Positions 1-64,000 of a stretch of DNA of 64,000 nt are shown piece by piece. Both the position numbers and the translations under genes were made by a program. Each line of letters starts with the position of its first letter. The first letter of the stretch is position 1. The notes under the pieces were generated by a model, which saw only the letters and a list, made by a program, of their open reading frames with translations, had not been told where the DNA came from and searched no databases. The stretch is taken from the NCBI GenBank assembly GCA_028693355.1, contig JAQUVM010000001.1, forward strand, positions 30,061 to 94,060, written 5' to 3'. Origin of the DNA: Burkholderiales bacterium. GTDB lineage: Bacteria > Pseudomonadota > Gammaproteobacteria > Burkholderiales > UBA11063.

Positions 1-831
1 TATAGCTAGATCTAAATTGGCATCATCAAAAACAATTAATGGAGCATTTCCACCCAATTCAAGCGATAATTTTTTCATAGTATTTGCTGAGTTTTGGTAT
101 AACCATACACCAACTTCAGTTGAGCCAGTAAAGGTTAATTTACGAATATCTTGATTATGGCATAAGAACTCACCAATTTTACCGCTATGACCATGAATAA
201 TATTGAAGCAAGCAGCAGGTATGCCCGCTTCAAGAGCTAAAACTCCCAAAGCATTTGCCGATAACGGAGTCATGCTTGCTGGCTTTGCTATCATAGTACA
301 GCCTGCGGCTAATGCTGGTGCTAACTTTCTTCCAAGCATAGCACTTGGAAAATTCCACGGTGTTATCGCTGCGCATACGCCTATTGCTTGCTTAATTACA
401 GAGGATCTTTGATTTATATTATTAGCAGGAATTACATCACCATAGGCACGTCTAGCCTCTTCACTAAACCACTCAAAAAAGGATGCACTGTATAAAACTT
501 CGTTTTTAGCCTCAGATAATGGCTTACCTTGCTCGATAGTTAAAATTAGGGCTAAATCATCAATATTTTCTATAATTAACTCATATAATTTACGAATCAA
601 CCGACTTCTTTCAAGTGCAGATTTTTTAGACCAAATAAGAAAAGCATCTTTACTGCTTTTAACTGAATTATCTAAATCTTCATTTGTTGCTATTGCTATA
701 TTAGCTAATAACTCATCATTTACAGGATTAATTACTCTAAATGTATCTGGATTATTTATCCATACCCCATCAATTAATAATCCTGTTTGAATTAAATCTG
801 ATCTCTTTAAATATTTGGCCCAATTAAACAT
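1..831 (-). CDS. gabD: NAD(P)-dependent aldehyde dehydrogenase / succinate-semialdehyde dehydrogenase, partial (runs off window start)
   Basis: Reverse-strand reading gives MFNWAKYLKRSDLIQTGLLIDGVWI...ITPWNFPSAMLGRKLAPALAAGCT...LTFTGSTEVG...LSLELGGNAPLIVFDDANLD, aldehyde dehydrogenase family motifs. Confidence 0.88.
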   Translation of the reverse strand, partial: MFNWAKYLKRSDLIQTGLLIDGVWINNPDTFRVINPVNDELLANIAIATNEDLDNSVKSSKDAFLIWSKKSALERSRLIRKLYELIIENIDDLALILTIEQGKPLSEAKNEVLYSASFFEWFSEEARRAYGDVIPANNINQRSSVIKQAIGVCAAITPWNFPSAMLGRKLAPALAAGCTMIAKPASMTPLSANALGVLALEAGIPAACFNIIHGHSGKIGEFLCHNQDIRKLTFTGSTEVGVWLYQNSANTMKKLSLELGGNAPLIVFDDANLDLAI

Positions 832-1052
832 AATTTACTCCAATATTAATACCAACATTATTCTAGTTACAAAACTCTAGACACAATCTTTAATGTTTTT
901 TTAAAAACCATAAACATAATATGCACACATAGCTCGAAGTATTTGGGTTTTAGACTAGGAAGAGTTCAAAAAAATATGACGAAATGTACAAATGGTACAT
1001 GAGGAAATATTTTTTTGAAATTTGACAACGTATAAAGCCTAAAAACAAAGAG

Positions 1053-1400
1053 CTAAAGTATGATTATATTCTTAAGCCACTCAACATTACCCTCATCATC
1101 TAGTATTACCGCATCAAAACGACAATTAACATCTCGTCCTAATTTCATCATAAAAAACTGTGCGGTTTTAACTAATTTCATTTGTTTAGCACGTGTAATA
1201 CTCTCAAGTCCAGAACCAATTCCTGCTTTACGGTTTTTTACTTCGACAAATATATAACTATCACCATCATGCATAATTAAATCAATTTCACCAAACCGTG
1301 AATAAAAATTAGACACAATTAATCGTAATCCATTTTTTTGGAGAAAAAAAGATGCAGCTGACTCACCAGCTGCACCTTTTTGCTTAGTATTAACCATCAT
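1053..1400 (-). CDS. yraN: YraN/UPF0102 family endonuclease-like protein
   Basis: ORF: GAAGESAASFFLQKNGLRLIVSNFYSRFGEIDLIMHDGDSYIFVEVKNRK (GEIDLI...FVEVK motif). Confidence 0.9.
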   Translation of the reverse strand: MMVNTKQKGAAGESAASFFLQKNGLRLIVSNFYSRFGEIDLIMHDGDSYIFVEVKNRKAGIGSGLESITRAKQMKLVKTAQFFMMKLGRDVNCRFDAVILDDEGNVEWLKNIIIL

Positions 1401-1943
1401 TTAATTAGTATAATCAAACAAAGTAACTACTTTTTGTACTCCACCAATTATAGATGTCATATTAGCCGCTGACTCACCTTGAGCTACAGTTACATCACCT
1501 AATAAGTACACTACGCTATTTGTAGTTTCAACTTTTATATTTCCACTAGGCATATCTTTAGCTGCAAATAATTTTGATTTAACTGCGGTAGTCAACCCAG
1601 CATCAGAGCTCTTGATTGAAAAAGAGACCGGAAGTCTTGTTTCGGTATAGTCATAAATTTTTGTAACTCCAGGATAACCTCTAGCCACATTTAACATATA
1701 CTTACGTAAATCTTCATTTAATACCTGACCTGTTAGCAATACTCTACCATTATAAACCAAAGCATATATATTAGAATCTGGGAAATTATCGCTATTACCT
1801 AATTTAGCTGATAAATTGCTTTGGATATTGAAGTCACTAGGACTAACATTAGTATCAGCAGGTCTGCTCGGAGTAAAAACTGAACAACCAGCAAATAATA
1901 AACTAAGACCAATAACTGGCAAATATTTAACTACACTTCGCAT
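1401..1943 (-). CDS. BON domain-containing lipoprotein
   Basis: Lipobox LLFAGCS; two BON-like repeats (VYNGRVLLTGQV..., TTNSVVYLLGDV). Confidence 0.85.
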   Translation of the reverse strand: MRSVVKYLPVIGLSLLFAGCSVFTPSRPADTNVSPSDFNIQSNLSAKLGNSDNFPDSNIYALVYNGRVLLTGQVLNEDLRKYMLNVARGYPGVTKIYDYTETRLPVSFSIKSSDAGLTTAVKSKLFAAKDMPSGNIKVETTNSVVYLLGDVTVAQGESAANMTSIIGGVQKVVTLFDYTN

Positions 1944-1962
1944 CTAACTCTCCAAATTTTTA

Positions 1963-2532
1963 CTATTGAAATAACGGAACTACACGTTTAACATCACTAA
2001 CTTGGCGAGCCGCTTCTGTCATTTTATTTGCTTGGTATTCATCAACCATTCCAAGTAAATATACCACACCATTTGTTGTTACTACTTTTACATCATTACT
2101 ATCTACATTTTTAGTAAATAATAATTTTGATTTAACTGCAGAAGTGATATACGCATCTTTACTACTTTGCGTAGCTGATTGATTTTTACCTACTTCTAAA
2201 TAATTATAAACTGATTTCACACCTGGTACTTGTTTTGCCATAGCTTCAGCTTTACTTTTTCCTTCTGCATTAGAAACTTGTCCAGATAACAGAATTCTTG
2301 CATTATAACTTGTAACTTCTATATTGCCTGGCACTGTAGCCGTTACTGCATCAGATACCTTACTACGTAAGCCTTGATCATCAAAAACACCAGATGAGCT
2401 ACGAGGATCTTCAGCAACTGCAACTCCAGTTGTTGCACCAGCTGCCACGCCACCAACTACAGCCGCCGCACAACCAAACATACTAGAACTTAGTGCAATA
2501 ACTGCTGTTAATTTTAATAAATTTTTATTCAT
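1963..2532 (-). CDS. dolP: BON domain lipoprotein, DolP/YraP-like (start moved to ATG at 2532 with AAGGA RBS)
   Basis: Lipobox SMFGCAAA; BON repeats YNARILLSGQV and TTNGVVYLLGMV; near yraN. Confidence 0.82.
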   Translation of the reverse strand: MNKNLLKLTAVIALSSSMFGCAAAVVGGVAAGATTGVAVAEDPRSSSGVFDDQGLRSKVSDAVTATVPGNIEVTSYNARILLSGQVSNAEGKSKAEAMAKQVPGVKSVYNYLEVGKNQSATQSSKDAYITSAVKSKLLFTKNVDSNDVKVVTTNGVVYLLGMVDEYQANKMTEAARQVSDVKRVVPLFQ

Positions 2533-2691
2533 TTCCTTGACCCTCATAAAATATTTTCTTATACGCTTGTAATTATGCCATATTTTAGTTAATTTATCTA
2601 CCATACTTCTTAGAATAAATCCTTAACACTATGCATATAGCTATATATAATGAATTATGGCATAATCGGGTTAATTATAAAATAGCATAAA

Positions 2692-2741
2692 TATAGCTAA
2701 CCTCAAATCAAATGAGATCATTTGAAAGTGAGTTAGCTATA
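2692..2741. repeat. Short palindromic MITE-like element (solo terminal inverted repeats)
   Basis: TATAGCTAACCTCAAATCAAATGA-GA-TCATTTGAAAGTGAGTTAGCTATA; same TATAGCTAAC terminus as the elements at 8208, 23499 and 23650. Confidence 0.7.
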
Positions 2742-2761
2742 TATAAATCAGGAGATACGTA

Positions 2762-4141
2762 ATGATAAGCCCATTAAATATGTTTTCTATAGGTATAGGA
2801 CCTTCTAGCTCTCACACCGTTGGTCCAATGAAAGCAGGATTAATCTTTGTTAATAGATTAGTAACCAATAATCTATTAACAAATGTTATAAGAATAGAAA
2901 TAAAGCTATATGGTTCATTAGCATTAACAGGTGAAGGTCATGGCACATTTTTGGCTGTATTAAATGGATTATCAGGTGAACATCCTAAAACAATAGACCC
3001 TGATACTATTTCATCTCGAGCAGATGAAATAAAAATAAGTAAAAAAATTAATCTAGCAAAGAAACAGATTATTGATTTTGATTATGACAAAGATTTATTA
3101 ATTATAAAAGATGAATTTTTACCAGAACACGCAAATGGAATGAGATTTACTGCATTTGATAAAGAACAACAAATTATTTATAGCGAAGAATTTTTCTCAG
3201 TAGGTGGTGGATTTATCTTAGATAAAGCACAATTTCATAATCCATTAAATGAATCTAAAAAAAATGAAGCTATAATTCCGTACCCGTTCCAAACAGCTCA
3301 TGAATTATTTAATTTATGCAATAAACATAATTTACGTATTTACGAGTTAGTATTAGCTAATGAATTGGTTGCTCGTGGGAACAACTCTGCATACGATGAA
3401 GCATTAGAGATAGCAGAAGTAATGCGCAGTTCAACTGATAGAGGTCTAAAGCATGATGGGTTTCTTCCTGGTGGATTAAATGTAAAGCGTCGTGCACCAA
3501 ATTTATATCGTCAGTTAATAAAAGATAATTTAAAAGACGTTTCTGAACAAGATCAACGCTTATTGGCAATGACCTATGCAATTGCAGTTAACGAAGAAAA
3601 TGCTTCTTTTAGCCGAGTAGTAACTGCACCAACTAATGGTTCGGCAGGAACAATCCCAGGCGTATTAGAATATTACTTAAATTTTTACCCTAATGTATCT
3701 AAAGACCAAATTGTTGAATTTATAATAACTGCAGGTGCAATTGGCGTATTATATAAGTATAATGCTTCAATATCCGCAGCTGAAGTTGGATGCCAAGGAG
3801 AAATTGGCGTTGCTTGCTCTATGGCAGCTGGAGCGTTAACAGCTGTACTTGGTGGAACTACATTACAAATTGAAAAATCTGCTGAGATTGCAATGGAACA
3901 TTGTCTAGGTATGACATGTGATCCGATTGGAGGATTAGTACAAATACCATGCATAGAAAGAAACGGCGTTGCCGCAAGTAAAGCAATTGATATAGCTAAA
4001 TTATCACTACTTGAAAACGAAGCTGGTAAAGTTAGTTTGGATGATGTAATTACAACCATGATGCAAACAGGTCGCGATATGAGTAACCGCTACAAAGAAA
4101 CAGCTTTAGCTGGATTAGCTGTAAATGTAATTGCTTGTTAG
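2762..4141 (+). CDS. sdaA: L-serine ammonia-lyase
   Basis: [26 protein letters not shown]...[19 protein letters not shown]...[17 protein letters not shown], SdaA signature. Confidence 0.95.
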
Positions 4142-4779
4142 GTTATAACGTGATTAATATTTCTGGTAAAAATAATAAAATTATAATTATTTCAGAGTCT
4201 GGTGAAAAATCTTTGCTAAACTCTGAAATACCAAATCTAAATCTAGAAATAAAAGGCAATAATAACTACTTAGTAATAGAATTGCCAATCAACTTCCTTG
4301 ATGGAACAACTATAAAAATCTTGAATGATAATACTCATGTAGAAATTGCTTCATCTCCATATATGAAATTAATGCTTCGTTGTTCTTATGGTGATGGACA
4401 AATTTGTAAAATTCAGAAAAATACCGTAATGGTTGATGTTGCAATTTATCTTGAAGGCAAAACAGAGCTCTATATTGGTCAAGATTGTTTATTTTCATAT
4501 GGCCCTATTTATATTAGACCTTGTGACGGCCATAGCATTATAGATTTACATACAAATGATCTTTTAAATAAACCAAACGCGCCAATTACTATCGGAGATC
4601 ACTGTTGGATTAGTTGCGGATGTCAGATTATTCGAGGTACTTCGTTACCTAATAACACTATCGTTGGCGCAGGCGCAATTGTAAATAAAAAATTTACTGA
4701 GGAATATACAGTTATTGCGGGAATACCCGCAAAAATAATAAATCGTAATAGTAAAATGGGATATAAAAAACCCTTATAA
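4135..4779 (+). CDS. Left-handed beta-helix (hexapeptide) acyltransferase
   Basis: C-terminal ITIGDHCWISCGCQIIRGTSLPNNTIVGAGAIVNKKF...VIAGIPAKIINRN. Confidence 0.8.
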   Translation: MLGYNVINISGKNNKIIIISESGEKSLLNSEIPNLNLEIKGNNNYLVIELPINFLDGTTIKILNDNTHVEIASSPYMKLMLRCSYGDGQICKIQKNTVMVDVAIYLEGKTELYIGQDCLFSYGPIYIRPCDGHSIIDLHTNDLLNKPNAPITIGDHCWISCGCQIIRGTSLPNNTIVGAGAIVNKKFTEEYTVIAGIPAKIINRNSKMGYKKPL

Positions 4780-4873
4780 TTATGAAATTTAGCGCTATTT
4801 TATAATTTATAAAATATATAAAAATGAAACTGGCATGGGAAAATTTATACGGTTAGTTTAATATCATTAGTAA

Positions 4874-4889
4874 TGTTTCACATGAAACG
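4874..4889. promoter_or_regulatory. parS-like ParB site
   Basis: TGTTTCACATGAAACG, two mismatches from TGTTTCACGTGAAACA; intergenic. Confidence 0.6.
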
Positions 4890-4942
4890 TAGTTAATATA
4901 TAGCAATTTTTTAAATCTCAAATACATATGCTATCTACGTTA

Positions 4943-6184
4943 TTACAGCAATTTTTGTTTAATTACAGAGAAAACTTTTTCAGAGGAACCCTGATATTTA
5001 CTAATAAATTCATTACAGTTACTTTTTAATTTATTATACTCTTCTACATTGCAAGCTAAATCATTAACACATTGCTTTAATTCACTAATTTTTATTTGTC
5101 TAGCACACCCTATTTGTGTACTATTTTTAGCTACATCAGCAAAATTAAACATAGATTGTCCAAATATAACAGGTATATTCATAAAAATTGCTTCAATAGG
5201 GTTCTGCCCTCCACAATCAGTAAAACTCCCCCCTATTACAGTAAGATAGCTAATAGCGTAGTATGCAAGCATTTCACCCATACTGTCCCCAATAACTACT
5301 TTAGTGGTATTTTCTATTTGTTGATTGCTTGAGCGTTTTTGATAAGATATATTTTTAGATTTTAATAAGTTTTCTAAAACAGAAAACCTCTCTGGGTGGC
5401 GTGGAATAATTAAATAACAAACATCTAAATCTAAATCTATATTGTTTAAGATTAGCTCTTCTTCACCATCACGAGTCGAAGCAAAAGTAATTACTCGTCT
5501 ACTCCCAAACAATTTTTTAAATAATTCAACAAGCTGAACTGTATCATTATTTACAACTAGATCAAATTTGGTATTACCTATAATACTTAAATCACCCAGA
5601 TAAGATAATTTTTTGAAATTATTAGCAGTATTTTCATCCTGACACAATATACCAGAGAATTTATTTATAATAGGCATTAAAGCCCATTTAAAGCGATTAT
5701 ATCCTCTATAAGATCTATCAGATAACCTAGCATTAGCAAGATATAAAGGAACTCTATAATCAGCAGCAAAATGAATTAGATTAGGCCAAATTTCAGTTTC
5801 CATTATAATACCAATTTTAGGCTTAAAAGTTTTATAAAAACTCTTTACACAAAAACTAATATCATAAGGTACATAGTGAACAATCGCCTGAGGATAGAGT
5901 GATTTGGCTGTATCACGCCCTGTTGGCGTCATATTAGTAATCAAAGTTTGATAATTGGGTAAATTCGTTTCAATTAGTTCAACTAGTTTTTGCATAGCTC
6001 GAGTTTCACCAACTGATACCGAATGTAACCAAATGATTGGCTTAGTACTTGGATTATGTAATTTACACCCAAATCTTTCATGCCAATTTTCTAAATATGC
6101 TGAGTTTTTCTTGCCGCGTTTTTTTAGATATAACGGTATTAATGGTGCTATAACATAAGTTAGTAAGGAATAAAATTTACGCAT
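4943..6184 (-). CDS. waaA: 3-deoxy-D-manno-octulosonic acid transferase
   Basis: IWLHSVSVGETRAMQKLVELI...MTPTGRDTAKSLYP...METEIWPNLI...GGSFTDCGGQNPIEA, KdtA motifs. Confidence 0.95.
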   Translation of the reverse strand: MRKFYSLLTYVIAPLIPLYLKKRGKKNSAYLENWHERFGCKLHNPSTKPIIWLHSVSVGETRAMQKLVELIETNLPNYQTLITNMTPTGRDTAKSLYPQAIVHYVPYDISFCVKSFYKTFKPKIGIIMETEIWPNLIHFAADYRVPLYLANARLSDRSYRGYNRFKWALMPIINKFSGILCQDENTANNFKKLSYLGDLSIIGNTKFDLVVNNDTVQLVELFKKLFGSRRVITFASTRDGEEELILNNIDLDLDVCYLIIPRHPERFSVLENLLKSKNISYQKRSSNQQIENTTKVVIGDSMGEMLAYYAISYLTVIGGSFTDCGGQNPIEAIFMNIPVIFGQSMFNFADVAKNSTQIGCARQIKISELKQCVNDLACNVEEYNKLKSNCNEFISKYQGSSEKVFSVIKQKLL

Positions 6185-6464
6185 CTTTTTTTGTTTCAGG
6201 CTTTTCTATATCATCAGATTTTGTTTTCTGCATAGATTTATTAATCATATCTGTAGAGCTGCTCATTACATCCATAAATTTATTCATCATAGTAAATGGA
6301 TTTACATCTTTTAGCATTTTTGCTGAATTTGCCATTGTCTTCATAGTTTCTAGCTGAACTTTATATTGTTCTAAATAAACTATCATATTACTAGCAAAAC
6401 TAATTTGTTTATCACACTCTTCAATACATTTTTCAGGAGATGTGAATATTTCATTATTTATCAT
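6177..6464 (-). CDS. Hypothetical protein, helical
   Basis: 95-aa ORF immediately upstream of waaA, overlapping it by 8 nt. Confidence 0.5.
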   Translation of the reverse strand: MINNEIFTSPEKCIEECDKQISFASNMIVYLEQYKVQLETMKTMANSAKMLKDVNPFTMMNKFMDVMSSSTDMINKSMQKTKSDDIEKPETKKDA

Positions 6465-6493
6465 GATGTGTTCCTAATTATATTTGTACAAAT

Positions 6494-7093
6494 TTAACCA
6501 ACTATAAAAATCTGACCGGTTTGTAAACCTTCTACGCTTTTACTATAAGCCATTGCCGCATCAGCAGCTAAAACAGGTTTAAACCCTCTAAAAAATGGCG
6601 CATAGCTACCCAAAGCTTCGGTAATAACTGTAGGGCTAATTATATTTATTCTTAATTCTTTTGGTAACTCAATTGCCGCATGCTTAACAAATCCATCTAG
6701 AGCGCCATTTACCATAGCTGCACTACTACCAAGCTCAATAGGTTCACGATTTAAAATACCACTTGTAAGCGTAAACGAACCTTTATTATTAAGATATTTT
6801 ATACCTTCCAAAACTACATTCACTTGCCCCATTAGTTTATTTTGTAAACCAGTTTGATATAAATCATCTGTCATTTCTTCTAATCTACCAAAATGAACTT
6901 TTCCAGATGATATAATTACAGCATCAATATTACCTACTGTTTGATACATCTTTTTAATTGATTCTTTATCTGTTATATCAACTTTAACATCACCACTAGT
7001 TCTTCCAGCAATGATAATTTCATGACGAGCAGATAACTCATTTACAATTGCTTTACCAATAGTACCAGATCCACCTATTAATAGTATTTTCAT
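6494..7093 (-). CDS. Short-chain dehydrogenase/reductase
   Basis: MKILLIGGSGTIGKAIVNEL..., AVIISSGKVHFG, SDR Rossmann pattern. Confidence 0.88.
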   Translation of the reverse strand: MKILLIGGSGTIGKAIVNELSARHEIIIAGRTSGDVKVDITDKESIKKMYQTVGNIDAVIISSGKVHFGRLEEMTDDLYQTGLQNKLMGQVNVVLEGIKYLNNKGSFTLTSGILNREPIELGSSAAMVNGALDGFVKHAAIELPKELRINIISPTVITEALGSYAPFFRGFKPVLAADAAMAYSKSVEGLQTGQIFIVG

Positions 7094-7270
7094 AGTTTTT
7101 ATTCCATATAACTAACTTTAAATTAAAAGTAAATTAGCTATAAAATTTATAATTTTTAACTTTGTCAATTATAGCATATAGTATTTATAAAAATTTCTCT
7201 CGTTAATAATTAATAAACAAGTTTTTTATAAATATCTTTATGATAAATAATTAAAACTATACTTTCTGGT

Positions 7271-8409
7271 TTATATATTATTAATAATATTTTTTGCTAA
7301 TGCATATAATAGAGATATTGATTGATCTGCGAACATAAATAATTTTACTTGTATTTTTTTGTTTATTTGCCACCCTCTAAGCCAAGCTCTAAAATGGATA
7401 CTATAATTATGACCTTTTTTTACTAATTCTTTAGTTTTAAATTTGCTTATATAACTTATATATGAGGCTAAACTATATTCTGTTAGTTTATTTTTTGTAA
7501 AATTAAACCCTAAAAAATCAAAGCCTGCGATTAGTTTACCAGTCTTGGTTTTACCACTGTGAGTAACTAATTTTAGTTTATTCAGGATTATATACATTTT
7601 GCGAATTAAATCTTTTAACTTTCTTCAGCTATTTGTAAAAAATACATAATCATCCATAAATCTAATGTAGTTAGTAGTCACCATAAGCTTATCAATTGGC
7701 AATAAAAAAACACCAGCTAAAAGTGGTGATAGTGGGCTACCAAGAGGAATACCGAGTCGTATAATATTGACATATCCATCTAGGCTTTCTGTTCTACGAA
7801 TTGTTTGATAAATTAAGCTAAGTAATGCTTTATCGTCTATTAAATTAGCTAGCATATTACATAATATATCATGATTGATGCTACTATAAAAACTAGCAAT
7901 ATCTGTTTTAAAAAAGAAGGTATTATTTTGTACAAATTTACGAGAAGAAGTGATGGCGGCTTGAATGCCGCCATTACCAGATAAATGCGTACATTGTTTA
8001 GATAGTTTTGGCTTTAAATATTCGGTTAACACTAGAGAAATAGCTTTTATTACTATCACATCTTCGGCATTCCAAACAGCTCTTGAACCATCATCACAAT
8101 TAGTACGGTAACGTAACATTGGAGAGAAGCGATAGCTTCCATCCAATGTTTCCGAATTAGAGGCTTTATTGAATCCCAGCGCTCACGGAGTAACCAGATA
8201 TCACTACTATAGCTAACTTCAGATTGAACTGTACAATGCAATGAGCGACAACACCTATAAATAATAGGTTAGGAGCGAGTTAAGTAGTACAGTTTAAAAA
8301 TGAGTTGAGCTATATCGGGGAAGTTTTCTCGTGATGTGCAACACCATAAAAAAGCTTTCTCTAATATTTCGTTACTAGCTACTTGAGTTAAGAGCACTGA
8401 ACTTTTCAA
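7271..8409 (-). pseudogene. Reverse transcriptase (RNA-directed DNA polymerase) pseudogene: interrupted by a TA-flanked element, a frameshift and an in-frame TGA
   Basis: Fragments assemble as ...LEKAFLWCCTSRENFPD[element]SSDIWLLRERWDSIKPLIRK(fs)DGSYRFSPML...YFKTDIASFYSSINH-like core...GIPLGSPLSPLLAGVF...YIRFMDDYVFFTNS*RKLKDLIRKMYIILNKL...GFDFLGFNF; TTG start at 8409 preceded by GGAG. Confidence 0.9.
8208..8314. mobile_element. MITE-like element (103 bp at 8210-8312) flanked by TA duplications, inserted in the RT pseudogene
   Basis: Ends TATAGCTAACTTCAGATTGAACTGTAC / TATAGCTCAACTCATTTTTAAACTGTAC (inverted); removing element plus one TA restores reading NFPDSSDIW across the junction. Confidence 0.85.
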
Positions 8410-8447
8410 TTTATATTATGCTCCAATGAATTAGACTAGTTGAGATT

Positions 8448-8495
8448 AAACGCATCTAAAATAGTACAAAGTACAAATTTTATTTTGATGCGTCT
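8448..8495. repeat. Inverted repeat between the lipoprotein and RT pseudogene
   Basis: AAACGCATCTAAAATAGTAC..GTACAAATTTTATTTTGATGCGTCT. Confidence 0.6.
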
Positions 8496-8610
8496 AACCA
8501 GATACGATTCAAATTCTATTGACAAATTAACTCTTGCTAACTAATACTATATACTATTAGTTAAGTTGAAATTGCAAATTTTTGGTTTGCTCGTATATTC
8601 ATCAATTTAA

Positions 8611-9984
8611 TTATTGAGATACGCATACCAATCTTAAGGCAGTAAGAACAGGGGTGTCCTGACGGTCGCACGTTGATAAGTCAGCCATGATTGCGTTTTG
8701 GCCTAACACCACGGCTCCGGCCGCCACGGCAATGCCCACTGAGGTCATATTAAATGTTCCCGCGTCGCCCCAATTATTGCAATCCCCGAAACTAGCGTTA
8801 TCCCAATTACCATCTAAACCAGTCCAGTACCCTAGTGTATTTCCATACGCACTCCAGTTATATCCGTTTCCATAACCCCAAACATTGCTTAAGGGGAATG
8901 CAAAAGTAGCATCTGGTTTAGCGGTGCCTATCGTGAGGTTACTAATAATATCAATGTAGGTCGTATCTGGGTCGAAGACCCAATCAATCGGTGAAGGTTT
9001 TGCGGAGCGGCTTGTACCGGCTATCATTGCTTTCCATGTTAGCGATCTTGCTAAATCGTTAGGTACCCACCCTGCGCTTTCAGCATCATGTTGACATATT
9101 GCATCTGCCTTAGCTATACCATTAGCGCCAGTAGGTTGCCAAACGGAATTAGCTACAACCATCGCACCATTTGGTGATGATTGTGACACGAAGACCCATT
9201 TATTAGCTGGCGGAGGTGCTGGCTGTGGGTTGACGGTAATAGCTTTGTTTGCACTTGTATACCCATTTGCACTTGCTACTAGTGTTGTATTACCAGATTC
9301 ATTTCCAGCAGTAACAGTAACATTGCATGTATTTGAAGCAGTGCTAAGATTACATGTTGATGCTGATAATGTTATTTTGCTATTATCTGCTACTACTGTT
9401 ACAGGTAAACTATTTACCCCTGTACTATTACTAAGGGTAATTGTTGCTTGTTCTGTGCTTTCAACAGTTAACTGGTTTTCTACAGATATAGACAATGTAC
9501 CTGCTCTAACTTCTGGAATACTATTACTTGTTGTAACTTGCATAGTGCCCGGTAGAGATACTAGTGTACTTCCACTTATGGAGTATGCTACAGAATAAGT
9601 ATATGAGCTCTCAGGTGCATTAGAACCATTAATAACTACAGCACATGAAGGAGTAGATGCAGTAATAATACATGGAGTAGGATTAAATGATGCTTGTGGA
9701 GCAGGTGGTGCAGGATTAGCAAAAGTTAATGTAATAGGTGATTCTGAAGTGCTCATACCTGGAATTGCAATTGAACCCACAGGTGCATCTGATCTTGGAT
9801 TAACTGAGAAATTTCCAGCGCTTAACTGAACTGCATGACCGTTAATAGTACCGATAGTGTCAGTAGTATTATTTCCGCCATTACTGCTACCACCGCTACA
9901 TGCGCTAATTGCTAGAGGAACTACAACTAAAGCGCTGGTAATGAGTGCGCCATTAGATATAAGTTTTGAGAATTTTTGATGCAT
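8611..9984 (-). CDS. Lipoprotein with C-terminal DUF1554-like (lectin-fold-like) domain
   Basis: Lipobox ISACSGGSSNGG; C-term WTGLDGNWDNASFGDCNNWGD...CDRQDTPVLTALRLVCVSQ resembles C..W...C....L.C pattern of DUF1554. Confidence 0.72.
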   Translation of the reverse strand: MHQKFSKLISNGALITSALVVVPLAISACSGGSSNGGNNTTDTIGTINGHAVQLSAGNFSVNPRSDAPVGSIAIPGMSTSESPITLTFANPAPPAPQASFNPTPCIITASTPSCAVVINGSNAPESSYTYSVAYSISGSTLVSLPGTMQVTTSNSIPEVRAGTLSISVENQLTVESTEQATITLSNSTGVNSLPVTVVADNSKITLSASTCNLSTASNTCNVTVTAGNESGNTTLVASANGYTSANKAITVNPQPAPPPANKWVFVSQSSPNGAMVVANSVWQPTGANGIAKADAICQHDAESAGWVPNDLARSLTWKAMIAGTSRSAKPSPIDWVFDPDTTYIDIISNLTIGTAKPDATFAFPLSNVWGYGNGYNWSAYGNTLGYWTGLDGNWDNASFGDCNNWGDAGTFNMTSVGIAVAAGAVVLGQNAIMADLSTCDRQDTPVLTALRLVCVSQ

Positions 9985-10206
9985 AAATACAGTCCTATTT
10001 AAAAAATTTACTTATGAAATAATCTAGGCGTAAATGTATCATATAAAAAATAAGCACCATGTCTGCTTTTAGCCTACAAAGCGTGTTTAATTCTTATAAA
10101 TAAAGGATTTTATTTTTAAAAACTAGATATCTGTGTTGTATAAATGCTAATTTGGGATATTTTTATTTAATATTTATATAAATATTTTAAAAAATTCTTT
10201 AACTAT

Positions 10207-11166
10207 TTAATTGAGAACTATACTTTTTATAGTATTAATAACATCACTAACAAGCACTTCCATTCCTTTACCTCCAAGATTTTTAGCTATATCAGATTCT
10301 AATATACCTACATACCCTGGATCACTCGCCAAATATATAGCTATAGTTGGTGTATGTGTTAAATTAGCAAAATGAGTAAATCCTGTATCTACACCTATTA
10401 CTACATCAGATTTAACTATTAGATCCGCTAGTTTAGTAAAAGATAACTTTTCAATAAGAGTAATTCGTTCGCTATTTAAATTACTAATTAAACTTATAGC
10501 AAATTCATATTCAGCTTGATTACTATAAGTTATAACTATTTGTTTATTGCTATTATTAATCACCCAATTAGACAATTCAGTCCAATTTTCTAAAGACCAT
10601 TTTTTATTTTCTTTAGACGTACCATGTAAAAATAATATATAACCATTTACAAAATTTATTCCACAATCTTCAGATTTATATTGAAAATCAATTTTACGTA
10701 AATCATGCTTTAGATTAAATATTTTGGCTATAAGACCACGTAATCTTGGTACTGCAATATTATTTTGATTTACATTATAAGTAAAATCATAAAATAAACT
10801 AGCTATAGGCTCACGAGCCGACTTTCTATCCAATCCGAACACATAACCATCAAAAAGGTATTTGGATAGCATAGCGGACTTAATAAGACCCTGTGTATCG
10901 ATTATATAGTCGTATTTGGTATTAGATAATGTCTTTTTAAAATTAGCTAGTTTATTAAACCAAGTAAATTTATTTTTTTTCCATTTTCTAAGTGGAATAG
11001 GAATTACATTATCAATAAGTGGAGATAAATTAGCAACTCCAGTAAAATTTTCATCAACTAACCAATCAATAGTTACATTGGGATTGGTTTTTTTAATATC
11101 AGGTAATACAGTGAATGTGTGAAAAATATCACCAATTGACGACAATCTTATTATTAATATACGCAC
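10207..11166 (-). CDS. waaC: Lipopolysaccharide heptosyltransferase (GT9)
   Basis: MRILIIRLSSIGDIFHTFTVLPDI...VDTQGLIKSA-like, LFLHGTSKENKKW, VIGVDTGFTHFAN. Confidence 0.9.
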   Translation of the reverse strand: MRILIIRLSSIGDIFHTFTVLPDIKKTNPNVTIDWLVDENFTGVANLSPLIDNVIPIPLRKWKKNKFTWFNKLANFKKTLSNTKYDYIIDTQGLIKSAMLSKYLFDGYVFGLDRKSAREPIASLFYDFTYNVNQNNIAVPRLRGLIAKIFNLKHDLRKIDFQYKSEDCGINFVNGYILFLHGTSKENKKWSLENWTELSNWVINNSNKQIVITYSNQAEYEFAISLISNLNSERITLIEKLSFTKLADLIVKSDVVIGVDTGFTHFANLTHTPTIAIYLASDPGYVGILESDIAKNLGGKGMEVLVSDVINTIKSIVLN

Positions 11167-11175
11167 AAATATTCC

Positions 11176-11184
11176 TTATCCACA
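11176..11184 (+). promoter_or_regulatory. DnaA box
   Basis: Exact TTATCCACA. Confidence 0.85.
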
Positions 11185-11228
11185 GTTTATTGTTAATAAC
11201 TTCATTTTATCTTGTTATGAATTATAAG

Positions 11229-11237
11229 TTATCCACA
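11229..11237 (+). promoter_or_regulatory. DnaA box
   Basis: Exact TTATCCACA. Confidence 0.85.
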
Positions 11238-11345
11238 GATTTTATATTTTTCATTTTTTTATTTACAATCATTTTTATAAAAATACCTACATTTTATACA
11301 AAGTAAATACTTATATAACTATCTATTATATTTATCTAATTTAAG

Positions 11346-11354
11346 TTATCCACA
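11346..11354 (+). promoter_or_regulatory. DnaA box
   Basis: Exact TTATCCACA. Confidence 0.85.
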
Positions 11355-11526
11355 TAAAAACTAGTATATAATAACAATAATAAAATATATTTTATATAAA
11401 TAATTAATATATTGCAAATAAATTAAAAGATAAAACTTATTTTTTAAAAATGAGTATTTAAAAATATTTTAGAACATTTTTTTATCTTGTATAAATATAT
11501 ACTATTAATTAGTTAATAAAGTTTAG

Positions 11527-11535
11527 TTATCCACA
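11527..11535 (+). promoter_or_regulatory. DnaA box
   Basis: Exact TTATCCACA. Confidence 0.85.
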
Positions 11536-11556
11536 GGTTTATAAAAAGATTAAAAC

Positions 11557-11565
11557 TTATCCACA
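11557..11565 (+). promoter_or_regulatory. DnaA box
   Basis: Exact TTATCCACA. Confidence 0.85.
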
Positions 11566-11747
11566 AATAGTCAACTGTAAATAGTCTAGAAATATACAAA
11601 GTAATTCAATGATTAATACTTTGATTTATATATTTTTTTTTAGATATAAACAGAAAAAATGTAAGCTAATAATAACAATAAATTATATGATATTATATAT
11701 ATAATAAATAAATGTTAAAATTACGTTCTGCAAAAAGGAGTTTATAA

Positions 11748-12521
11748 ATGGCAAAAGAAGGTAAATATACCGTTGAAAAGATTACATATTTAAAACAATG
11801 GACAGATCATTTATTTAGTTTTAAGATTACTAGAGATTCTGCTTATAAATTTATTCCAGGTCAATTTGCACGTTTAGGTGTAAAAAAAGAAGATGATACT
11901 ATTGTTTGGAGACCTTACTCTATAGTATCTGCTGATTATGATGAAGAATTAGAGTTTTATTCGATAGTAGTTCCAGATGGCGAATTCACACAAAAGCTTA
12001 AAGACCTTAAATGTGGTGATGATATATATATAGATAAAACAAATTATGGATTATTAACTACCGATAGATTTGAAAATGGTAAAGATTTATGGTTTTTATC
12101 AACTGGTACTGGGTTAGCTCCATTTATTTCTATAATGTATGATTTCTCTATTTGGGAACAATATGATAAAGTAATATTAGTGCACGGTGTACGTGAAGAG
12201 AACGAACTAACTTATCAAGAAGAAATAAATTCTTTCTTTACTCATGAATATTATGGTGAACTAGTAAAAGATAAACTACAATATATAAAAGTTGTTTCAC
12301 GTGAAACAACAGGTGATTTAAATGGAAGAATTACAACTTTAATAGAAAATGGTGAATTAGAAAAATTTGCTAATACTCCTATTACTATTGAAAGTAGTCG
12401 TATAATGATTTGTGGTAATCCACAAATGGTAGATGATACACGTAAAATATTAGCTGCACGTGGGTTAACTATATCTAAAAGAGCTAATCCTGGTAATATG
12501 GCTGTTGAAAATCTATGGTAA
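11748..12521 (+). CDS. fpr: Ferredoxin--NADP reductase
   Basis: FIPGQFARLGV...VWRPYSIVSADYDEELEFYSIVVPDGEFTQKL...LSTGTGLAPFISI. Confidence 0.93.
   Translation: MAKEGKYTVEKITYLKQWTDHLFSFKITRDSAYKFIPGQFARLGVKKEDDTIVWRPYSIVSADYDEELEFYSIVVPDGEFTQKLKDLKCGDDIYIDKTNYGLLTTDRFENGKDLWFLSTGTGLAPFISIMYDFSIWEQYDKVILVHGVREENELTYQEEINSFFTHEYYGELVKDKLQYIKVVSRETTGDLNGRITTLIENGELEKFANTPITIESSRIMICGNPQMVDDTRKILAARGLTISKRANPGNMAVENLW
12293..12308. promoter_or_regulatory. parS: parS (exact consensus)
   Basis: TGTTTCACGTGAAACA, perfect 16-bp palindrome, inside fpr. Confidence 0.9.
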
Positions 12522-12656
12522 TAATATAAATTAAACCTTTAGGGCTAGTATATTGTAAAATATATCTTTAACATACGTATGAACATAATTAATGTATTTT
12601 AAAAATAAATAATTTTATTTACATTAGATTATGTTTTTATTTTAAAAGGTTTTTAT

Positions 12657-13328
12657 ATGTCAAATATTAAATTTTCAATTTCAGTATTGTTAGGATTTAT
12701 TATTTTATCTGGTAGTTTAGTGTATATTAATAAAAATAAAGATACATTAGTTCAAGCTAAAGGTGTAGCAGAAGTTAAAGTTAAATCAGATTTAGCTACT
12801 TGGCAAATATCACTTAATCAATCTGGATATAATTTAGCTTCAGCATATAATCAAATGGAGAGTGATCAAAGTAATGTAATTGCAATATTAAAAGATCAAG
12901 GTATTCAAGAAAGTGATATTCAATCTAATAATATTTCTATTTCAAATATGTTGATTGATAATAAAACTCAGTATCAAATATATAATACTATTACTGTTTC
13001 TAGTAAAAATGTTGATTCAATATATAAAATTAATCAAAATCAAAAGCTTTTTATAGATAAAGGTATTTTTATTTCTGGTAGTTATGTAAATTATTATTTT
13101 ACTGCAATTAATAATATTAAAGAACCTCTTTTAAAAGATTCTGTTCTTAATACTAAAATATCAGCTGGTAAAATAGCTGGAAATCTTAACAAAGAAATTG
13201 CTGAAGTTAGAAACATTAATCAAGGTGTTATCTCAGTTAATTCAGCAGATGGTAGTCAATACAATGATATTAATTCATTATATAAAACAGTTAGAGTTGT
13301 AACAACTGCGACTTACTTAATGAAATAA
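12657..13328 (+). CDS. SIMPL (DUF541) domain protein
   Basis: VQAKGVAEVKVKSDLATWQISL...IQESDIQSNNISIS...TTATYLMK. Confidence 0.85.
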   Translation: MSNIKFSISVLLGFIILSGSLVYINKNKDTLVQAKGVAEVKVKSDLATWQISLNQSGYNLASAYNQMESDQSNVIAILKDQGIQESDIQSNNISISNMLIDNKTQYQIYNTITVSSKNVDSIYKINQNQKLFIDKGIFISGSYVNYYFTAINNIKEPLLKDSVLNTKISAGKIAGNLNKEIAEVRNINQGVISVNSADGSQYNDINSLYKTVRVVTTATYLMK

Positions 13329-13359
13329 AATATAAATAATTATTAAAAATTTTAATAAT

Positions 13360-13392
13360 AATACCTCTACAAATTAAGTAGGGGTATTGTTG
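13360..13392 (+). terminator. Hairpin after SIMPL gene
   Basis: AATACCTCTAC aaattaa GTAGGGGTATT followed by GTTGTTT. Confidence 0.6.
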
Positions 13393-13406
13393 TTTCATGT
13401 GGAACA
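13391..13406. promoter_or_regulatory. parS-like site overlapping rsmB start
   Basis: TGTTTCATGTGGAACA (reverse complement TGTTCCACATGAAACA), two mismatches to consensus. Confidence 0.65.
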
Positions 13407-14635
13407 TTATGAGCGAATATAAAATAATAAAAAGAATTATAGATTTAGTTTATTATGAAAATAAAAATTTAAATGATTTAATTAATCAGTATAAAGAAGA
13501 TGAAAATATAGTAAAAATAAGATATATTGTTTATGATTTACTACGTTATAGTACATCTATTGATTATATATTGAGTAAACTAGTAAGAAATATTGATTAT
13601 GATGTAATGGGTATTCTTAGAATAGGTATATATGAGCTTTGGTTAAGTAAAAAACCTGAATATGCAATTATTAATGATTTAGTTAATTTAACTAAAGAAT
13701 TTGATGAAAAAAAGAAATCATTTGTAAATGCAGTATTGCGTAGTTTTCAAAGAAGTAAAGAAAAATTTATAAAAGATATAGATAATGAATACTCGTATAA
13801 ATATAATATTCCATCATGGTTATTAAACTATTTAAAAAAAGAATATAAAAATAATTATCTAGAAATAATAAAAAGTTTTATGTATAAACCATCTTTTGGT
13901 TTAAGAGTTAATAGTAAAAAGAACTCATATAATGAATATTTGAAATTATTAATAGAAAATAATATTGAATATAAAGAAATTGATAGCAAAATAGTTTTAG
14001 ATAAAGCTATTAATGTTAGTGGAATACCGGGCTTTTATGAGGGCTTGGTGAGTGTCCAAGATGTAGCGGCACAGTATATGCTAGATATATTAAAAAAACA
14101 TAATATTGAAATAAAAAATGCTCTAGATATATGTAGTGCACCAGGTGGCAAAACTTGCCAGTTATTAGAAAATTATGATTGTAATTTAACGTCTGTAGAT
14201 ATAGATGAAAATCGTTTAAAAAAAGTAAAGCAAAATTTAGACAGATTAGAACTTAATTGCAATACTATACTAGGCGATGCTAATAATAAACGTTGGTGGA
14301 ATGGTGACAAGTATGATTTTATTATTGCTGATGTACCTTGTTCAGCTCTTGGAACTATTAAAAGAAATCCAGATATAAAAATAACACGACGTTTAGAGGA
14401 AATTAGTAATTTTGTACAAACGCAAAGAAGTATTATTAATAATATTTGGGAATTATTAAATTTAAATTGTTACATGATATATATAACTTGTTCTATTATG
14501 AAAGAAGAAAATCAATTAAATGTAGAATGGTTATCTAATAATTTAAATGGATTTAAGATTATAGATGAGCTACAAATTTACCCATCTGAAAATAACGATG
14601 GTTTGTATTATGCTTTAATTAAAAAAGTAGGATGA
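13397..14635 (+). CDS. rsmB: 16S rRNA (cytosine-967-C5)-methyltransferase (start possibly ATG at 13409)
   Basis: NusB-like N-term; VSVQDVAAQYMLDIL, DICSAPGGKTCQLLE, DVPCSALGTIKRNPDI, ITCSIMKEENQ. Confidence 0.93.
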   Translation: MWNIMSEYKIIKRIIDLVYYENKNLNDLINQYKEDENIVKIRYIVYDLLRYSTSIDYILSKLVRNIDYDVMGILRIGIYELWLSKKPEYAIINDLVNLTKEFDEKKKSFVNAVLRSFQRSKEKFIKDIDNEYSYKYNIPSWLLNYLKKEYKNNYLEIIKSFMYKPSFGLRVNSKKNSYNEYLKLLIENNIEYKEIDSKIVLDKAINVSGIPGFYEGLVSVQDVAAQYMLDILKKHNIEIKNALDICSAPGGKTCQLLENYDCNLTSVDIDENRLKKVKQNLDRLELNCNTILGDANNKRWWNGDKYDFIIADVPCSALGTIKRNPDIKITRRLEEISNFVQTQRSIINNIWELLNLNCYMIYITCSIMKEENQLNVEWLSNNLNGFKIIDELQIYPSENNDGLYYALIKKVG

Positions 14636-16764
14636 TTATGAAAAAAATAAATATAATATTTTTTACAGTAATTTTAACATTAATAATGTTTAGTTATTTT
14701 TATGTAACTATATATTCAAAATACGATGTTATGCTTTATTTGAATGATTATAGAAAAATTATTCAATTAAATAAAGTAATAGAAGCAATTTTATTATTTA
14801 TTATTTTTGGGTTCGTGTATAGATTATTTTTTAGAAAAAATAATGCCTTTGGATCTATTCTTACAAAAAAACTATTTATACTATTATCAATAGTGATACT
14901 AATACCATCATTAATAAATATAAAAATAGCTAATTACTTTATTGATAATACGGTTAATAGATTATTTAATCCTCAAATAGAACAACTTTTAGATAATAGC
15001 TTTAATATAGCAGAAGAAAGTATAAAATATTTCTCTAAAGAATTACGTAAGAAGTCAGTAATTGCAGGTGAATATTTAAAGCTAACTGATAAAGATGAAA
15101 GTAAATCAGAAATAGCCAAAGTTAGAAAAATGCTTGATGTTGATGGGATTAGTATTTATAACAATAAAGGAAATTTATTAGTTCAAGATAACGATAAGAA
15201 ATATTTAAACGATGAGTTAGAAGATTTTATTGTAGCCAAAATAAAAAAAGTTGGTTATTTTTATGAAATAAATAAAAGCAAAGGTGGAGATTATATATTT
15301 AATTATTATCAATATTATAATGATGGAAAAATAGTTGCTTTAAGTCAAATTGCTCCAGAATTTATAAAAATTGATAATAATAATATATTGCATAATAAAG
15401 AACTTTATCAAGGATTATTAAATAATAAAGATAATTTAAAAGATGTATACACGAGTACTCTGATTATAAGTGTTTTATTATCTATAACTATTGCTGTGTT
15501 ATTAACGTTATTCTTTGCACAATTTTTGATAAAACGTATTTCTAGTTTAATTGAAAATATAGAGTCTATAAAAAAAGGTTCTTATAGTAATCAAAATATA
15601 TTTAAAGGTAATGATGAATTATCTCAATTAATTCACTCTTTTAATGATATGGGACATAGCTTGGAAGAATCTCAAAAAATAGAGAAAAAGCAAAAATTAG
15701 AATTAACGGAATACAAAAATTATCTTGAAAATATTATAAATAATCTAAGCCTTAGTGTGATAGTTTATGATGATAAATATGTTATAAAAAATGTTAATTT
15801 AATAACACAAGATATTTTAAATATAGAAATAAATGATATATTAAATATAAATATTGATAAATGGGATAATTCATATAAACATTTAGAAGGTTTAATTAAA
15901 CTAATTAAAACAAAACTAGAATATGAATTAAATGAATGGGAAGAAAATATAGTATTTAGATATAAACATTATATAAAAAATTTATATGTAAAAACTATTC
16001 GTTATGAAATAAATGGCAGTATTGAATATATTACATTAATAAGTGATGTAACTAATCTAATTATAGCTAGGCAAAATCAAGCTTGGGCTGATATTGCAAA
16101 ACGATTAGCTCATGAAATAAAAAACCCATTAACGCCAATAGTTCTATCAGCTGAACGTATTCAAATGAAATTAGTTCCGAAGTTGATAGAAAAAGATCAG
16201 GAATTTTTAAATAGATTAGTTAATCAAATTATTTTACAAGTTGATGATTTAAAAGAGCTTGTTAATAAGTTTAGAGATTTTGCTAACATAAGTAAACCGC
16301 ATTTAGTTAGACTTAATTTGGTAGAGTTTTTTAATCAATTTATGATACTTTATGAAAATATGAGCTTTATAAAACTTATCCATAATTTACCAGAAAATAA
16401 GAGTTTTGTTTTAGGTGATCAAAGTTTATTAAGACAAGTTTTTCATAACTTAGTAAAAAATTCTATAGAAAGTGTTGAAAATAATGAAAATAAAGATGTA
16501 AAAATTACCTTAACATGTACAGAAAATGTTATGAATATTTTGGTTAGTGATAATGGGCATGGTTTTAGTGAAAACATTATGAATAACCTGTTTGAGCCTT
16601 ATCAGACAACGAAAGGAGTTAAAGGAAGTGGCCTAGGCATGGCAATAGTTAAGAAAATTATTGATGAGCATCATGGAAAAATTGAAGTATTTAATGACGA
16701 TGGAGCTAATATTGTAGTAAAATTACCACTAACCGTTTCCAATGTAGAATTTGATAGGTTATAA
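14632..16764 (+). CDS. ntrY: NtrY-like sensor histidine kinase
   Basis: TM segments, HAMP, WADIAKRLAHEIKNPLTPIVLSAERIQMK, GSGLGMAIVKKIIDEHHG. Confidence 0.92.
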   Translation: MIMKKINIIFFTVILTLIMFSYFYVTIYSKYDVMLYLNDYRKIIQLNKVIEAILLFIIFGFVYRLFFRKNNAFGSILTKKLFILLSIVILIPSLINIKIANYFIDNTVNRLFNPQIEQLLDNSFNIAEESIKYFSKELRKKSVIAGEYLKLTDKDESKSEIAKVRKMLDVDGISIYNNKGNLLVQDNDKKYLNDELEDFIVAKIKKVGYFYEINKSKGGDYIFNYYQYYNDGKIVALSQIAPEFIKIDNNNILHNKELYQGLLNNKDNLKDVYTSTLIISVLLSITIAVLLTLFFAQFLIKRISSLIENIESIKKGSYSNQNIFKGNDELSQLIHSFNDMGHSLEESQKIEKKQKLELTEYKNYLENIINNLSLSVIVYDDKYVIKNVNLITQDILNIEINDILNINIDKWDNSYKHLEGLIKLIKTKLEYELNEWEENIVFRYKHYIKNLYVKTIRYEINGSIEYITLISDVTNLIIARQNQAWADIAKRLAHEIKNPLTPIVLSAERIQMKLVPKLIEKDQEFLNRLVNQIILQVDDLKELVNKFRDFANISKPHLVRLNLVEFFNQFMILYENMSFIKLIHNLPENKSFVLGDQSLLRQVFHNLVKNSIESVENNENKDVKITLTCTENVMNILVSDNGHGFSENIMNNLFEPYQTTKGVKGSGLGMAIVKKIIDEHHGKIEVFNDDGANIVVKLPLTVSNVEFDRL

Positions 16765-16831
16765 TTAATAAATTAATAAAAATTGATAAGGCATTATACT
16801 GTCTTATCAACGTATAAATTTGGAGGACAAA

Positions 16832-17413
16832 TTGAGTAAAACAATTTTAATAGTTGATGATGAATTAGGAATTCGCGAGCTATTGAGAGAATGTCTGGAA
16901 GATGAAGGATATTCTGTTAAGTTAGCGGAAAATGCACTAGAGGCAGATAAATTAGTAAAAGATAATAGATTTGATTTAATTTTGATGGATGTTTGGTTAC
17001 CTGATATGGATGGAGTTTCTTTATTTAAGAGATTTTTATCTAACGGTGTAGTTACACCTGTTATCATGATGTCAGGTCATGCTTCAATTACAAGTGCGTT
17101 AGAAGCAATTAGAATTGGTGCAAGAGATTTCTTAGAAAAACCACTTTCTTTAAGTAAGTTGCTTCCATTAGTGGATAAGCATATATTAAAGGAAATCGGT
17201 GGTAATGATGGATTATTAGAAGATATTTCTGAAATCATTACCTTAGATTTAAATAATCCTTTAAAGGGTATTAAAGAAAATCTAGAAAGAAGATATTTCC
17301 TATATCATATGAATAAATACCGTGGTAATATTACTAAGATAGCAGAAGTATCTGGAGTGGATAGAGCTCATTTATACCGTAAGTTTAAAACGCTTGGTAT
17401 AAAAATAAAATAA
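16832..17413 (+). CDS. ntrX: NtrX-like response regulator with Fis-type HTH (no AAA+ domain); TTG start after GGAGG RBS
   Basis: SKTILIVDDELGIRELLRECLEDEGY...DLILMDVWLPDMDG; C-term NITKIAEVSGVDRAHLYRKFKTLGI. Confidence 0.88.
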   Translation: MSKTILIVDDELGIRELLRECLEDEGYSVKLAENALEADKLVKDNRFDLILMDVWLPDMDGVSLFKRFLSNGVVTPVIMMSGHASITSALEAIRIGARDFLEKPLSLSKLLPLVDKHILKEIGGNDGLLEDISEIITLDLNNPLKGIKENLERRYFLYHMNKYRGNITKIAEVSGVDRAHLYRKFKTLGIKIK

Positions 17414-17430
17414 CTAAAAAAGTAATCAAA

Positions 17431-17461
17431 AATTCCGGAGCAATCTCCGGAATTTATTTTA
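17431..17461 (+). terminator. Rho-independent terminator
   Basis: AATTCCGGAG CAAT CTCCGGAATT + TTATTTTATT. Confidence 0.85.
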
Positions 17462-17476
17462 TTGTGTGACAAAATA

Positions 17477-18844
17477 ATGCAAATATTTAATACTTTAAAC
17501 AAAATAAAAGAACCATTAGTAACAATTCAAGCAAATAAATTAAAAATGTATGTTTGTGGTCAAACTGTATATGACTATTGTCATCTTGGGCATGCTCGTA
17601 AAGCGGTTGTATTTGATATGATACGACGTTGGTTTATAGCAAGCGGTTATGAAGTTACTTTTGTAGAAAATATTACAGATATTGATGACAAAATTATTAC
17701 GCGTGCTAGTGAAAATAATGAAACGATTTATCAGTTAACAGAGCGTTTTACTAAGTATATGCATGAAGATTTTGATAGACTTGGTGTAATGCGTCCAGAT
17801 ATTCAACCTCGTGCAACTGATTATATTCCGCAGATGCTAAATATTGTACAAGGTTTAATTGATAAGGGATTTGCTTATCAAGCTTTAAATGGTGATGTAT
17901 ATTACCGTGTACGTAAATTTGATGGGTATGGTAAGTTATCAGGAAAGCATTTAGATGACCTATGTGCTGGTGAACGTGTAGATGTTGATGAAAATAAAGA
18001 AGATCCATTAGATTTTGTATTATGGAAGTCTGCAAAAGCAGATGAACCACATTGGGATTCACAATTTGGTAAAGGACGTCCAGGTTGGCATATTGAATGT
18101 TCAGCTATGTCAGAAGATATATTAGGCAAGCATTTTGATATACATGGTGGTGGTCAAGATTTGCAATTTCCACATCATGAAAATGAGATTGCGCAAAGTG
18201 AAGCTCATAATGGCTGTACTTTTGCTAAATATTGGATGCATAATGGGTTTCTAAATATAAATGATGAAAAAATGTCTAAATCATTAGGTAATTTTTTTAC
18301 ATTACGTGATGTGTTAGATGAGTATCAAGCAGAAGTAGTTAGATTTTTTATGCTAAGAAGTCATTATCGTAGCCCATTAAATTTTAGTCATGATAATTTA
18401 GTTGATGCAAAAAATACGTTAACTAAAATGTATCAAAGTTTACGTGTTTATAATAATTTACAATTAGATAAAGCAAAGATAGATTGGTCAAATGAATTTG
18501 CTTATAAATTTAAATCAGCAATGGATGATGATTTTAATACTTCGCTTGCAATTAGTGTTTTATTTGAATTATTATCTGAAATAAATCGTGCTAAAAACGA
18601 AGAGTTGGCAAATTTATTATTTAATTTAGCTAATTTAATTGGTATTTTAACAAGTAATCCAGAAGATTTTTTACAATCTGGATCTAATGTAGATGCTAAT
18701 TATGTTAATCAAATGATAGAAAAGCGTAAGCAAGCTCGTCTTGATAAAAATTTTGCTTTATCTGATGAAATTCGCGATAAATTATTATCCGAAGGAATTT
18801 TACTTGAAGATAGTAAAGATGGTACGATTTGGCGTAAAATTTAG
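17477..18844 (+). CDS. cysS: Cysteine--tRNA ligase
   Basis: KMYVCGQTVYDYCHLGHARKAVVFD...GRPGWHIECSAMS...HGGGQDLQFPHHENEIAQSEA...KMSKSLGNF. Confidence 0.98.
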   Translation: MQIFNTLNKIKEPLVTIQANKLKMYVCGQTVYDYCHLGHARKAVVFDMIRRWFIASGYEVTFVENITDIDDKIITRASENNETIYQLTERFTKYMHEDFDRLGVMRPDIQPRATDYIPQMLNIVQGLIDKGFAYQALNGDVYYRVRKFDGYGKLSGKHLDDLCAGERVDVDENKEDPLDFVLWKSAKADEPHWDSQFGKGRPGWHIECSAMSEDILGKHFDIHGGGQDLQFPHHENEIAQSEAHNGCTFAKYWMHNGFLNINDEKMSKSLGNFFTLRDVLDEYQAEVVRFFMLRSHYRSPLNFSHDNLVDAKNTLTKMYQSLRVYNNLQLDKAKIDWSNEFAYKFKSAMDDDFNTSLAISVLFELLSEINRAKNEELANLLFNLANLIGILTSNPEDFLQSGSNVDANYVNQMIEKRKQARLDKNFALSDEIRDKLLSEGILLEDSKDGTIWRKI

Positions 18845-18868
18845 CTGATTGTATTCATAATCATATAA

Positions 18869-18906
18869 AAATCAACCTAGATAATTATTATCTAGGTTGA
18901 TTTTTT
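18869..18906. terminator. Bidirectional terminator between convergent genes
   Basis: AAATCAACCTAGATAATTATTATCTAGGTTGATTTTTT. Confidence 0.88.
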
Positions 18907-18911
18907 AGTAA

Positions 18912-21104
18912 TTAATTACTATTTATTTTTGTATTAGTTTGATTAAAAAATAGTGTCCACATATCAATTTGAGCTTCAGTTGTATTATATGGACCATGAC
19001 CTTGACCTGCGTATGCTTTTAATAAATATGGATTAGTGCCACCAGCAGAATTTTGCATAGTTGCTGCAAATTTATAACTATGTGATGGTACAACTCTACC
19101 ATCTTCCATACCTGCCATGATTAACATAGATGGGTATGATATATTTCTTACATTTTGCAACGGAGAAATAGTCATTATATTATTAAACTGATCTTGGATT
19201 GAGCTATAACCAAAATCAGAATACCAAGTAAATCCATTTGTAAATAATTGATAACGTAATAGATCATGTACACCAACCATTGGGAATACGACTTTAAACA
19301 AATTAGGATTTTGTAATGCTGTAATAGCGGTTGTTATCCCACCATTAGATGCACCCCATAATGCTAATTTAGATGGGTTAGTATAGCCATTATTAATTAT
19401 ATAATTGGCAACTGTAGCAACATCGTTATAAGTATTTTGTTTATTGAATAATCTTCCACTATTATACCAAGAGGTTCCATATTCGCCACCTCCACGAACT
19501 TGAGCTACAACAGAAACACCACCACTTTTTAATAAAAGTATATTATTTTGATCAAAGAATGGTTTTACTGCAGTATCAAATCCACCGTAAACATAAATTA
19601 GAGCTGGGTTACTATTATCAAGTTTTATACCTTTTTTATGAGCTATAAATATTGAAATTTCTGCTCCATCAGTAGATGGTACAAAAAACTCTTTCATTTC
19701 GTAATCATTAGAATTAAATCCAAGGATTGAATCATTACCTATTTTGTTGCTAATTTGTGTATTAGGATTATAATTATATGCTCTCCATGGAGTAATCATG
19801 TTTGAATATTGATATTGAAATTCTGATGTTGATTCATTACAATCAAAAGCTTCATCATTTAGTCCACCTATACCTGGTAATTCAATATTTATAGGAGTAG
19901 AGTTATCACTCTCATAGCGATAAAGTTTACTTGCTCCGTTTACTAATACTTCTGCATAATAATAGTTCCCACAGATAGAAATTGCATTTACAATATCATT
20001 GTTATTTGCAGGGAGAATATTGTGCCAATTAGATGACTCTGTATTATTTGGGTTAACCGAAATAAGACGTTTTTGGGCAGCTCCTTGAGTAGTTTGAATT
20101 AATAAATTATTATTAGATTCTATATTAGCAATTGAAAATTCAGATTTATAATTATCTCCCAAAATCATAGTTGGTGGAACATTCATATTTGTGGGATCTA
20201 AGCTATAAATTTGACTATTTGTATCAATGTTAGTTTGGAAATAGAATATATCACTACTTAAGTTAGGATATAAATTTATGGATAAAATTTCTCCGCCACT
20301 AAATATTAATTTATCTGTAGATTGTGATGTGCCAATTTGGTGATAATAAAGATCTTGGTGATTATAATTAGAAGTATGAACATCGGTGATATTTTTTGGT
20401 TTTACATAGAAGAAACCATCATTATAAATAGTAAAAAAACTTGTTGAATATTTAATTTCATCATTTGGCATTAATTCTTTTGTATCATTGTTTATGACTG
20501 AGATTATTCCTGCATCAAGATTAGGATCTTGAGTTTTAGTAATTGTATATGCATTATCTGATGTAACACCAGTTTGAACAACACTTTCATCTTCGTTTAT
20601 TATACCAAGTTTATTTAAATCAAGAAATAGAGTACCAACGTTATTAATATTATTCGTAACATATATCTTATTATCCACAGAAACGTGTTCAAAATTACTG
20701 CGATGATTTGGTTTAGTATTAAAGTTAATTTTTTTATCTTTGGTGTAATAATATTTATCATTTACTTTAATAAAATGACGATTTATTATATGATCATTTT
20801 TTAATGATTTAAGCGTTGAGTATTGCGTTAAAAGATTTTCTACTATAGTATATTCTGGTAACTTACTAATGTAACTATTACTAAAATAATTTTGATTATC
20901 TACCCATTCTAATGTTTGATCGCTATTAATACTCTCCATCCATTGATACGGGTCAGCAACTATATTACCAAAATAATTATTTGTAGTATCTGTAGCTAGA
21001 GATGCAGGATAGTTTAATTTTTTAGGTCCATTATTTGGGCTACTTCCACCACTGCAAGATATAATTCCCGAGGCTGATAACAAACAAATTAATATTTTTT
21101 TCAC
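18912..21104 (-). CDS. Prolyl oligopeptidase family (S9) lipoprotein
   Basis: Lipobox GIISCSGGSS; PYQWMESINS, VRGGGEYGTSWYNSG, LALWGASNGGITT, GMEDGRVVPSHSYKFAA. Confidence 0.92.
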   Translation of the reverse strand: MKKILICLLSASGIISCSGGSSPNNGPKKLNYPASLATDTTNNYFGNIVADPYQWMESINSDQTLEWVDNQNYFSNSYISKLPEYTIVENLLTQYSTLKSLKNDHIINRHFIKVNDKYYYTKDKKINFNTKPNHRSNFEHVSVDNKIYVTNNINNVGTLFLDLNKLGIINEDESVVQTGVTSDNAYTITKTQDPNLDAGIISVINNDTKELMPNDEIKYSTSFFTIYNDGFFYVKPKNITDVHTSNYNHQDLYYHQIGTSQSTDKLIFSGGEILSINLYPNLSSDIFYFQTNIDTNSQIYSLDPTNMNVPPTMILGDNYKSEFSIANIESNNNLLIQTTQGAAQKRLISVNPNNTESSNWHNILPANNNDIVNAISICGNYYYAEVLVNGASKLYRYESDNSTPINIELPGIGGLNDEAFDCNESTSEFQYQYSNMITPWRAYNYNPNTQISNKIGNDSILGFNSNDYEMKEFFVPSTDGAEISIFIAHKKGIKLDNSNPALIYVYGGFDTAVKPFFDQNNILLLKSGGVSVVAQVRGGGEYGTSWYNSGRLFNKQNTYNDVATVANYIINNGYTNPSKLALWGASNGGITTAITALQNPNLFKVVFPMVGVHDLLRYQLFTNGFTWYSDFGYSSIQDQFNNIMTISPLQNVRNISYPSMLIMAGMEDGRVVPSHSYKFAATMQNSAGGTNPYLLKAYAGQGHGPYNTTEAQIDMWTLFFNQTNTKINSN

Positions 21105-21284
21105 AATATTTTCTTCTTTTATAGATATATTACAACTTTTTATGGATAATTATAACATTGGTGTTTTATTAAATCTATCCAAGATTAGGAATTTATAAAA
21201 TATAGGTTTTATTATTGATTATAGTATATTGTTTTATAAATTATGTAATAATAGTCAAGTAAAAGGATTTTTATAGGTGATATT

Positions 21285-22979
21285 ATGAACTATTGTAATG
21301 GTAAAAAAATCTATAATACTGTATCTAAAGCAAATAATACTGCAGAATATGTAGTGGCTCGTTTAGCTGATTTGGGTATATCTCATGCATTCACAATTCC
21401 TGGTGATTTTGCTTTTCCTATTGATCATGCTCTTGTATCAAATAATAAATTAAAAAATATCATTAATGCTAATGAATTAAACGCTAGCTATGCTGCGGAT
21501 GGTTATGCTCGTATTAGTGGTGCTGCTATTTTGTGTACTACATATGCGGTAGGCGAATTAAGCGCACTTAATGGCGTTATGGGAGCTAAAGCTGAGAACT
21601 TAGTAGTCTTTCATCTAGTTGGTACACCAAATGATGCAGCTATAGCTAAACGTCGTCAAATTCATCATACATTAGGTGATGGTGTATTTGGAAATTTTGC
21701 TGATTTATCAGCTGCAGCTACTTGTGTATCTGCGGTAATTACACCAGATAATGCTAGATCTGAAATGAACCGTGTTATAAAAGAAGCATTTAAGCATCGT
21801 AAACCTGCATATATACAAATTTCTTTTGATGATGGTAATCGTCCAGTTACTGATACTACTTCTGAGGATGATAATTGTCACGAAATAGTAAGTAATCCAC
21901 AGCAATTAACACAAGCAGTTAAATTGATTACTGAAGCATTAAATGATAATAAAAAAATAGTAGCAATACCATCAATTAAATTAGATAGATTTGGCATTAC
22001 AGAGCAAGCTTTAAAATTAGTTGAGAAGTTAAATATTCCGTTTGTGATTATGCCACATGATAAAAGTGTATTTTCGGAACATCATCCACAATATGCTGGG
22101 TTTTATGCCGGATTATTATCTGATGATGGAGTATCTGAATTAGTTGAAAGTGCGGATTTAATCTTAAATATTGGTGATGTTTTTTGGTCTGATTTTAATA
22201 CATCAGGGTTTACAAATAATTTAGACTTAAGTAAAGTTTTAAATTTAGCACCACATTATGTAGAAAACCAAAAAGAACGAATTACAAACGTTTATTTATC
22301 AGAATTACTTGATATTTTACTTGAGGATGTAGAGAGTATTAATTATGTGCATATACATAAGCACCCACAATTAAAACAATTACCAATAAATAAAGATAAG
22401 TTAACTTTAAAATCTTTTTATAATCAATTATTACATTTTTTAAAACCAAATGATAATTTAGTTGTTGAAACTGGATCTTCTTCCCTAAACCTACCTAAAT
22501 TTAAAATCCCAGATGGCACAAAATATTTTAATCAAACCTTATGGGGATCAATTGGTTGGGCAACTCCTGCTACGCTTGGAGTATCATTAGCTGATACAAA
22601 TTCACGAGCAATCTTAGTAACAGGTGAAGGATCACATCAATTAACCTTAAATGAGTTAGGAGTAATGGGACGTTATAAAATTAATCCAATAATATTTTGT
22701 ATTAATAATGATGGCTATATGGTTGAGAGAGCTTTAGAACTTAATCCTGATTATAGTTATGATGATGTGGCTAGATTAAATTATACTAAGTTACCAGAGG
22801 CATTTGCTTGTAACAATTGGCTAGTATTTAAGGTAAAAACTGAAAAAGAGTTATCTGATGCAATTAAAGAAGCAAGAAATCATCCATACGGGGTTTATAT
22901 TGAAGTAATCACAGGTAAGTATGATTATGGTGATACGCTAAACTTCTTTAATAGTCATTTAAAAGATATGTATGGCTAA
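21285..22979 (+). CDS. Thiamine pyrophosphate-dependent decarboxylase (indolepyruvate/pyruvate decarboxylase-like)
   Basis: NELNASYAADGYARISGAAILCTTYAVGELSALNGVMGA...GEGSHQLTLNELGVMGRYKINPIIFCINNDGYMVER. Confidence 0.92.
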   Translation: MNYCNGKKIYNTVSKANNTAEYVVARLADLGISHAFTIPGDFAFPIDHALVSNNKLKNIINANELNASYAADGYARISGAAILCTTYAVGELSALNGVMGAKAENLVVFHLVGTPNDAAIAKRRQIHHTLGDGVFGNFADLSAAATCVSAVITPDNARSEMNRVIKEAFKHRKPAYIQISFDDGNRPVTDTTSEDDNCHEIVSNPQQLTQAVKLITEALNDNKKIVAIPSIKLDRFGITEQALKLVEKLNIPFVIMPHDKSVFSEHHPQYAGFYAGLLSDDGVSELVESADLILNIGDVFWSDFNTSGFTNNLDLSKVLNLAPHYVENQKERITNVYLSELLDILLEDVESINYVHIHKHPQLKQLPINKDKLTLKSFYNQLLHFLKPNDNLVVETGSSSLNLPKFKIPDGTKYFNQTLWGSIGWATPATLGVSLADTNSRAILVTGEGSHQLTLNELGVMGRYKINPIIFCINNDGYMVERALELNPDYSYDDVARLNYTKLPEAFACNNWLVFKVKTEKELSDAIKEARNHPYGVYIEVITGKYDYGDTLNFFNSHLKDMYG

Positions 22980-22996
22980 TATTTTACAGATTTAAT

Positions 22997-23446
22997 TTAT
23001 TTAGCTTGTGTAGTAAGCCATTTATTAATAGCATTAGCAAAATTAGCTTTATCTTGCGTAGAAAATGGTTTGCTATGACTAGTTACCTGTAAATTATCTC
23101 TTAGATGCGCTATTAGATCACGTACGGCAAGTTGTTGTTGGATATTTTGCGCTGTATATAATTTACCAGATGTAGTTAATGTCTCAGCACCTTTAGCAAT
23201 TACTTGGCTTGCCAGAGGGATATCGTTACTAATTACTAAATCACCTGTATCCACAAGTTTGACAATTTCATCATCAGCTACATCAAAGCCACGCGCTACT
23301 TGGAGTAAGCGTAAATTTGGCAAAATGGGTAGTGTTAAAAATTGATTAGTTACAAAAATTATTTCATGTTTTAAGTTTTTAGCAAGATTAAAAAGAACTT
23401 CTTTGACAGGTTTTGGACAGGCATCTGCATCTATATATATTTTCAT
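22997..23446 (-). CDS. YaiI/YqxD (UPF0178) family protein
   Basis: MKIYIDADACPKPVKEVLF...VTNQF...VARGFDVADDEIV...VISNDIPLASQVI. Confidence 0.93.
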   Translation of the reverse strand: MKIYIDADACPKPVKEVLFNLAKNLKHEIIFVTNQFLTLPILPNLRLLQVARGFDVADDEIVKLVDTGDLVISNDIPLASQVIAKGAETLTTSGKLYTAQNIQQQLAVRDLIAHLRDNLQVTSHSKPFSTQDKANFANAINKWLTTQAK

Positions 23447-23498
23447 TAATTTTTCTTGTAATTTATACGTTATAAAGTTGTTTATTATAGTTACGGAT

Positions 23499-23606
23499 TA
23501 TAGCTCACTTCACATTAAATTACTATATTTGGCAAAGAGCAGAACTTATAATTAATAAGTAAGGAACTGCATCAGGTGTAGTAATTTAAGAGCTTAATGG
23601 GCTATA
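23499..23606. mobile_element. MITE-like element, copy B1
   Basis: TATAGCTCA-CTTCACATTAAATTACTA / TATAGCCCATTAAGCTCTTAAATTACTA inverted ends; core resembles the 8208 element. Confidence 0.75.
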
Positions 23607-23649
23607 TAATAGCTTTTGAATTTATGATATAATTGGTGTTTAAAAACGT

Positions 23650-23753
23650 TATAGCTAACTCACTATAAACTGCATTGCTTGATTTGTTCCTAAATATTCA
23701 TAGGTCCCGTTACTCATCGTGTTGTACATTTTAGTTTGAGGTTATGCGATATA
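23650..23753. mobile_element. MITE-like element, copy B2 (opposite orientation to 8208 copy)
   Basis: Starts TATAGCTAACTCACTATAAACTG; aligns to reverse complement of 8208-8314 (TCCTAA..ATT.ATAGGT..CTCAT.G..TTGTACA). Confidence 0.75.
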
Positions 23754-23773
23754 TATTAAGGCATTAGAGTATT

Positions 23774-24961
23774 ATGCAATTTCAACTATCAGACCGTGCT
23801 GGCACATTAAAAGCATCAGAAATTCGTGAGTTATTAAAGATAACCGAACAACCAGATATTATTTCATTTGCAGGTGGATTGCCTGCACCAGAATTTTTCC
23901 CCGCTAAAGAATTAGCACAATTAACACAAGAGATTTTAGCAACAGATGGCAAGGTTGCATTGCAGTATAGCCCCACAGAGGGATACGCTTTATTAAGAGA
24001 AATAATTGCTACTAAATCAATGGCAAAAGCTCAGGTAAATACTGTTAAAGATGAAATTTTAATTACTGCTGGTTCTCAGCAAGGTTTAGATTTTTGTGCA
24101 AAGTTATTTTTAAATGATGGCGATTATTTAATTTGTGAAGATCCAAGTTATCTTGGAGCTATTAATGTTTTTAATGCTTGTCATGCTAAATATTTGACTA
24201 TACCAATGGATGATAATGGTATGATTGTTGATGAATTAGAAAAGCTTTTGCAATCAGGAAAAAGAGCTAAATTTATTTATACTATTCCAGATTTTCAAAA
24301 CCCGACAGGTGTTACGATGTCTGTAGAGCGTCGTAAAAAATTAGTTGAATTAGCTAATCAATATCAAATACCTGTTATTGAAGATAACCCATATGGTGAT
24401 GTGGTTTTTGATGGTGAGCGCTTACCATCTATCAAGAGCTTTGATAAAAATGGCTGGGTAATTTATCTAGGTTCATTTTCAAAAACATTATGTCCTGGTT
24501 TACGTATAGGTTGGGTTTGTGCCTTACCTGAGTTATTGCAAAAGTTTATTTTATTAAAGCAAATTAGTGATTTACAATGTAATACGTTGACTCAAAGAGA
24601 GGTTGCTCATTACATGCGTGATTATGATTTAGATAAACATGTAAATCAAGTTATCACGGTTTATCGCAATCGTCGTGATCTAATGATAAATACAATGAAA
24701 GAATATTTCCCTACAAATATTAAATATACCTATCCAAATGGTGGTTTATTTACTTGGGTAACCTTACCTGATCATATTAATGCGGCTGAACTTTTAGAGG
24801 AAGCTTTAAAAGATAAAGTAGCCTTTGTACCTGGTGCGCCATTTTTTCCAAATGGTGGTCATAAAAACTACTTACGTCTGAATTATTCTAATATGTCTGA
24901 AGACAAAATTGTGGAAGGTATAAAAAGACTAGCTAATGTTCTGATTAGATTTATTTCATAA
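23774..24961 (+). CDS. PLP-dependent aminotransferase, class I/II (2-aminoadipate/AAT-I MocR-like)
   Basis: IISFAGGLPAPEFFPAKEL...LQYSPTEGYALLREII...DFQNPTGVTMSVERRKKL...YLGSFSKTLCPGLRIGWV. Confidence 0.94.
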   Translation: MQFQLSDRAGTLKASEIRELLKITEQPDIISFAGGLPAPEFFPAKELAQLTQEILATDGKVALQYSPTEGYALLREIIATKSMAKAQVNTVKDEILITAGSQQGLDFCAKLFLNDGDYLICEDPSYLGAINVFNACHAKYLTIPMDDNGMIVDELEKLLQSGKRAKFIYTIPDFQNPTGVTMSVERRKKLVELANQYQIPVIEDNPYGDVVFDGERLPSIKSFDKNGWVIYLGSFSKTLCPGLRIGWVCALPELLQKFILLKQISDLQCNTLTQREVAHYMRDYDLDKHVNQVITVYRNRRDLMINTMKEYFPTNIKYTYPNGGLFTWVTLPDHINAAELLEEALKDKVAFVPGAPFFPNGGHKNYLRLNYSNMSEDKIVEGIKRLANVLIRFIS

Positions 24962-24980
24962 ACTATCATATTCTTGCTGT

Positions 24981-25019
24981 AAAAAAGCTTCTCATTTAAT
25001 GATGAGAAGCTTTTTTAAT
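24981..25019. terminator. Bidirectional terminator
   Basis: AAAAAAGCTTCTCATTTAATGATGAGAAGCTTTTTT. Confidence 0.9.
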
Positions 25020-25048
25020 AATGGCAATAAATAATCAGCTAGTTGAAG

Positions 25049-26250
25049 TTATGTTGATTTTTGTGGTTTATATAAATAAAAATATACAATAGTAATAGCA
25101 GACATCAATAAGACATATACCCATATAATTGTAGTTAGATTATTTATATGCGTAAGACTAACTATAAATGAAATCGTGGCATTCAATCCACCATTTATCA
25201 AATACATTATAGCAGTCGCTGTACCTATAATATGTCCGAACATTGCTAATCCAGAACCTAGGGATAGCAGAAAAATAAAACCAGAAGCGATGAACATCAT
25301 TAGACTTATAATAACCAACAATGTAACACTATTTGGATAAAAATAGCTAAGAATTAGACCGATAATTGCAGCAGCTAGAAAAAATATTATAGATATGCTT
25401 AATATTTGTGAGGCTAAAAAATGACGTAATAATTTTTTAACTACTATAGTTGTTATTACATATCCAACACCCAATAATAGTGCTATTTTTCCAAAAAATA
25501 CAGGAGAATGATGCAGCATTTCTTGGATAAAAAAAGGTGCCATAGTATGAAAGGATAGTATTAATGAGTATGACATACCCATCATTATTGGTAATGCAAT
25601 AAAAGTACGAGATTTTAAAACTTCGAGCATGTTTCTCTGTATAGTTTTAAATTTTAATGGTTGTCGATTAAAATGAGTTTCTGGAACTATAAAAAATACA
25701 CTAATAAAATTAAGTAAACTAACTATGCTAAAGAAATAAAAACAAGACTGCCAACCAAAATTCTCTTGTAAATAACTACCAATAAGTGGTCCAATTACAG
25801 GTCCTAAACCCCACATCATACCGATTACAGCTCCAAGATGAACTAACTTATCCTTTGGCACTATATCAGAAAAAGCAGCTCTAACTACTATTGCAGACAT
25901 ACCCATAGTTATGCCTTGTATAAAACGAGATGCTAAAAGGACATTTATTTCTGGAAATAAGACAGGTACAATACTAATCACAGAAAATAAAAATAAACCT
26001 ATCCGTAGTATATTTCGTCTCCCATAAGCATCAGATATAAATCCTGCAAAGAAGTTACCAAAAGCAAATCCAAATAAGAATGTAGTGAATGTTTCTTTTG
26101 CTAGGCTATCTGAGATATTTAATTGGCTTGATATTGCTGGTAATGATGGTGCAATTAAATCAATAGTCATACCTAATAAAGGCATAACCATTAGTAATGT
26201 CCAGATAATGGTAGTTGATTGTTTATTGCTTAAATTTAGCTTGTTTTCCA
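25049..26250 (-). CDS. MFS transporter, Bcr/CflA drug-resistance type (start moved to ATG at 26250)
   Basis: 12-TM; GMTIDLIAPSLPAISSQL, GFISDAYGRRNILRIG, RFIQGITMG, GPVIGPLIGSYL. Confidence 0.9.
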
Positions 26251-26314
26251 TATAACCTCTGTAATAGATATTGATTTTATTTTTAGGGAGTAATAATAGC
26301 ACTTTTGATATAGT

Positions 26315-26739
26315 TTAGAAGTTTTCCATCGCATTATCCCATGTCTTTATCATTTCTTTGCCAATCTCTTGAAATTTAGAGTTTTTCTCAATCTCAATTA
26401 ATAGCTCTTGCTTGACTTTATTATGTGTGTGATGTCTTTGTAAGTTAATCTATCAATATGGCTTAGTTTTGGATTAGAATTATCACTAGTATCAAGGATC
26501 ATTACTTTTGCTTGTACTCCTGCTATTCCAGAGTTTGCACCATATTTATTTAATAAAGATTCTAATAACTCTTCTGTTCCTTCATAAGTTTTAAACTGTT
26601 GTAAATTTAATCCAATAGTATCTATAACGTTATCCTTATTATTTTCACTATTAAATGTAATTAAAATAAACTTATTATTATTTTGTTCTGAAGTAAAAAG
26701 ATTTCCAATATAATTAGCAGAAGTAAAAACATCAATCAT
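26315..26739 (-). pseudogene. hipA: hipA pseudogene with internal deletion and frameshift
   Basis: N-term ends ...NSGIAGVQAKVMILD...DRLTYKDITHIIKSSKSY*; next frame continues KQELLIEIEKNSKFQEIGKEMIKTWDNAMENF*, HipA C-tail-like; kinase core absent. Confidence 0.72.
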
Positions 26740-26986
26740 GATTATTTCTTTCTTTTATTAAATCTTGTAATGTTGGTCTTATATTTTTGGGTTTTGCTAT
26801 TATTTCCAAACCAAGTAACTCACATAATAATATAATTTTATTAATACCAATTTCATTAACAGAAGCATTTTCAATTTGTGATAATGTTACTCGGCTAATG
26901 CCTGTATTTTGTGCTAATTCTAATTGTGTAATTTTTAGCTTTTTTCTGTTTTGAGCAATTATTTGCCCTAATTCGGATAGATTCAT
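26732..26986 (-). CDS. hipB: HipB-like HTH antitoxin/transcriptional regulator
   Basis: LGQIIAQNRKKLKITQLELAQNTGISRVTLSQIENASVNEIGINKIILLCELLGLEI; overlaps hipA start. Confidence 0.87.
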   Translation of the reverse strand: MNLSELGQIIAQNRKKLKITQLELAQNTGISRVTLSQIENASVNEIGINKIILLCELLGLEIIAKPKNIRPTLQDLIKERNNHD

Positions 26987-27156
26987 TTTTGTTTATTTCT
27001 TATGTAGATGTAATATATATTTTACAAATTTGTAATAATTATAACAAATATAAAGTATATTTTACAAATTGGTGCAATGTAGTTTTGTATTATGCTTTAT
27101 ATGCAATATAGGAAAGAAAGGTTTTTGACAGCTGTAAAATGGTAGTAAATGGATTA

Positions 27157-27387
27157 TTACCAAGCTCTGAGGAGGTTACAAGCTAATGTAAATTGGTTAG
27201 TTTTTTGATTTAATTTATTGATATGTGATTCAACAGTTGATATCTTTAATCCAAGGGCATCTACTGTTTGCTTATTATTAACATAAATTACAAAGTAAAT
27301 TAATGAACCTGATGAGAATTGATCACAAAATATATCACAAGTAATAATAGACAAGATTATGCAAATCGATAAACAAAAATCTAACAA
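27157..27387 (-). pseudogene. LuxR-type HTH remnant (tentative)
   Basis: KQTVDALGLKISTVESHINKLNQKTN resembles LuxR recognition helix; rest unrelated/short. Confidence 0.35.
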
Positions 27388-27699
27388 ATAATTGGTAGTA
27401 TAACTAAAAACAAATATCAGATATTGAGGCTATATTATTAGCTGTATTAGGGAAAATTAAAATGCCACATAAAATAATTAAGTTATCAATAGTATTATTA
27501 ACAACATTAATTTTATTATACCGTGTAGTGTAAGTACTGATTTGTACTTCGCTTTGCCAGATGAGTATAATTATAATTTAGATGCTGCACACTATTAATT
27601 ACTCTAACAGTAATAAATAAAATATCATACGTTATTATGAATTAAAATACTGTTCTAATAAATAATTAGTTCGATGTAAAGTCTGGATATGTGTAAAAA

Positions 27700-29916
27700 A
27701 TGAGTTTAATAAATAAAGTAGTATTAGAAGATATTTTAAATAAAGTTATATCATCAGAAAATAGCGGTGAGATATGCAATAATGATGCTATAAGAGTAAA
27801 ACTTACAACAGATACCAAATACTATAATATTATTTTTAATAATATTCATTTTACTGATATGGGTTTGAGTGATTTATTATCTGGTATTAGCTATAACATT
27901 ATAGCTAAATTAGACTTTGTAAATTCATACCGTTCGATTATTATTAATGAAATTAATGGTAATAAGTTAGACACTGATAAATCCTTAAAAATTCAGGCTA
28001 GTTATTGTCATCATTTACAATTAAATTGCCGTAATTTATCTTTAGAAGAATTAAACTTTATAATTGAGATAATTGATAATCATTTCAATAAAAATATTCA
28101 AGATAAATTGTTAGCAAATGTTTATAATTTATTGGTAAAGCAATTCTCTGGGGCGGATTTCACTTGGTCACATAATGATGAGTCGCGCTGGAGTATTAAC
28201 TCCCCAAAAGGCGTTAAAATTACATATTTTGCAAATCCTCAAAAGGGTATTTGCTATTTAAATTTACAAGGTATTTATATTGCTGAAGACTACAAAGAGT
28301 TTAGTAAAGAATTACAAAGTTTAAATATATTTTCATCAGAAATTATAGAAATAAGTTCCGCATATAATATTCATAATTCAGATATTTCACATATTATTAC
28401 ATTAAAGTTTTTTGTTGAAAACGAGTGGGAAGAAATTAGCATTAATTGGAATAACTCGGGTTTTATCAGCTTAATTTTATCCAACTTGGTAGATGATCTT
28501 TCAAATAATGTTAAAGCCTTAATTACGTATCTTTTATCAAAACACATTAAAACACATCAAAAAATAACTAAACCATTACCGCTTAAGTTTGCATTAATTT
28601 GTGAACTTGGTTTTCCTAGTACATATTTAGCAAGTATTATAGATGATAAATTAGTTAGTTATGGATATGATTCTAACGATATAGTTACCCATAATAATGT
28701 TTCATATGAAGCAATTATTGATAAAACAGAGATTTTTTGTAATTTATCATCGAATGATGATATTTATAAATTACAAAAACTATATGGTGATAAACTTATT
28801 TTGATCGGGTGTGGATTAACTCGCGGGCTTAGCTCTATTTGTAAGACTAGATTAATTCAAGGATTTAATTCTAGGATAAAAAATAGTCAAGATAAGCTTA
28901 CGCAATCACAATATGAAAAAATTTCGCAAGAGTTAGCTAGTTTACAAGGTGAAAATGAAAGTAAACTAGGTGAATTTGAAATGTCATTAAATAAATGTTT
29001 TCATAAAGCTGATTTTTTTATTAATTATGATAGCGACCAAGATGTTATGCTTAGCTGCAAAAAAATGCATAATTCAATCGGGAGGTTTATAGATTTATTA
29101 TTTAATCATAAATTTATAACACCAACTAAAGATGAGTTTGCCATGTATATGGCATTTACTGCGGCTATGCGTTCTGCAGACTTATCTCGTCAAGTGGGGG
29201 CTGTAATCACGGCTTCATCTGGTGATATTATTGCAACAGGTGCAAATGATATTCCTCGGGCTGGTGGTGGTCTTTATTATTCAGAAGTTGATATAAATAA
29301 TGCTATTTATGATAAGCCTCTTGGGCGTGATTATATGCGTGGTTTTGATTCAAATGCAGTTGAGAAATTAAAGATTTTTGATAATATTTATCAAGTATTA
29401 AAAGATAAGTTTAAAGACGGAGTTGATGATAGTGATATTAGGGAGCATTTATTAAAAAGTAAAAATAATGTCCTAAATGATATTACTGAATATGGGCGTG
29501 TGGTTCATGCTGAGATGGAAGCTTTGATGGCATGTGCGCGTAATCAAAGTAGCACTATTGGTGCTAGTTTATACTGTACTACGTATCCATGTCATAACTG
29601 TGCAAAACATATTATTGCTGCTGGAATTAAACGAGTATTGTATATTGAGCCCTATACTAAGAGTAAATCATTACAATTTCACTTTGAAGCAATTAGTAAA
29701 GATGCGGTAAACTCAATTGAAAATAAACTTATGTTAGAATTTTATGATAGTATAGAAGCATCTGGGAAAGTGATATTTGAGAGATTTATTGGCGTTGGCC
29801 CTCGTTTATTCCGTGACTTCTTTTCACGTGATAGTGGTGATAAAAAGCTTAAAGATAAATCTGGTTTTGCTTTAAATAATTGGCAACCACAAGTGATTAA
29901 TTTGTTATGTAAATAG
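27700..29916 (+). CDS. AvcD/DCD-type anti-phage deoxycytidylate deaminase with extended N-terminus
   Basis: C-term MRSADLSRQVGAVITASSGDIIATGANDIPRAGGGLYY...DITEYGRVVHAEMEALMACAR...YCTTYPCHNCAKHIIAAGIKRVLYIEPYTKS: HAE and PCxxC zinc motifs. Confidence 0.87.
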   Translation: MSLINKVVLEDILNKVISSENSGEICNNDAIRVKLTTDTKYYNIIFNNIHFTDMGLSDLLSGISYNIIAKLDFVNSYRSIIINEINGNKLDTDKSLKIQASYCHHLQLNCRNLSLEELNFIIEIIDNHFNKNIQDKLLANVYNLLVKQFSGADFTWSHNDESRWSINSPKGVKITYFANPQKGICYLNLQGIYIAEDYKEFSKELQSLNIFSSEIIEISSAYNIHNSDISHIITLKFFVENEWEEISINWNNSGFISLILSNLVDDLSNNVKALITYLLSKHIKTHQKITKPLPLKFALICELGFPSTYLASIIDDKLVSYGYDSNDIVTHNNVSYEAIIDKTEIFCNLSSNDDIYKLQKLYGDKLILIGCGLTRGLSSICKTRLIQGFNSRIKNSQDKLTQSQYEKISQELASLQGENESKLGEFEMSLNKCFHKADFFINYDSDQDVMLSCKKMHNSIGRFIDLLFNHKFITPTKDEFAMYMAFTAAMRSADLSRQVGAVITASSGDIIATGANDIPRAGGGLYYSEVDINNAIYDKPLGRDYMRGFDSNAVEKLKIFDNIYQVLKDKFKDGVDDSDIREHLLKSKNNVLNDITEYGRVVHAEMEALMACARNQSSTIGASLYCTTYPCHNCAKHIIAAGIKRVLYIEPYTKSKSLQFHFEAISKDAVNSIENKLMLEFYDSIEASGKVIFERFIGVGPRLFRDFFSRDSGDKKLKDKSGFALNNWQPQVINLLCK

Positions 29917-29939
29917 TTCTCATAAAGAAATTACTCTTT

Positions 29940-30290
29940 GTGAATTATAAAAAATGGAGAAATAAGATGTTAGTTACTACTATGAATGATGTTCCTGGTA
30001 AGCAAATTGTTGAAGTTTTGGGTGTAGTGCATGGGATTATAGTTCGTACGCCAACTATTACACAGGGCTTTATCGGTAATTTAAAAAATATTTTAGGTGG
30101 GCATAACCAAGCATTTACAGATATGTGTGAGCAAACGCGTAATCATGCCTATGAAAAAATGATTGAACATGCAAACTCATTAGGTGCTAATGCAATTATT
30201 GCTATGCGTTATGATTCTGATAGCGTTGGTGGTGATCAGACGCGTGCTAATGAGGTATTTTGTTATGGCACTGCTGTAATAATTAAATAG
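29940..30290 (+). CDS. ybjQ: YbjQ/UPF0145 family protein (start possibly ATG at 29967)
   Basis: LGVVHGIIVRTPTITQGFIGNLKNILGGHNQAFTDMCEQTRNHAYEKMIEHANSLGANAIIAMRYDSD. Confidence 0.88.
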   Translation: MNYKKWRNKMLVTTMNDVPGKQIVEVLGVVHGIIVRTPTITQGFIGNLKNILGGHNQAFTDMCEQTRNHAYEKMIEHANSLGANAIIAMRYDSDSVGGDQTRANEVFCYGTAVIIK

Positions 30291-30291
30291 C

Positions 30292-30780
30292 ATGAAAAAG
30301 ATTATATTTGTAGTAAGCATCTGCTTATCTATCTCAGGGAATGCTACTGAGCTTGGGAATACGTTTAAGAATTATTCTAAAGAGCCTTTTCCTATTGAGT
30401 CATCACAAATTGGTTCAGTAACTTTGGATAAATCTGCTAAAAATTATATAGTTATTAAAGTGTCTGATAAAGATAACAAGTGTAGTATTTATCAATATGC
30501 GCCTAAATTGAAGAAAAAACAAAATTTAGCGAAGATATTTGCAGTAAAATGGCAATGTAATATGATACCAAATTTACGAAATATGCTTGGTGATAACTTT
30601 GCTGTTTTTAAAACAACAAAGCCAGAGATAAATACTTTGACATATAAGAAATATGTAAACCCAAATATAGTTGTAGAACTCTCTGGTTATCAGGGTGATA
30701 GTCATGGTATTGCATATATTCCAAATCTTATTCCAAAAAACATCAATTTACAAGAATTACTAAAAAATGAAAAAAACTAA
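30292..30780 (+). CDS. Hypothetical exported protein, overlaps start of next gene
   Basis: Signal peptide MKKIIFVVSICLSISGNA; co-directional. Confidence 0.6.
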   Translation: MKKIIFVVSICLSISGNATELGNTFKNYSKEPFPIESSQIGSVTLDKSAKNYIVIKVSDKDNKCSIYQYAPKLKKKQNLAKIFAVKWQCNMIPNLRNMLGDNFAVFKTTKPEINTLTYKKYVNPNIVVELSGYQGDSHGIAYIPNLIPKNINLQELLKNEKN

Positions 30781-31993
30781 ATCTATTATAAAATTATTAT
30801 CACTTTCAACATTGGGAATGTCTATTTTTACAGCATGTTCTAGTGGAACTACGACTAGTAATCCACCAGTGCAGATTCCAATTAGTATCGGCGCTGGGTT
30901 AAATGGTGATGGAATTAATACTATGTATGTAAGTATTACCTTATGTACAAATAGTGCTGGTACTAATTGCCAAACTATTGATAATATTATTTTAGATACT
31001 GGTTCATTTGGTTTAAAGATTAATAAATCAGCCTTACCTGAGAGTTTTGTTTTACAAATGCCAAGAGTTACAACTACTGATGATCAGATGGTTTATGCTT
31101 GTAATACTTTTGGTAGTGGTTATGTTTTTGCTGAAGAACACTATGGGATTTTAAAACTTGCAAATACTATGACAAATAATGTGATCGTGCAAATAATTGA
31201 AAATAGTCCAAGCGCTGAGATTCCAGATGATTGTATTGCTAAAGGTCCATTTGATGATTTTGCAAATTTTGGGGCTAATGGTATTATTGGGGTGAATCCT
31301 GCCATAGGTTTGGATAATAGTAGTATTTTATTGTATAAAAAAGATATTAATGGCAACTATGTGGCATTGTCATCAGGTGAATCAGCTATAGTTCCTATGC
31401 TGAATAAAAATCCATTACCTAATCTATCTAGTAATAATAATGGTTTTGTAATTTCTATTCCTCCTGTAACACAAAACACTAATACTAATGTATCTGGAAC
31501 TATGATTTTAGGCGTTAATACTTCGTCTATGAATCAAGTAACTAATAAAACTAACTTAGTTGTTGCTTCAGAGTCTGATTTAAGTAGTGTGTGTAATTCG
31601 GCTTGTTTTTATAGTAAGATAAATAATCCTGAAAGTACTATTCCTGCGGTTTTTGATTCTGGGACAAATAGCTGGGTATTTATGAATGATGAGCTACAGT
31701 CATCTGCATGTAGTTATGGATATTGCCCAGAATCTCCATTTACATGGGTTTCAAGCGTTTATAGTTATGATTTTGCTGCGAATGAATCATATGTAATTAC
31801 GGGAGTAATTACTAAAGATGAAACTAACCCAAGTGGTGATACAGTTTCATTTAGCGTAATGCCAGGTTGGGGATATTATAATTATAATAATGAGACATTA
31901 TATGGTTCGCCATTTTTCTTTGGCAAAAATGTATATGTAATTTTTCCATCTAATAAAAATAAAAATCCAATTTGGGGTTTTGAAAGTTATTAA
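30767..31993 (+). CDS. DUF3443-like lipoprotein
   Basis: Lipobox IFTACSSG; TIDNIILDTGSFGLKINKSAL, FGANGIIGV, AVFDSGTNSWVF. Confidence 0.8.
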   Translation: MKKTKSIIKLLSLSTLGMSIFTACSSGTTTSNPPVQIPISIGAGLNGDGINTMYVSITLCTNSAGTNCQTIDNIILDTGSFGLKINKSALPESFVLQMPRVTTTDDQMVYACNTFGSGYVFAEEHYGILKLANTMTNNVIVQIIENSPSAEIPDDCIAKGPFDDFANFGANGIIGVNPAIGLDNSSILLYKKDINGNYVALSSGESAIVPMLNKNPLPNLSSNNNGFVISIPPVTQNTNTNVSGTMILGVNTSSMNQVTNKTNLVVASESDLSSVCNSACFYSKINNPESTIPAVFDSGTNSWVFMNDELQSSACSYGYCPESPFTWVSSVYSYDFAANESYVITGVITKDETNPSGDTVSFSVMPGWGYYNYNNETLYGSPFFFGKNVYVIFPSNKNKNPIWGFESY

Positions 31994-32235
31994 TTAAAAT
32001 AGTGTAACAAAAATATTAGAATGATTTATGCTGGTTTTAGATAATAAAATCAGCATAAATGGGATTTGAGTATTAATCCCATATTGAAGGATTTTTTTGT
32101 TTCATTAGTATCATTATCTGCTTCTGTCAAAGTTCCAATTAACGTATTATTCTGAATAACACATAATTAAGATTGATAGAACACCTATCATTAAATATAT
32201 GCTTAATGTAATAATTAAAATTGAAAGATAAACAA

Positions 32236-32829
32236 ATGTGGATAAAAGAAGTTGAATTAATTGGTGAACATGTAAAGCTAGTGCCATTAGATTATAGCCG
32301 TGTTGATGAGTTAGAAGCTGCACTAGTGGATGGTGATGTTTATAAAATATGGTACACATCTATGCCACAGCCAAAACAAATCGCCGTAGAAATTGATAAA
32401 CGCTTACAGTGGAAAGCTGAAGGATTTATGCAGCCATTTATGGTAATTAATACAAAAACAAATCAAGCAGTTGGCATGACTGCATTTTGCCGAATAGATG
32501 AAGCTAATCGTCGGGTGGAAATTGGTTATACATGGTATGGTAAAAGTGTCCAAAAAACATCATTAAATACTGAGGCTAAATTATTATTACTTAGTCATGC
32601 TTTTGAGAATCTAAATGCGGTAGCTGTAGAATTTAGAACTAATCAATACAATTTTCAAAGTCGTCAGGCAATAGAACGATTAGGTGCTAAATTAGATGGT
32701 GTGCTTCGTAGTGCTAGAGTATACTCAGATGGTACAACATGTGATGGTTATGTCTATAGTATATTACATAATGAATGGTCGGGAGTTAAGAAGAATCTAC
32801 TCTATAAATTAAATGATTGTTATAAATAA
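32236..32829 (+). CDS. GNAT family N-acetyltransferase (RimL-like)
   Basis: EHVKLVPLDYSRVDEL...VEIGYTWYGKSVQKTSLNTEAKLLLLSHAFENLNAVAVEFRTNQYNFQSRQAIERLGAKLDGVLR. Confidence 0.9.
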   Translation: MWIKEVELIGEHVKLVPLDYSRVDELEAALVDGDVYKIWYTSMPQPKQIAVEIDKRLQWKAEGFMQPFMVINTKTNQAVGMTAFCRIDEANRRVEIGYTWYGKSVQKTSLNTEAKLLLLSHAFENLNAVAVEFRTNQYNFQSRQAIERLGAKLDGVLRSARVYSDGTTCDGYVYSILHNEWSGVKKNLLYKLNDCYK

Positions 32830-32855
32830 TTAGCTTCAATATAAGGTGGTAGATA

Positions 32856-33362
32856 ATGGGTATAGAGATTGCAAAAATATTGTCTGAAGCAGAAATTACA
32901 GAGTGTATAAATCTAACTAAACAAGCTGTGGGTTATATGGCATCAATTGGTTTTATGCTTGATTCTACTACTCAGGATTATTTAGATTATTGGGTAAATA
33001 TATCTAATAATCTAAATGATAACAATATTTTATTTTTATACAAGATTAATAATAAAATAGTTGGAACAGTTCAATTAATAATCTCTTGTAAATTAAATGG
33101 TAAGCATCGTGCCCAAGTGGCAAAATTGATTGTTGATAGAAGTTATCAAAATCAAGGGATCGCATCTAAATTAATGCTTGAGTTAGAGAAATTTGCTTTT
33201 TTAAAAGATATAACTTTATTAGTTCTAGATACTCAAACTGATTCATATGCTGAAAAATTTTATTTAAAACATAATTGGATGTTATCAGGACTTATTCCTA
33301 ATTATGCCAAAATGCCAAATGGCGATTTATCTAGTACCAGTGTTTTTCATAAAATATTATAA
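32856..33362 (+). CDS. GNAT family N-acetyltransferase
   Basis: KHRAQVAKLIVDRSYQNQGIASKLMLELEKFA...LDTQTDSYAEKFYLKHNW. Confidence 0.88.
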   Translation: MGIEIAKILSEAEITECINLTKQAVGYMASIGFMLDSTTQDYLDYWVNISNNLNDNNILFLYKINNKIVGTVQLIISCKLNGKHRAQVAKLIVDRSYQNQGIASKLMLELEKFAFLKDITLLVLDTQTDSYAEKFYLKHNWMLSGLIPNYAKMPNGDLSSTSVFHKIL

Positions 33363-33367
33363 CCTAT

Positions 33368-34438
33368 TTAATGACAGCTACCATTTAATTGAATTTCAAG
33401 CCAAGTTTCGTTTAACCATATTCTAATTTTTGGACTATATGCCTTAAAGGTGTGCATTTTACTCATATCTTTAGGGTATATCCAATCCATTGCTTTTATT
33501 TCTGGGCTAACGCTTTTTAGTGCTTCGGTATTCATGATACTAGCACCTGTATCTGTAGTTAGCTCTAGAGCACTTTTTGGTAATAATGCATAGTTAATGA
33601 ATTTGTAGGCTGCATCAGTATTTTTAACAGAAGCTGGTATAACAAGATTATCTAATTCGTATAAGTTACCTTCTTTTTGCATCATTGTGCCAATATTAAT
33701 CTCTTGCTTACTATCTTTCATATCTTCTAGTGTTTTAAAAATATCTACAGAGTAACTCATTGCAACGTAGATACCGCCATTTGCTAAGTTTCTTGTGTAT
33801 GAATCACTATCAAATCTTTTCCAATATGGAGCTGCTTTTAAAATCGTATCTCGCGCTTGAATCAAATCTTTCATATCACTAGAGTTCGGATCTTTACCTA
33901 GATATAATAGCGCAGCTGCAAACACGTTACGTGGAGAATCAAAAACTGTTACTCTACCATGTAGTTTTTTGAGATATTTTGGATCAAAGATTACAGCCCA
34001 TGTATTGGGAATTATACCTAGTTTTTTTAATTCTTTTTTATTATAAGCTAGAAATACGTTATCATAGGCATAAGGAACTGAGTATTTATTTCCTTTATCA
34101 TAGTCAAGATTTAGAAATTGCTTATCTACGTATTTTAAGTTAGGAATTTTTTTTAGGTCTAATGGTTGAAGCTTATGCATTTTTTCTAATTGGTCAACTG
34201 CATATGATGTTGGCACGATTAAATCATAACCATTTAGGCCTGCTGCCATTTTAGCTAGCATTACATCATTTTCATTGAAGAAATTTTGTATTACTTCGTA
34301 GCCATTTGTTTGCCGAAATCCTGTTGCTGTTTGTGGAGCTAAGTAATTGGCTGCAATAAAAATATTTAATTCTTTATTCGCATCAGCATGGATAGTATAT
34401 GAACATATCAATAGTAGAGGAATTAATAAACGCTTCAT
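33368..34438 (-). CDS. potD: Spermidine/putrescine ABC transporter substrate-binding protein
   Basis: LNIFIAANYLAPQTATGFRQTNGYEVIQNFFNENDVMLAKMAAGLNGYDLIVPTSYAVDQL...DNVFLAYNKKELKKLGI. Confidence 0.87.
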   Translation of the reverse strand: MKRLLIPLLLICSYTIHADANKELNIFIAANYLAPQTATGFRQTNGYEVIQNFFNENDVMLAKMAAGLNGYDLIVPTSYAVDQLEKMHKLQPLDLKKIPNLKYVDKQFLNLDYDKGNKYSVPYAYDNVFLAYNKKELKKLGIIPNTWAVIFDPKYLKKLHGRVTVFDSPRNVFAAALLYLGKDPNSSDMKDLIQARDTILKAAPYWKRFDSDSYTRNLANGGIYVAMSYSVDIFKTLEDMKDSKQEINIGTMMQKEGNLYELDNLVIPASVKNTDAAYKFINYALLPKSALELTTDTGASIMNTEALKSVSPEIKAMDWIYPKDMSKMHTFKAYSPKIRIWLNETWLEIQLNGSCH

Positions 34439-34773
34439 TCAAAAACCTGTAATTTTTTGCTTGTAAAGTATATGATTTCTAATTATTGTTATAGACAAAG
34501 ACATGCATTATAGCATATTGCTACTATTGATACTTAATTACAGACTATGTTGTGGCTTATTTGGCTGGGTTATTAAGCAAGATATAGAAAAAAGCAGCCA
34601 AGTTTGTAAAAATCTTTGCAAATGAGATTATATTGTAATACAATTTCAAATATATAAATTCGGATTTTTATGTGTGTAAGCTTATTTATTGGATTTAGCT
34701 TTTATTGGTTCAATATAAACAAAATAATAAAGTCATTAATAGTATGTTATCTATAACAATTTTAGGGTAAAAA

Positions 34774-35427
34774 ATGCGTCAAATTTTATTAGAAAATACG
34801 GAAATTCAACTTAATAATATATATTGTATTGGTCGTAATTATACAGAGCATATTCATGAGTTAGGTAACAGCATTCCAGATGATATGATTGTATTTATGA
34901 AGCCTAATAATGCGCTTCTTTTAGAAAATAATATTATTATAATGCCAAATTATTCTACGAATGTTCATTATGAATGCGAAATAGTAGTGTATATTAATAA
35001 AGATGCTGATAATATTTTGGAAAGTAATGCTGTAGATTATATTGGCGGCATTGGCATTGGCTTAGATTTAACTGCTCGTGATACACAGGATATAGCTAAA
35101 TCTAAAGGGCAACCATGGCTTAAAGCCAAAGGATTTAAACACTCTGCTTGCCTATCAAATCTGATTCCAATTAAGCAAGTTAATGATATCAATAATATTG
35201 AATTTAGTTTGGAAATTAATAACAAACAAGTACAATTTGGTAATACTAAAGATATGCTTTATCCGATATATAAACAAATTGAAATATTGAGCCATATCTA
35301 TGGATTAAAGAGTGGTGATATTATTTATACTGGTACTCCAAGCGGAGTTGGCCGTTTAAATGCTGGTGATAAACTTCAAGCCAAAATTAATGGTTTAATT
35401 GATGCTAAGTGGACGGTAGCACCGTAA
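34774..35427 (+). CDS. Fumarylacetoacetate hydrolase family protein
   Basis: IYCIGRNYTEHIHELGN...GIGLDLTARDTQDIAKSKGQPWLKAKGFKHSACLS...GDIIYTGTPSGVG. Confidence 0.92.
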   Translation: MRQILLENTEIQLNNIYCIGRNYTEHIHELGNSIPDDMIVFMKPNNALLLENNIIIMPNYSTNVHYECEIVVYINKDADNILESNAVDYIGGIGIGLDLTARDTQDIAKSKGQPWLKAKGFKHSACLSNLIPIKQVNDINNIEFSLEINNKQVQFGNTKDMLYPIYKQIEILSHIYGLKSGDIIYTGTPSGVGRLNAGDKLQAKINGLIDAKWTVAP

Positions 35428-35564
35428 ATAATTAAGGAATAGCTCTAACGGGTAATTATTCAGGTTAATAGTATTTATATTGTTATAACTAGGGTTGAAT
35501 AATCAAATATATAAACACTCTTTTTTATGAGAGCTTTTTAACTAGATGTTAGAAATAGTTAATA

Positions 35565-36347
35565 ATGAATAATCTAAAGATGCCAGCACTATTCATTGGG
35601 CATGGTTCACCAATGAATGCTATAGAAAATAATGAGATTACACGGGAGTGGCAAAAATTAGGTGAATTATTACCTACACCCAGAGCTATTTTAGTAATCT
35701 CAGCACATTGGTATATCACCGATACAGCACTTACATATCAAGATAATAACCAAACGATTCATGATTTTTATGGGTTTCCTGAAGAGTTGGCAACATATAG
35801 TTATCCAAGTATTTCTTCTAAGAGTATAGCCGCAGAGATTAAAGATATTTTGGGTAGTGGTATAGACTTACTCAGTGATAAGTGGGGTTTAGATCATGGT
35901 GCTTGGAGTGTTTTAACTCATATATATTCTAAACCAACGATGCCAATTTTGCAATTAAGTATTAATATACAAAAAACTCCACAATGGCATTTTGAGCTTG
36001 GTCAAAAACTTGCAAAATTACGTGAGCAAGGTATTATGCTAATAGCTAGTGGAAATATCGTGCATAATTTGAGTTTACTCTCTTGGCATAAACCTAATTT
36101 AGGTAATGATTGGGCAATTGAATTTGATAATAAAGTTATTGAACTAATTCAAGCGCGGAATTTTGAACCCTTGATTAATTATCAGCAATTAACGGCATCT
36201 GCATTAATGGCAGTACCAACCCCTGAGCATTACTTACCACTTCTCTATATTTTGGGTGCATCTAGTATCAGTGATAAGCTAACTATTTTTAATCAAAAAT
36301 ATAATTATGGTAGCTTATCAATGACATCTATTATTAGTAATGAATGA
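35565..36347 (+). CDS. DODA-type extradiol dioxygenase (YgiD-like)
   Basis: ALFIGHGSPMNAIENN...ILVISAHWYITDTALT...DHGAWSVLTHIY...LIASGNIVHNL. Confidence 0.92.
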   Translation: MNNLKMPALFIGHGSPMNAIENNEITREWQKLGELLPTPRAILVISAHWYITDTALTYQDNNQTIHDFYGFPEELATYSYPSISSKSIAAEIKDILGSGIDLLSDKWGLDHGAWSVLTHIYSKPTMPILQLSINIQKTPQWHFELGQKLAKLREQGIMLIASGNIVHNLSLLSWHKPNLGNDWAIEFDNKVIELIQARNFEPLINYQQLTASALMAVPTPEHYLPLLYILGASSISDKLTIFNQKYNYGSLSMTSIISNE

Positions 36348-36365
36348 TTTTTAGAAAGATTTTAT

Positions 36366-37010
36366 ATGATTGATAGTCGTCAAAAATATCCTATTCCAAA
36401 TATAAGTCGGTTAGGGTTTTTAAAGAATTTTATTAGCAATACAAATATCATCGTTGGTGATTATACTTATTATGATGATCCGGATGGTATGGATGATTTT
36501 GCTGATAAAAATGTTTTATATCATTTTGATTTTGTGGGTGATAAGTTGATCATTGGTAAATTTTGCCAGATTGCAACAGGAGTAAAATTTATTATGAATG
36601 GGGCTAATCATGGCCAACAAGGGTTTACTACTTTTCCATTTAAGGTTTTTGGGCATGAATTTGCCAATTTACCTATATTGAGTGATAATAAAGGTGATAC
36701 GATAATTGGAAATGATGTTTGGATTGGTAATGATGTAACTTTTATGCCTGGTGTAAAAGTTGGGGATGGCGCGATTATTGCATCTAAAAGCGTGGTGACT
36801 AAAGATGTTGCACCATATAGTATTGTCGGTGGTAATCCAGCTATACCAATTCGCCAGAGATTTGATGATGAAACTATAAATAAATTATTAAAAATTGAGT
36901 GGTGGAATTGGTCTATTGATAAAATTGCGCAAAATGGCAAGTATTTATTGGATTTTACACCAGAAAATCTAGAGAAATTAATTCAAGAGAGCAGTCTAAA
37001 TAATAGCTAG
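36366..37010 (+). CDS. Vat-like / xenobiotic O-acetyltransferase (hexapeptide)
   Basis: [12 protein letters not shown]...[23 protein letters not shown]...[71 protein letters not shown]. Confidence 0.88.
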
Positions 37011-37020
37011 GGAGTAGCTT

Positions 37021-37797
37021 ATGAATCGTATTATTTATACATCAGTTTTTAGTACCTTTTTCATTTTGTCTAATTGTTACGCAGACACTATAAATGAAAG
37101 TGCTTCTGATAATATAAAACCAAGTAATTTTGTGAATGTTGCTAATGTGATCCCTGAGGCTCAATTCGATATGCGATATTATGGGTTACATAATTTTGTT
37201 GGCACAAAAATTGATGGCTATGAAAAACCTATTTGTTTGTTGACTAAAGACGCAGCAAGTAGCCTTCGTCAAGTTGAAGATAAACTATTACCTATGGGTT
37301 TAACCCTTAAATTATATGATTGTTATCGACCACAAAGAGCTGTCAATCACTTTGCTAGATGGGCTACTGATATAAATGACAATAAAATGAAAACGGAGTT
37401 TTACCCAACGGTTGATAAACGAAATTTATTTAAAGAAGACTATATCGCTTATAAATCAGGTCATAGCCGTGGTAGCACTATGGATTTAACAATAGTACCA
37501 TTAAATAGCAAGATTCCCGTTATAAATGCAAGTAAAAAATATGCAGCATGTACATCATCGATAGAGAAACGTTCTCCTGATAACAGTCTTGATTTTGGAA
37601 CCGGTTTTGATTGTTTTAGTCCTATTGCACACCCAAGTTATCAGAATCTATCACCACAAATGAAAGCTAATCGATTATTACTAAATACCTTAATGCAAGA
37701 TGCTGGATTTAAAGCTATTGATAGTGAATGGTGGCATTTTACCTTGAAAAATGAGCCATATCCTGATACCTATTTTGATTTTTTGGTTAATGATTAA
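37021..37797 (+). CDS. M15 family D-alanyl-D-alanine dipeptidase (VanX/DdpX-like), exported
   Basis: VIPEAQFDMRYYGLHNFVG...LKLYDCYRPQRAVNHFARWA...SGHSRGSTMDLTIV...EWWHF. Confidence 0.92.
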   Translation: MNRIIYTSVFSTFFILSNCYADTINESASDNIKPSNFVNVANVIPEAQFDMRYYGLHNFVGTKIDGYEKPICLLTKDAASSLRQVEDKLLPMGLTLKLYDCYRPQRAVNHFARWATDINDNKMKTEFYPTVDKRNLFKEDYIAYKSGHSRGSTMDLTIVPLNSKIPVINASKKYAACTSSIEKRSPDNSLDFGTGFDCFSPIAHPSYQNLSPQMKANRLLLNTLMQDAGFKAIDSEWWHFTLKNEPYPDTYFDFLVND

Positions 37798-37890
37798 TAA
37801 GTCTAGGTTACAATTAGTTATAGTTAACAAACCTATTAAACAGCAAGATATATCAATATCTATTTAAATATTATTTATTAAAGAATAGCC

Positions 37891-39843
37891 ATGAAAAATA
37901 ATTTACTTTCTCTTTTTATTATGAGTGCCTTTTGCTTAGTTTCTTGCAGTAATAATGGTTCAGCAGCCACACAAATCCAAGGAATTGTTCAATCAGGTGT
38001 GTCTACAGAGAGTAAGCAAGTCCTATCACGGCTAACAGTTAATTTATATGCAATAGGAGAGTCATCAGCACAACTAATAAGCCAAACATCGAGTAATAAT
38101 AGTGGACAGTTTATTTTTAACCTACCAAGTTCGGCTATAGAGAGTATGTTATATATAACAGCGTCTAATGGAGAATCTATCGAGTTAGCGTCTATAATTG
38201 GCAACTATTCATCTTCTAAGGTCGTAGTTAATGAATTAACTACGGTTGCTGCAGCATATTCCATGGCACAATTTTGGCATGGTGATAGTATTTATGGTTC
38301 TCATAAAGCAATTACAGTTGCTAATGGAATGAATTTAAATCTAGTTTCCCCATATGATGGATCTATAAGCACTGTTATCTCGTCGCCACCTAATGCAAAT
38401 CAAACAAATGCTTTACGCTTAATTAATAGTCTAGCTAATGCTGTAGCTAACTGTGTAAGGAATAAATCTACTTGTGATACGTTATTTCAAGCTTCACGTA
38501 CAATTAGCGGTGCATTACCAAATAATACTTTAATGGCATTACAAAATCTGGTTTTAAATCCATCTCAAGGTATCAATGAGATATTTAATTATAGTCACCG
38601 TCAATCAATTTATAGTCCATATTTATACTCGGCACCAGATGCTTGGACTCTAGCATTAAAATTTAATCAAACAGGCAGCTCATCTTGCCCATTTGGTGGA
38701 CCAGGAAATATTACATTTGATGATAATGGAAATGCTTGGATTACTAATAATGTTGTTCAGGGTTCTACCGTCTCATCAAATTGTATTATTGTTTTAAAAC
38801 CAAATGGAATGCCTGCAGATGGTACTAATGGTTCGCCAGCTTCACCTCTATTTGGCGGTGGTATCTTTGGACAAGGTTTTGGAATTACTACTGATTTACA
38901 AGGGCGAGTTTGGTCGGGGAATTTTGGTTGGGGTACTTTATTGCCAACTGGAAGTGTTTCTCTTTTTTCTTCAAACGGAGAAGCTATTTCTGGGGAGAGT
39001 GGATACTCACAGTATATTTATCGAGCACAGGCATTAAGAGCAGATAACAAAGATAATATGTGGATTGCCAGTAATGGAAATCAGCGATTGGTAATTTTCC
39101 CTTCTGGAAATCCTGATCAGGCAATATATGCTACTACTGCTGAATCATACCCTTTTGATATCGAAATTACTCAGGAGGACGATGCTTGGGTTTCATTTAG
39201 CTCGCTTACAGACCCTTCGGTTTTAACTGAGTCATCTGGAGTAGTGAGTAAATATAAATTAGTAAATAAGCAAATACAGCAAATAGCTACAGCTAAGGTT
39301 GGTGGTTATCCATTGGGTATGACACTTGATTCAAGTAACTATTTATGGGTTTCTTCACTCCTAGAGTCTGCCGTTTACCGAGTAAGTCCTGATGGACAGA
39401 ATGTCGAATCTTTTTCTGGCGGAGGCACTATTGGTACTTGGAATGTCACACTTGATGGGGACGAAAATGTTTATGCTGTAAATTTTATGTCTAACCAAAC
39501 TGGGCTTTTTGGTATAGCTAAATTGTGTGGACCTAAAGTTCGTAACTGTCCTCCTGGAGCAACGTTAGGTACTCCAATTTCACCCAATACAGGGTATACG
39601 TTACCAACTGGTGGTGATCAGGTATTATTAGCTGATGGAACTCCATTAAATGGACCTGATGCTCCTGCTGATTATAAGCCACTAATGCGCATGGTTGCTG
39701 CAAAAATAGATATAGCTGGAAATCTTTGGGTAACGAATAACTGGAAACCAAGTTTTATAGTAGACTTAGATAAGGAAAATCCTAATCCTGGTGGTGATGG
39801 AGTAGTAATATTTGTTGGCTTAGCTACGCCTAATCATCAGTGA
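37891..39843 (+). CDS. NHL/SMP-30-like beta-propeller lipoprotein
   Basis: Lipobox CLVSCSNNG; repeats ITFDDNGNAWITNN, TTDLQGRVWSGNF, LDSSNYLWVSS, IDIAGNLWVTNNW. Confidence 0.78.
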   Translation: MKNNLLSLFIMSAFCLVSCSNNGSAATQIQGIVQSGVSTESKQVLSRLTVNLYAIGESSAQLISQTSSNNSGQFIFNLPSSAIESMLYITASNGESIELASIIGNYSSSKVVVNELTTVAAAYSMAQFWHGDSIYGSHKAITVANGMNLNLVSPYDGSISTVISSPPNANQTNALRLINSLANAVANCVRNKSTCDTLFQASRTISGALPNNTLMALQNLVLNPSQGINEIFNYSHRQSIYSPYLYSAPDAWTLALKFNQTGSSSCPFGGPGNITFDDNGNAWITNNVVQGSTVSSNCIIVLKPNGMPADGTNGSPASPLFGGGIFGQGFGITTDLQGRVWSGNFGWGTLLPTGSVSLFSSNGEAISGESGYSQYIYRAQALRADNKDNMWIASNGNQRLVIFPSGNPDQAIYATTAESYPFDIEITQEDDAWVSFSSLTDPSVLTESSGVVSKYKLVNKQIQQIATAKVGGYPLGMTLDSSNYLWVSSLLESAVYRVSPDGQNVESFSGGGTIGTWNVTLDGDENVYAVNFMSNQTGLFGIAKLCGPKVRNCPPGATLGTPISPNTGYTLPTGGDQVLLADGTPLNGPDAPADYKPLMRMVAAKIDIAGNLWVTNNWKPSFIVDLDKENPNPGGDGVVIFVGLATPNHQ

Positions 39844-40012
39844 TTTTATAGCAAACATTGCAGTTATTAGAGTTTTATTCCATATGTACGAAAAATGTTA
39901 AATAGACTTATTTATACTGAGAAGATAAAGGAATAGTTTTTTTAGGAATTAATTTAGTTTTAGATAAACTATGTTATATTATGGATATATCTTGTAATTT
40001 TGGAGAGAAATT

Positions 40013-40588
40013 ATGGCTAATTTTATTAATCTAGCTAATGCAACGGTTGAAGAACTAGCGATTATAGCAGAAGAACAAGCAAAAGCCGCGCACTTAGTAG
40101 CAGACCGTTTAGTTAATCATTTAGATTTATTAAAAGGTGATTTTGCGGGGTTTCCAATTGATCGTTATACTCATTGTTTACAAGCCGCTAGTCGTGCTTA
40201 TAATGATAAACGAGATGCTGAGTATGTAGTTTGTGCTTTATTTCATGATATGGGTGATATGCTTGCTCCGTATAATCATGGAGAATTTATTGCTGAAGTA
40301 CTTCGTCCATATATTAGCGAGCAAAATCATTGGATTTTGGCTCATCATGGGGAGTTTCAAGGTTATTATTTTTGGGGTAAAATTGGTTTAAACAAAGATA
40401 AACGTAATGAATATGACGGAAACCCATATTTTGAGGCTACAGTTGAATTTTGTGAGAAATATGATTGTCCTTCATTTGATCCAAAGTATCCTACATTGTC
40501 AATTGATGTATTTATTCCATTAATAAAAGAGGTTGTGGGAAATTTAAAAGTGCCTAATGCATATGCTGATATCTTTAATAAAGGGTAG
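40013..40588 (+). CDS. HD domain phosphohydrolase
   Basis: DRYTHCLQAASRAYNDKRDAEYVVCALFHDMGDMLAPYNHGEF; H...HD...D. Confidence 0.83.
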   Translation: MANFINLANATVEELAIIAEEQAKAAHLVADRLVNHLDLLKGDFAGFPIDRYTHCLQAASRAYNDKRDAEYVVCALFHDMGDMLAPYNHGEFIAEVLRPYISEQNHWILAHHGEFQGYYFWGKIGLNKDKRNEYDGNPYFEATVEFCEKYDCPSFDPKYPTLSIDVFIPLIKEVVGNLKVPNAYADIFNKG

Positions 40589-40779
40589 CAATTTTAAATT
40601 GTATATAAGCAGTATTTTTAGAGCATTTCTCAATTTATTATAATTAATAAATGTAAGTGATGCAAATTAATTTTGTTATTTATAGTGTATGAAAATGATT
40701 ACTATCAACAAAATTGTCGATTGAGGTATTATTGTAGAGATATTATAATCATATATGTAAAATTACTTATGGAGAATAT

Positions 40780-42243
40780 GTGATTATGATAAAAAGTAGT
40801 AAATCATTGAGAGTTTCTTTTGCTGCCTCATTATTGGGACTTACTTGTGCAAATTACGCAAGTGCAAACAATTCATCAACAAATATTTATGGAAACTTGA
40901 ATAGTTATAATTTAGCAAAAAATTATACTTTACCAGAAATCACGAATGCAGAATATGCTGCAATATGTTCTGGTATTGATAAAGCCTCAATTCAGTGCCA
41001 AAATAATTTAGCTAATTTACAAAAATCAGCAGGGTTTGATATCCGTACTATTGAAAGTAATAGTGCGGGAGTGAAAAGTGTATTAGCTTATAATATAACT
41101 TATAACACTCCAAACTATATTCCTGATGGCAGTTTGAAATATCAATCAAGAGATGTTTCAGGAACTGTCTTTATACCAAATGGTATTTCCGCAGATAAAA
41201 TCAAAGGTGTAATTTTATATTACCATCCAACTATGTATAATTATAATGATTATAGCCCTTCTGCAAATATTGTTACGGGTGCGTCATATCCAGCAATGTA
41301 TGCTTCTCAAGGTTTTATTGTAGTTTTAGCTGATTTACCAGGTTTTGGTATAGATAATACCGAAATGCATCCATATATTTTTCCTAAAATAAATGTGACA
41401 GCTGGAGTTAATATGTTAAAAGCAACTAATACATTACTAGAGCAAATTGGCATGAAAAGGACAAGTAAATACCCTCTAATTTTGAACGGTTTTTCAGAAG
41501 GTGGAATGCTAGCCCAGATGGCTTCATCTATGATTCAAACTAATCAAGTTTCACTTGACGATACCAATACAAAATTATCATTAACAGTACCAATGGCTGG
41601 GGCATTTGATCTAACAAAAACCCAGATTGCTATGGCATATAGTAATATCACAGCACCTAAAAATAATGATTTTCGTGTTCAAAGTCAATCTACTACTGCA
41701 TTAGCTAAAGTTGGATTAATTGCATATACAGTTAATTCATATAATTATTATACTAATACCAAATGTAATAGTATTTTGATTGATAAGATGTGTAATTTTT
41801 CTATACCTGGAATATCAGCAAAAAATATTTCTGAAATATTTGAATCTGTTGATATAGCTGATACGATGACTATTCAGGCAAAATTATATGAAAATGCTTT
41901 AAATGTTAGTGATTATGGATTAGATAATAATTCAATCAGTAATATAATGCAAAAAAACTTACCATCAGATTATAGAGTCGCAATTGATGAAATTACTTTA
42001 TTTGATTGGAAGACCAAAACACCTATTGAATATATTCATTTAAAAAATGACTCATTAGTAACTCCGCTAAATTCAATTTTAGCTGCAAAAAAGGTACGTG
42101 CAAAATCAGCAAAAGGCTTGGTGAATAGAACTGAAATTAATAATGATAATTATGTAGAAGGCATTGATAAAGCTGGAATTGATCATAATAATCCAATTAT
42201 GTATGCGTTTGCCTTGGGTATATTTAATAAATATTTTAAATAA
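40780..42243 (+). CDS. Secreted alpha/beta hydrolase (esterase/lipase-like)
   Basis: VILYYHPTM, VVLADLPGFG, LILNGFSEGGMLAQMAS (GxSxG), C-terminal His region. Confidence 0.78.
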   Translation: MIMIKSSKSLRVSFAASLLGLTCANYASANNSSTNIYGNLNSYNLAKNYTLPEITNAEYAAICSGIDKASIQCQNNLANLQKSAGFDIRTIESNSAGVKSVLAYNITYNTPNYIPDGSLKYQSRDVSGTVFIPNGISADKIKGVILYYHPTMYNYNDYSPSANIVTGASYPAMYASQGFIVVLADLPGFGIDNTEMHPYIFPKINVTAGVNMLKATNTLLEQIGMKRTSKYPLILNGFSEGGMLAQMASSMIQTNQVSLDDTNTKLSLTVPMAGAFDLTKTQIAMAYSNITAPKNNDFRVQSQSTTALAKVGLIAYTVNSYNYYTNTKCNSILIDKMCNFSIPGISAKNISEIFESVDIADTMTIQAKLYENALNVSDYGLDNNSISNIMQKNLPSDYRVAIDEITLFDWKTKTPIEYIHLKNDSLVTPLNSILAAKKVRAKSAKGLVNRTEINNDNYVEGIDKAGIDHNNPIMYAFALGIFNKYFK

Positions 42244-42263
42244 ATTTTCAGTAGTTTATCGGT

Positions 42264-42314
42264 GGATCTAGAACAAACATGGTGGTACTTAAACGAGCCA
42301 TACGTTCTAGATCC
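42264..42314. repeat. Structured inverted repeat between convergent genes
   Basis: GGATCTAGAAC ... GTTCTAGATCC, 11-bp stem with nested ATGG/CCAT. Confidence 0.7.
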
Positions 42315-42335
42315 GAAAAATATTAAATATACTTA

Positions 42336-43352
42336 TTAATATTGAAATGCTATGCCAGTTGTAGTTGGTATATTATTTAATACTATTCTTTTACATGAGT
42401 CAGTATTTATATTATTATTTTCAACTAAGCATTGAGTATATCCTGCTCCTCCTACTGAGAAATTAACAAAATATGCATAATTCCCAGCAAATGCAATATT
42501 GTGTGGATCATTTGTTAGCGGTAGTGATGTTGTTATACAAGAATTATTATCGATGCCACTTGAGTTTAAGTTACATCTTGTATAACTACCATAATCTGTA
42601 GAATCTGGATCATCGTTGTTTTTATGGGTTAGATTACTGATAAATAAATAATTATTGTAAATAGCTAACCCACTTGCATCATATACGCTCGTTCCATTTG
42701 GTTGAGCATCAAAACATGAGTCAGCATTTATGCCTAATGAATTGACATTACACTGAGTAACACCGTTATTTTCAAAAGAGTTTGTGAAGAATGCTAAATT
42801 CTGATATGTAATTACACCCATTGGATTTACTAATCCGCTTTCGCCATCGTTGCCTATGGTTAAACAAGTCTCTGATTCAATGCCATTCTTATTAACTTTA
42901 CATTGTGTATACGCACCATATCCAATACCATATGGATCAGCATAGTCTGTCATATATGCATATCCATTACTAATAGTAATTGAGCTAGGGTTTAATAATG
43001 CTCCAGGATCATTTGGAGAAACCCCAAAACATGAGTCAGATTCAATACCGCTTGAATTTATGTTACATTGAGTATAACTGTTACCATCGTTATTTAATAT
43101 ATATGCAATATTATTGCTTATAGCTATTGCAACAGGCCAATTTAGGTCTGCATTTTGTGGTGTAACTAATGTACATGTACTAGATTCAATACCATTTGAA
43201 TTTACATTGCATTGTAAATAGCCATTGTTGTCTGGCGCTATAATGTAAGCATATTTTGGCATGGTGGGTGTATTATTTGTATTACTGCCACCGTTACAAC
43301 TAGAAGCTAAAAATGGTATTGCTGCACATAATGTGATTAGAATTTTTCTCAT
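42336..43352 (-). CDS. Lipoprotein with six Cys-paired repeats (propeller-like)
   Basis: Lipobox LASSCNGGSN; repeats LQCNVNSNGIESSTC, TQCNINSSGIESDSC, TQCKVNKNGIESETC, TQCNVNSLGINADSC, TRCNLNSSGIDNNSC, TQCLVENNNINTDSC. Confidence 0.8.
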   Translation of the reverse strand: MRKILITLCAAIPFLASSCNGGSNTNNTPTMPKYAYIIAPDNNGYLQCNVNSNGIESSTCTLVTPQNADLNWPVAIAISNNIAYILNNDGNSYTQCNINSSGIESDSCFGVSPNDPGALLNPSSITISNGYAYMTDYADPYGIGYGAYTQCKVNKNGIESETCLTIGNDGESGLVNPMGVITYQNLAFFTNSFENNGVTQCNVNSLGINADSCFDAQPNGTSVYDASGLAIYNNYLFISNLTHKNNDDPDSTDYGSYTRCNLNSSGIDNNSCITTSLPLTNDPHNIAFAGNYAYFVNFSVGGAGYTQCLVENNNINTDSCKRIVLNNIPTTTGIAFQY

Positions 43353-43436
43353 ATGTTTAATATCTTTCAATAATATATTTTTATGTTGAATTAATAGCAT
43401 GCTGTAAGAAAACATTATGCTATTAGATTATGGTGT

Positions 43437-44564
43437 TTATTGAGGTTGAGTTTGGTTAATATTAGCTGCTAACCAATTAGCTATACCATTACTAAAATAT
43501 ATTTTATATGCAAGAGCATTATAACCATATGTTTTTATAATCATATATTTACCATTAGGAGATAATGATGCTTCATCTATAGTTTGCTGTAAACCTAGTT
43601 TCTCAATGATGGCATGTACGCTATATATTTGATTGGTTTGTGGTATAAAAACATATTCTCTTATATCGTTATCGCCCCTGCGATCTTCAACAATAGTAAC
43701 ACCTTCATCAGTAACTATAGTATTTTCTCTTATAAAAAATCCAACTGGTAAATTAATGTTAGCCATGTCCTGTGTTTGAGGATTTACTGAAAATAATTGA
43801 TTATTATCATCATCACCTATTGTATATTGACCATAGATATAATTGCTATTTGAAGATATTGCTACTAATCCACCAGATAGCTCACTTTTATCAAAATTAT
43901 TTATTTCTGAACATTGGTTTTCATGGCAAATAATTGGATAAAAATTTCCATCATCCATAGTAACGCCGACTGATGTTCCATTATTGCTTACACTATATAA
44001 TAATGATTGTTCATTATTAACAATGTTGTTATCTATAATAGTTTTTTCATTTGTTGAGACATTTAGAATTCCTGAAGCAAAATTCTCGCCATTGTTAAAT
44101 GTTATATATATTCCATTTGCTGATAACGAACTAAATGTACCACCAAGAGGGTGTCCAATATTATTCATAACATATCCACCGAATCTATTGCTATGAAAAT
44201 CTGTATATCCTGCAGTTACTATATTATCTGATATTGCAGAGCTGTAAAAGTTATCTATTCCTTCTATTGGATTTGGTAATGTTACAAAATTGGATTTCTG
44301 TTGCCCCCATATATATCCGTGATGTACACAATTATTACCAGATGGAACAAAACCTGTTACTATTCCATTGCTATTGATAGCTGTTGGGTTGCTAACAAGG
44401 TCATCACTATTATTAAAACATTCTTGTATATTGTCTGTATTCATTTGATCTAAGGTTAATGCAGATACAGTAGCGGTATTATTAGAGATGGTTGAATTAC
44501 CATTATTACAACCTGAAGTTAAAAATGGTATTGCTGCACATAATGTGATTAGAATTTTTCTCAT
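43437..44564 (-). CDS. Lipoprotein of unknown function
   Basis: Lipobox LTSGCNNGNS; signal-peptide DNA near-identical to the neighbouring lipoprotein. Confidence 0.75.
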   Translation of the reverse strand: MRKILITLCAAIPFLTSGCNNGNSTISNNTATVSALTLDQMNTDNIQECFNNSDDLVSNPTAINSNGIVTGFVPSGNNCVHHGYIWGQQKSNFVTLPNPIEGIDNFYSSAISDNIVTAGYTDFHSNRFGGYVMNNIGHPLGGTFSSLSANGIYITFNNGENFASGILNVSTNEKTIIDNNIVNNEQSLLYSVSNNGTSVGVTMDDGNFYPIICHENQCSEINNFDKSELSGGLVAISSNSNYIYGQYTIGDDDNNQLFSVNPQTQDMANINLPVGFFIRENTIVTDEGVTIVEDRRGDNDIREYVFIPQTNQIYSVHAIIEKLGLQQTIDEASLSPNGKYMIIKTYGYNALAYKIYFSNGIANWLAANINQTQPQ

Positions 44565-44592
44565 GAGATTACCTTTTAGAATAATTAAATTT

Positions 44593-44607
44593 CCCCCACC
44601 CCCCCCC
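44593..44607 (-). repeat. Poly-G/C tract (5 + 9) upstream of minus-strand lipoprotein
   Basis: + strand CCCCCACCCCCCCCC, 29 bp upstream of the ATG at 44564. Confidence 0.9.
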
Positions 44608-44824
44608 AGAAAAAAGATTGTAATTTTATTTATAATCTTTTATGCGTAAAATAGTGTATTGCATGATTGTAATGTATTTAATTTGGTTTGAGATTATTTA
44701 TACACTTTTAAAAATATATTTAATATTTTGATGTATATTATGTGAGTAATTAATAAATACAATCAATATATTGCGTATAGTGTATATTTTTGCAACATCT
44801 ATCTTGTGTGTCTATTTTATGCTG

Positions 44825-44857
44825 TAATTATTTAATTAATTATAAATTAAATAATTA
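44825..44857. repeat. Perfect 13-bp inverted repeat
   Basis: TAATTATTTAATT-AATTATA-AATTAAATAATTA (arms 44825-44837 / 44845-44857). Confidence 0.75.
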
Positions 44858-44973
44858 GTCACTATTAAGTTAAAATGATGACCTTAATTAGATAATTGAA
44901 CGTTGCGATATATATGAATTAGAGTAAGTATTAACCAAACATATCATGCTTATGATTGATGCAGAAGTCATTT
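44842..44973 (+). repeat. Decayed duplicate of metH upstream/5' coding region (left flank of polysaccharide cluster)
   Basis: TATTAAGTTAAAATGATGACCTTAATTAGATAATTGAACGTTGC...GAATTAGAGTAAGTATTAACCAAACATATCATGCTTATG matches 57529-57677. Confidence 0.85.
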
Positions 44974-45169
44974 ATTTATCTATAAGTTGACTTATCTAGG
45001 TTTAGTTGATGAGAAATAAAGTCATAATCCAGAGTATTTATTAATTATTTTGCGGATATTATAGCTATTGACTTGATACTTGGTATGTAAAAGTTGAATA
45101 TTATAGCAATATGTAATTATTTGGATCAAAATGTTATGGGTGTTTTTACTCTGGGATGGAGCATATTAA

Positions 45170-46423
45170 TTGGAAAATAAATTTAACTTATATTATGTCA
45201 AATTAATTAGTTATTTGTTAACGTTGTTTCCTTTGCTTGTATTTTTTACACAGCAGGATTTAACGGATTATACACTTGGCATATTAGCTCTAGCTTTTAT
45301 TGTTGAGTTTGTGGTTGATAAGAAAAATAAAATAGAAGTATTAGCTCGACAGCATTATATTTTTTTTGGAATTACAGTTGGTTTCTTTGCTTGGCATATG
45401 CTCTCAGTTGTGATACATGGTAAAGGGAATTGGTATCATGGATATTATTTTCGGTTGTTATTGATAGTCCCGCTATTTTATTTATTAGCAAAAAGACAGT
45501 TAATGCTTGAGAATATTAACAAATCCTTAATCTTAACGGTTATTTTTAGTTTTCTGGTTGGCATTTATCAACATTTTATTCTAAAATATCCTCGTGCCGG
45601 TGTTCCATTTGTATTAAATCAGGGTTACTATCCCATTAATTGGGGAGATACCATACTCTTAATTAGTGTTTACCTTGGCGCTTATGCTGCTCTTTATAAG
45701 CCGCGACAGCCAAATTTCTATTGGTTAGGTGTAATTCTTGGTATTACTTGCCTATTCTTAAGCGGAAGTAGAGGGGGCTTAATTGGATTGCCATTTATCG
45801 GTTTAATCTGCCTGTTCCAAAGTAATGCGACATTGTCACGTAAATTCACACTTATAATTATTGCCGTGCTTAGCTGTTGTTTGGCATTATTTATCGCTTA
45901 TAAATTTAATCTATTTAGGATTGCTGATGCATATAATGACTTATATACGTGTTATTATCAGCATCAATGTTTAAGCTATAGCAATGGTGGTGATAATTCA
46001 TTAGGTCTACGCTTTGAAATGTGGTATAACGCTTGGGCACTTTTTAAACAAAGCCCAATGACTGGTTCAGGTATTGGCGGTTACACGCAAGCAATAATTG
46101 ATCTTGCTAATCAAGGCAAGATTAGTAATTATTTCGCAACACGTTATAATGAAGAACCACACAATGAAATATTACGTATGTTAGCAATGCTTGGAGTTCC
46201 AGGTATTATTCTCTATATACTTATTTTGGGTTACCCAATTTTCATGGTGAATAAAAATAAGGAAGTTTTATTGTTGATGAGTTCTGTTATGGTTCTGTTT
46301 TTTTGCGAGAGCTTGTCACAGGCAGTTATGGTAGCACCAATTCCTTGTGATCTGTTGATATATCTGATTGCAGTTGTCTTTTATATTGCTGTTGTTAAGA
46401 AGAGTAGCATGATGGTGAAATAA
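45170..46423 (+). CDS. waaL: O-antigen ligase family protein
   Basis: Multi-TM; ITCLFLSGSRGGLIGLPFI, MTGSGIGGYTQAI, EEPHNEILRMLAMLGVPGIILY. Confidence 0.88.
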   Translation: MENKFNLYYVKLISYLLTLFPLLVFFTQQDLTDYTLGILALAFIVEFVVDKKNKIEVLARQHYIFFGITVGFFAWHMLSVVIHGKGNWYHGYYFRLLLIVPLFYLLAKRQLMLENINKSLILTVIFSFLVGIYQHFILKYPRAGVPFVLNQGYYPINWGDTILLISVYLGAYAALYKPRQPNFYWLGVILGITCLFLSGSRGGLIGLPFIGLICLFQSNATLSRKFTLIIIAVLSCCLALFIAYKFNLFRIADAYNDLYTCYYQHQCLSYSNGGDNSLGLRFEMWYNAWALFKQSPMTGSGIGGYTQAIIDLANQGKISNYFATRYNEEPHNEILRMLAMLGVPGIILYILILGYPIFMVNKNKEVLLLMSSVMVLFFCESLSQAVMVAPIPCDLLIYLIAVVFYIAVVKKSSMMVK

Positions 46424-46536
46424 TTACCTGATAGATTAAATATTTGGTTAAAATTTAATATGAATCATGTGTACTAATTAATGTTATAAAATATAGGTAT
46501 TAAAATAAGAATCTTTTTTTAAGTGTAAATAATAAT

Positions 46537-47331
46537 ATGAAATTAGCTATTTTGGCATTAAAAAATCGCCGAATGTTACTGAGTTTAGTTAAATCTGATT
46601 TTAAGAACCGCTACTTAGGAAATCATTTAGGGATAGTGTGGGCATTCATTCAACCATTAGTCATGGTTTCAGTGTATTGGTTTGTATTTACTAAAGGGTT
46701 TCGTACTTCTGCTGTGTCAGATGCGCCATTTTTGTTATGGTTATTATCTGGAATGGTTCCATGGTTTTTGTTGAATGATGCTATTATTAGCTCTAGTAAT
46801 GCAATCACGAGTCAGAGTTATTTGGTCAAGAAAATTGTTTTTGAAGTTAAGTTATTGCCGATTGTAAAAATTGGTTCAGCAATGATAGTCAACCTTGCTT
46901 TTTGGTTATTATTGCTTATAGTAGCTTTCCTCTATGGATACTATCCTTCTTTATGGTGGATTCAGCTTATTTATTATATGTTTTGCATTTTTGCTATCAG
47001 TTTAAGTTTGGGTCTTTTGTTTTCCGCTATTATGCCATTTTGGCCTGATATAGGGCAGATTATTAATGTGGCTTTTCATGTGCTATTTTGGGCAACTCCA
47101 ATAATGTGGAATAAAGAAATGGTATTATCTCATCCACAATTACAGTATATTGTTAAGTTAAATCCGTTTGCCTATATAGTGGATGGGTTTCGTGATACTG
47201 TGGTTTCTCAGGTACCATTTTGGCAACACTATAATCAGATGGTTTATTTTTGGTGTTTTGTTCTAGCTGTATATTGGTTAGGAAATAGAGCGTTTAATAA
47301 ACTTAGACCTCATTTTGCTGATGTATTGTGA
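46537..47331 (+). CDS. wzm: Polysaccharide ABC exporter permease
   Basis: VKSDFKNRYLGNHLGIVWAFIQPLVMVSVYWFVF...LNPFAYIVDGFRDTV. Confidence 0.93.
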   Translation: MKLAILALKNRRMLLSLVKSDFKNRYLGNHLGIVWAFIQPLVMVSVYWFVFTKGFRTSAVSDAPFLLWLLSGMVPWFLLNDAIISSSNAITSQSYLVKKIVFEVKLLPIVKIGSAMIVNLAFWLLLLIVAFLYGYYPSLWWIQLIYYMFCIFAISLSLGLLFSAIMPFWPDIGQIINVAFHVLFWATPIMWNKEMVLSHPQLQYIVKLNPFAYIVDGFRDTVVSQVPFWQHYNQMVYFWCFVLAVYWLGNRAFNKLRPHFADVL

Positions 47332-47398
47332 TAATTAATAACCAAAATTTAATTGAACATATTGCTAGAGTTGGTAAGGTTTTTTATAAAAGATAATT

Positions 47399-48670
47399 AT
47401 GAATAAAGATATAGCGATAAAAGTAGAAAACCTCTCTAAGGTTTATAAATTATATAATGCGCCGTTAGATCGTATGAAAGAGGCACTACACCCATTTAAG
47501 AAGAGCTATCACAAAAAATTTTATGCTCTAAATGATGTAAGTTTTGAGATTAAGAAAGGTGATTGTGTTGGTATATTGGGTAAAAATGGTGCAGGTAAAT
47601 CAACTTTACTCAAAATAATCACAGGCGTGCTTAACCCAACTAATGGAAGCGTTACAATTAATGGGCGTGTTTCTGCATTGCTAGAATTAGGTGCTGGATT
47701 TAACCCAGAATATACAGGTATGGAAAATATCTATTTTCAAGGTAATCTAATGGGCTTTAGCCATGATGAGGTGAAGGTTAAAGTAGCAGAAATATTAAAC
47801 TTTGCGGAAATTGGAGATTTTATCCATCAACCAGTCAAGAATTACTCAAGCGGTATGTTTGCCAGATTAGCTTTTGCGGTAGCGATTAATGTAGAGCCCG
47901 ATATTTTAATTGTGGATGAGGCTTTGAGCGTTGGAGATAGTATGTTTCAACATAAATGTATTAATAAAATGAGGCAAATAATGGATAATCAAACAACAAT
48001 ACTATTTGTAAGCCATTCATTAGATTCAGTTGTTTCTTTGTGTGATAGAGGTATTTGGCTTGATGGTGGAAAGAAAATAATGGATGACATTTCCAGTGTG
48101 GTAGTTAATGAATTTCACAATGAAGTTTTTCTTGAGCATAATCGTATTGTTGTTAAAAATTTAGAAGAAGAGCATAATAATCAAGTAAATATAGCTAAGA
48201 ATGATAATGTTACTGAAGATATTAAAAACTCTAATATCATTGTCATAGAAGAAGCATATATTGAAAATTCAGTAGGATTAAAGGTAGCTCAAATTAAACA
48301 AGATGAATCATTTGCTATTTGTATTAAATTTAAAGTTAATCAAGATCTCCATAATCTTAGTTTAGGAATAGTTATAAAAGATCAATTTGGCTTAGAAATG
48401 ACTGGGGAAAGTATTTTTAATACCTTTAAACGAGGAATTTCGCTTAAAAATGGTGATTCTCATATAATTAAATTTTCTTCAATAAATATTTTAAGAGGTG
48501 GTCAATCTTATTCTGTTAATGTGAGAGTAAATATGGTATCCAAATGGGATAGAAGTGACAATATTCAGTTATATAATGATGAAGTAGCTACTGTTTTTGA
48601 AGTGTGTCAGGATTTTGATAATCCGATGTGGTTTAAGTTTAAACAAAATTTTGGAATTACAATAATATGA
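47399..48670 (+). CDS. wzt: Polysaccharide ABC exporter ATPase with C-terminal Wzt-type domain
   Basis: GILGKNGAGKSTLLKIITGVL (Walker A), YSSGMFARLAFAVA, ILIVDEALSVGD; C-term Wzt-like beta domain. Confidence 0.95.
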   Translation: MNKDIAIKVENLSKVYKLYNAPLDRMKEALHPFKKSYHKKFYALNDVSFEIKKGDCVGILGKNGAGKSTLLKIITGVLNPTNGSVTINGRVSALLELGAGFNPEYTGMENIYFQGNLMGFSHDEVKVKVAEILNFAEIGDFIHQPVKNYSSGMFARLAFAVAINVEPDILIVDEALSVGDSMFQHKCINKMRQIMDNQTTILFVSHSLDSVVSLCDRGIWLDGGKKIMDDISSVVVNEFHNEVFLEHNRIVVKNLEEEHNNQVNIAKNDNVTEDIKNSNIIVIEEAYIENSVGLKVAQIKQDESFAICIKFKVNQDLHNLSLGIVIKDQFGLEMTGESIFNTFKRGISLKNGDSHIIKFSSINILRGGQSYSVNVRVNMVSKWDRSDNIQLYNDEVATVFEVCQDFDNPMWFKFKQNFGITII

Positions 48671-50124
48671 AAAAATATGCCATATATACTGATGAAAAGA
48701 CTAAGCAATTTTTATTGTCTGCTACTCCAAAGGTTATATTAATTGGTGGTTGTTTGGGAGCCAGCAATTTTGGAGATATATTACAATTAAAAAATATGAT
48801 TGATTATCATAAATCAGTGACCAGTTTAGTGCCTATTGTTATTTTTGATATAAGTAATTTAAATGAAGATGTTACAAATAACGCGATGAAATTGAAATAT
48901 GAAGTAGAGCATATTATATATTGTCAAGGCACACTAATTTCTAATATTTCTGATTATTCACTTGAACTTGTTAATCAAGTAAATGAAATAAATAATTTGC
49001 ACTTATATGGTGGCGGTTTTCTAAATAAACATTGGGGTGCAATGTATACGGAATTAATAGAATTTTTACTTGAGACTTTTAGGGTAAAGAGTTATATTAT
49101 TTCAGGTCAACAAATAGATTGTGACTATAGTGAGCAATTTGCACTTCATTGTAAAAAATATAGTCCTTCATTAGTTGGAGTACGTGATAATGAATCGCTT
49201 AAAAATATGCAGTTTCACGGGGTGAAAGCTATATTTAGTTTTGATGATGCTTTTGAGGCATTGCTTAAAATTAAATCTAAAACTACAGTAAATAGAAGTA
49301 CATCAAATTACTTGCTTCACCTTAATACTTCATCATATACAGGAAATTTGCTTACAATTCAAAAACTTTTGAAAAATATCAACATTATTAAAGCTTGTTA
49401 TCCAGAATTTACTCCGCTCATTGCCAATGCTTATAATGATATGCGTATATTTGTTTCAGATAGTTTATCTACAATTGTAAAATTAGAAGATGATTTTCCA
49501 TATACTCAATATGAAATTATTGATTTTACAAAGGTAGCTTTTAATTATAAAGATGATGAACTTATGTTAAAAATGAGCGTTAATTTTGGAGTTTCTTCGT
49601 CTTATCATATTACTTTACTGTTACAAATGCTAGGTATACCATGTTGGTTAAATTCAAATAATGAATTTTATGATCAAAAGAGCATTGCTTTAGGAATAAA
49701 TACAAGCTTAGAAAAGTTTTTAGTATCATTGCCATATAGTAATGATAAAGATTTTAATGAAGTAAGACTAAAGTGGCTAAGAAATTTAGATTCATTTTTT
49801 AATAAAAATGAAAATACTTACGATATTAAATTGGATGTAGATTTGCCTCAAATAGTAAAAAAAGAAAAAGTATTTTTAGCTTATTCTGCAGAAGAGTTTG
49901 AGGAACAAAAATATTGGCGAAATCAATATTGGGAAGAAACTCAAAGACTAGGTAATGACTTAACTTGGCAGAAAGAACAGGCAGAAAAATATTGGCAAGA
50001 GATGCAAAAATTGAATAATGATTTAACCCATATGAACAAATGGTCAGAGAAAATTAAAGCAGAACTTTTGGAAATACAAAAATTAACTGTTTTTAAAATA
50101 TTTAAGAAATTTTTTAGGAAATAA
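48667..50124 (+). CDS. Polysaccharide pyruvyl transferase family protein with C-terminal coiled coil
   Basis: LIGGCLGASNFGDILQLKNMI...LHLYGGGFLNKHWG; C-term YWRNQYWEETQRLGNDLTWQKEQAEKYWQEMQKLNNDL. Confidence 0.78.
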   Translation: MKKYAIYTDEKTKQFLLSATPKVILIGGCLGASNFGDILQLKNMIDYHKSVTSLVPIVIFDISNLNEDVTNNAMKLKYEVEHIIYCQGTLISNISDYSLELVNQVNEINNLHLYGGGFLNKHWGAMYTELIEFLLETFRVKSYIISGQQIDCDYSEQFALHCKKYSPSLVGVRDNESLKNMQFHGVKAIFSFDDAFEALLKIKSKTTVNRSTSNYLLHLNTSSYTGNLLTIQKLLKNINIIKACYPEFTPLIANAYNDMRIFVSDSLSTIVKLEDDFPYTQYEIIDFTKVAFNYKDDELMLKMSVNFGVSSSYHITLLLQMLGIPCWLNSNNEFYDQKSIALGINTSLEKFLVSLPYSNDKDFNEVRLKWLRNLDSFFNKNENTYDIKLDVDLPQIVKKEKVFLAYSAEEFEEQKYWRNQYWEETQRLGNDLTWQKEQAEKYWQEMQKLNNDLTHMNKWSEKIKAELLEIQKLTVFKIFKKFFRK

Positions 50125-50132
50125 GCTAAATT

Positions 50133-52982
50133 ATGTTGATAAGCCAAGAGAGTAAAATAACAGTTATTGTACCAATTTACGGAACATATAAATATCTGAG
50201 GCAATGTTTAAATTCTATCATTAGTCAATCTTACAGCAATTTAGAAATTATTTTAGTCAATGATAGTTCGCAAGATAATAGTCAAGAAATTATAGATGAG
50301 TATGCGAAAAATGATTCTAGAATTAAAGTGATAGTAAACCCTAGAAACTTGGGCTTATATGCTACTCGCTTAGAAGGTGTTAAAGTAGCTACGGGGGAAT
50401 TTATTACGTTTGTTGATTCTGATGATTTTCTTTCAGTTGAGTGGCTTAGAAGGCTTATAGAACGACAAATTCAGACTAATGCTGACATTGTTATTGGACA
50501 ACATGTCCTATATTTGGAAGAAACCAAAGAGTATAAATTTGAGCCCAGTAATCAAATTGAATTTGAGTATTTGAGTGGGGATAAGTTAAGAAATATTTTT
50601 TTCGAAAATCTCGGGTTAAGATATGCATGGCATGTGGTTTGGAACAAGCTTTATAAAGCATCATTTTGGAAAGATAATTTAGAATTTTTTGCAGCTAGTA
50701 CTAAAATTAATCTATGGGAAGATATAGTATTTAGTTCATTGGTATTTTCACGAATTAGTAGTATGGCTTCGGTTGATTTTGTTGGATATTTTTATCTCAA
50801 GAATCAAGAGTCAATAACTGCAACTGTTAGTGATCATAAGCATAGGTCTAAAATAAAAAGTGATCTTTCATTAGAACTAAAAAATAAGCTTGAAAATAAA
50901 TTTCATAGGTATATAGACCTTTTTATGCGAAGGGATCATGACGGAGGACGGTTTTTAGTGCAATGTAATTTCAATTTACAGTATGAGAACTTAGTTAATT
51001 TAGTAAATAGCTCTAATTATGAATTAATTAGCTTTGATATTTTTGATACTTTGATTCAACGTCCATTATATGAACCACGTGATTTGTTTGAAATTTTAGC
51101 TAGTAAATATATTACTTTAACTGGTGATAGTGTATTAGATTTTGCAATAGTTCGTGAAAAATCTGAATTTAATAGACGAAGATTAAGTAAAGACCAAGAG
51201 ATTACTTTTGATGATATTTATACTGATATCCATGAGTACTATAAAATAGAGCAAAATGTATTAACTAAACTTAAAGCTTACGAAGTTGAGCTAGAGTTAG
51301 AATTATGTAGTTCTAGAAAAAGCATGCAGGAAATATACAAATTAGCGTTGCTAAGAAATAAGAAGATAATTTTCACATCTGACATGTACCTGCCAGCTGA
51401 AGTTATACAAGATATATTATACAAAAATGGCTATAACAAATATGATGAGTTATTTGTTTCAAGTCAGAATATGTTAACCAAACATACTGGAGATATCTAT
51501 CAGCATATTATTGATAAATTTGGATATGCTGCCAACCAGATATTACATATAGGCGACAATGTACATTCTGATTATATTATGGCCCAGAAGAAGGGTATTA
51601 CAGCATTTCTATATCCAAGAGCTATAGATGTATTTCTTGGTAAAGATAGCAAATTAAGCACATTTAAGCATTATAGTTATATTACTGATTATATTAAATT
51701 ACACCTTGGGACTAGATGCTTATTAGCAACAGTTGCAATCAAGTTATTTGATAATCCTTTTATAACGGCTGCTACAGAATCAATGATTGGTAGAAATCCT
51801 TATTGGTTAGGATATTATCAGTTGGGTATTTTTATGATTGGGTTAGCAAATTGGCTCCATGAAGAGTCTAGTTTACATACGCAAGTTAATTTTATTGCTC
51901 GTGATGGATATTTGGCAAAAATAATTTATGATGTTTTAAAAGAGCGTATATATACAGATAGTCCTGTGTCAAATTATTTGGAATTATCAAGGTCTGTTTT
52001 ATATCGTTCAGTAGCTTTGGATACCTCTTCATTTTTAAAAGTCTGTAGCCGTCATTTTGATAATAATCGATTACCTAATACTGTAATGCTCCAAATGTTT
52101 GGATCCAAAGGTACATTATTAAGCAAAATGAATTCTTCTAGATATAGTGATAATTATCAACTTGTTGAAAAACTAAAAAATATTGAGCAACAAAATCCTG
52201 ACCTTTTTCAAGACAATATGGAATTATTTGAGAATATAAAAATATATTTGAATAATAATATAATTGGTGAGAATGTTTGTTTCTTTGATATTGGCTATTC
52301 AAGAAGGTCGCACATGATATTATTCAATTTATGTTCAAAGATGAAGCAAGGTTTTTTTATTCAAGAAGATACGCACCAAGTCAATAAGTATAGTAACCAC
52401 TTTAGTATTAAAGCATTTTTACCTAGCACGACCTATAATTGGATGAGTTTAAAAAGTAGTGAATTAGAATATTTAATTTCTGATTATCGTGTAGGTACAG
52501 TTATAGACTTTTTAAATCTGAATGGTAAGGTAAATCCAGTTTATAAAGATGAATATACAGATATTCTAGTTGAAGTAGAATTAGCACAACAAGGTGCACT
52601 AAATTTTGCTAAGGATTTTACTAAATACTTTCATTCATGCTGGGATGCAATTAATTTTAACTACGTTAACACAGGATTTTTTTTACAAAAATTTATGGAT
52701 AATATGACGCATTATGATGCTTTATATTTTAAAAACAACCAATTCAACGATGACTTTTCTGGAGCAAGTAATAACACGGCTCATGATATTTTTAAGGTTG
52801 GCTTTAGTGTAGAGGAACCATCATCAGATTTGCTTAAAAAACTTTTTTTGAGGTATCGAGAGCTACCTCTAAGAAGGAAAGTTATAATTTTAGGTAGGGT
52901 AGTAGCTCAACAGCTTGGGATCTTTAATAAATTACATCCCTACTATATGAAAATTAAAAGGTTTATTTTTAGGTTTAAATAG
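50133..52982 (+). CDS. Multidomain glycosyltransferase: GT2 + HAD-like + C-terminal region
   Basis: GT2 ITVIVPIYGTYKYLRQCLNSII..FVDSDDF; HAD ISFDIFDTLIQRPL, IIFTSDMYLPAE, HIGDNVHSD. Confidence 0.88.
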   Translation: MLISQESKITVIVPIYGTYKYLRQCLNSIISQSYSNLEIILVNDSSQDNSQEIIDEYAKNDSRIKVIVNPRNLGLYATRLEGVKVATGEFITFVDSDDFLSVEWLRRLIERQIQTNADIVIGQHVLYLEETKEYKFEPSNQIEFEYLSGDKLRNIFFENLGLRYAWHVVWNKLYKASFWKDNLEFFAASTKINLWEDIVFSSLVFSRISSMASVDFVGYFYLKNQESITATVSDHKHRSKIKSDLSLELKNKLENKFHRYIDLFMRRDHDGGRFLVQCNFNLQYENLVNLVNSSNYELISFDIFDTLIQRPLYEPRDLFEILASKYITLTGDSVLDFAIVREKSEFNRRRLSKDQEITFDDIYTDIHEYYKIEQNVLTKLKAYEVELELELCSSRKSMQEIYKLALLRNKKIIFTSDMYLPAEVIQDILYKNGYNKYDELFVSSQNMLTKHTGDIYQHIIDKFGYAANQILHIGDNVHSDYIMAQKKGITAFLYPRAIDVFLGKDSKLSTFKHYSYITDYIKLHLGTRCLLATVAIKLFDNPFITAATESMIGRNPYWLGYYQLGIFMIGLANWLHEESSLHTQVNFIARDGYLAKIIYDVLKERIYTDSPVSNYLELSRSVLYRSVALDTSSFLKVCSRHFDNNRLPNTVMLQMFGSKGTLLSKMNSSRYSDNYQLVEKLKNIEQQNPDLFQDNMELFENIKIYLNNNIIGENVCFFDIGYSRRSHMILFNLCSKMKQGFFIQEDTHQVNKYSNHFSIKAFLPSTTYNWMSLKSSELEYLISDYRVGTVIDFLNLNGKVNPVYKDEYTDILVEVELAQQGALNFAKDFTKYFHSCWDAINFNYVNTGFFLQKFMDNMTHYDALYFKNNQFNDDFSGASNNTAHDIFKVGFSVEEPSSDLLKKLFLRYRELPLRRKVIILGRVVAQQLGIFNKLHPYYMKIKRFIFRFK

Positions 52983-52984
52983 AT

Positions 52985-53923
52985 ATGAGCAAATTATCAG
53001 TCATAGTTCCAGTTTACAATACAGAAAAGTATATTGAACGTTGCCTAGATTCAATTGTTAATCAAACATATTTTAATCAAATGGAAGTTATAGTAATTAA
53101 TGATGGTTCAACTGACAATAGCCAATTAATAATTGATGGTTATGTAACTCGTTATAATAATATTCGCGCGTTTATTAAGCCTAATGGTGGATTAAGTGAT
53201 GCAAGAAATTTTGGCTTACAGTTTGTGGCTGGAAAATACTTAGCATTTTTGGATAGTGATGATTGGGTCGATGCTGAATTATATGAGAAGTGTATTAATT
53301 ATATGCTAGTTAATTCAAAGGTTGAAGTTCTTCACTTTAATTACGTTGAAGAGTGGAATGATGATGTATCTCGAGTTATAGATTCTGCTAGATTGCTTTA
53401 TAGAAGTAAGTACTTCACGTCATGCGTAGCATGGAATAAGGTTTTTTTAACTAGCTATTGGCGTAAGCATAATTTTAGGTTTTATGTTGGAATAAAGCAT
53501 GAAGATTTGGAGTTGATTCCCAAAATAATTTATTATACTAATGATATAGCGTGTCTTCATAATAGTAGCTATTATCTCCATTATGATAGGAGTAATATTA
53601 GTTCTATTATGAATAGTAAAAGAGATATCAAAAGTTTTAAAGCTTCTTTTGATTCACTGATGACATTTAATAGCCAAGTGAATGATGAATTATTAACTAG
53701 ATATATTGCAACAACATTTTTTTTTCAGTTAATACTATTCGGTGGCAATCCACGAGAATCATGGAATCTGTATAGAAAGCATCGTTCTTTATTTAGTTTT
53801 GAGAATATTGATTCTAAATATAGTCGAATAATTTTATCGTTAGAGCGCCTACATATGGGCTTAGTTATAAAGTGGTTAATTTTTATACTGGATTTTTTAA
53901 AGGCAAACCCTAATAAAATATGA
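52985..53923 (+). CDS. Glycosyltransferase family 2
   Basis: LSVIVPVYNTEKYIERCLDSIVNQT...INDGSTDNSQ...FLDSDDWVD. Confidence 0.94.
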   Translation: MSKLSVIVPVYNTEKYIERCLDSIVNQTYFNQMEVIVINDGSTDNSQLIIDGYVTRYNNIRAFIKPNGGLSDARNFGLQFVAGKYLAFLDSDDWVDAELYEKCINYMLVNSKVEVLHFNYVEEWNDDVSRVIDSARLLYRSKYFTSCVAWNKVFLTSYWRKHNFRFYVGIKHEDLELIPKIIYYTNDIACLHNSSYYLHYDRSNISSIMNSKRDIKSFKASFDSLMTFNSQVNDELLTRYIATTFFFQLILFGGNPRESWNLYRKHRSLFSFENIDSKYSRIILSLERLHMGLVIKWLIFILDFLKANPNKI

Positions 53924-55038
53924 AATATATAATAGTTAATACTGTTGCATTTACACATGGTGGTTCTTTTATTATTTTAGAAGATTTCTTAAAAAATATT
54001 ACTTATCGTAGTAATATCAGATATATTATATTTTGTTCTGTATCCAAATTTGACTTTGATCTAGCTAAGAATATAACTATAGTGAATCCTAATTCTAAGT
54101 CTTGGTTGAGAAGGTTATATTGGGATTTTTATGGTCTAAAAAAATGGGTTATGAAGAATAAGATAAAATCATCTTTGCTTTTTTCATTGCAAAGTTGCGG
54201 TTCAAATTTCTTTAGTGATATTCCTCAAATTATTTATTATCATCAGCCTATGCCGATTTATGAGCATAAATGGAACTTATTTAAGCCAAATGAAAGAACA
54301 TTGTGGTTAAAGAAAAACATCTTAAAATTTATTATTAAGTTATTTATTTTTAAGAATAGTAAATTTATTGTTCAATTAGAGAGTATAAAATCACGCATAG
54401 CTAAATCATTTTCTGTTGGTTTAGATCATATTAAAGTATTTTATCCAAGCATTCCGAATGATGTAGATCAGTTTAAGATAGTAAGTAAATCCAAAATAGA
54501 TTTATTTAATGTACTTTATCCTGCATCTGCTATGCCATATAAAAATCATATAGAAATAGTTAATGCCATAAATTATATGAGGAGTTCTGGTTTTGATATT
54601 TCTAGGATTAAAATTTACTTTACTAGCATAACGCCAGATCACGTACCAGAATTATATGAATTGATTCAAAAAAATAAATTATCAAATAATTTTATTTTTA
54701 CTGGGCAAATGAGTCGGATTGACTTGTTAGAAATGTACTTAATAGCAGATGTGTTATTATTTCCTAGTTATATTGAAACATTTGGTTTACCATTGGTAGA
54801 GGCGGCAAGCTTTGGCTTACCAATTGCTGTAGCAGATGAAGATTATGCACATGAGGTTTTAAAGAATTATGATGGAGTGGAGTATTTGCCCATAAATAAT
54901 CCAAAAGTATGGTCTGATTATTTATTAAAAATGAAAGATCGGCCTCGTAAATATAAGCCAATGAATGCTAATGTATTTTCCCCTTCTTGGAAAGAGCTTA
55001 TAAACTATATTGAATCAGAAGCTATTGATCAATTATGA
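53920..55038 (+). CDS. Glycosyltransferase family 4 (group 1)
   Basis: NVLYPASAMPYKNHIEIVNAI...FTGQMSRIDLLEMYLIADVLLFPSYIETFGLPLVEAASFGLPIAVAD. Confidence 0.92.
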   Translation: MKYIIVNTVAFTHGGSFIILEDFLKNITYRSNIRYIIFCSVSKFDFDLAKNITIVNPNSKSWLRRLYWDFYGLKKWVMKNKIKSSLLFSLQSCGSNFFSDIPQIIYYHQPMPIYEHKWNLFKPNERTLWLKKNILKFIIKLFIFKNSKFIVQLESIKSRIAKSFSVGLDHIKVFYPSIPNDVDQFKIVSKSKIDLFNVLYPASAMPYKNHIEIVNAINYMRSSGFDISRIKIYFTSITPDHVPELYELIQKNKLSNNFIFTGQMSRIDLLEMYLIADVLLFPSYIETFGLPLVEAASFGLPIAVADEDYAHEVLKNYDGVEYLPINNPKVWSDYLLKMKDRPRKYKPMNANVFSPSWKELINYIESEAIDQL

Positions 55039-55955
55039 AAACAGGCATCTTCATCCCAACCTACAACGCAAGTAAAGATTTTATATATTTTAAATCTAAC
55101 CTTGCAATATTAAAGCAATTACCCAAGAATTATCAGGTGTTGTTTATTGATTCATCATCAAAGGATAATACGGTTGAGATAATCAAACAGAGTGGGTTTA
55201 CTAATGAGCAAATTAAAATCATTCCACAACATGAATTTGATCATGGTCGCACGCGTCAATTAGCAGCTGAGATTTTAGCAGATTGTGAAGTGGTAGTTTA
55301 TCTTACCCAAGATGCGGAATTAACTAGTGTAGAATCAATTTATAATATTATAAATGAGTTTGATAATCCAAAAGTTGGTACTGCGTTTGGTCGTCAATTA
55401 CCGCATAAAAATGCTGATATATTTGCCATAGAAAATCGTGCTTTCAATTATCCAAGTGATTCATATACTCGCAGTTATGAAGATCGCAATAAATATGGTA
55501 TCAAATGTGTATTTTCTTCTGATTCATTTGCAGCATACCGTATTTCTGCTCTTAAAGAAATAGGTGGCTTTCCTAGCCATTGTATTGTTAGTGAAGATAT
55601 GTATGTTGCGACAAAGATGCTAAAAGTAGGCTATAAAATATCCTATGTGGCTAAGGCAACTTGTTATCATTCGCATAATTATACCTTTACCCAAGAGTTC
55701 CAGCGTTATTTTGATATTGGCGTATTTTTTGCTGATGAGAGTTGGATTAAAGATGACTTTGGTACTGCTGATAGTGAAGGTAAAAAATCGATCATACAAT
55801 TGGCTAAAAAAGTCTTATCTAAAAAACCTTGGTTATTTCCAGAAATGTGTTTACGGATTCTAATTAAAATTGTTTCTTTCAAATTGGGTGCCAATTATTT
55901 AAAATTACCAATTTCTTTAGTCGAGAAGATATCAGCTCAGAAACAATACTGGTAA
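55035..55955 (+). CDS. Glycosyltransferase family 2 (rhamnosyltransferase-like)
   Basis: TGIFIPTYNASKDF...DSSSKDNTVEIIKQSG...EFDHGRTRQLAAEI...FSSDSFAAYRISALKEIGGFP. Confidence 0.9.
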   Translation: MKTGIFIPTYNASKDFIYFKSNLAILKQLPKNYQVLFIDSSSKDNTVEIIKQSGFTNEQIKIIPQHEFDHGRTRQLAAEILADCEVVVYLTQDAELTSVESIYNIINEFDNPKVGTAFGRQLPHKNADIFAIENRAFNYPSDSYTRSYEDRNKYGIKCVFSSDSFAAYRISALKEIGGFPSHCIVSEDMYVATKMLKVGYKISYVAKATCYHSHNYTFTQEFQRYFDIGVFFADESWIKDDFGTADSEGKKSIIQLAKKVLSKKPWLFPEMCLRILIKIVSFKLGANYLKLPISLVEKISAQKQYW

Positions 55956-56052
55956 AGGTATCTGAGGTTTAAAGATATGTTACAATTTGTAACTATTGAT
56001 AGTTACAAGCTATCCTCACCTTTGAGTTTGTCTTATATGAGGGCGTCACGTT

Positions 56053-57462
56053 TTGGGTAAAATTACTTTACAAAAATATGTTTTAATTGCATCAGATATA
56101 TTGTCTATTTTTATCTCATATATTTTAGCAACAAATGTTATCAATTTATTCAATAATACAGCTTATCATCATATTAATTTATCTAATATTACATATATAA
56201 AGTTAGCTAATATAGTTGCGATAATTATTTTATTTTTGACTAATCAGCTTTACTTTAAAAGGAGACCAAATTGGGAAGAAATACGAATTATTTGGAAAAT
56301 AATATTTCTAGTTGCGTTAGTTAATTTACCAATACTATTATTATTAAATTATCAAGCTCAGAATTATAAGGTTGTATTTTGTTTTTGGGTATTGCTTCTT
56401 GTGGTGATACCTACTTTGCGAAGTTTATCAAAGTTGATTATGCATAATTTAGGCATATGGCAAAGGAAGCTTTATATAATTGGTATTGATGAAGAAGCCA
56501 TAATTGGGTACAATTTATTTGCAGACTCAGTCTTATTAGGTTATAAAGTATGTGCTTTTGTGGATTTAAAGCACGTGAAAACCGTGATGCCTATAAACGA
56601 TAGTATTGTAAAAGTTATTAATCTTAATGAATTAATGAAAAAAGATCCAGACTCTGAGGTCATATTTTGTTTAGATGCGCATAAGCTTTCATCACATACT
56701 AAGTTAATTAATATCTTACAAAAAAAATTCTTATCAGTTATGATTTTACCGCACCTAAGTGGTTTGCCTTTATATGGTACTGAAGTTAATCATTTTTTTG
56801 GTAATGAACAGCTATTGTTGAGGCTTGACAATAAACTATCAAATAGAAGTAATAGAGTCATAAAATTTGTGTCTAATTATATATTTGCATTAGTAACCTT
56901 ACCCATTCTATTACCAATTATGTTTATAATTAGCCTTTTAATTTATTTGAGTGATAGAAGAAATCCATTTTTTCTTCAAAAAAGAATTGGTAAAAATGGT
57001 ATGGTTTTTAAATGTATAAAATTTAGAACTATGTGTCATAATGCTGAGGAAATTATGCAGCAATGGGAAAAAAACCAGGATCCGATTTATTTGGATTATG
57101 TTGCAAATAATTATAAATTAGTAGATGATCCACGTGTTATTCCTGTGGGTAGGTTTTTACGTAAAACTAGTTTAGATGAGCTTCCACAAATTATCAATGT
57201 ATTATTAGGACAGATGAGTATAGTTGGGCCTAGGCCGCTTATTCCGTCAGAAGTTGATTCATATCCAGATGAATTATTTTATTATGGGCAAGTAAGACCA
57301 GGTATAACTGGATTATGGCAAATTAGTGGTCGTAGTCAAACTTCCTTTGAAGAGCGTTGCCGATTAGATTCTTGGTATATCAGAAACTGGTCTTTATGGT
57401 ATGATGTAGTTATTGTTATTAAAACGATTAGTGTTGTTTTATTAAAAGATGGAGCTTACTAG
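56053..57462 (+). CDS. wbaP: Undecaprenyl-phosphate sugar phosphotransferase (WbaP-like polyprenyl glycosylphosphotransferase)
   Basis: PFFLQKRIGKNGMVFKCIKFRTMC...RVIPVGRFLRKTSLDELPQIINVLLGQMSIVGPRPLIPSE...RPGITGLWQISGRS. Confidence 0.95.
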   Translation: MGKITLQKYVLIASDILSIFISYILATNVINLFNNTAYHHINLSNITYIKLANIVAIIILFLTNQLYFKRRPNWEEIRIIWKIIFLVALVNLPILLLLNYQAQNYKVVFCFWVLLLVVIPTLRSLSKLIMHNLGIWQRKLYIIGIDEEAIIGYNLFADSVLLGYKVCAFVDLKHVKTVMPINDSIVKVINLNELMKKDPDSEVIFCLDAHKLSSHTKLINILQKKFLSVMILPHLSGLPLYGTEVNHFFGNEQLLLRLDNKLSNRSNRVIKFVSNYIFALVTLPILLPIMFIISLLIYLSDRRNPFFLQKRIGKNGMVFKCIKFRTMCHNAEEIMQQWEKNQDPIYLDYVANNYKLVDDPRVIPVGRFLRKTSLDELPQIINVLLGQMSIVGPRPLIPSEVDSYPDELFYYGQVRPGITGLWQISGRSQTSFEERCRLDSWYIRNWSLWYDVVIVIKTISVVLLKDGAY

Positions 57463-57486
57463 TTTATAATACACTTTAATAGTTTA

Positions 57487-57519
57487 AAAATGCTAAGAAA
57501 TTTTCTTAGCATTTTTATT
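57487..57519 (+). terminator. Rho-independent terminator ending the polysaccharide cluster
   Basis: AAATGCTAAGAAATTTTCTTAGCATTTTTATT. Confidence 0.88.
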
Positions 57520-57528
57520 ATTTGATAC

Positions 57529-57677
57529 AATAAATTAAAAACTATTTATCATTAAGTTAAAATGATATCCTTAATTAGATAATCTAAAGTTGCAAATATA
57601 ATGAAAAACTCAACAGTAATCAATGAATTAGAACAAATATTAACCAAACGTATCATGTTTATGGATGGTGCAATGGG
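57529..57677 (+). repeat. Right copy of metH 5' repeat (native metH promoter/start)
   Basis: CATTAAGTTAAAATGATATCCTTAATTAGATAATCTAAAGTTGC...GAATTAGAACAAATATTAACCAAACGTATCATGTTTATG; pairs with 44842-44973. Confidence 0.85.
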
Positions 57678-60600
57678 CACCATGATTCAAGCATATAAGC
57701 TTAGTGAAGCAGATTTTCGCGGTAATATGTTTACTGATCATAGTCATGATTTAAAAGGCAATAATGATTTATTAGTATTAACTAAGCCTGATATTATCAA
57801 AGAAATTCATAAAGAGTATTTGCTAGCAGGAAGTGATATTGTCGAAACAAATACATTTTCGGCTAATCGTATTTCACAAAAAGATTATGGCTTAGAGTAT
57901 TTAGTTAAAGAAATAAATATTGCAGCAGTAAAAGTTGCACGTGCTGCTTGTGATGAGGTAATGGAGGAGTTTCCAGAGCGTAAATGCTATGTGGCAGGTG
58001 CAATTGGACCAACTAATGTAACACTATCAATTTCACCAGATGTAAATCGCCCAGAATTTAGAACACACACCTTCAATCAACTCAAAGAAGTCTATTACGA
58101 GCAAGTAAAAGCATTGGTAGATGCTGGTGCTGATATCTTACTTCCTGAGACTTCGTTTGATACGCTGAATATGAAGGCTACATTAGCAGCAATTGGGCAG
58201 TTAGAGTCAGAAAATAATACCAAATATCCTGTAATTATTTCCGTGACAATTACTGATTTATCAGGGCGTACTTTATCGGGGCAAACTATTGAAGCATTTT
58301 GGTATTCAGTTGCACATAGTGAACCATTAGCTGTAGGGATTAACTGTGCTCTTGGTGCAAAAGATATGGCTCCATATTTGTCAGCACTTGCTAAAGTAAG
58401 TGATACTTTTATTAGCTGTTACCCAAATGCTGGGTTACCAAATCCATTAGCTCCAACTGGTTATGATGAAACTCCTGAGATGACATCACAGTATATTTAT
58501 GACATTGCTAAACATGGTACATTAAATATTATTGGTGGTTGCTGTGGAACTACACCTGAGCATATTGCCGCCATAGTTGAGAAATGTAAAGATTTAACAC
58601 CGCATGAAAGAAGTTTACCAACATTTGGGACTTATTTATCGGGGCTTGAACCTTTGCTTATCCAGAACTCACCAAAACAATTTGATTTTTTTCTAAATAA
58701 TGAGCGACGCAGTGTACTAGATAAGGTACATAAGGAGCGATATCATGATGATAAAAGTCATGTGCAAGTGACACCGCAGTTTTATATGATTGGTGAGCGC
58801 ACTAATGTGGCAGGTTCGCCAAAATTTGCACGTTTAATTCGAGAGGGTAACTTTACTGAAGCCTTAGAAATTGCTAAGCAGCAAGTACAAAATGGTGCAA
58901 ATGCAATTGATATAAATTTTGATGATGGTATGCTTGATGCAGTTGAATGCATGACTAAATTTTTAAATTTAGTAGCATGTGAGCCTGAAATTTGCCGTGT
59001 GCCAATTATGATTGATTCTTCTAAGTTTGAGGTAGTGGAAGCAGGTTTGCAATGTGTACAAGGTAAAGCAATTGTAAATTCTATATCGCTAAAAGAGGGC
59101 GAAGAGAAATTTTTAGAACAAGCTAAAATTATTCAAAGCTATGGTGCAGCTGTTGTAATTATGGCGTTTGATGAAACTGGTCAAGCAGCGGATAAAGAGC
59201 ATAAAGTTGCAATTAGTAAACGTGCCTATGATTTACTGGTAGATAAATTAGATTTTAATCCTGCTGATATTATTTTTGATGTAAATATTCTGACGGTAGC
59301 AACTGGTATTGAAGAGCATAATGCATATGGTGTTAATTTTATTGAAGCTGTACGCGAAATTAAGCAAGCATGCCCAATGGCTTTAACTAGCGGTGGTGTA
59401 TCTAATTTATCGTTTTCATTCCGTGGTAATAATGTGGTGCGTGAAGCAATGCATGCGGTATTTTTATATCATGCGATAAAAGCAGGTTTAGATATGGGGA
59501 TTGTAAATGCAGGAATGCTCACCATTTATGATGAGATTGATAAGCCATTAAAAGATGCTTGTGAACGTGTAATTTTAAATCTTGATGATAAAGCTACAGA
59601 AGATTTACTTGATTTAGCTGAGCAATATAAAGGGCAAACTAATACCATTGAGCAAGTAGATGCTTGGAGATCTTGGGAGTTAGAAGAGCGGATTAGTCAT
59701 GCTTTAGTTAAAGGCATTGATGCTTATATAGTTGAAGATACTGTACTTGCTTTAGAAAAATATAAAGCTCCATTATTGGTGATTGAAGGTCCCTTAATGG
59801 CAGGTATGAAAGTAGTTGGGCAGCTTTTTGGTGATGGTAAAATGTTTTTACCACAGGTTGTTAAATCAGCTCGTGTGATGAAGCGTGCAGTTGCATACCT
59901 TGAACCATTTATGGAAGAGATAGCTCTGGCTAGTGAAGCAGGCGTTCAAGATAAAAAAACTATTATTATGGCGACGGTAAAGGGCGATGTCCACGACATT
60001 GGTAAAAATATCGTGTCATTGGTGCTACGTTGTAATGGTTATGAAGTGGTGGATTTAGGTGTAATGGTTAGTTGCCAAGCTATCATAGAAGCTGCTAAAA
60101 AACATAACGCTGTGATTATTGGTATGAGTGGCTTAATTACGCCATCATTAGATGAAATGATCTATAACGTTCAACAATTTGAAGAGCAAGGTATCACGTT
60201 ACCTGTATTAATTGGTGGTGCTACAACGAGCAAGCTACATACATCAGTAAAAATTATGGAACATTATTCTAATCCAGTTATACATGTTAATGATGCTTCA
60301 TTAGTTGCAGAAGTATGTAGTAAATTATTAAATCCTGCTAGCTATGATGAATATGTGGCAAGTGTTCGCGCTCAGTATACAAAATTACGTGAAGATCATT
60401 TTACTTTACAAAAGAAAATTGAATTACCAAGTTATCAAGAATCAAAAGCTAAAAAACCAGTTTATGATTGGAGAGTTTTAGAGATTACAAAGCCGCAAGA
60501 GCTTGGTGTTAGGAGTATTGAGATTTCATTGGCAGAAATTGCAGAATATATTGATTGGTCACCATTATTTTGGGCTTGGGGATTTAAAGGTATGTATCCA

Positions 60601-61374
60601 AAAATAATGGATAATGCTCAATATGGCGATGAATGTAAAAGAATCTTGAATGATGCTCGTGAAATGCTAGCACAAATTATTGATGGAAAATTATTTACTC
60701 CTAAAGCGGTAATTGGTTGGTGGCAAGCACAGAGTGACACAGATGATGTCTTTGTTTATGATGACAATGGTGTGCAAATAGAGAAATTATGCTTTTTACG
60801 TCAACAAAATGATCGCGATGTAAATATGTCGCTCGCAGATTATATTGCACCAGTTGCAAGTAATCGTATGGATTATTTAGGTGCATTTGTGGTGACTATG
60901 CATGATGTAGAAAAACTATCTGACAAATATGAATCCCAAAATGATGATTATCATGCAATTATGGCTAAAGTTTTAGGCGATAGATTGGTTGAAGCATTAG
61001 CAGAGTGTCTACACAAAAAAATGCGTGAATATTGTGAGTATGGGATTGGTGAAAATCTAAGCAATGAAGATTTAATTTATGAACGTTATCGCGGTATTCG
61101 CCCAGCACCTGGTTATCCAGCTTGTCCCGAGCATACAGAAAAAACTAAAATTTGGCAATTACTTGATGCACATAATATGACAGGCGCAGTTTTAACTGAA
61201 AACTATGCTATGTATCCAGCTAGTAGTGTATCTGGTTATTATTTCAATCATCATGAGTCTAAATATTTTGCGGTTGGTAAAATCTCACGTGATCAAGTGG
61301 AGGATTATGCTGCCCGTAAAGGTATGCTAGTAGCAGATGCTGAGAAGTGGTTAGCTCCCAATTTAGGGTATTGA
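57601..61374 (+). CDS. metH: Cobalamin-dependent methionine synthase
   Basis: [15 protein letters not shown]...[14 protein letters not shown]...[16 protein letters not shown]...[28 protein letters not shown]...[10 protein letters not shown]. Confidence 0.98.
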
Positions 61375-61517
61375 TATATAGATTTACATCTATATTGACG
61401 ATGTTTACAATATTAGCGGTAACAAAAAATAATTGTATTACAATTATAAGGTGATTATGTGAACATTTATATTGATGAGATGCTACGAGTTTGTAATATT
61501 GTTGTATCAGAAATAAA

Positions 61518-61553
61518 TATACCAGTACATAAAATTTATATACTGGTATTTTA
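61518..61553. terminator. Terminator hairpin between convergent genes
   Basis: ATACCAGTACATAAAATTTATATACTGGTATTTT. Confidence 0.75.
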
Positions 61554-61584
61554 GTAAATTACAATTTTGTATTAAACAAATTGA

Positions 61585-63105
61585 CTATTGATAATTAACC
61601 ATTACGGCAATTATTAAAAACACAATACTTAAGAGCATTAAAAATGCATAAAATTTAATGATAAATTTAACCCACGCACTATATTCAATACGAGCAACTC
61701 CAAGAGTTCCCATTAATGCCGCCGATGTTGGCATAATGCAATGAGTCCAACCATCACCAAGTTGAAATGCTAATACTGCAATTTGACGCCCTACTCCCAC
61801 TAAATCAGATAGAGGTGCCATTAGTGGCATTGTTAATGCTGCTTGCCCAGAGCCTGATGTTACAAATATGTTAAACACTGATTGGAATATAAACATTGCT
61901 ACAGCTGAAACGTATTCATTTAAGCCAGATACTAAATTAGCTGATGAATGTAACACTGTATTTAGCATAGTATAATCTGTTGGATTTGTACCACCCATCA
62001 TTAAAATAATACCATGAGCCATACCTACTATTAGTGCAGGAGCCAATAGATCTGCCGCACCTGATTTGAATGATTTAGCAATTTCATTAACCGTCATATT
62101 ATTAATTTTAGCAACGACTGAGATTATTCCTATTATCAAACCCATAGTAAAGAATTGAGTTGCTATTTCAGGAATATAATAAGCTTTTTCGACTACTCCA
62201 TAAACCACCCACACCATGCCAGCAGTTAAAACAGCTAAAATTAACCAAGATGCAAATCCAAAATGTTGTTTTACATCTATCTCGGCTAATTGTTCACGAA
62301 AGTACTTATCGGTATTATAACTCAATGATTTTTTAGGGTTCTTTTGTACCCATTTGGCGTATAAAATACTATATATTATTAGTGCGCTAGTAAAAACTGC
62401 CCACATGATTATTCTAAATAAAGATCCTGATAAAACAGGTATATTGGCTATACCTTGTGCGATAGCTACAGAAAATGGATTCATCCAAGATGTAGCAAAG
62501 CCAACTTGAGTAGCCAGATAAGTAACTAAAACAGCTGTTAGTGCATCGTATCCCATTGCAACCATCATTGGGGATAAAATCAGCGCAAATGCAATTGCTT
62601 CTTCTCCCATACCAAAAACAGCACCGCCAATAGAAAATAACAGTACCATGACCGGAAGAATGAGGATTTGCCGATTTTTCATTTTTGCAATTAATTTGAC
62701 CATTCCAGCTTCAATTACACCTGTTCTCATAATGATACCAAATGCACCACCTATAATTAGGATGAATGCCATTACTCCTACAGCACCGCCATCTCTACTG
62801 CCGGAAGTTATTCCATCATAAACAAAGTTTAAAAACCCAGATTTACCATCGCTAGCAAATATGCTTGGTGGATTATATACAACGTTGCCAGCACTATCTT
62901 TTTGTGCTTGATAGCTATTTGCAACTACCACTGTACGAGATTTAGTTACACCATCAGCAATATAGCTAACTTTCTCTGTATCAAATTTTCCAGATGGGAT
63001 AAAGAAACTTAAAATATAGACTAGAAAGACAATTCCAAATAATATAACTAATGTATCAGGCATTGAAATATACCGCGATTTTCCCTTAACTTGAGCATTA
63101 CTCAT
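61585..63105 (-). CDS. YfcC/DcuC-type C4-dicarboxylate or basic amino acid transporter family protein
   Basis: PDTLVILFGIVFLVYILSFFIPSGKF...IGGAFGIIMRTGVIEAGM...TSGSGQAALTMPLMAPLSDLVGVGRQIAVLAFQLGDGW. Confidence 0.88.
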   Translation of the reverse strand: MSNAQVKGKSRYISMPDTLVILFGIVFLVYILSFFIPSGKFDTEKVSYIADGVTKSRTVVVANSYQAQKDSAGNVVYNPPSIFASDGKSGFLNFVYDGITSGSRDGGAVGVMAFILIIGGAFGIIMRTGVIEAGMVKLIAKMKNRQILILPVMVLLFSIGGAVFGMGEEAIAFALILSPMMVAMGYDALTAVLVTYLATQVGFATSWMNPFSVAIAQGIANIPVLSGSLFRIIMWAVFTSALIIYSILYAKWVQKNPKKSLSYNTDKYFREQLAEIDVKQHFGFASWLILAVLTAGMVWVVYGVVEKAYYIPEIATQFFTMGLIIGIISVVAKINNMTVNEIAKSFKSGAADLLAPALIVGMAHGIILMMGGTNPTDYTMLNTVLHSSANLVSGLNEYVSAVAMFIFQSVFNIFVTSGSGQAALTMPLMAPLSDLVGVGRQIAVLAFQLGDGWTHCIMPTSAALMGTLGVARIEYSAWVKFIIKFYAFLMLLSIVFLIIAVMVNYQ

Positions 63106-63389
63106 TCTGTATCCTTATGAAGACAGTTTAATAAAATTAATATAAATAGTTATCGTATTAAAGTGAAATTTATTATTATTTATGAAGAATTCACTTAATA
63201 AATTCTACCATAAATTTATATGCCTGATTTATTGAATTTATTATCTACTTTGTAGGTGAGTTCATTTATAAATTTATGTTATCATGTCACTATATACGAT
63301 GATTAGTTTATGAGCATCTACGTAAAATTATATTAAACTATGCTATAATTTGACGAAATCTAACTATATTTCAGATAAGGGGTTAAGCT

Positions 63390-64000
63390 ATGTTATTAGA
63401 GAATATTAAAAATATTGTAAGCCCAGAAGAGTGGGAAGCTCGAGTAGAGTTAGCAACTGCATATCGCGCTTGTTATTACTTAGGCTATGAAAAATCTACA
63501 TTTGGACATTTATCAGCGCGTGTGCCTGGTGAACCCGATAGTATGTTATTAAATCCATTTGGTTTGGGATTCGATGAGATAACTGCTTCAAATTTGGTCA
63601 AGGTAAATAAGGACAAGAAAATCTTAATTGAAAATGGTTATTCATTAAATGAAGCTGCTTGGAATATTCATTCAGGAGTTATGTTTAATAGCACAGAAAT
63701 AAATGCAATTATGCATTTACATACATTGGATGGTTCAGCTGTATCAGCACAAAAACATGGATTTTTGCCGCTATGTCAAGACAGTGTATTATTCTTTGAC
63801 AAAATAGCATATCATGATTTTGAGGGGATTGTTATTAACCCTGATGAAGCTCCACGTTTACTTAATGATTTAGGTGATAAAAATGTACTAGTTTTACGTA
63901 ATCACGGTAATATTTATGTTGGATCATCATTAGCAGAAACTTTCTTTTATATGTTTTTCTTTGAAAAAGCATGTTCAATCCAAATTAGAGCATTAAGTGG
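63390..64000 (+). CDS. Class II aldolase/adducin family protein, partial (runs off window end)
   Basis: MLLENIKNIVSPEEWEARVELATAYRACYYLGYEKSTFGHLSARVPGEPDSMLLNPFGLGFDEI...IHSGVMFNSTEINAIMHLHT...VLVLRNHGNIYVG. Confidence 0.92.
   Translation, partial: MLLENIKNIVSPEEWEARVELATAYRACYYLGYEKSTFGHLSARVPGEPDSMLLNPFGLGFDEITASNLVKVNKDKKILIENGYSLNEAAWNIHSGVMFNSTEINAIMHLHTLDGSAVSAQKHGFLPLCQDSVLFFDKIAYHDFEGIVINPDEAPRLLNDLGDKNVLVLRNHGNIYVGSSLAETFFYMFFFEKACSIQIRALS

Follow-up and report, generated by a model that had tools for sequence, protein, structure and literature searches.

On the forward strand of the window (the whole 64,000-nt stretch of DNA that was analysed), positions 44593-44597 are CCCCC, position 44598 is A and positions 44599-44607 are CCCCCCCCC. 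The complete forward-strand sequence from 44593 to 44607 is CCCCCACCCCCCCCC, and its complement on the strand of the downstream gene is GGGGGGGGGTGGGGG, that is, nine G residues, a T and five more G residues. The downstream gene (gene 1) encodes a predicted lipoprotein. The A of its ATG lies at 44564, and 28 nt separate the tract from this start codon. The separating stretch, AAATTTAATTATTCTAAAAGGTAATCTC, contains a Shine-Dalgarno-like AAAGG, and the G tract ends 16 nt upstream of this site. The position and composition of the tract and the gene behind it had been described earlier in a sequence-only reading, and all were correct when the sequence was read again on both strands. The features of the locus are listed in Table 1.

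Table 1. Features at the G tract and the two genes downstream of it.
Feature	Position	Strand	Remarks
Best-scoring sigma-70-like promoter (predicted)	44623-44650	-	TTTACG (44650-44645), 16 nt, TAAAAT (44628-44623); consensus match only
G9-T-G5 tract (5' to 3' on the gene strand)	44593-44607	-	-43 to -29 relative to the ATG
Uninterrupted G9	44599-44607	-	Sole run of at least eight G in its own genome
Shine-Dalgarno-like AAAGG	44572-44576	-	7 nt 5' of the ATG
Gene 1	43437-44564	-	375-aa predicted lipoprotein, MRKILITLCAAIPFLTSGC...
Gene 2	42336-43352	-	338-aa predicted lipoprotein; predicted beta-propeller fold

The product of gene 1 had no match to a Pfam or NCBIfam family. It is 30-35% identical to two paralogues encoded in its own genome (contig C148) and to one protein of the related genome G004. 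Its N-terminal sequence has a basic n-region, a hydrophobic core and a lipobox with Cys (MRKILITLCAAIPFLTSGC), as expected of a bacterial lipoprotein that is a substrate of signal peptidase II. The T at -3 of the lipobox is weak, yet it is permitted by the broad lipobox pattern, and the lipobox Cys is conserved in all four homologues. A structure model of gene 1 computed from the single sequence was too poor for use (mean pLDDT 37). The gene 2 product was modelled as a beta-propeller (pLDDT 76.5, pTM 0.78), with PDB matches to YWTD and other propellers. Gene 2 starts 84 nt downstream of gene 1. Because this gap has no predicted terminator on the gene strand, the two genes probably share one transcript. 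The lipoproteins may be surface exposed.

From the ATG on, 45 bases of signal-peptide codons (MRKILITLCAAIPFL) are identical in the two genes (43308-43352 and 44520-44564), although genes 1 and 2 belong to unrelated families. The first 38 nt of this segment are found at only these two places in the genome. The identity suggests that a signal-peptide segment was copied recently. Elsewhere in the window, the protein encoded at 27700-29916 resembles the NF041025 family of anti-phage dCTP deaminases (E = 1.6e-94, below the curated cut-off).

The best-scoring predicted promoter of gene 1 lies upstream of the tract, and the tract would thus be in the transcribed leader. Predicted promoter matches in this region were no commoner than in shuffled sequence. 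In porA, opc and fetA of Neisseria, the homopolymeric tract lies between the -35 and -10 elements (PMC2791445). In the ten best-scoring promoter readings of gene 1, the tract never falls in such a spacer, and the sole reading that places it there relies on very weak hexamers (TTTTCT, 18 nt, TTTAAT). A spacer switch of the porA/opc/fetA type was therefore rejected for this gene, as no high-scoring promoter reading fits it. The porA and opc promoters had been offered as models in the sequence-only reading, and that part of it was not supported, since the best-scoring predicted promoter is upstream of the tract. A translational switch acting on the coding frame was rejected as well: the tract precedes the ATG, and the frame, which is open across the tract, has no in-frame ATG, GTG or TTG upstream. 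An RNA hairpin in the leader was also rejected, 189 of 200 shuffled sequences folding at least as well (z = 1.3). Further upstream of gene 1, the intergenic segment 44827-44963 has 70% DNA similarity to about 57517-57672, the region around the start of a methionine synthase gene; this similarity may reflect an AT-rich repeat element.

The genome to which the window belongs has 2,308,498 bp in 169 contigs and a GC content of about 30%. The window tract is the only run of at least eight G or C in the whole of this genome, and it lies outside any annotated-like gene. The second-longest G/C run in the window is a single C6. G7 occurs at five other loci of the genome, and all five are in-frame glycine codons within ORFs. 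When Markov models (orders 0-4) were trained on 264 kb of this genome, they predicted 0.04-0.41 runs of at least nine G per genome, so the G9 by itself is only mildly improbable. If bases are independent, the genome should contain about 2e-4 15-mers in which 14 or more positions are G, and the 14-of-15-G block, unlike the G9 alone, is remarkable against chance. The earlier statement that the tract is extraordinary in its AT-rich background is thus borne out for the 14-of-15 block but not for the G9 taken alone.

The window species probably shares its genus, in the GTDB sense, with Aquella oligotrophica (Neisseriaceae). The genus Aquella belongs to the Neisseriaceae, and A. oligotrophica P08 comes from tap water and has a complete PacBio genome (PMC6612550). 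We surveyed 23 genomes of the genus, from which all 26 tracts of at least nine G were fetched, together with the G8 tracts among the matches listed. Most G8 tracts among these matches were glycine codons of ordinary genes and were set aside. A closer match to G15 than the window tract was found at one place only in the 23 genomes, in genome G011, where a contig terminates in 37 consecutive G (C31:17188-17224; L058 2001-2037). This run is probably an artefact of two-colour sequencing.

The genome taken as that of A. oligotrophica P08 (G016) consists of one contig with 2,820,660 bp. Its only run of at least eight G is a G9 at C1:2427418-2427426 (L036 2001-2009), 51 nt upstream of the start of a lipoprotein gene (L036 702-1949). 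The top-scoring predicted promoter of the region, TAGACT/TATTAT with a TG preceding TATTAT, has a 17-nt spacer, and this G9 lies within it. Here too, promoter matches were no commoner than in shuffled sequence. The lipoprotein resembles the product of gene 2 (E = 4e-8, single comparison). By its predicted promoter, the P08 tract is a cleaner porA-like candidate than the window tract. In genome G002 (contig C33), the gene of an Lcl_C lipoprotein has a G9, in frame, among its signal-peptide codons. In genome G012, a G9 just past the lipobox interrupts the frame (contig C54; L043 673-681), and a second lipoprotein gene, for a phosphoesterase, is interrupted in its signal peptide by a G8 (L090 2001-2008). 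The two interruptions in G012 may represent a candidate switch in the off state, or a homopolymer sequencing error in a draft genome. At another locus of the survey, an intergenic G11 (L056 2001-2011) lies 152 nt before a gene similar to the TcdA/TcdB pore-forming domain (Pfam PF12920).

Among the tracts of at least nine G in the 23 genomes, 22 were usable, namely those not near contig ends, and four of these lie at lipoprotein 5' ends: the window tract and those of G016, G002 and G012. The G residues are on the sense strand in all four. With a background of 70-100 lipoprotein genes per Mb, called by a simple lipobox rule, 0.15-0.4 of the 22 tracts would be expected at such ends (P about 1.6e-5 to 7e-4). 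When the genome of the window was left out, P was 4e-4 to 7e-3. These P values serve as a guide only, because the pattern was already known when the test was devised. At the level of the individual genes, the loci fetched for gene 1 homologues had no G or C run of at least five, and the gene 2 family members scanned had none within 160 nt upstream. As neither the homologues nor the paralogues of the two genes have upstream G tracts, the tract is not a conserved trait of these genes.

Slipped G tracts are on/off switches by which Neisseria varies its surface. Under the PhasomeIt rule, a G or C run of at least nine within 200 bp of an ATG is a candidate for transcriptional phase variation (PMC5953494), and the window tract, with an uninterrupted G9 and 28 nt to the ATG, falls under this rule. 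Nine is the minimum length usually called mutable for poly-G loci (PMC5953494). In the meningococcus, a different organism from that of the window, homopolymers of at least eight mostly vary in single-colony sequencing (PMC5084427). The proposal that the tract is a candidate phase-variation switch is consistent with this rule, with the membership of the species in the Neisseriaceae and with G9 tracts being commoner than expected at lipoprotein 5' ends of its relatives. It is weighed down by the minimum length of the G9, by the T that splits the block, by the homologues without a tract and by the best promoter reading, which places the tract in the leader. On balance, with confidence falling just short of even, we regard the G9-T-G5 tract, which stands at the 5' end of a putative two-gene lipoprotein operon, as a candidate simple-sequence contingency locus.

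A transcriptional contingency locus is plausible here. Slippage in the G9 would alter the length of the promoter or leader, and the altered length would in turn change the level of lipoprotein mRNA, in the manner of the uspA1 G tract. That the tract slips, and that slippage alters expression, is an inference. The interrupting T suggests that the locus is partly stabilised or decaying, with a low switching rate.

Intergenic DNA is under weak constraint, and the tract could instead be a G-rich part of an intergenic leader that arose by chance or has decayed and plays no part in switching. This is a serious possibility, although we consider it doubtful. The up to 0.4 G9 runs expected per genome, the interrupting T and the homologues without a tract all fit it, but the very low expectation for 14 G in 15 bases, assuming independent bases, does not, and neither do the same arrangement in the sister species and the enrichment of lipoprotein 5' ends for tracts of at least nine G. 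The tract might also be a fixed element that works without slippage, such as a G-rich leader element, a protein-binding site, or DNA or RNA prone to form a G-quadruplex near the ribosome binding site. Its location in the transcribed leader, as placed by the best-scoring promoter, and so close before the Shine-Dalgarno-like site would suit such an element. However, a canonical three-tier quadruplex is impossible in G9TG5, because four runs of GGG joined by loops of 1 nt or more exceed it; the predicted folding is no better than that of shuffled sequences, and the homologues have no conserved counterpart, which makes a fixed element unlikely. A sequencing or assembly artefact, that is, poly-G from two-colour chemistry, is very improbable: such artefacts probably occur in the data set, because 37 G end the G011 contig, but the window tract has an internal T and unique flanks and lies inside its contig of 94 kb, some 19 kb from the nearer end, and for P08 the tract stands in a complete genome obtained by PacBio sequencing (PMC6612550).

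If the window tract is a contingency locus, it could be one of several in the genus. Aquella, as environmental, free-living Neisseriaceae, could carry a small lipoprotein phasome, in which single poly-G tracts stand at the promoter, leader or signal-peptide codons of unrelated lipoprotein genes, with gains and losses that affect different genes from species to species. We put this forward as a speculative extension, and with less confidence than the reading of the single locus. Poly-G phase variation is best known in host-adapted mucosal bacteria. If the proposal is true, the same mechanism would exist in water-dwelling Neisseriaceae and poly-G surface switching would extend beyond host-adapted Neisseria, and the selective pressure might be phages or grazing protists rather than immunity. 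The idea is directly testable, because A. oligotrophica P08, a culturable, non-clinical type strain, has the cleaner example.

Three kinds of known poly-G system can be compared with these loci. Like the intragenic translational switches of the PhasomeIt class (PMC5953494), the tracts of G002 and G012 are G8 to G9 in the first codons of lipoprotein genes; the window tract differs in that it sits before the start codon. Like porA, opc and fetA, gene 1 would encode a cell-envelope protein and has a homopolymeric tract close to its predicted promoter, and its species belongs to the same family, the Neisseriaceae. The A. oligotrophica tract shares the geometry of these genes, its G9 lying between the two elements of a predicted promoter (17-nt spacer), whereas the window tract is downstream of the -10 element in the best predicted promoter reading. 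In uspA1 of Moraxella catarrhalis, the length of an upstream G tract correlates with and sets the mRNA level (PMC7302503). This outer-membrane protein gene has its homopolymeric G tract of 8-12 residues in the 5' region, outside the reading frame, where it acts on the transcript level; the likeness to the window tract lies in this placement. The uspA1 tract varies in length, whereas the window tract is split by a T and stands at an unrelated lipoprotein gene. By the position of the tract relative to the gene, uspA1 is the nearest known arrangement to the window tract, and the latter adds a candidate to an already known kind of locus.
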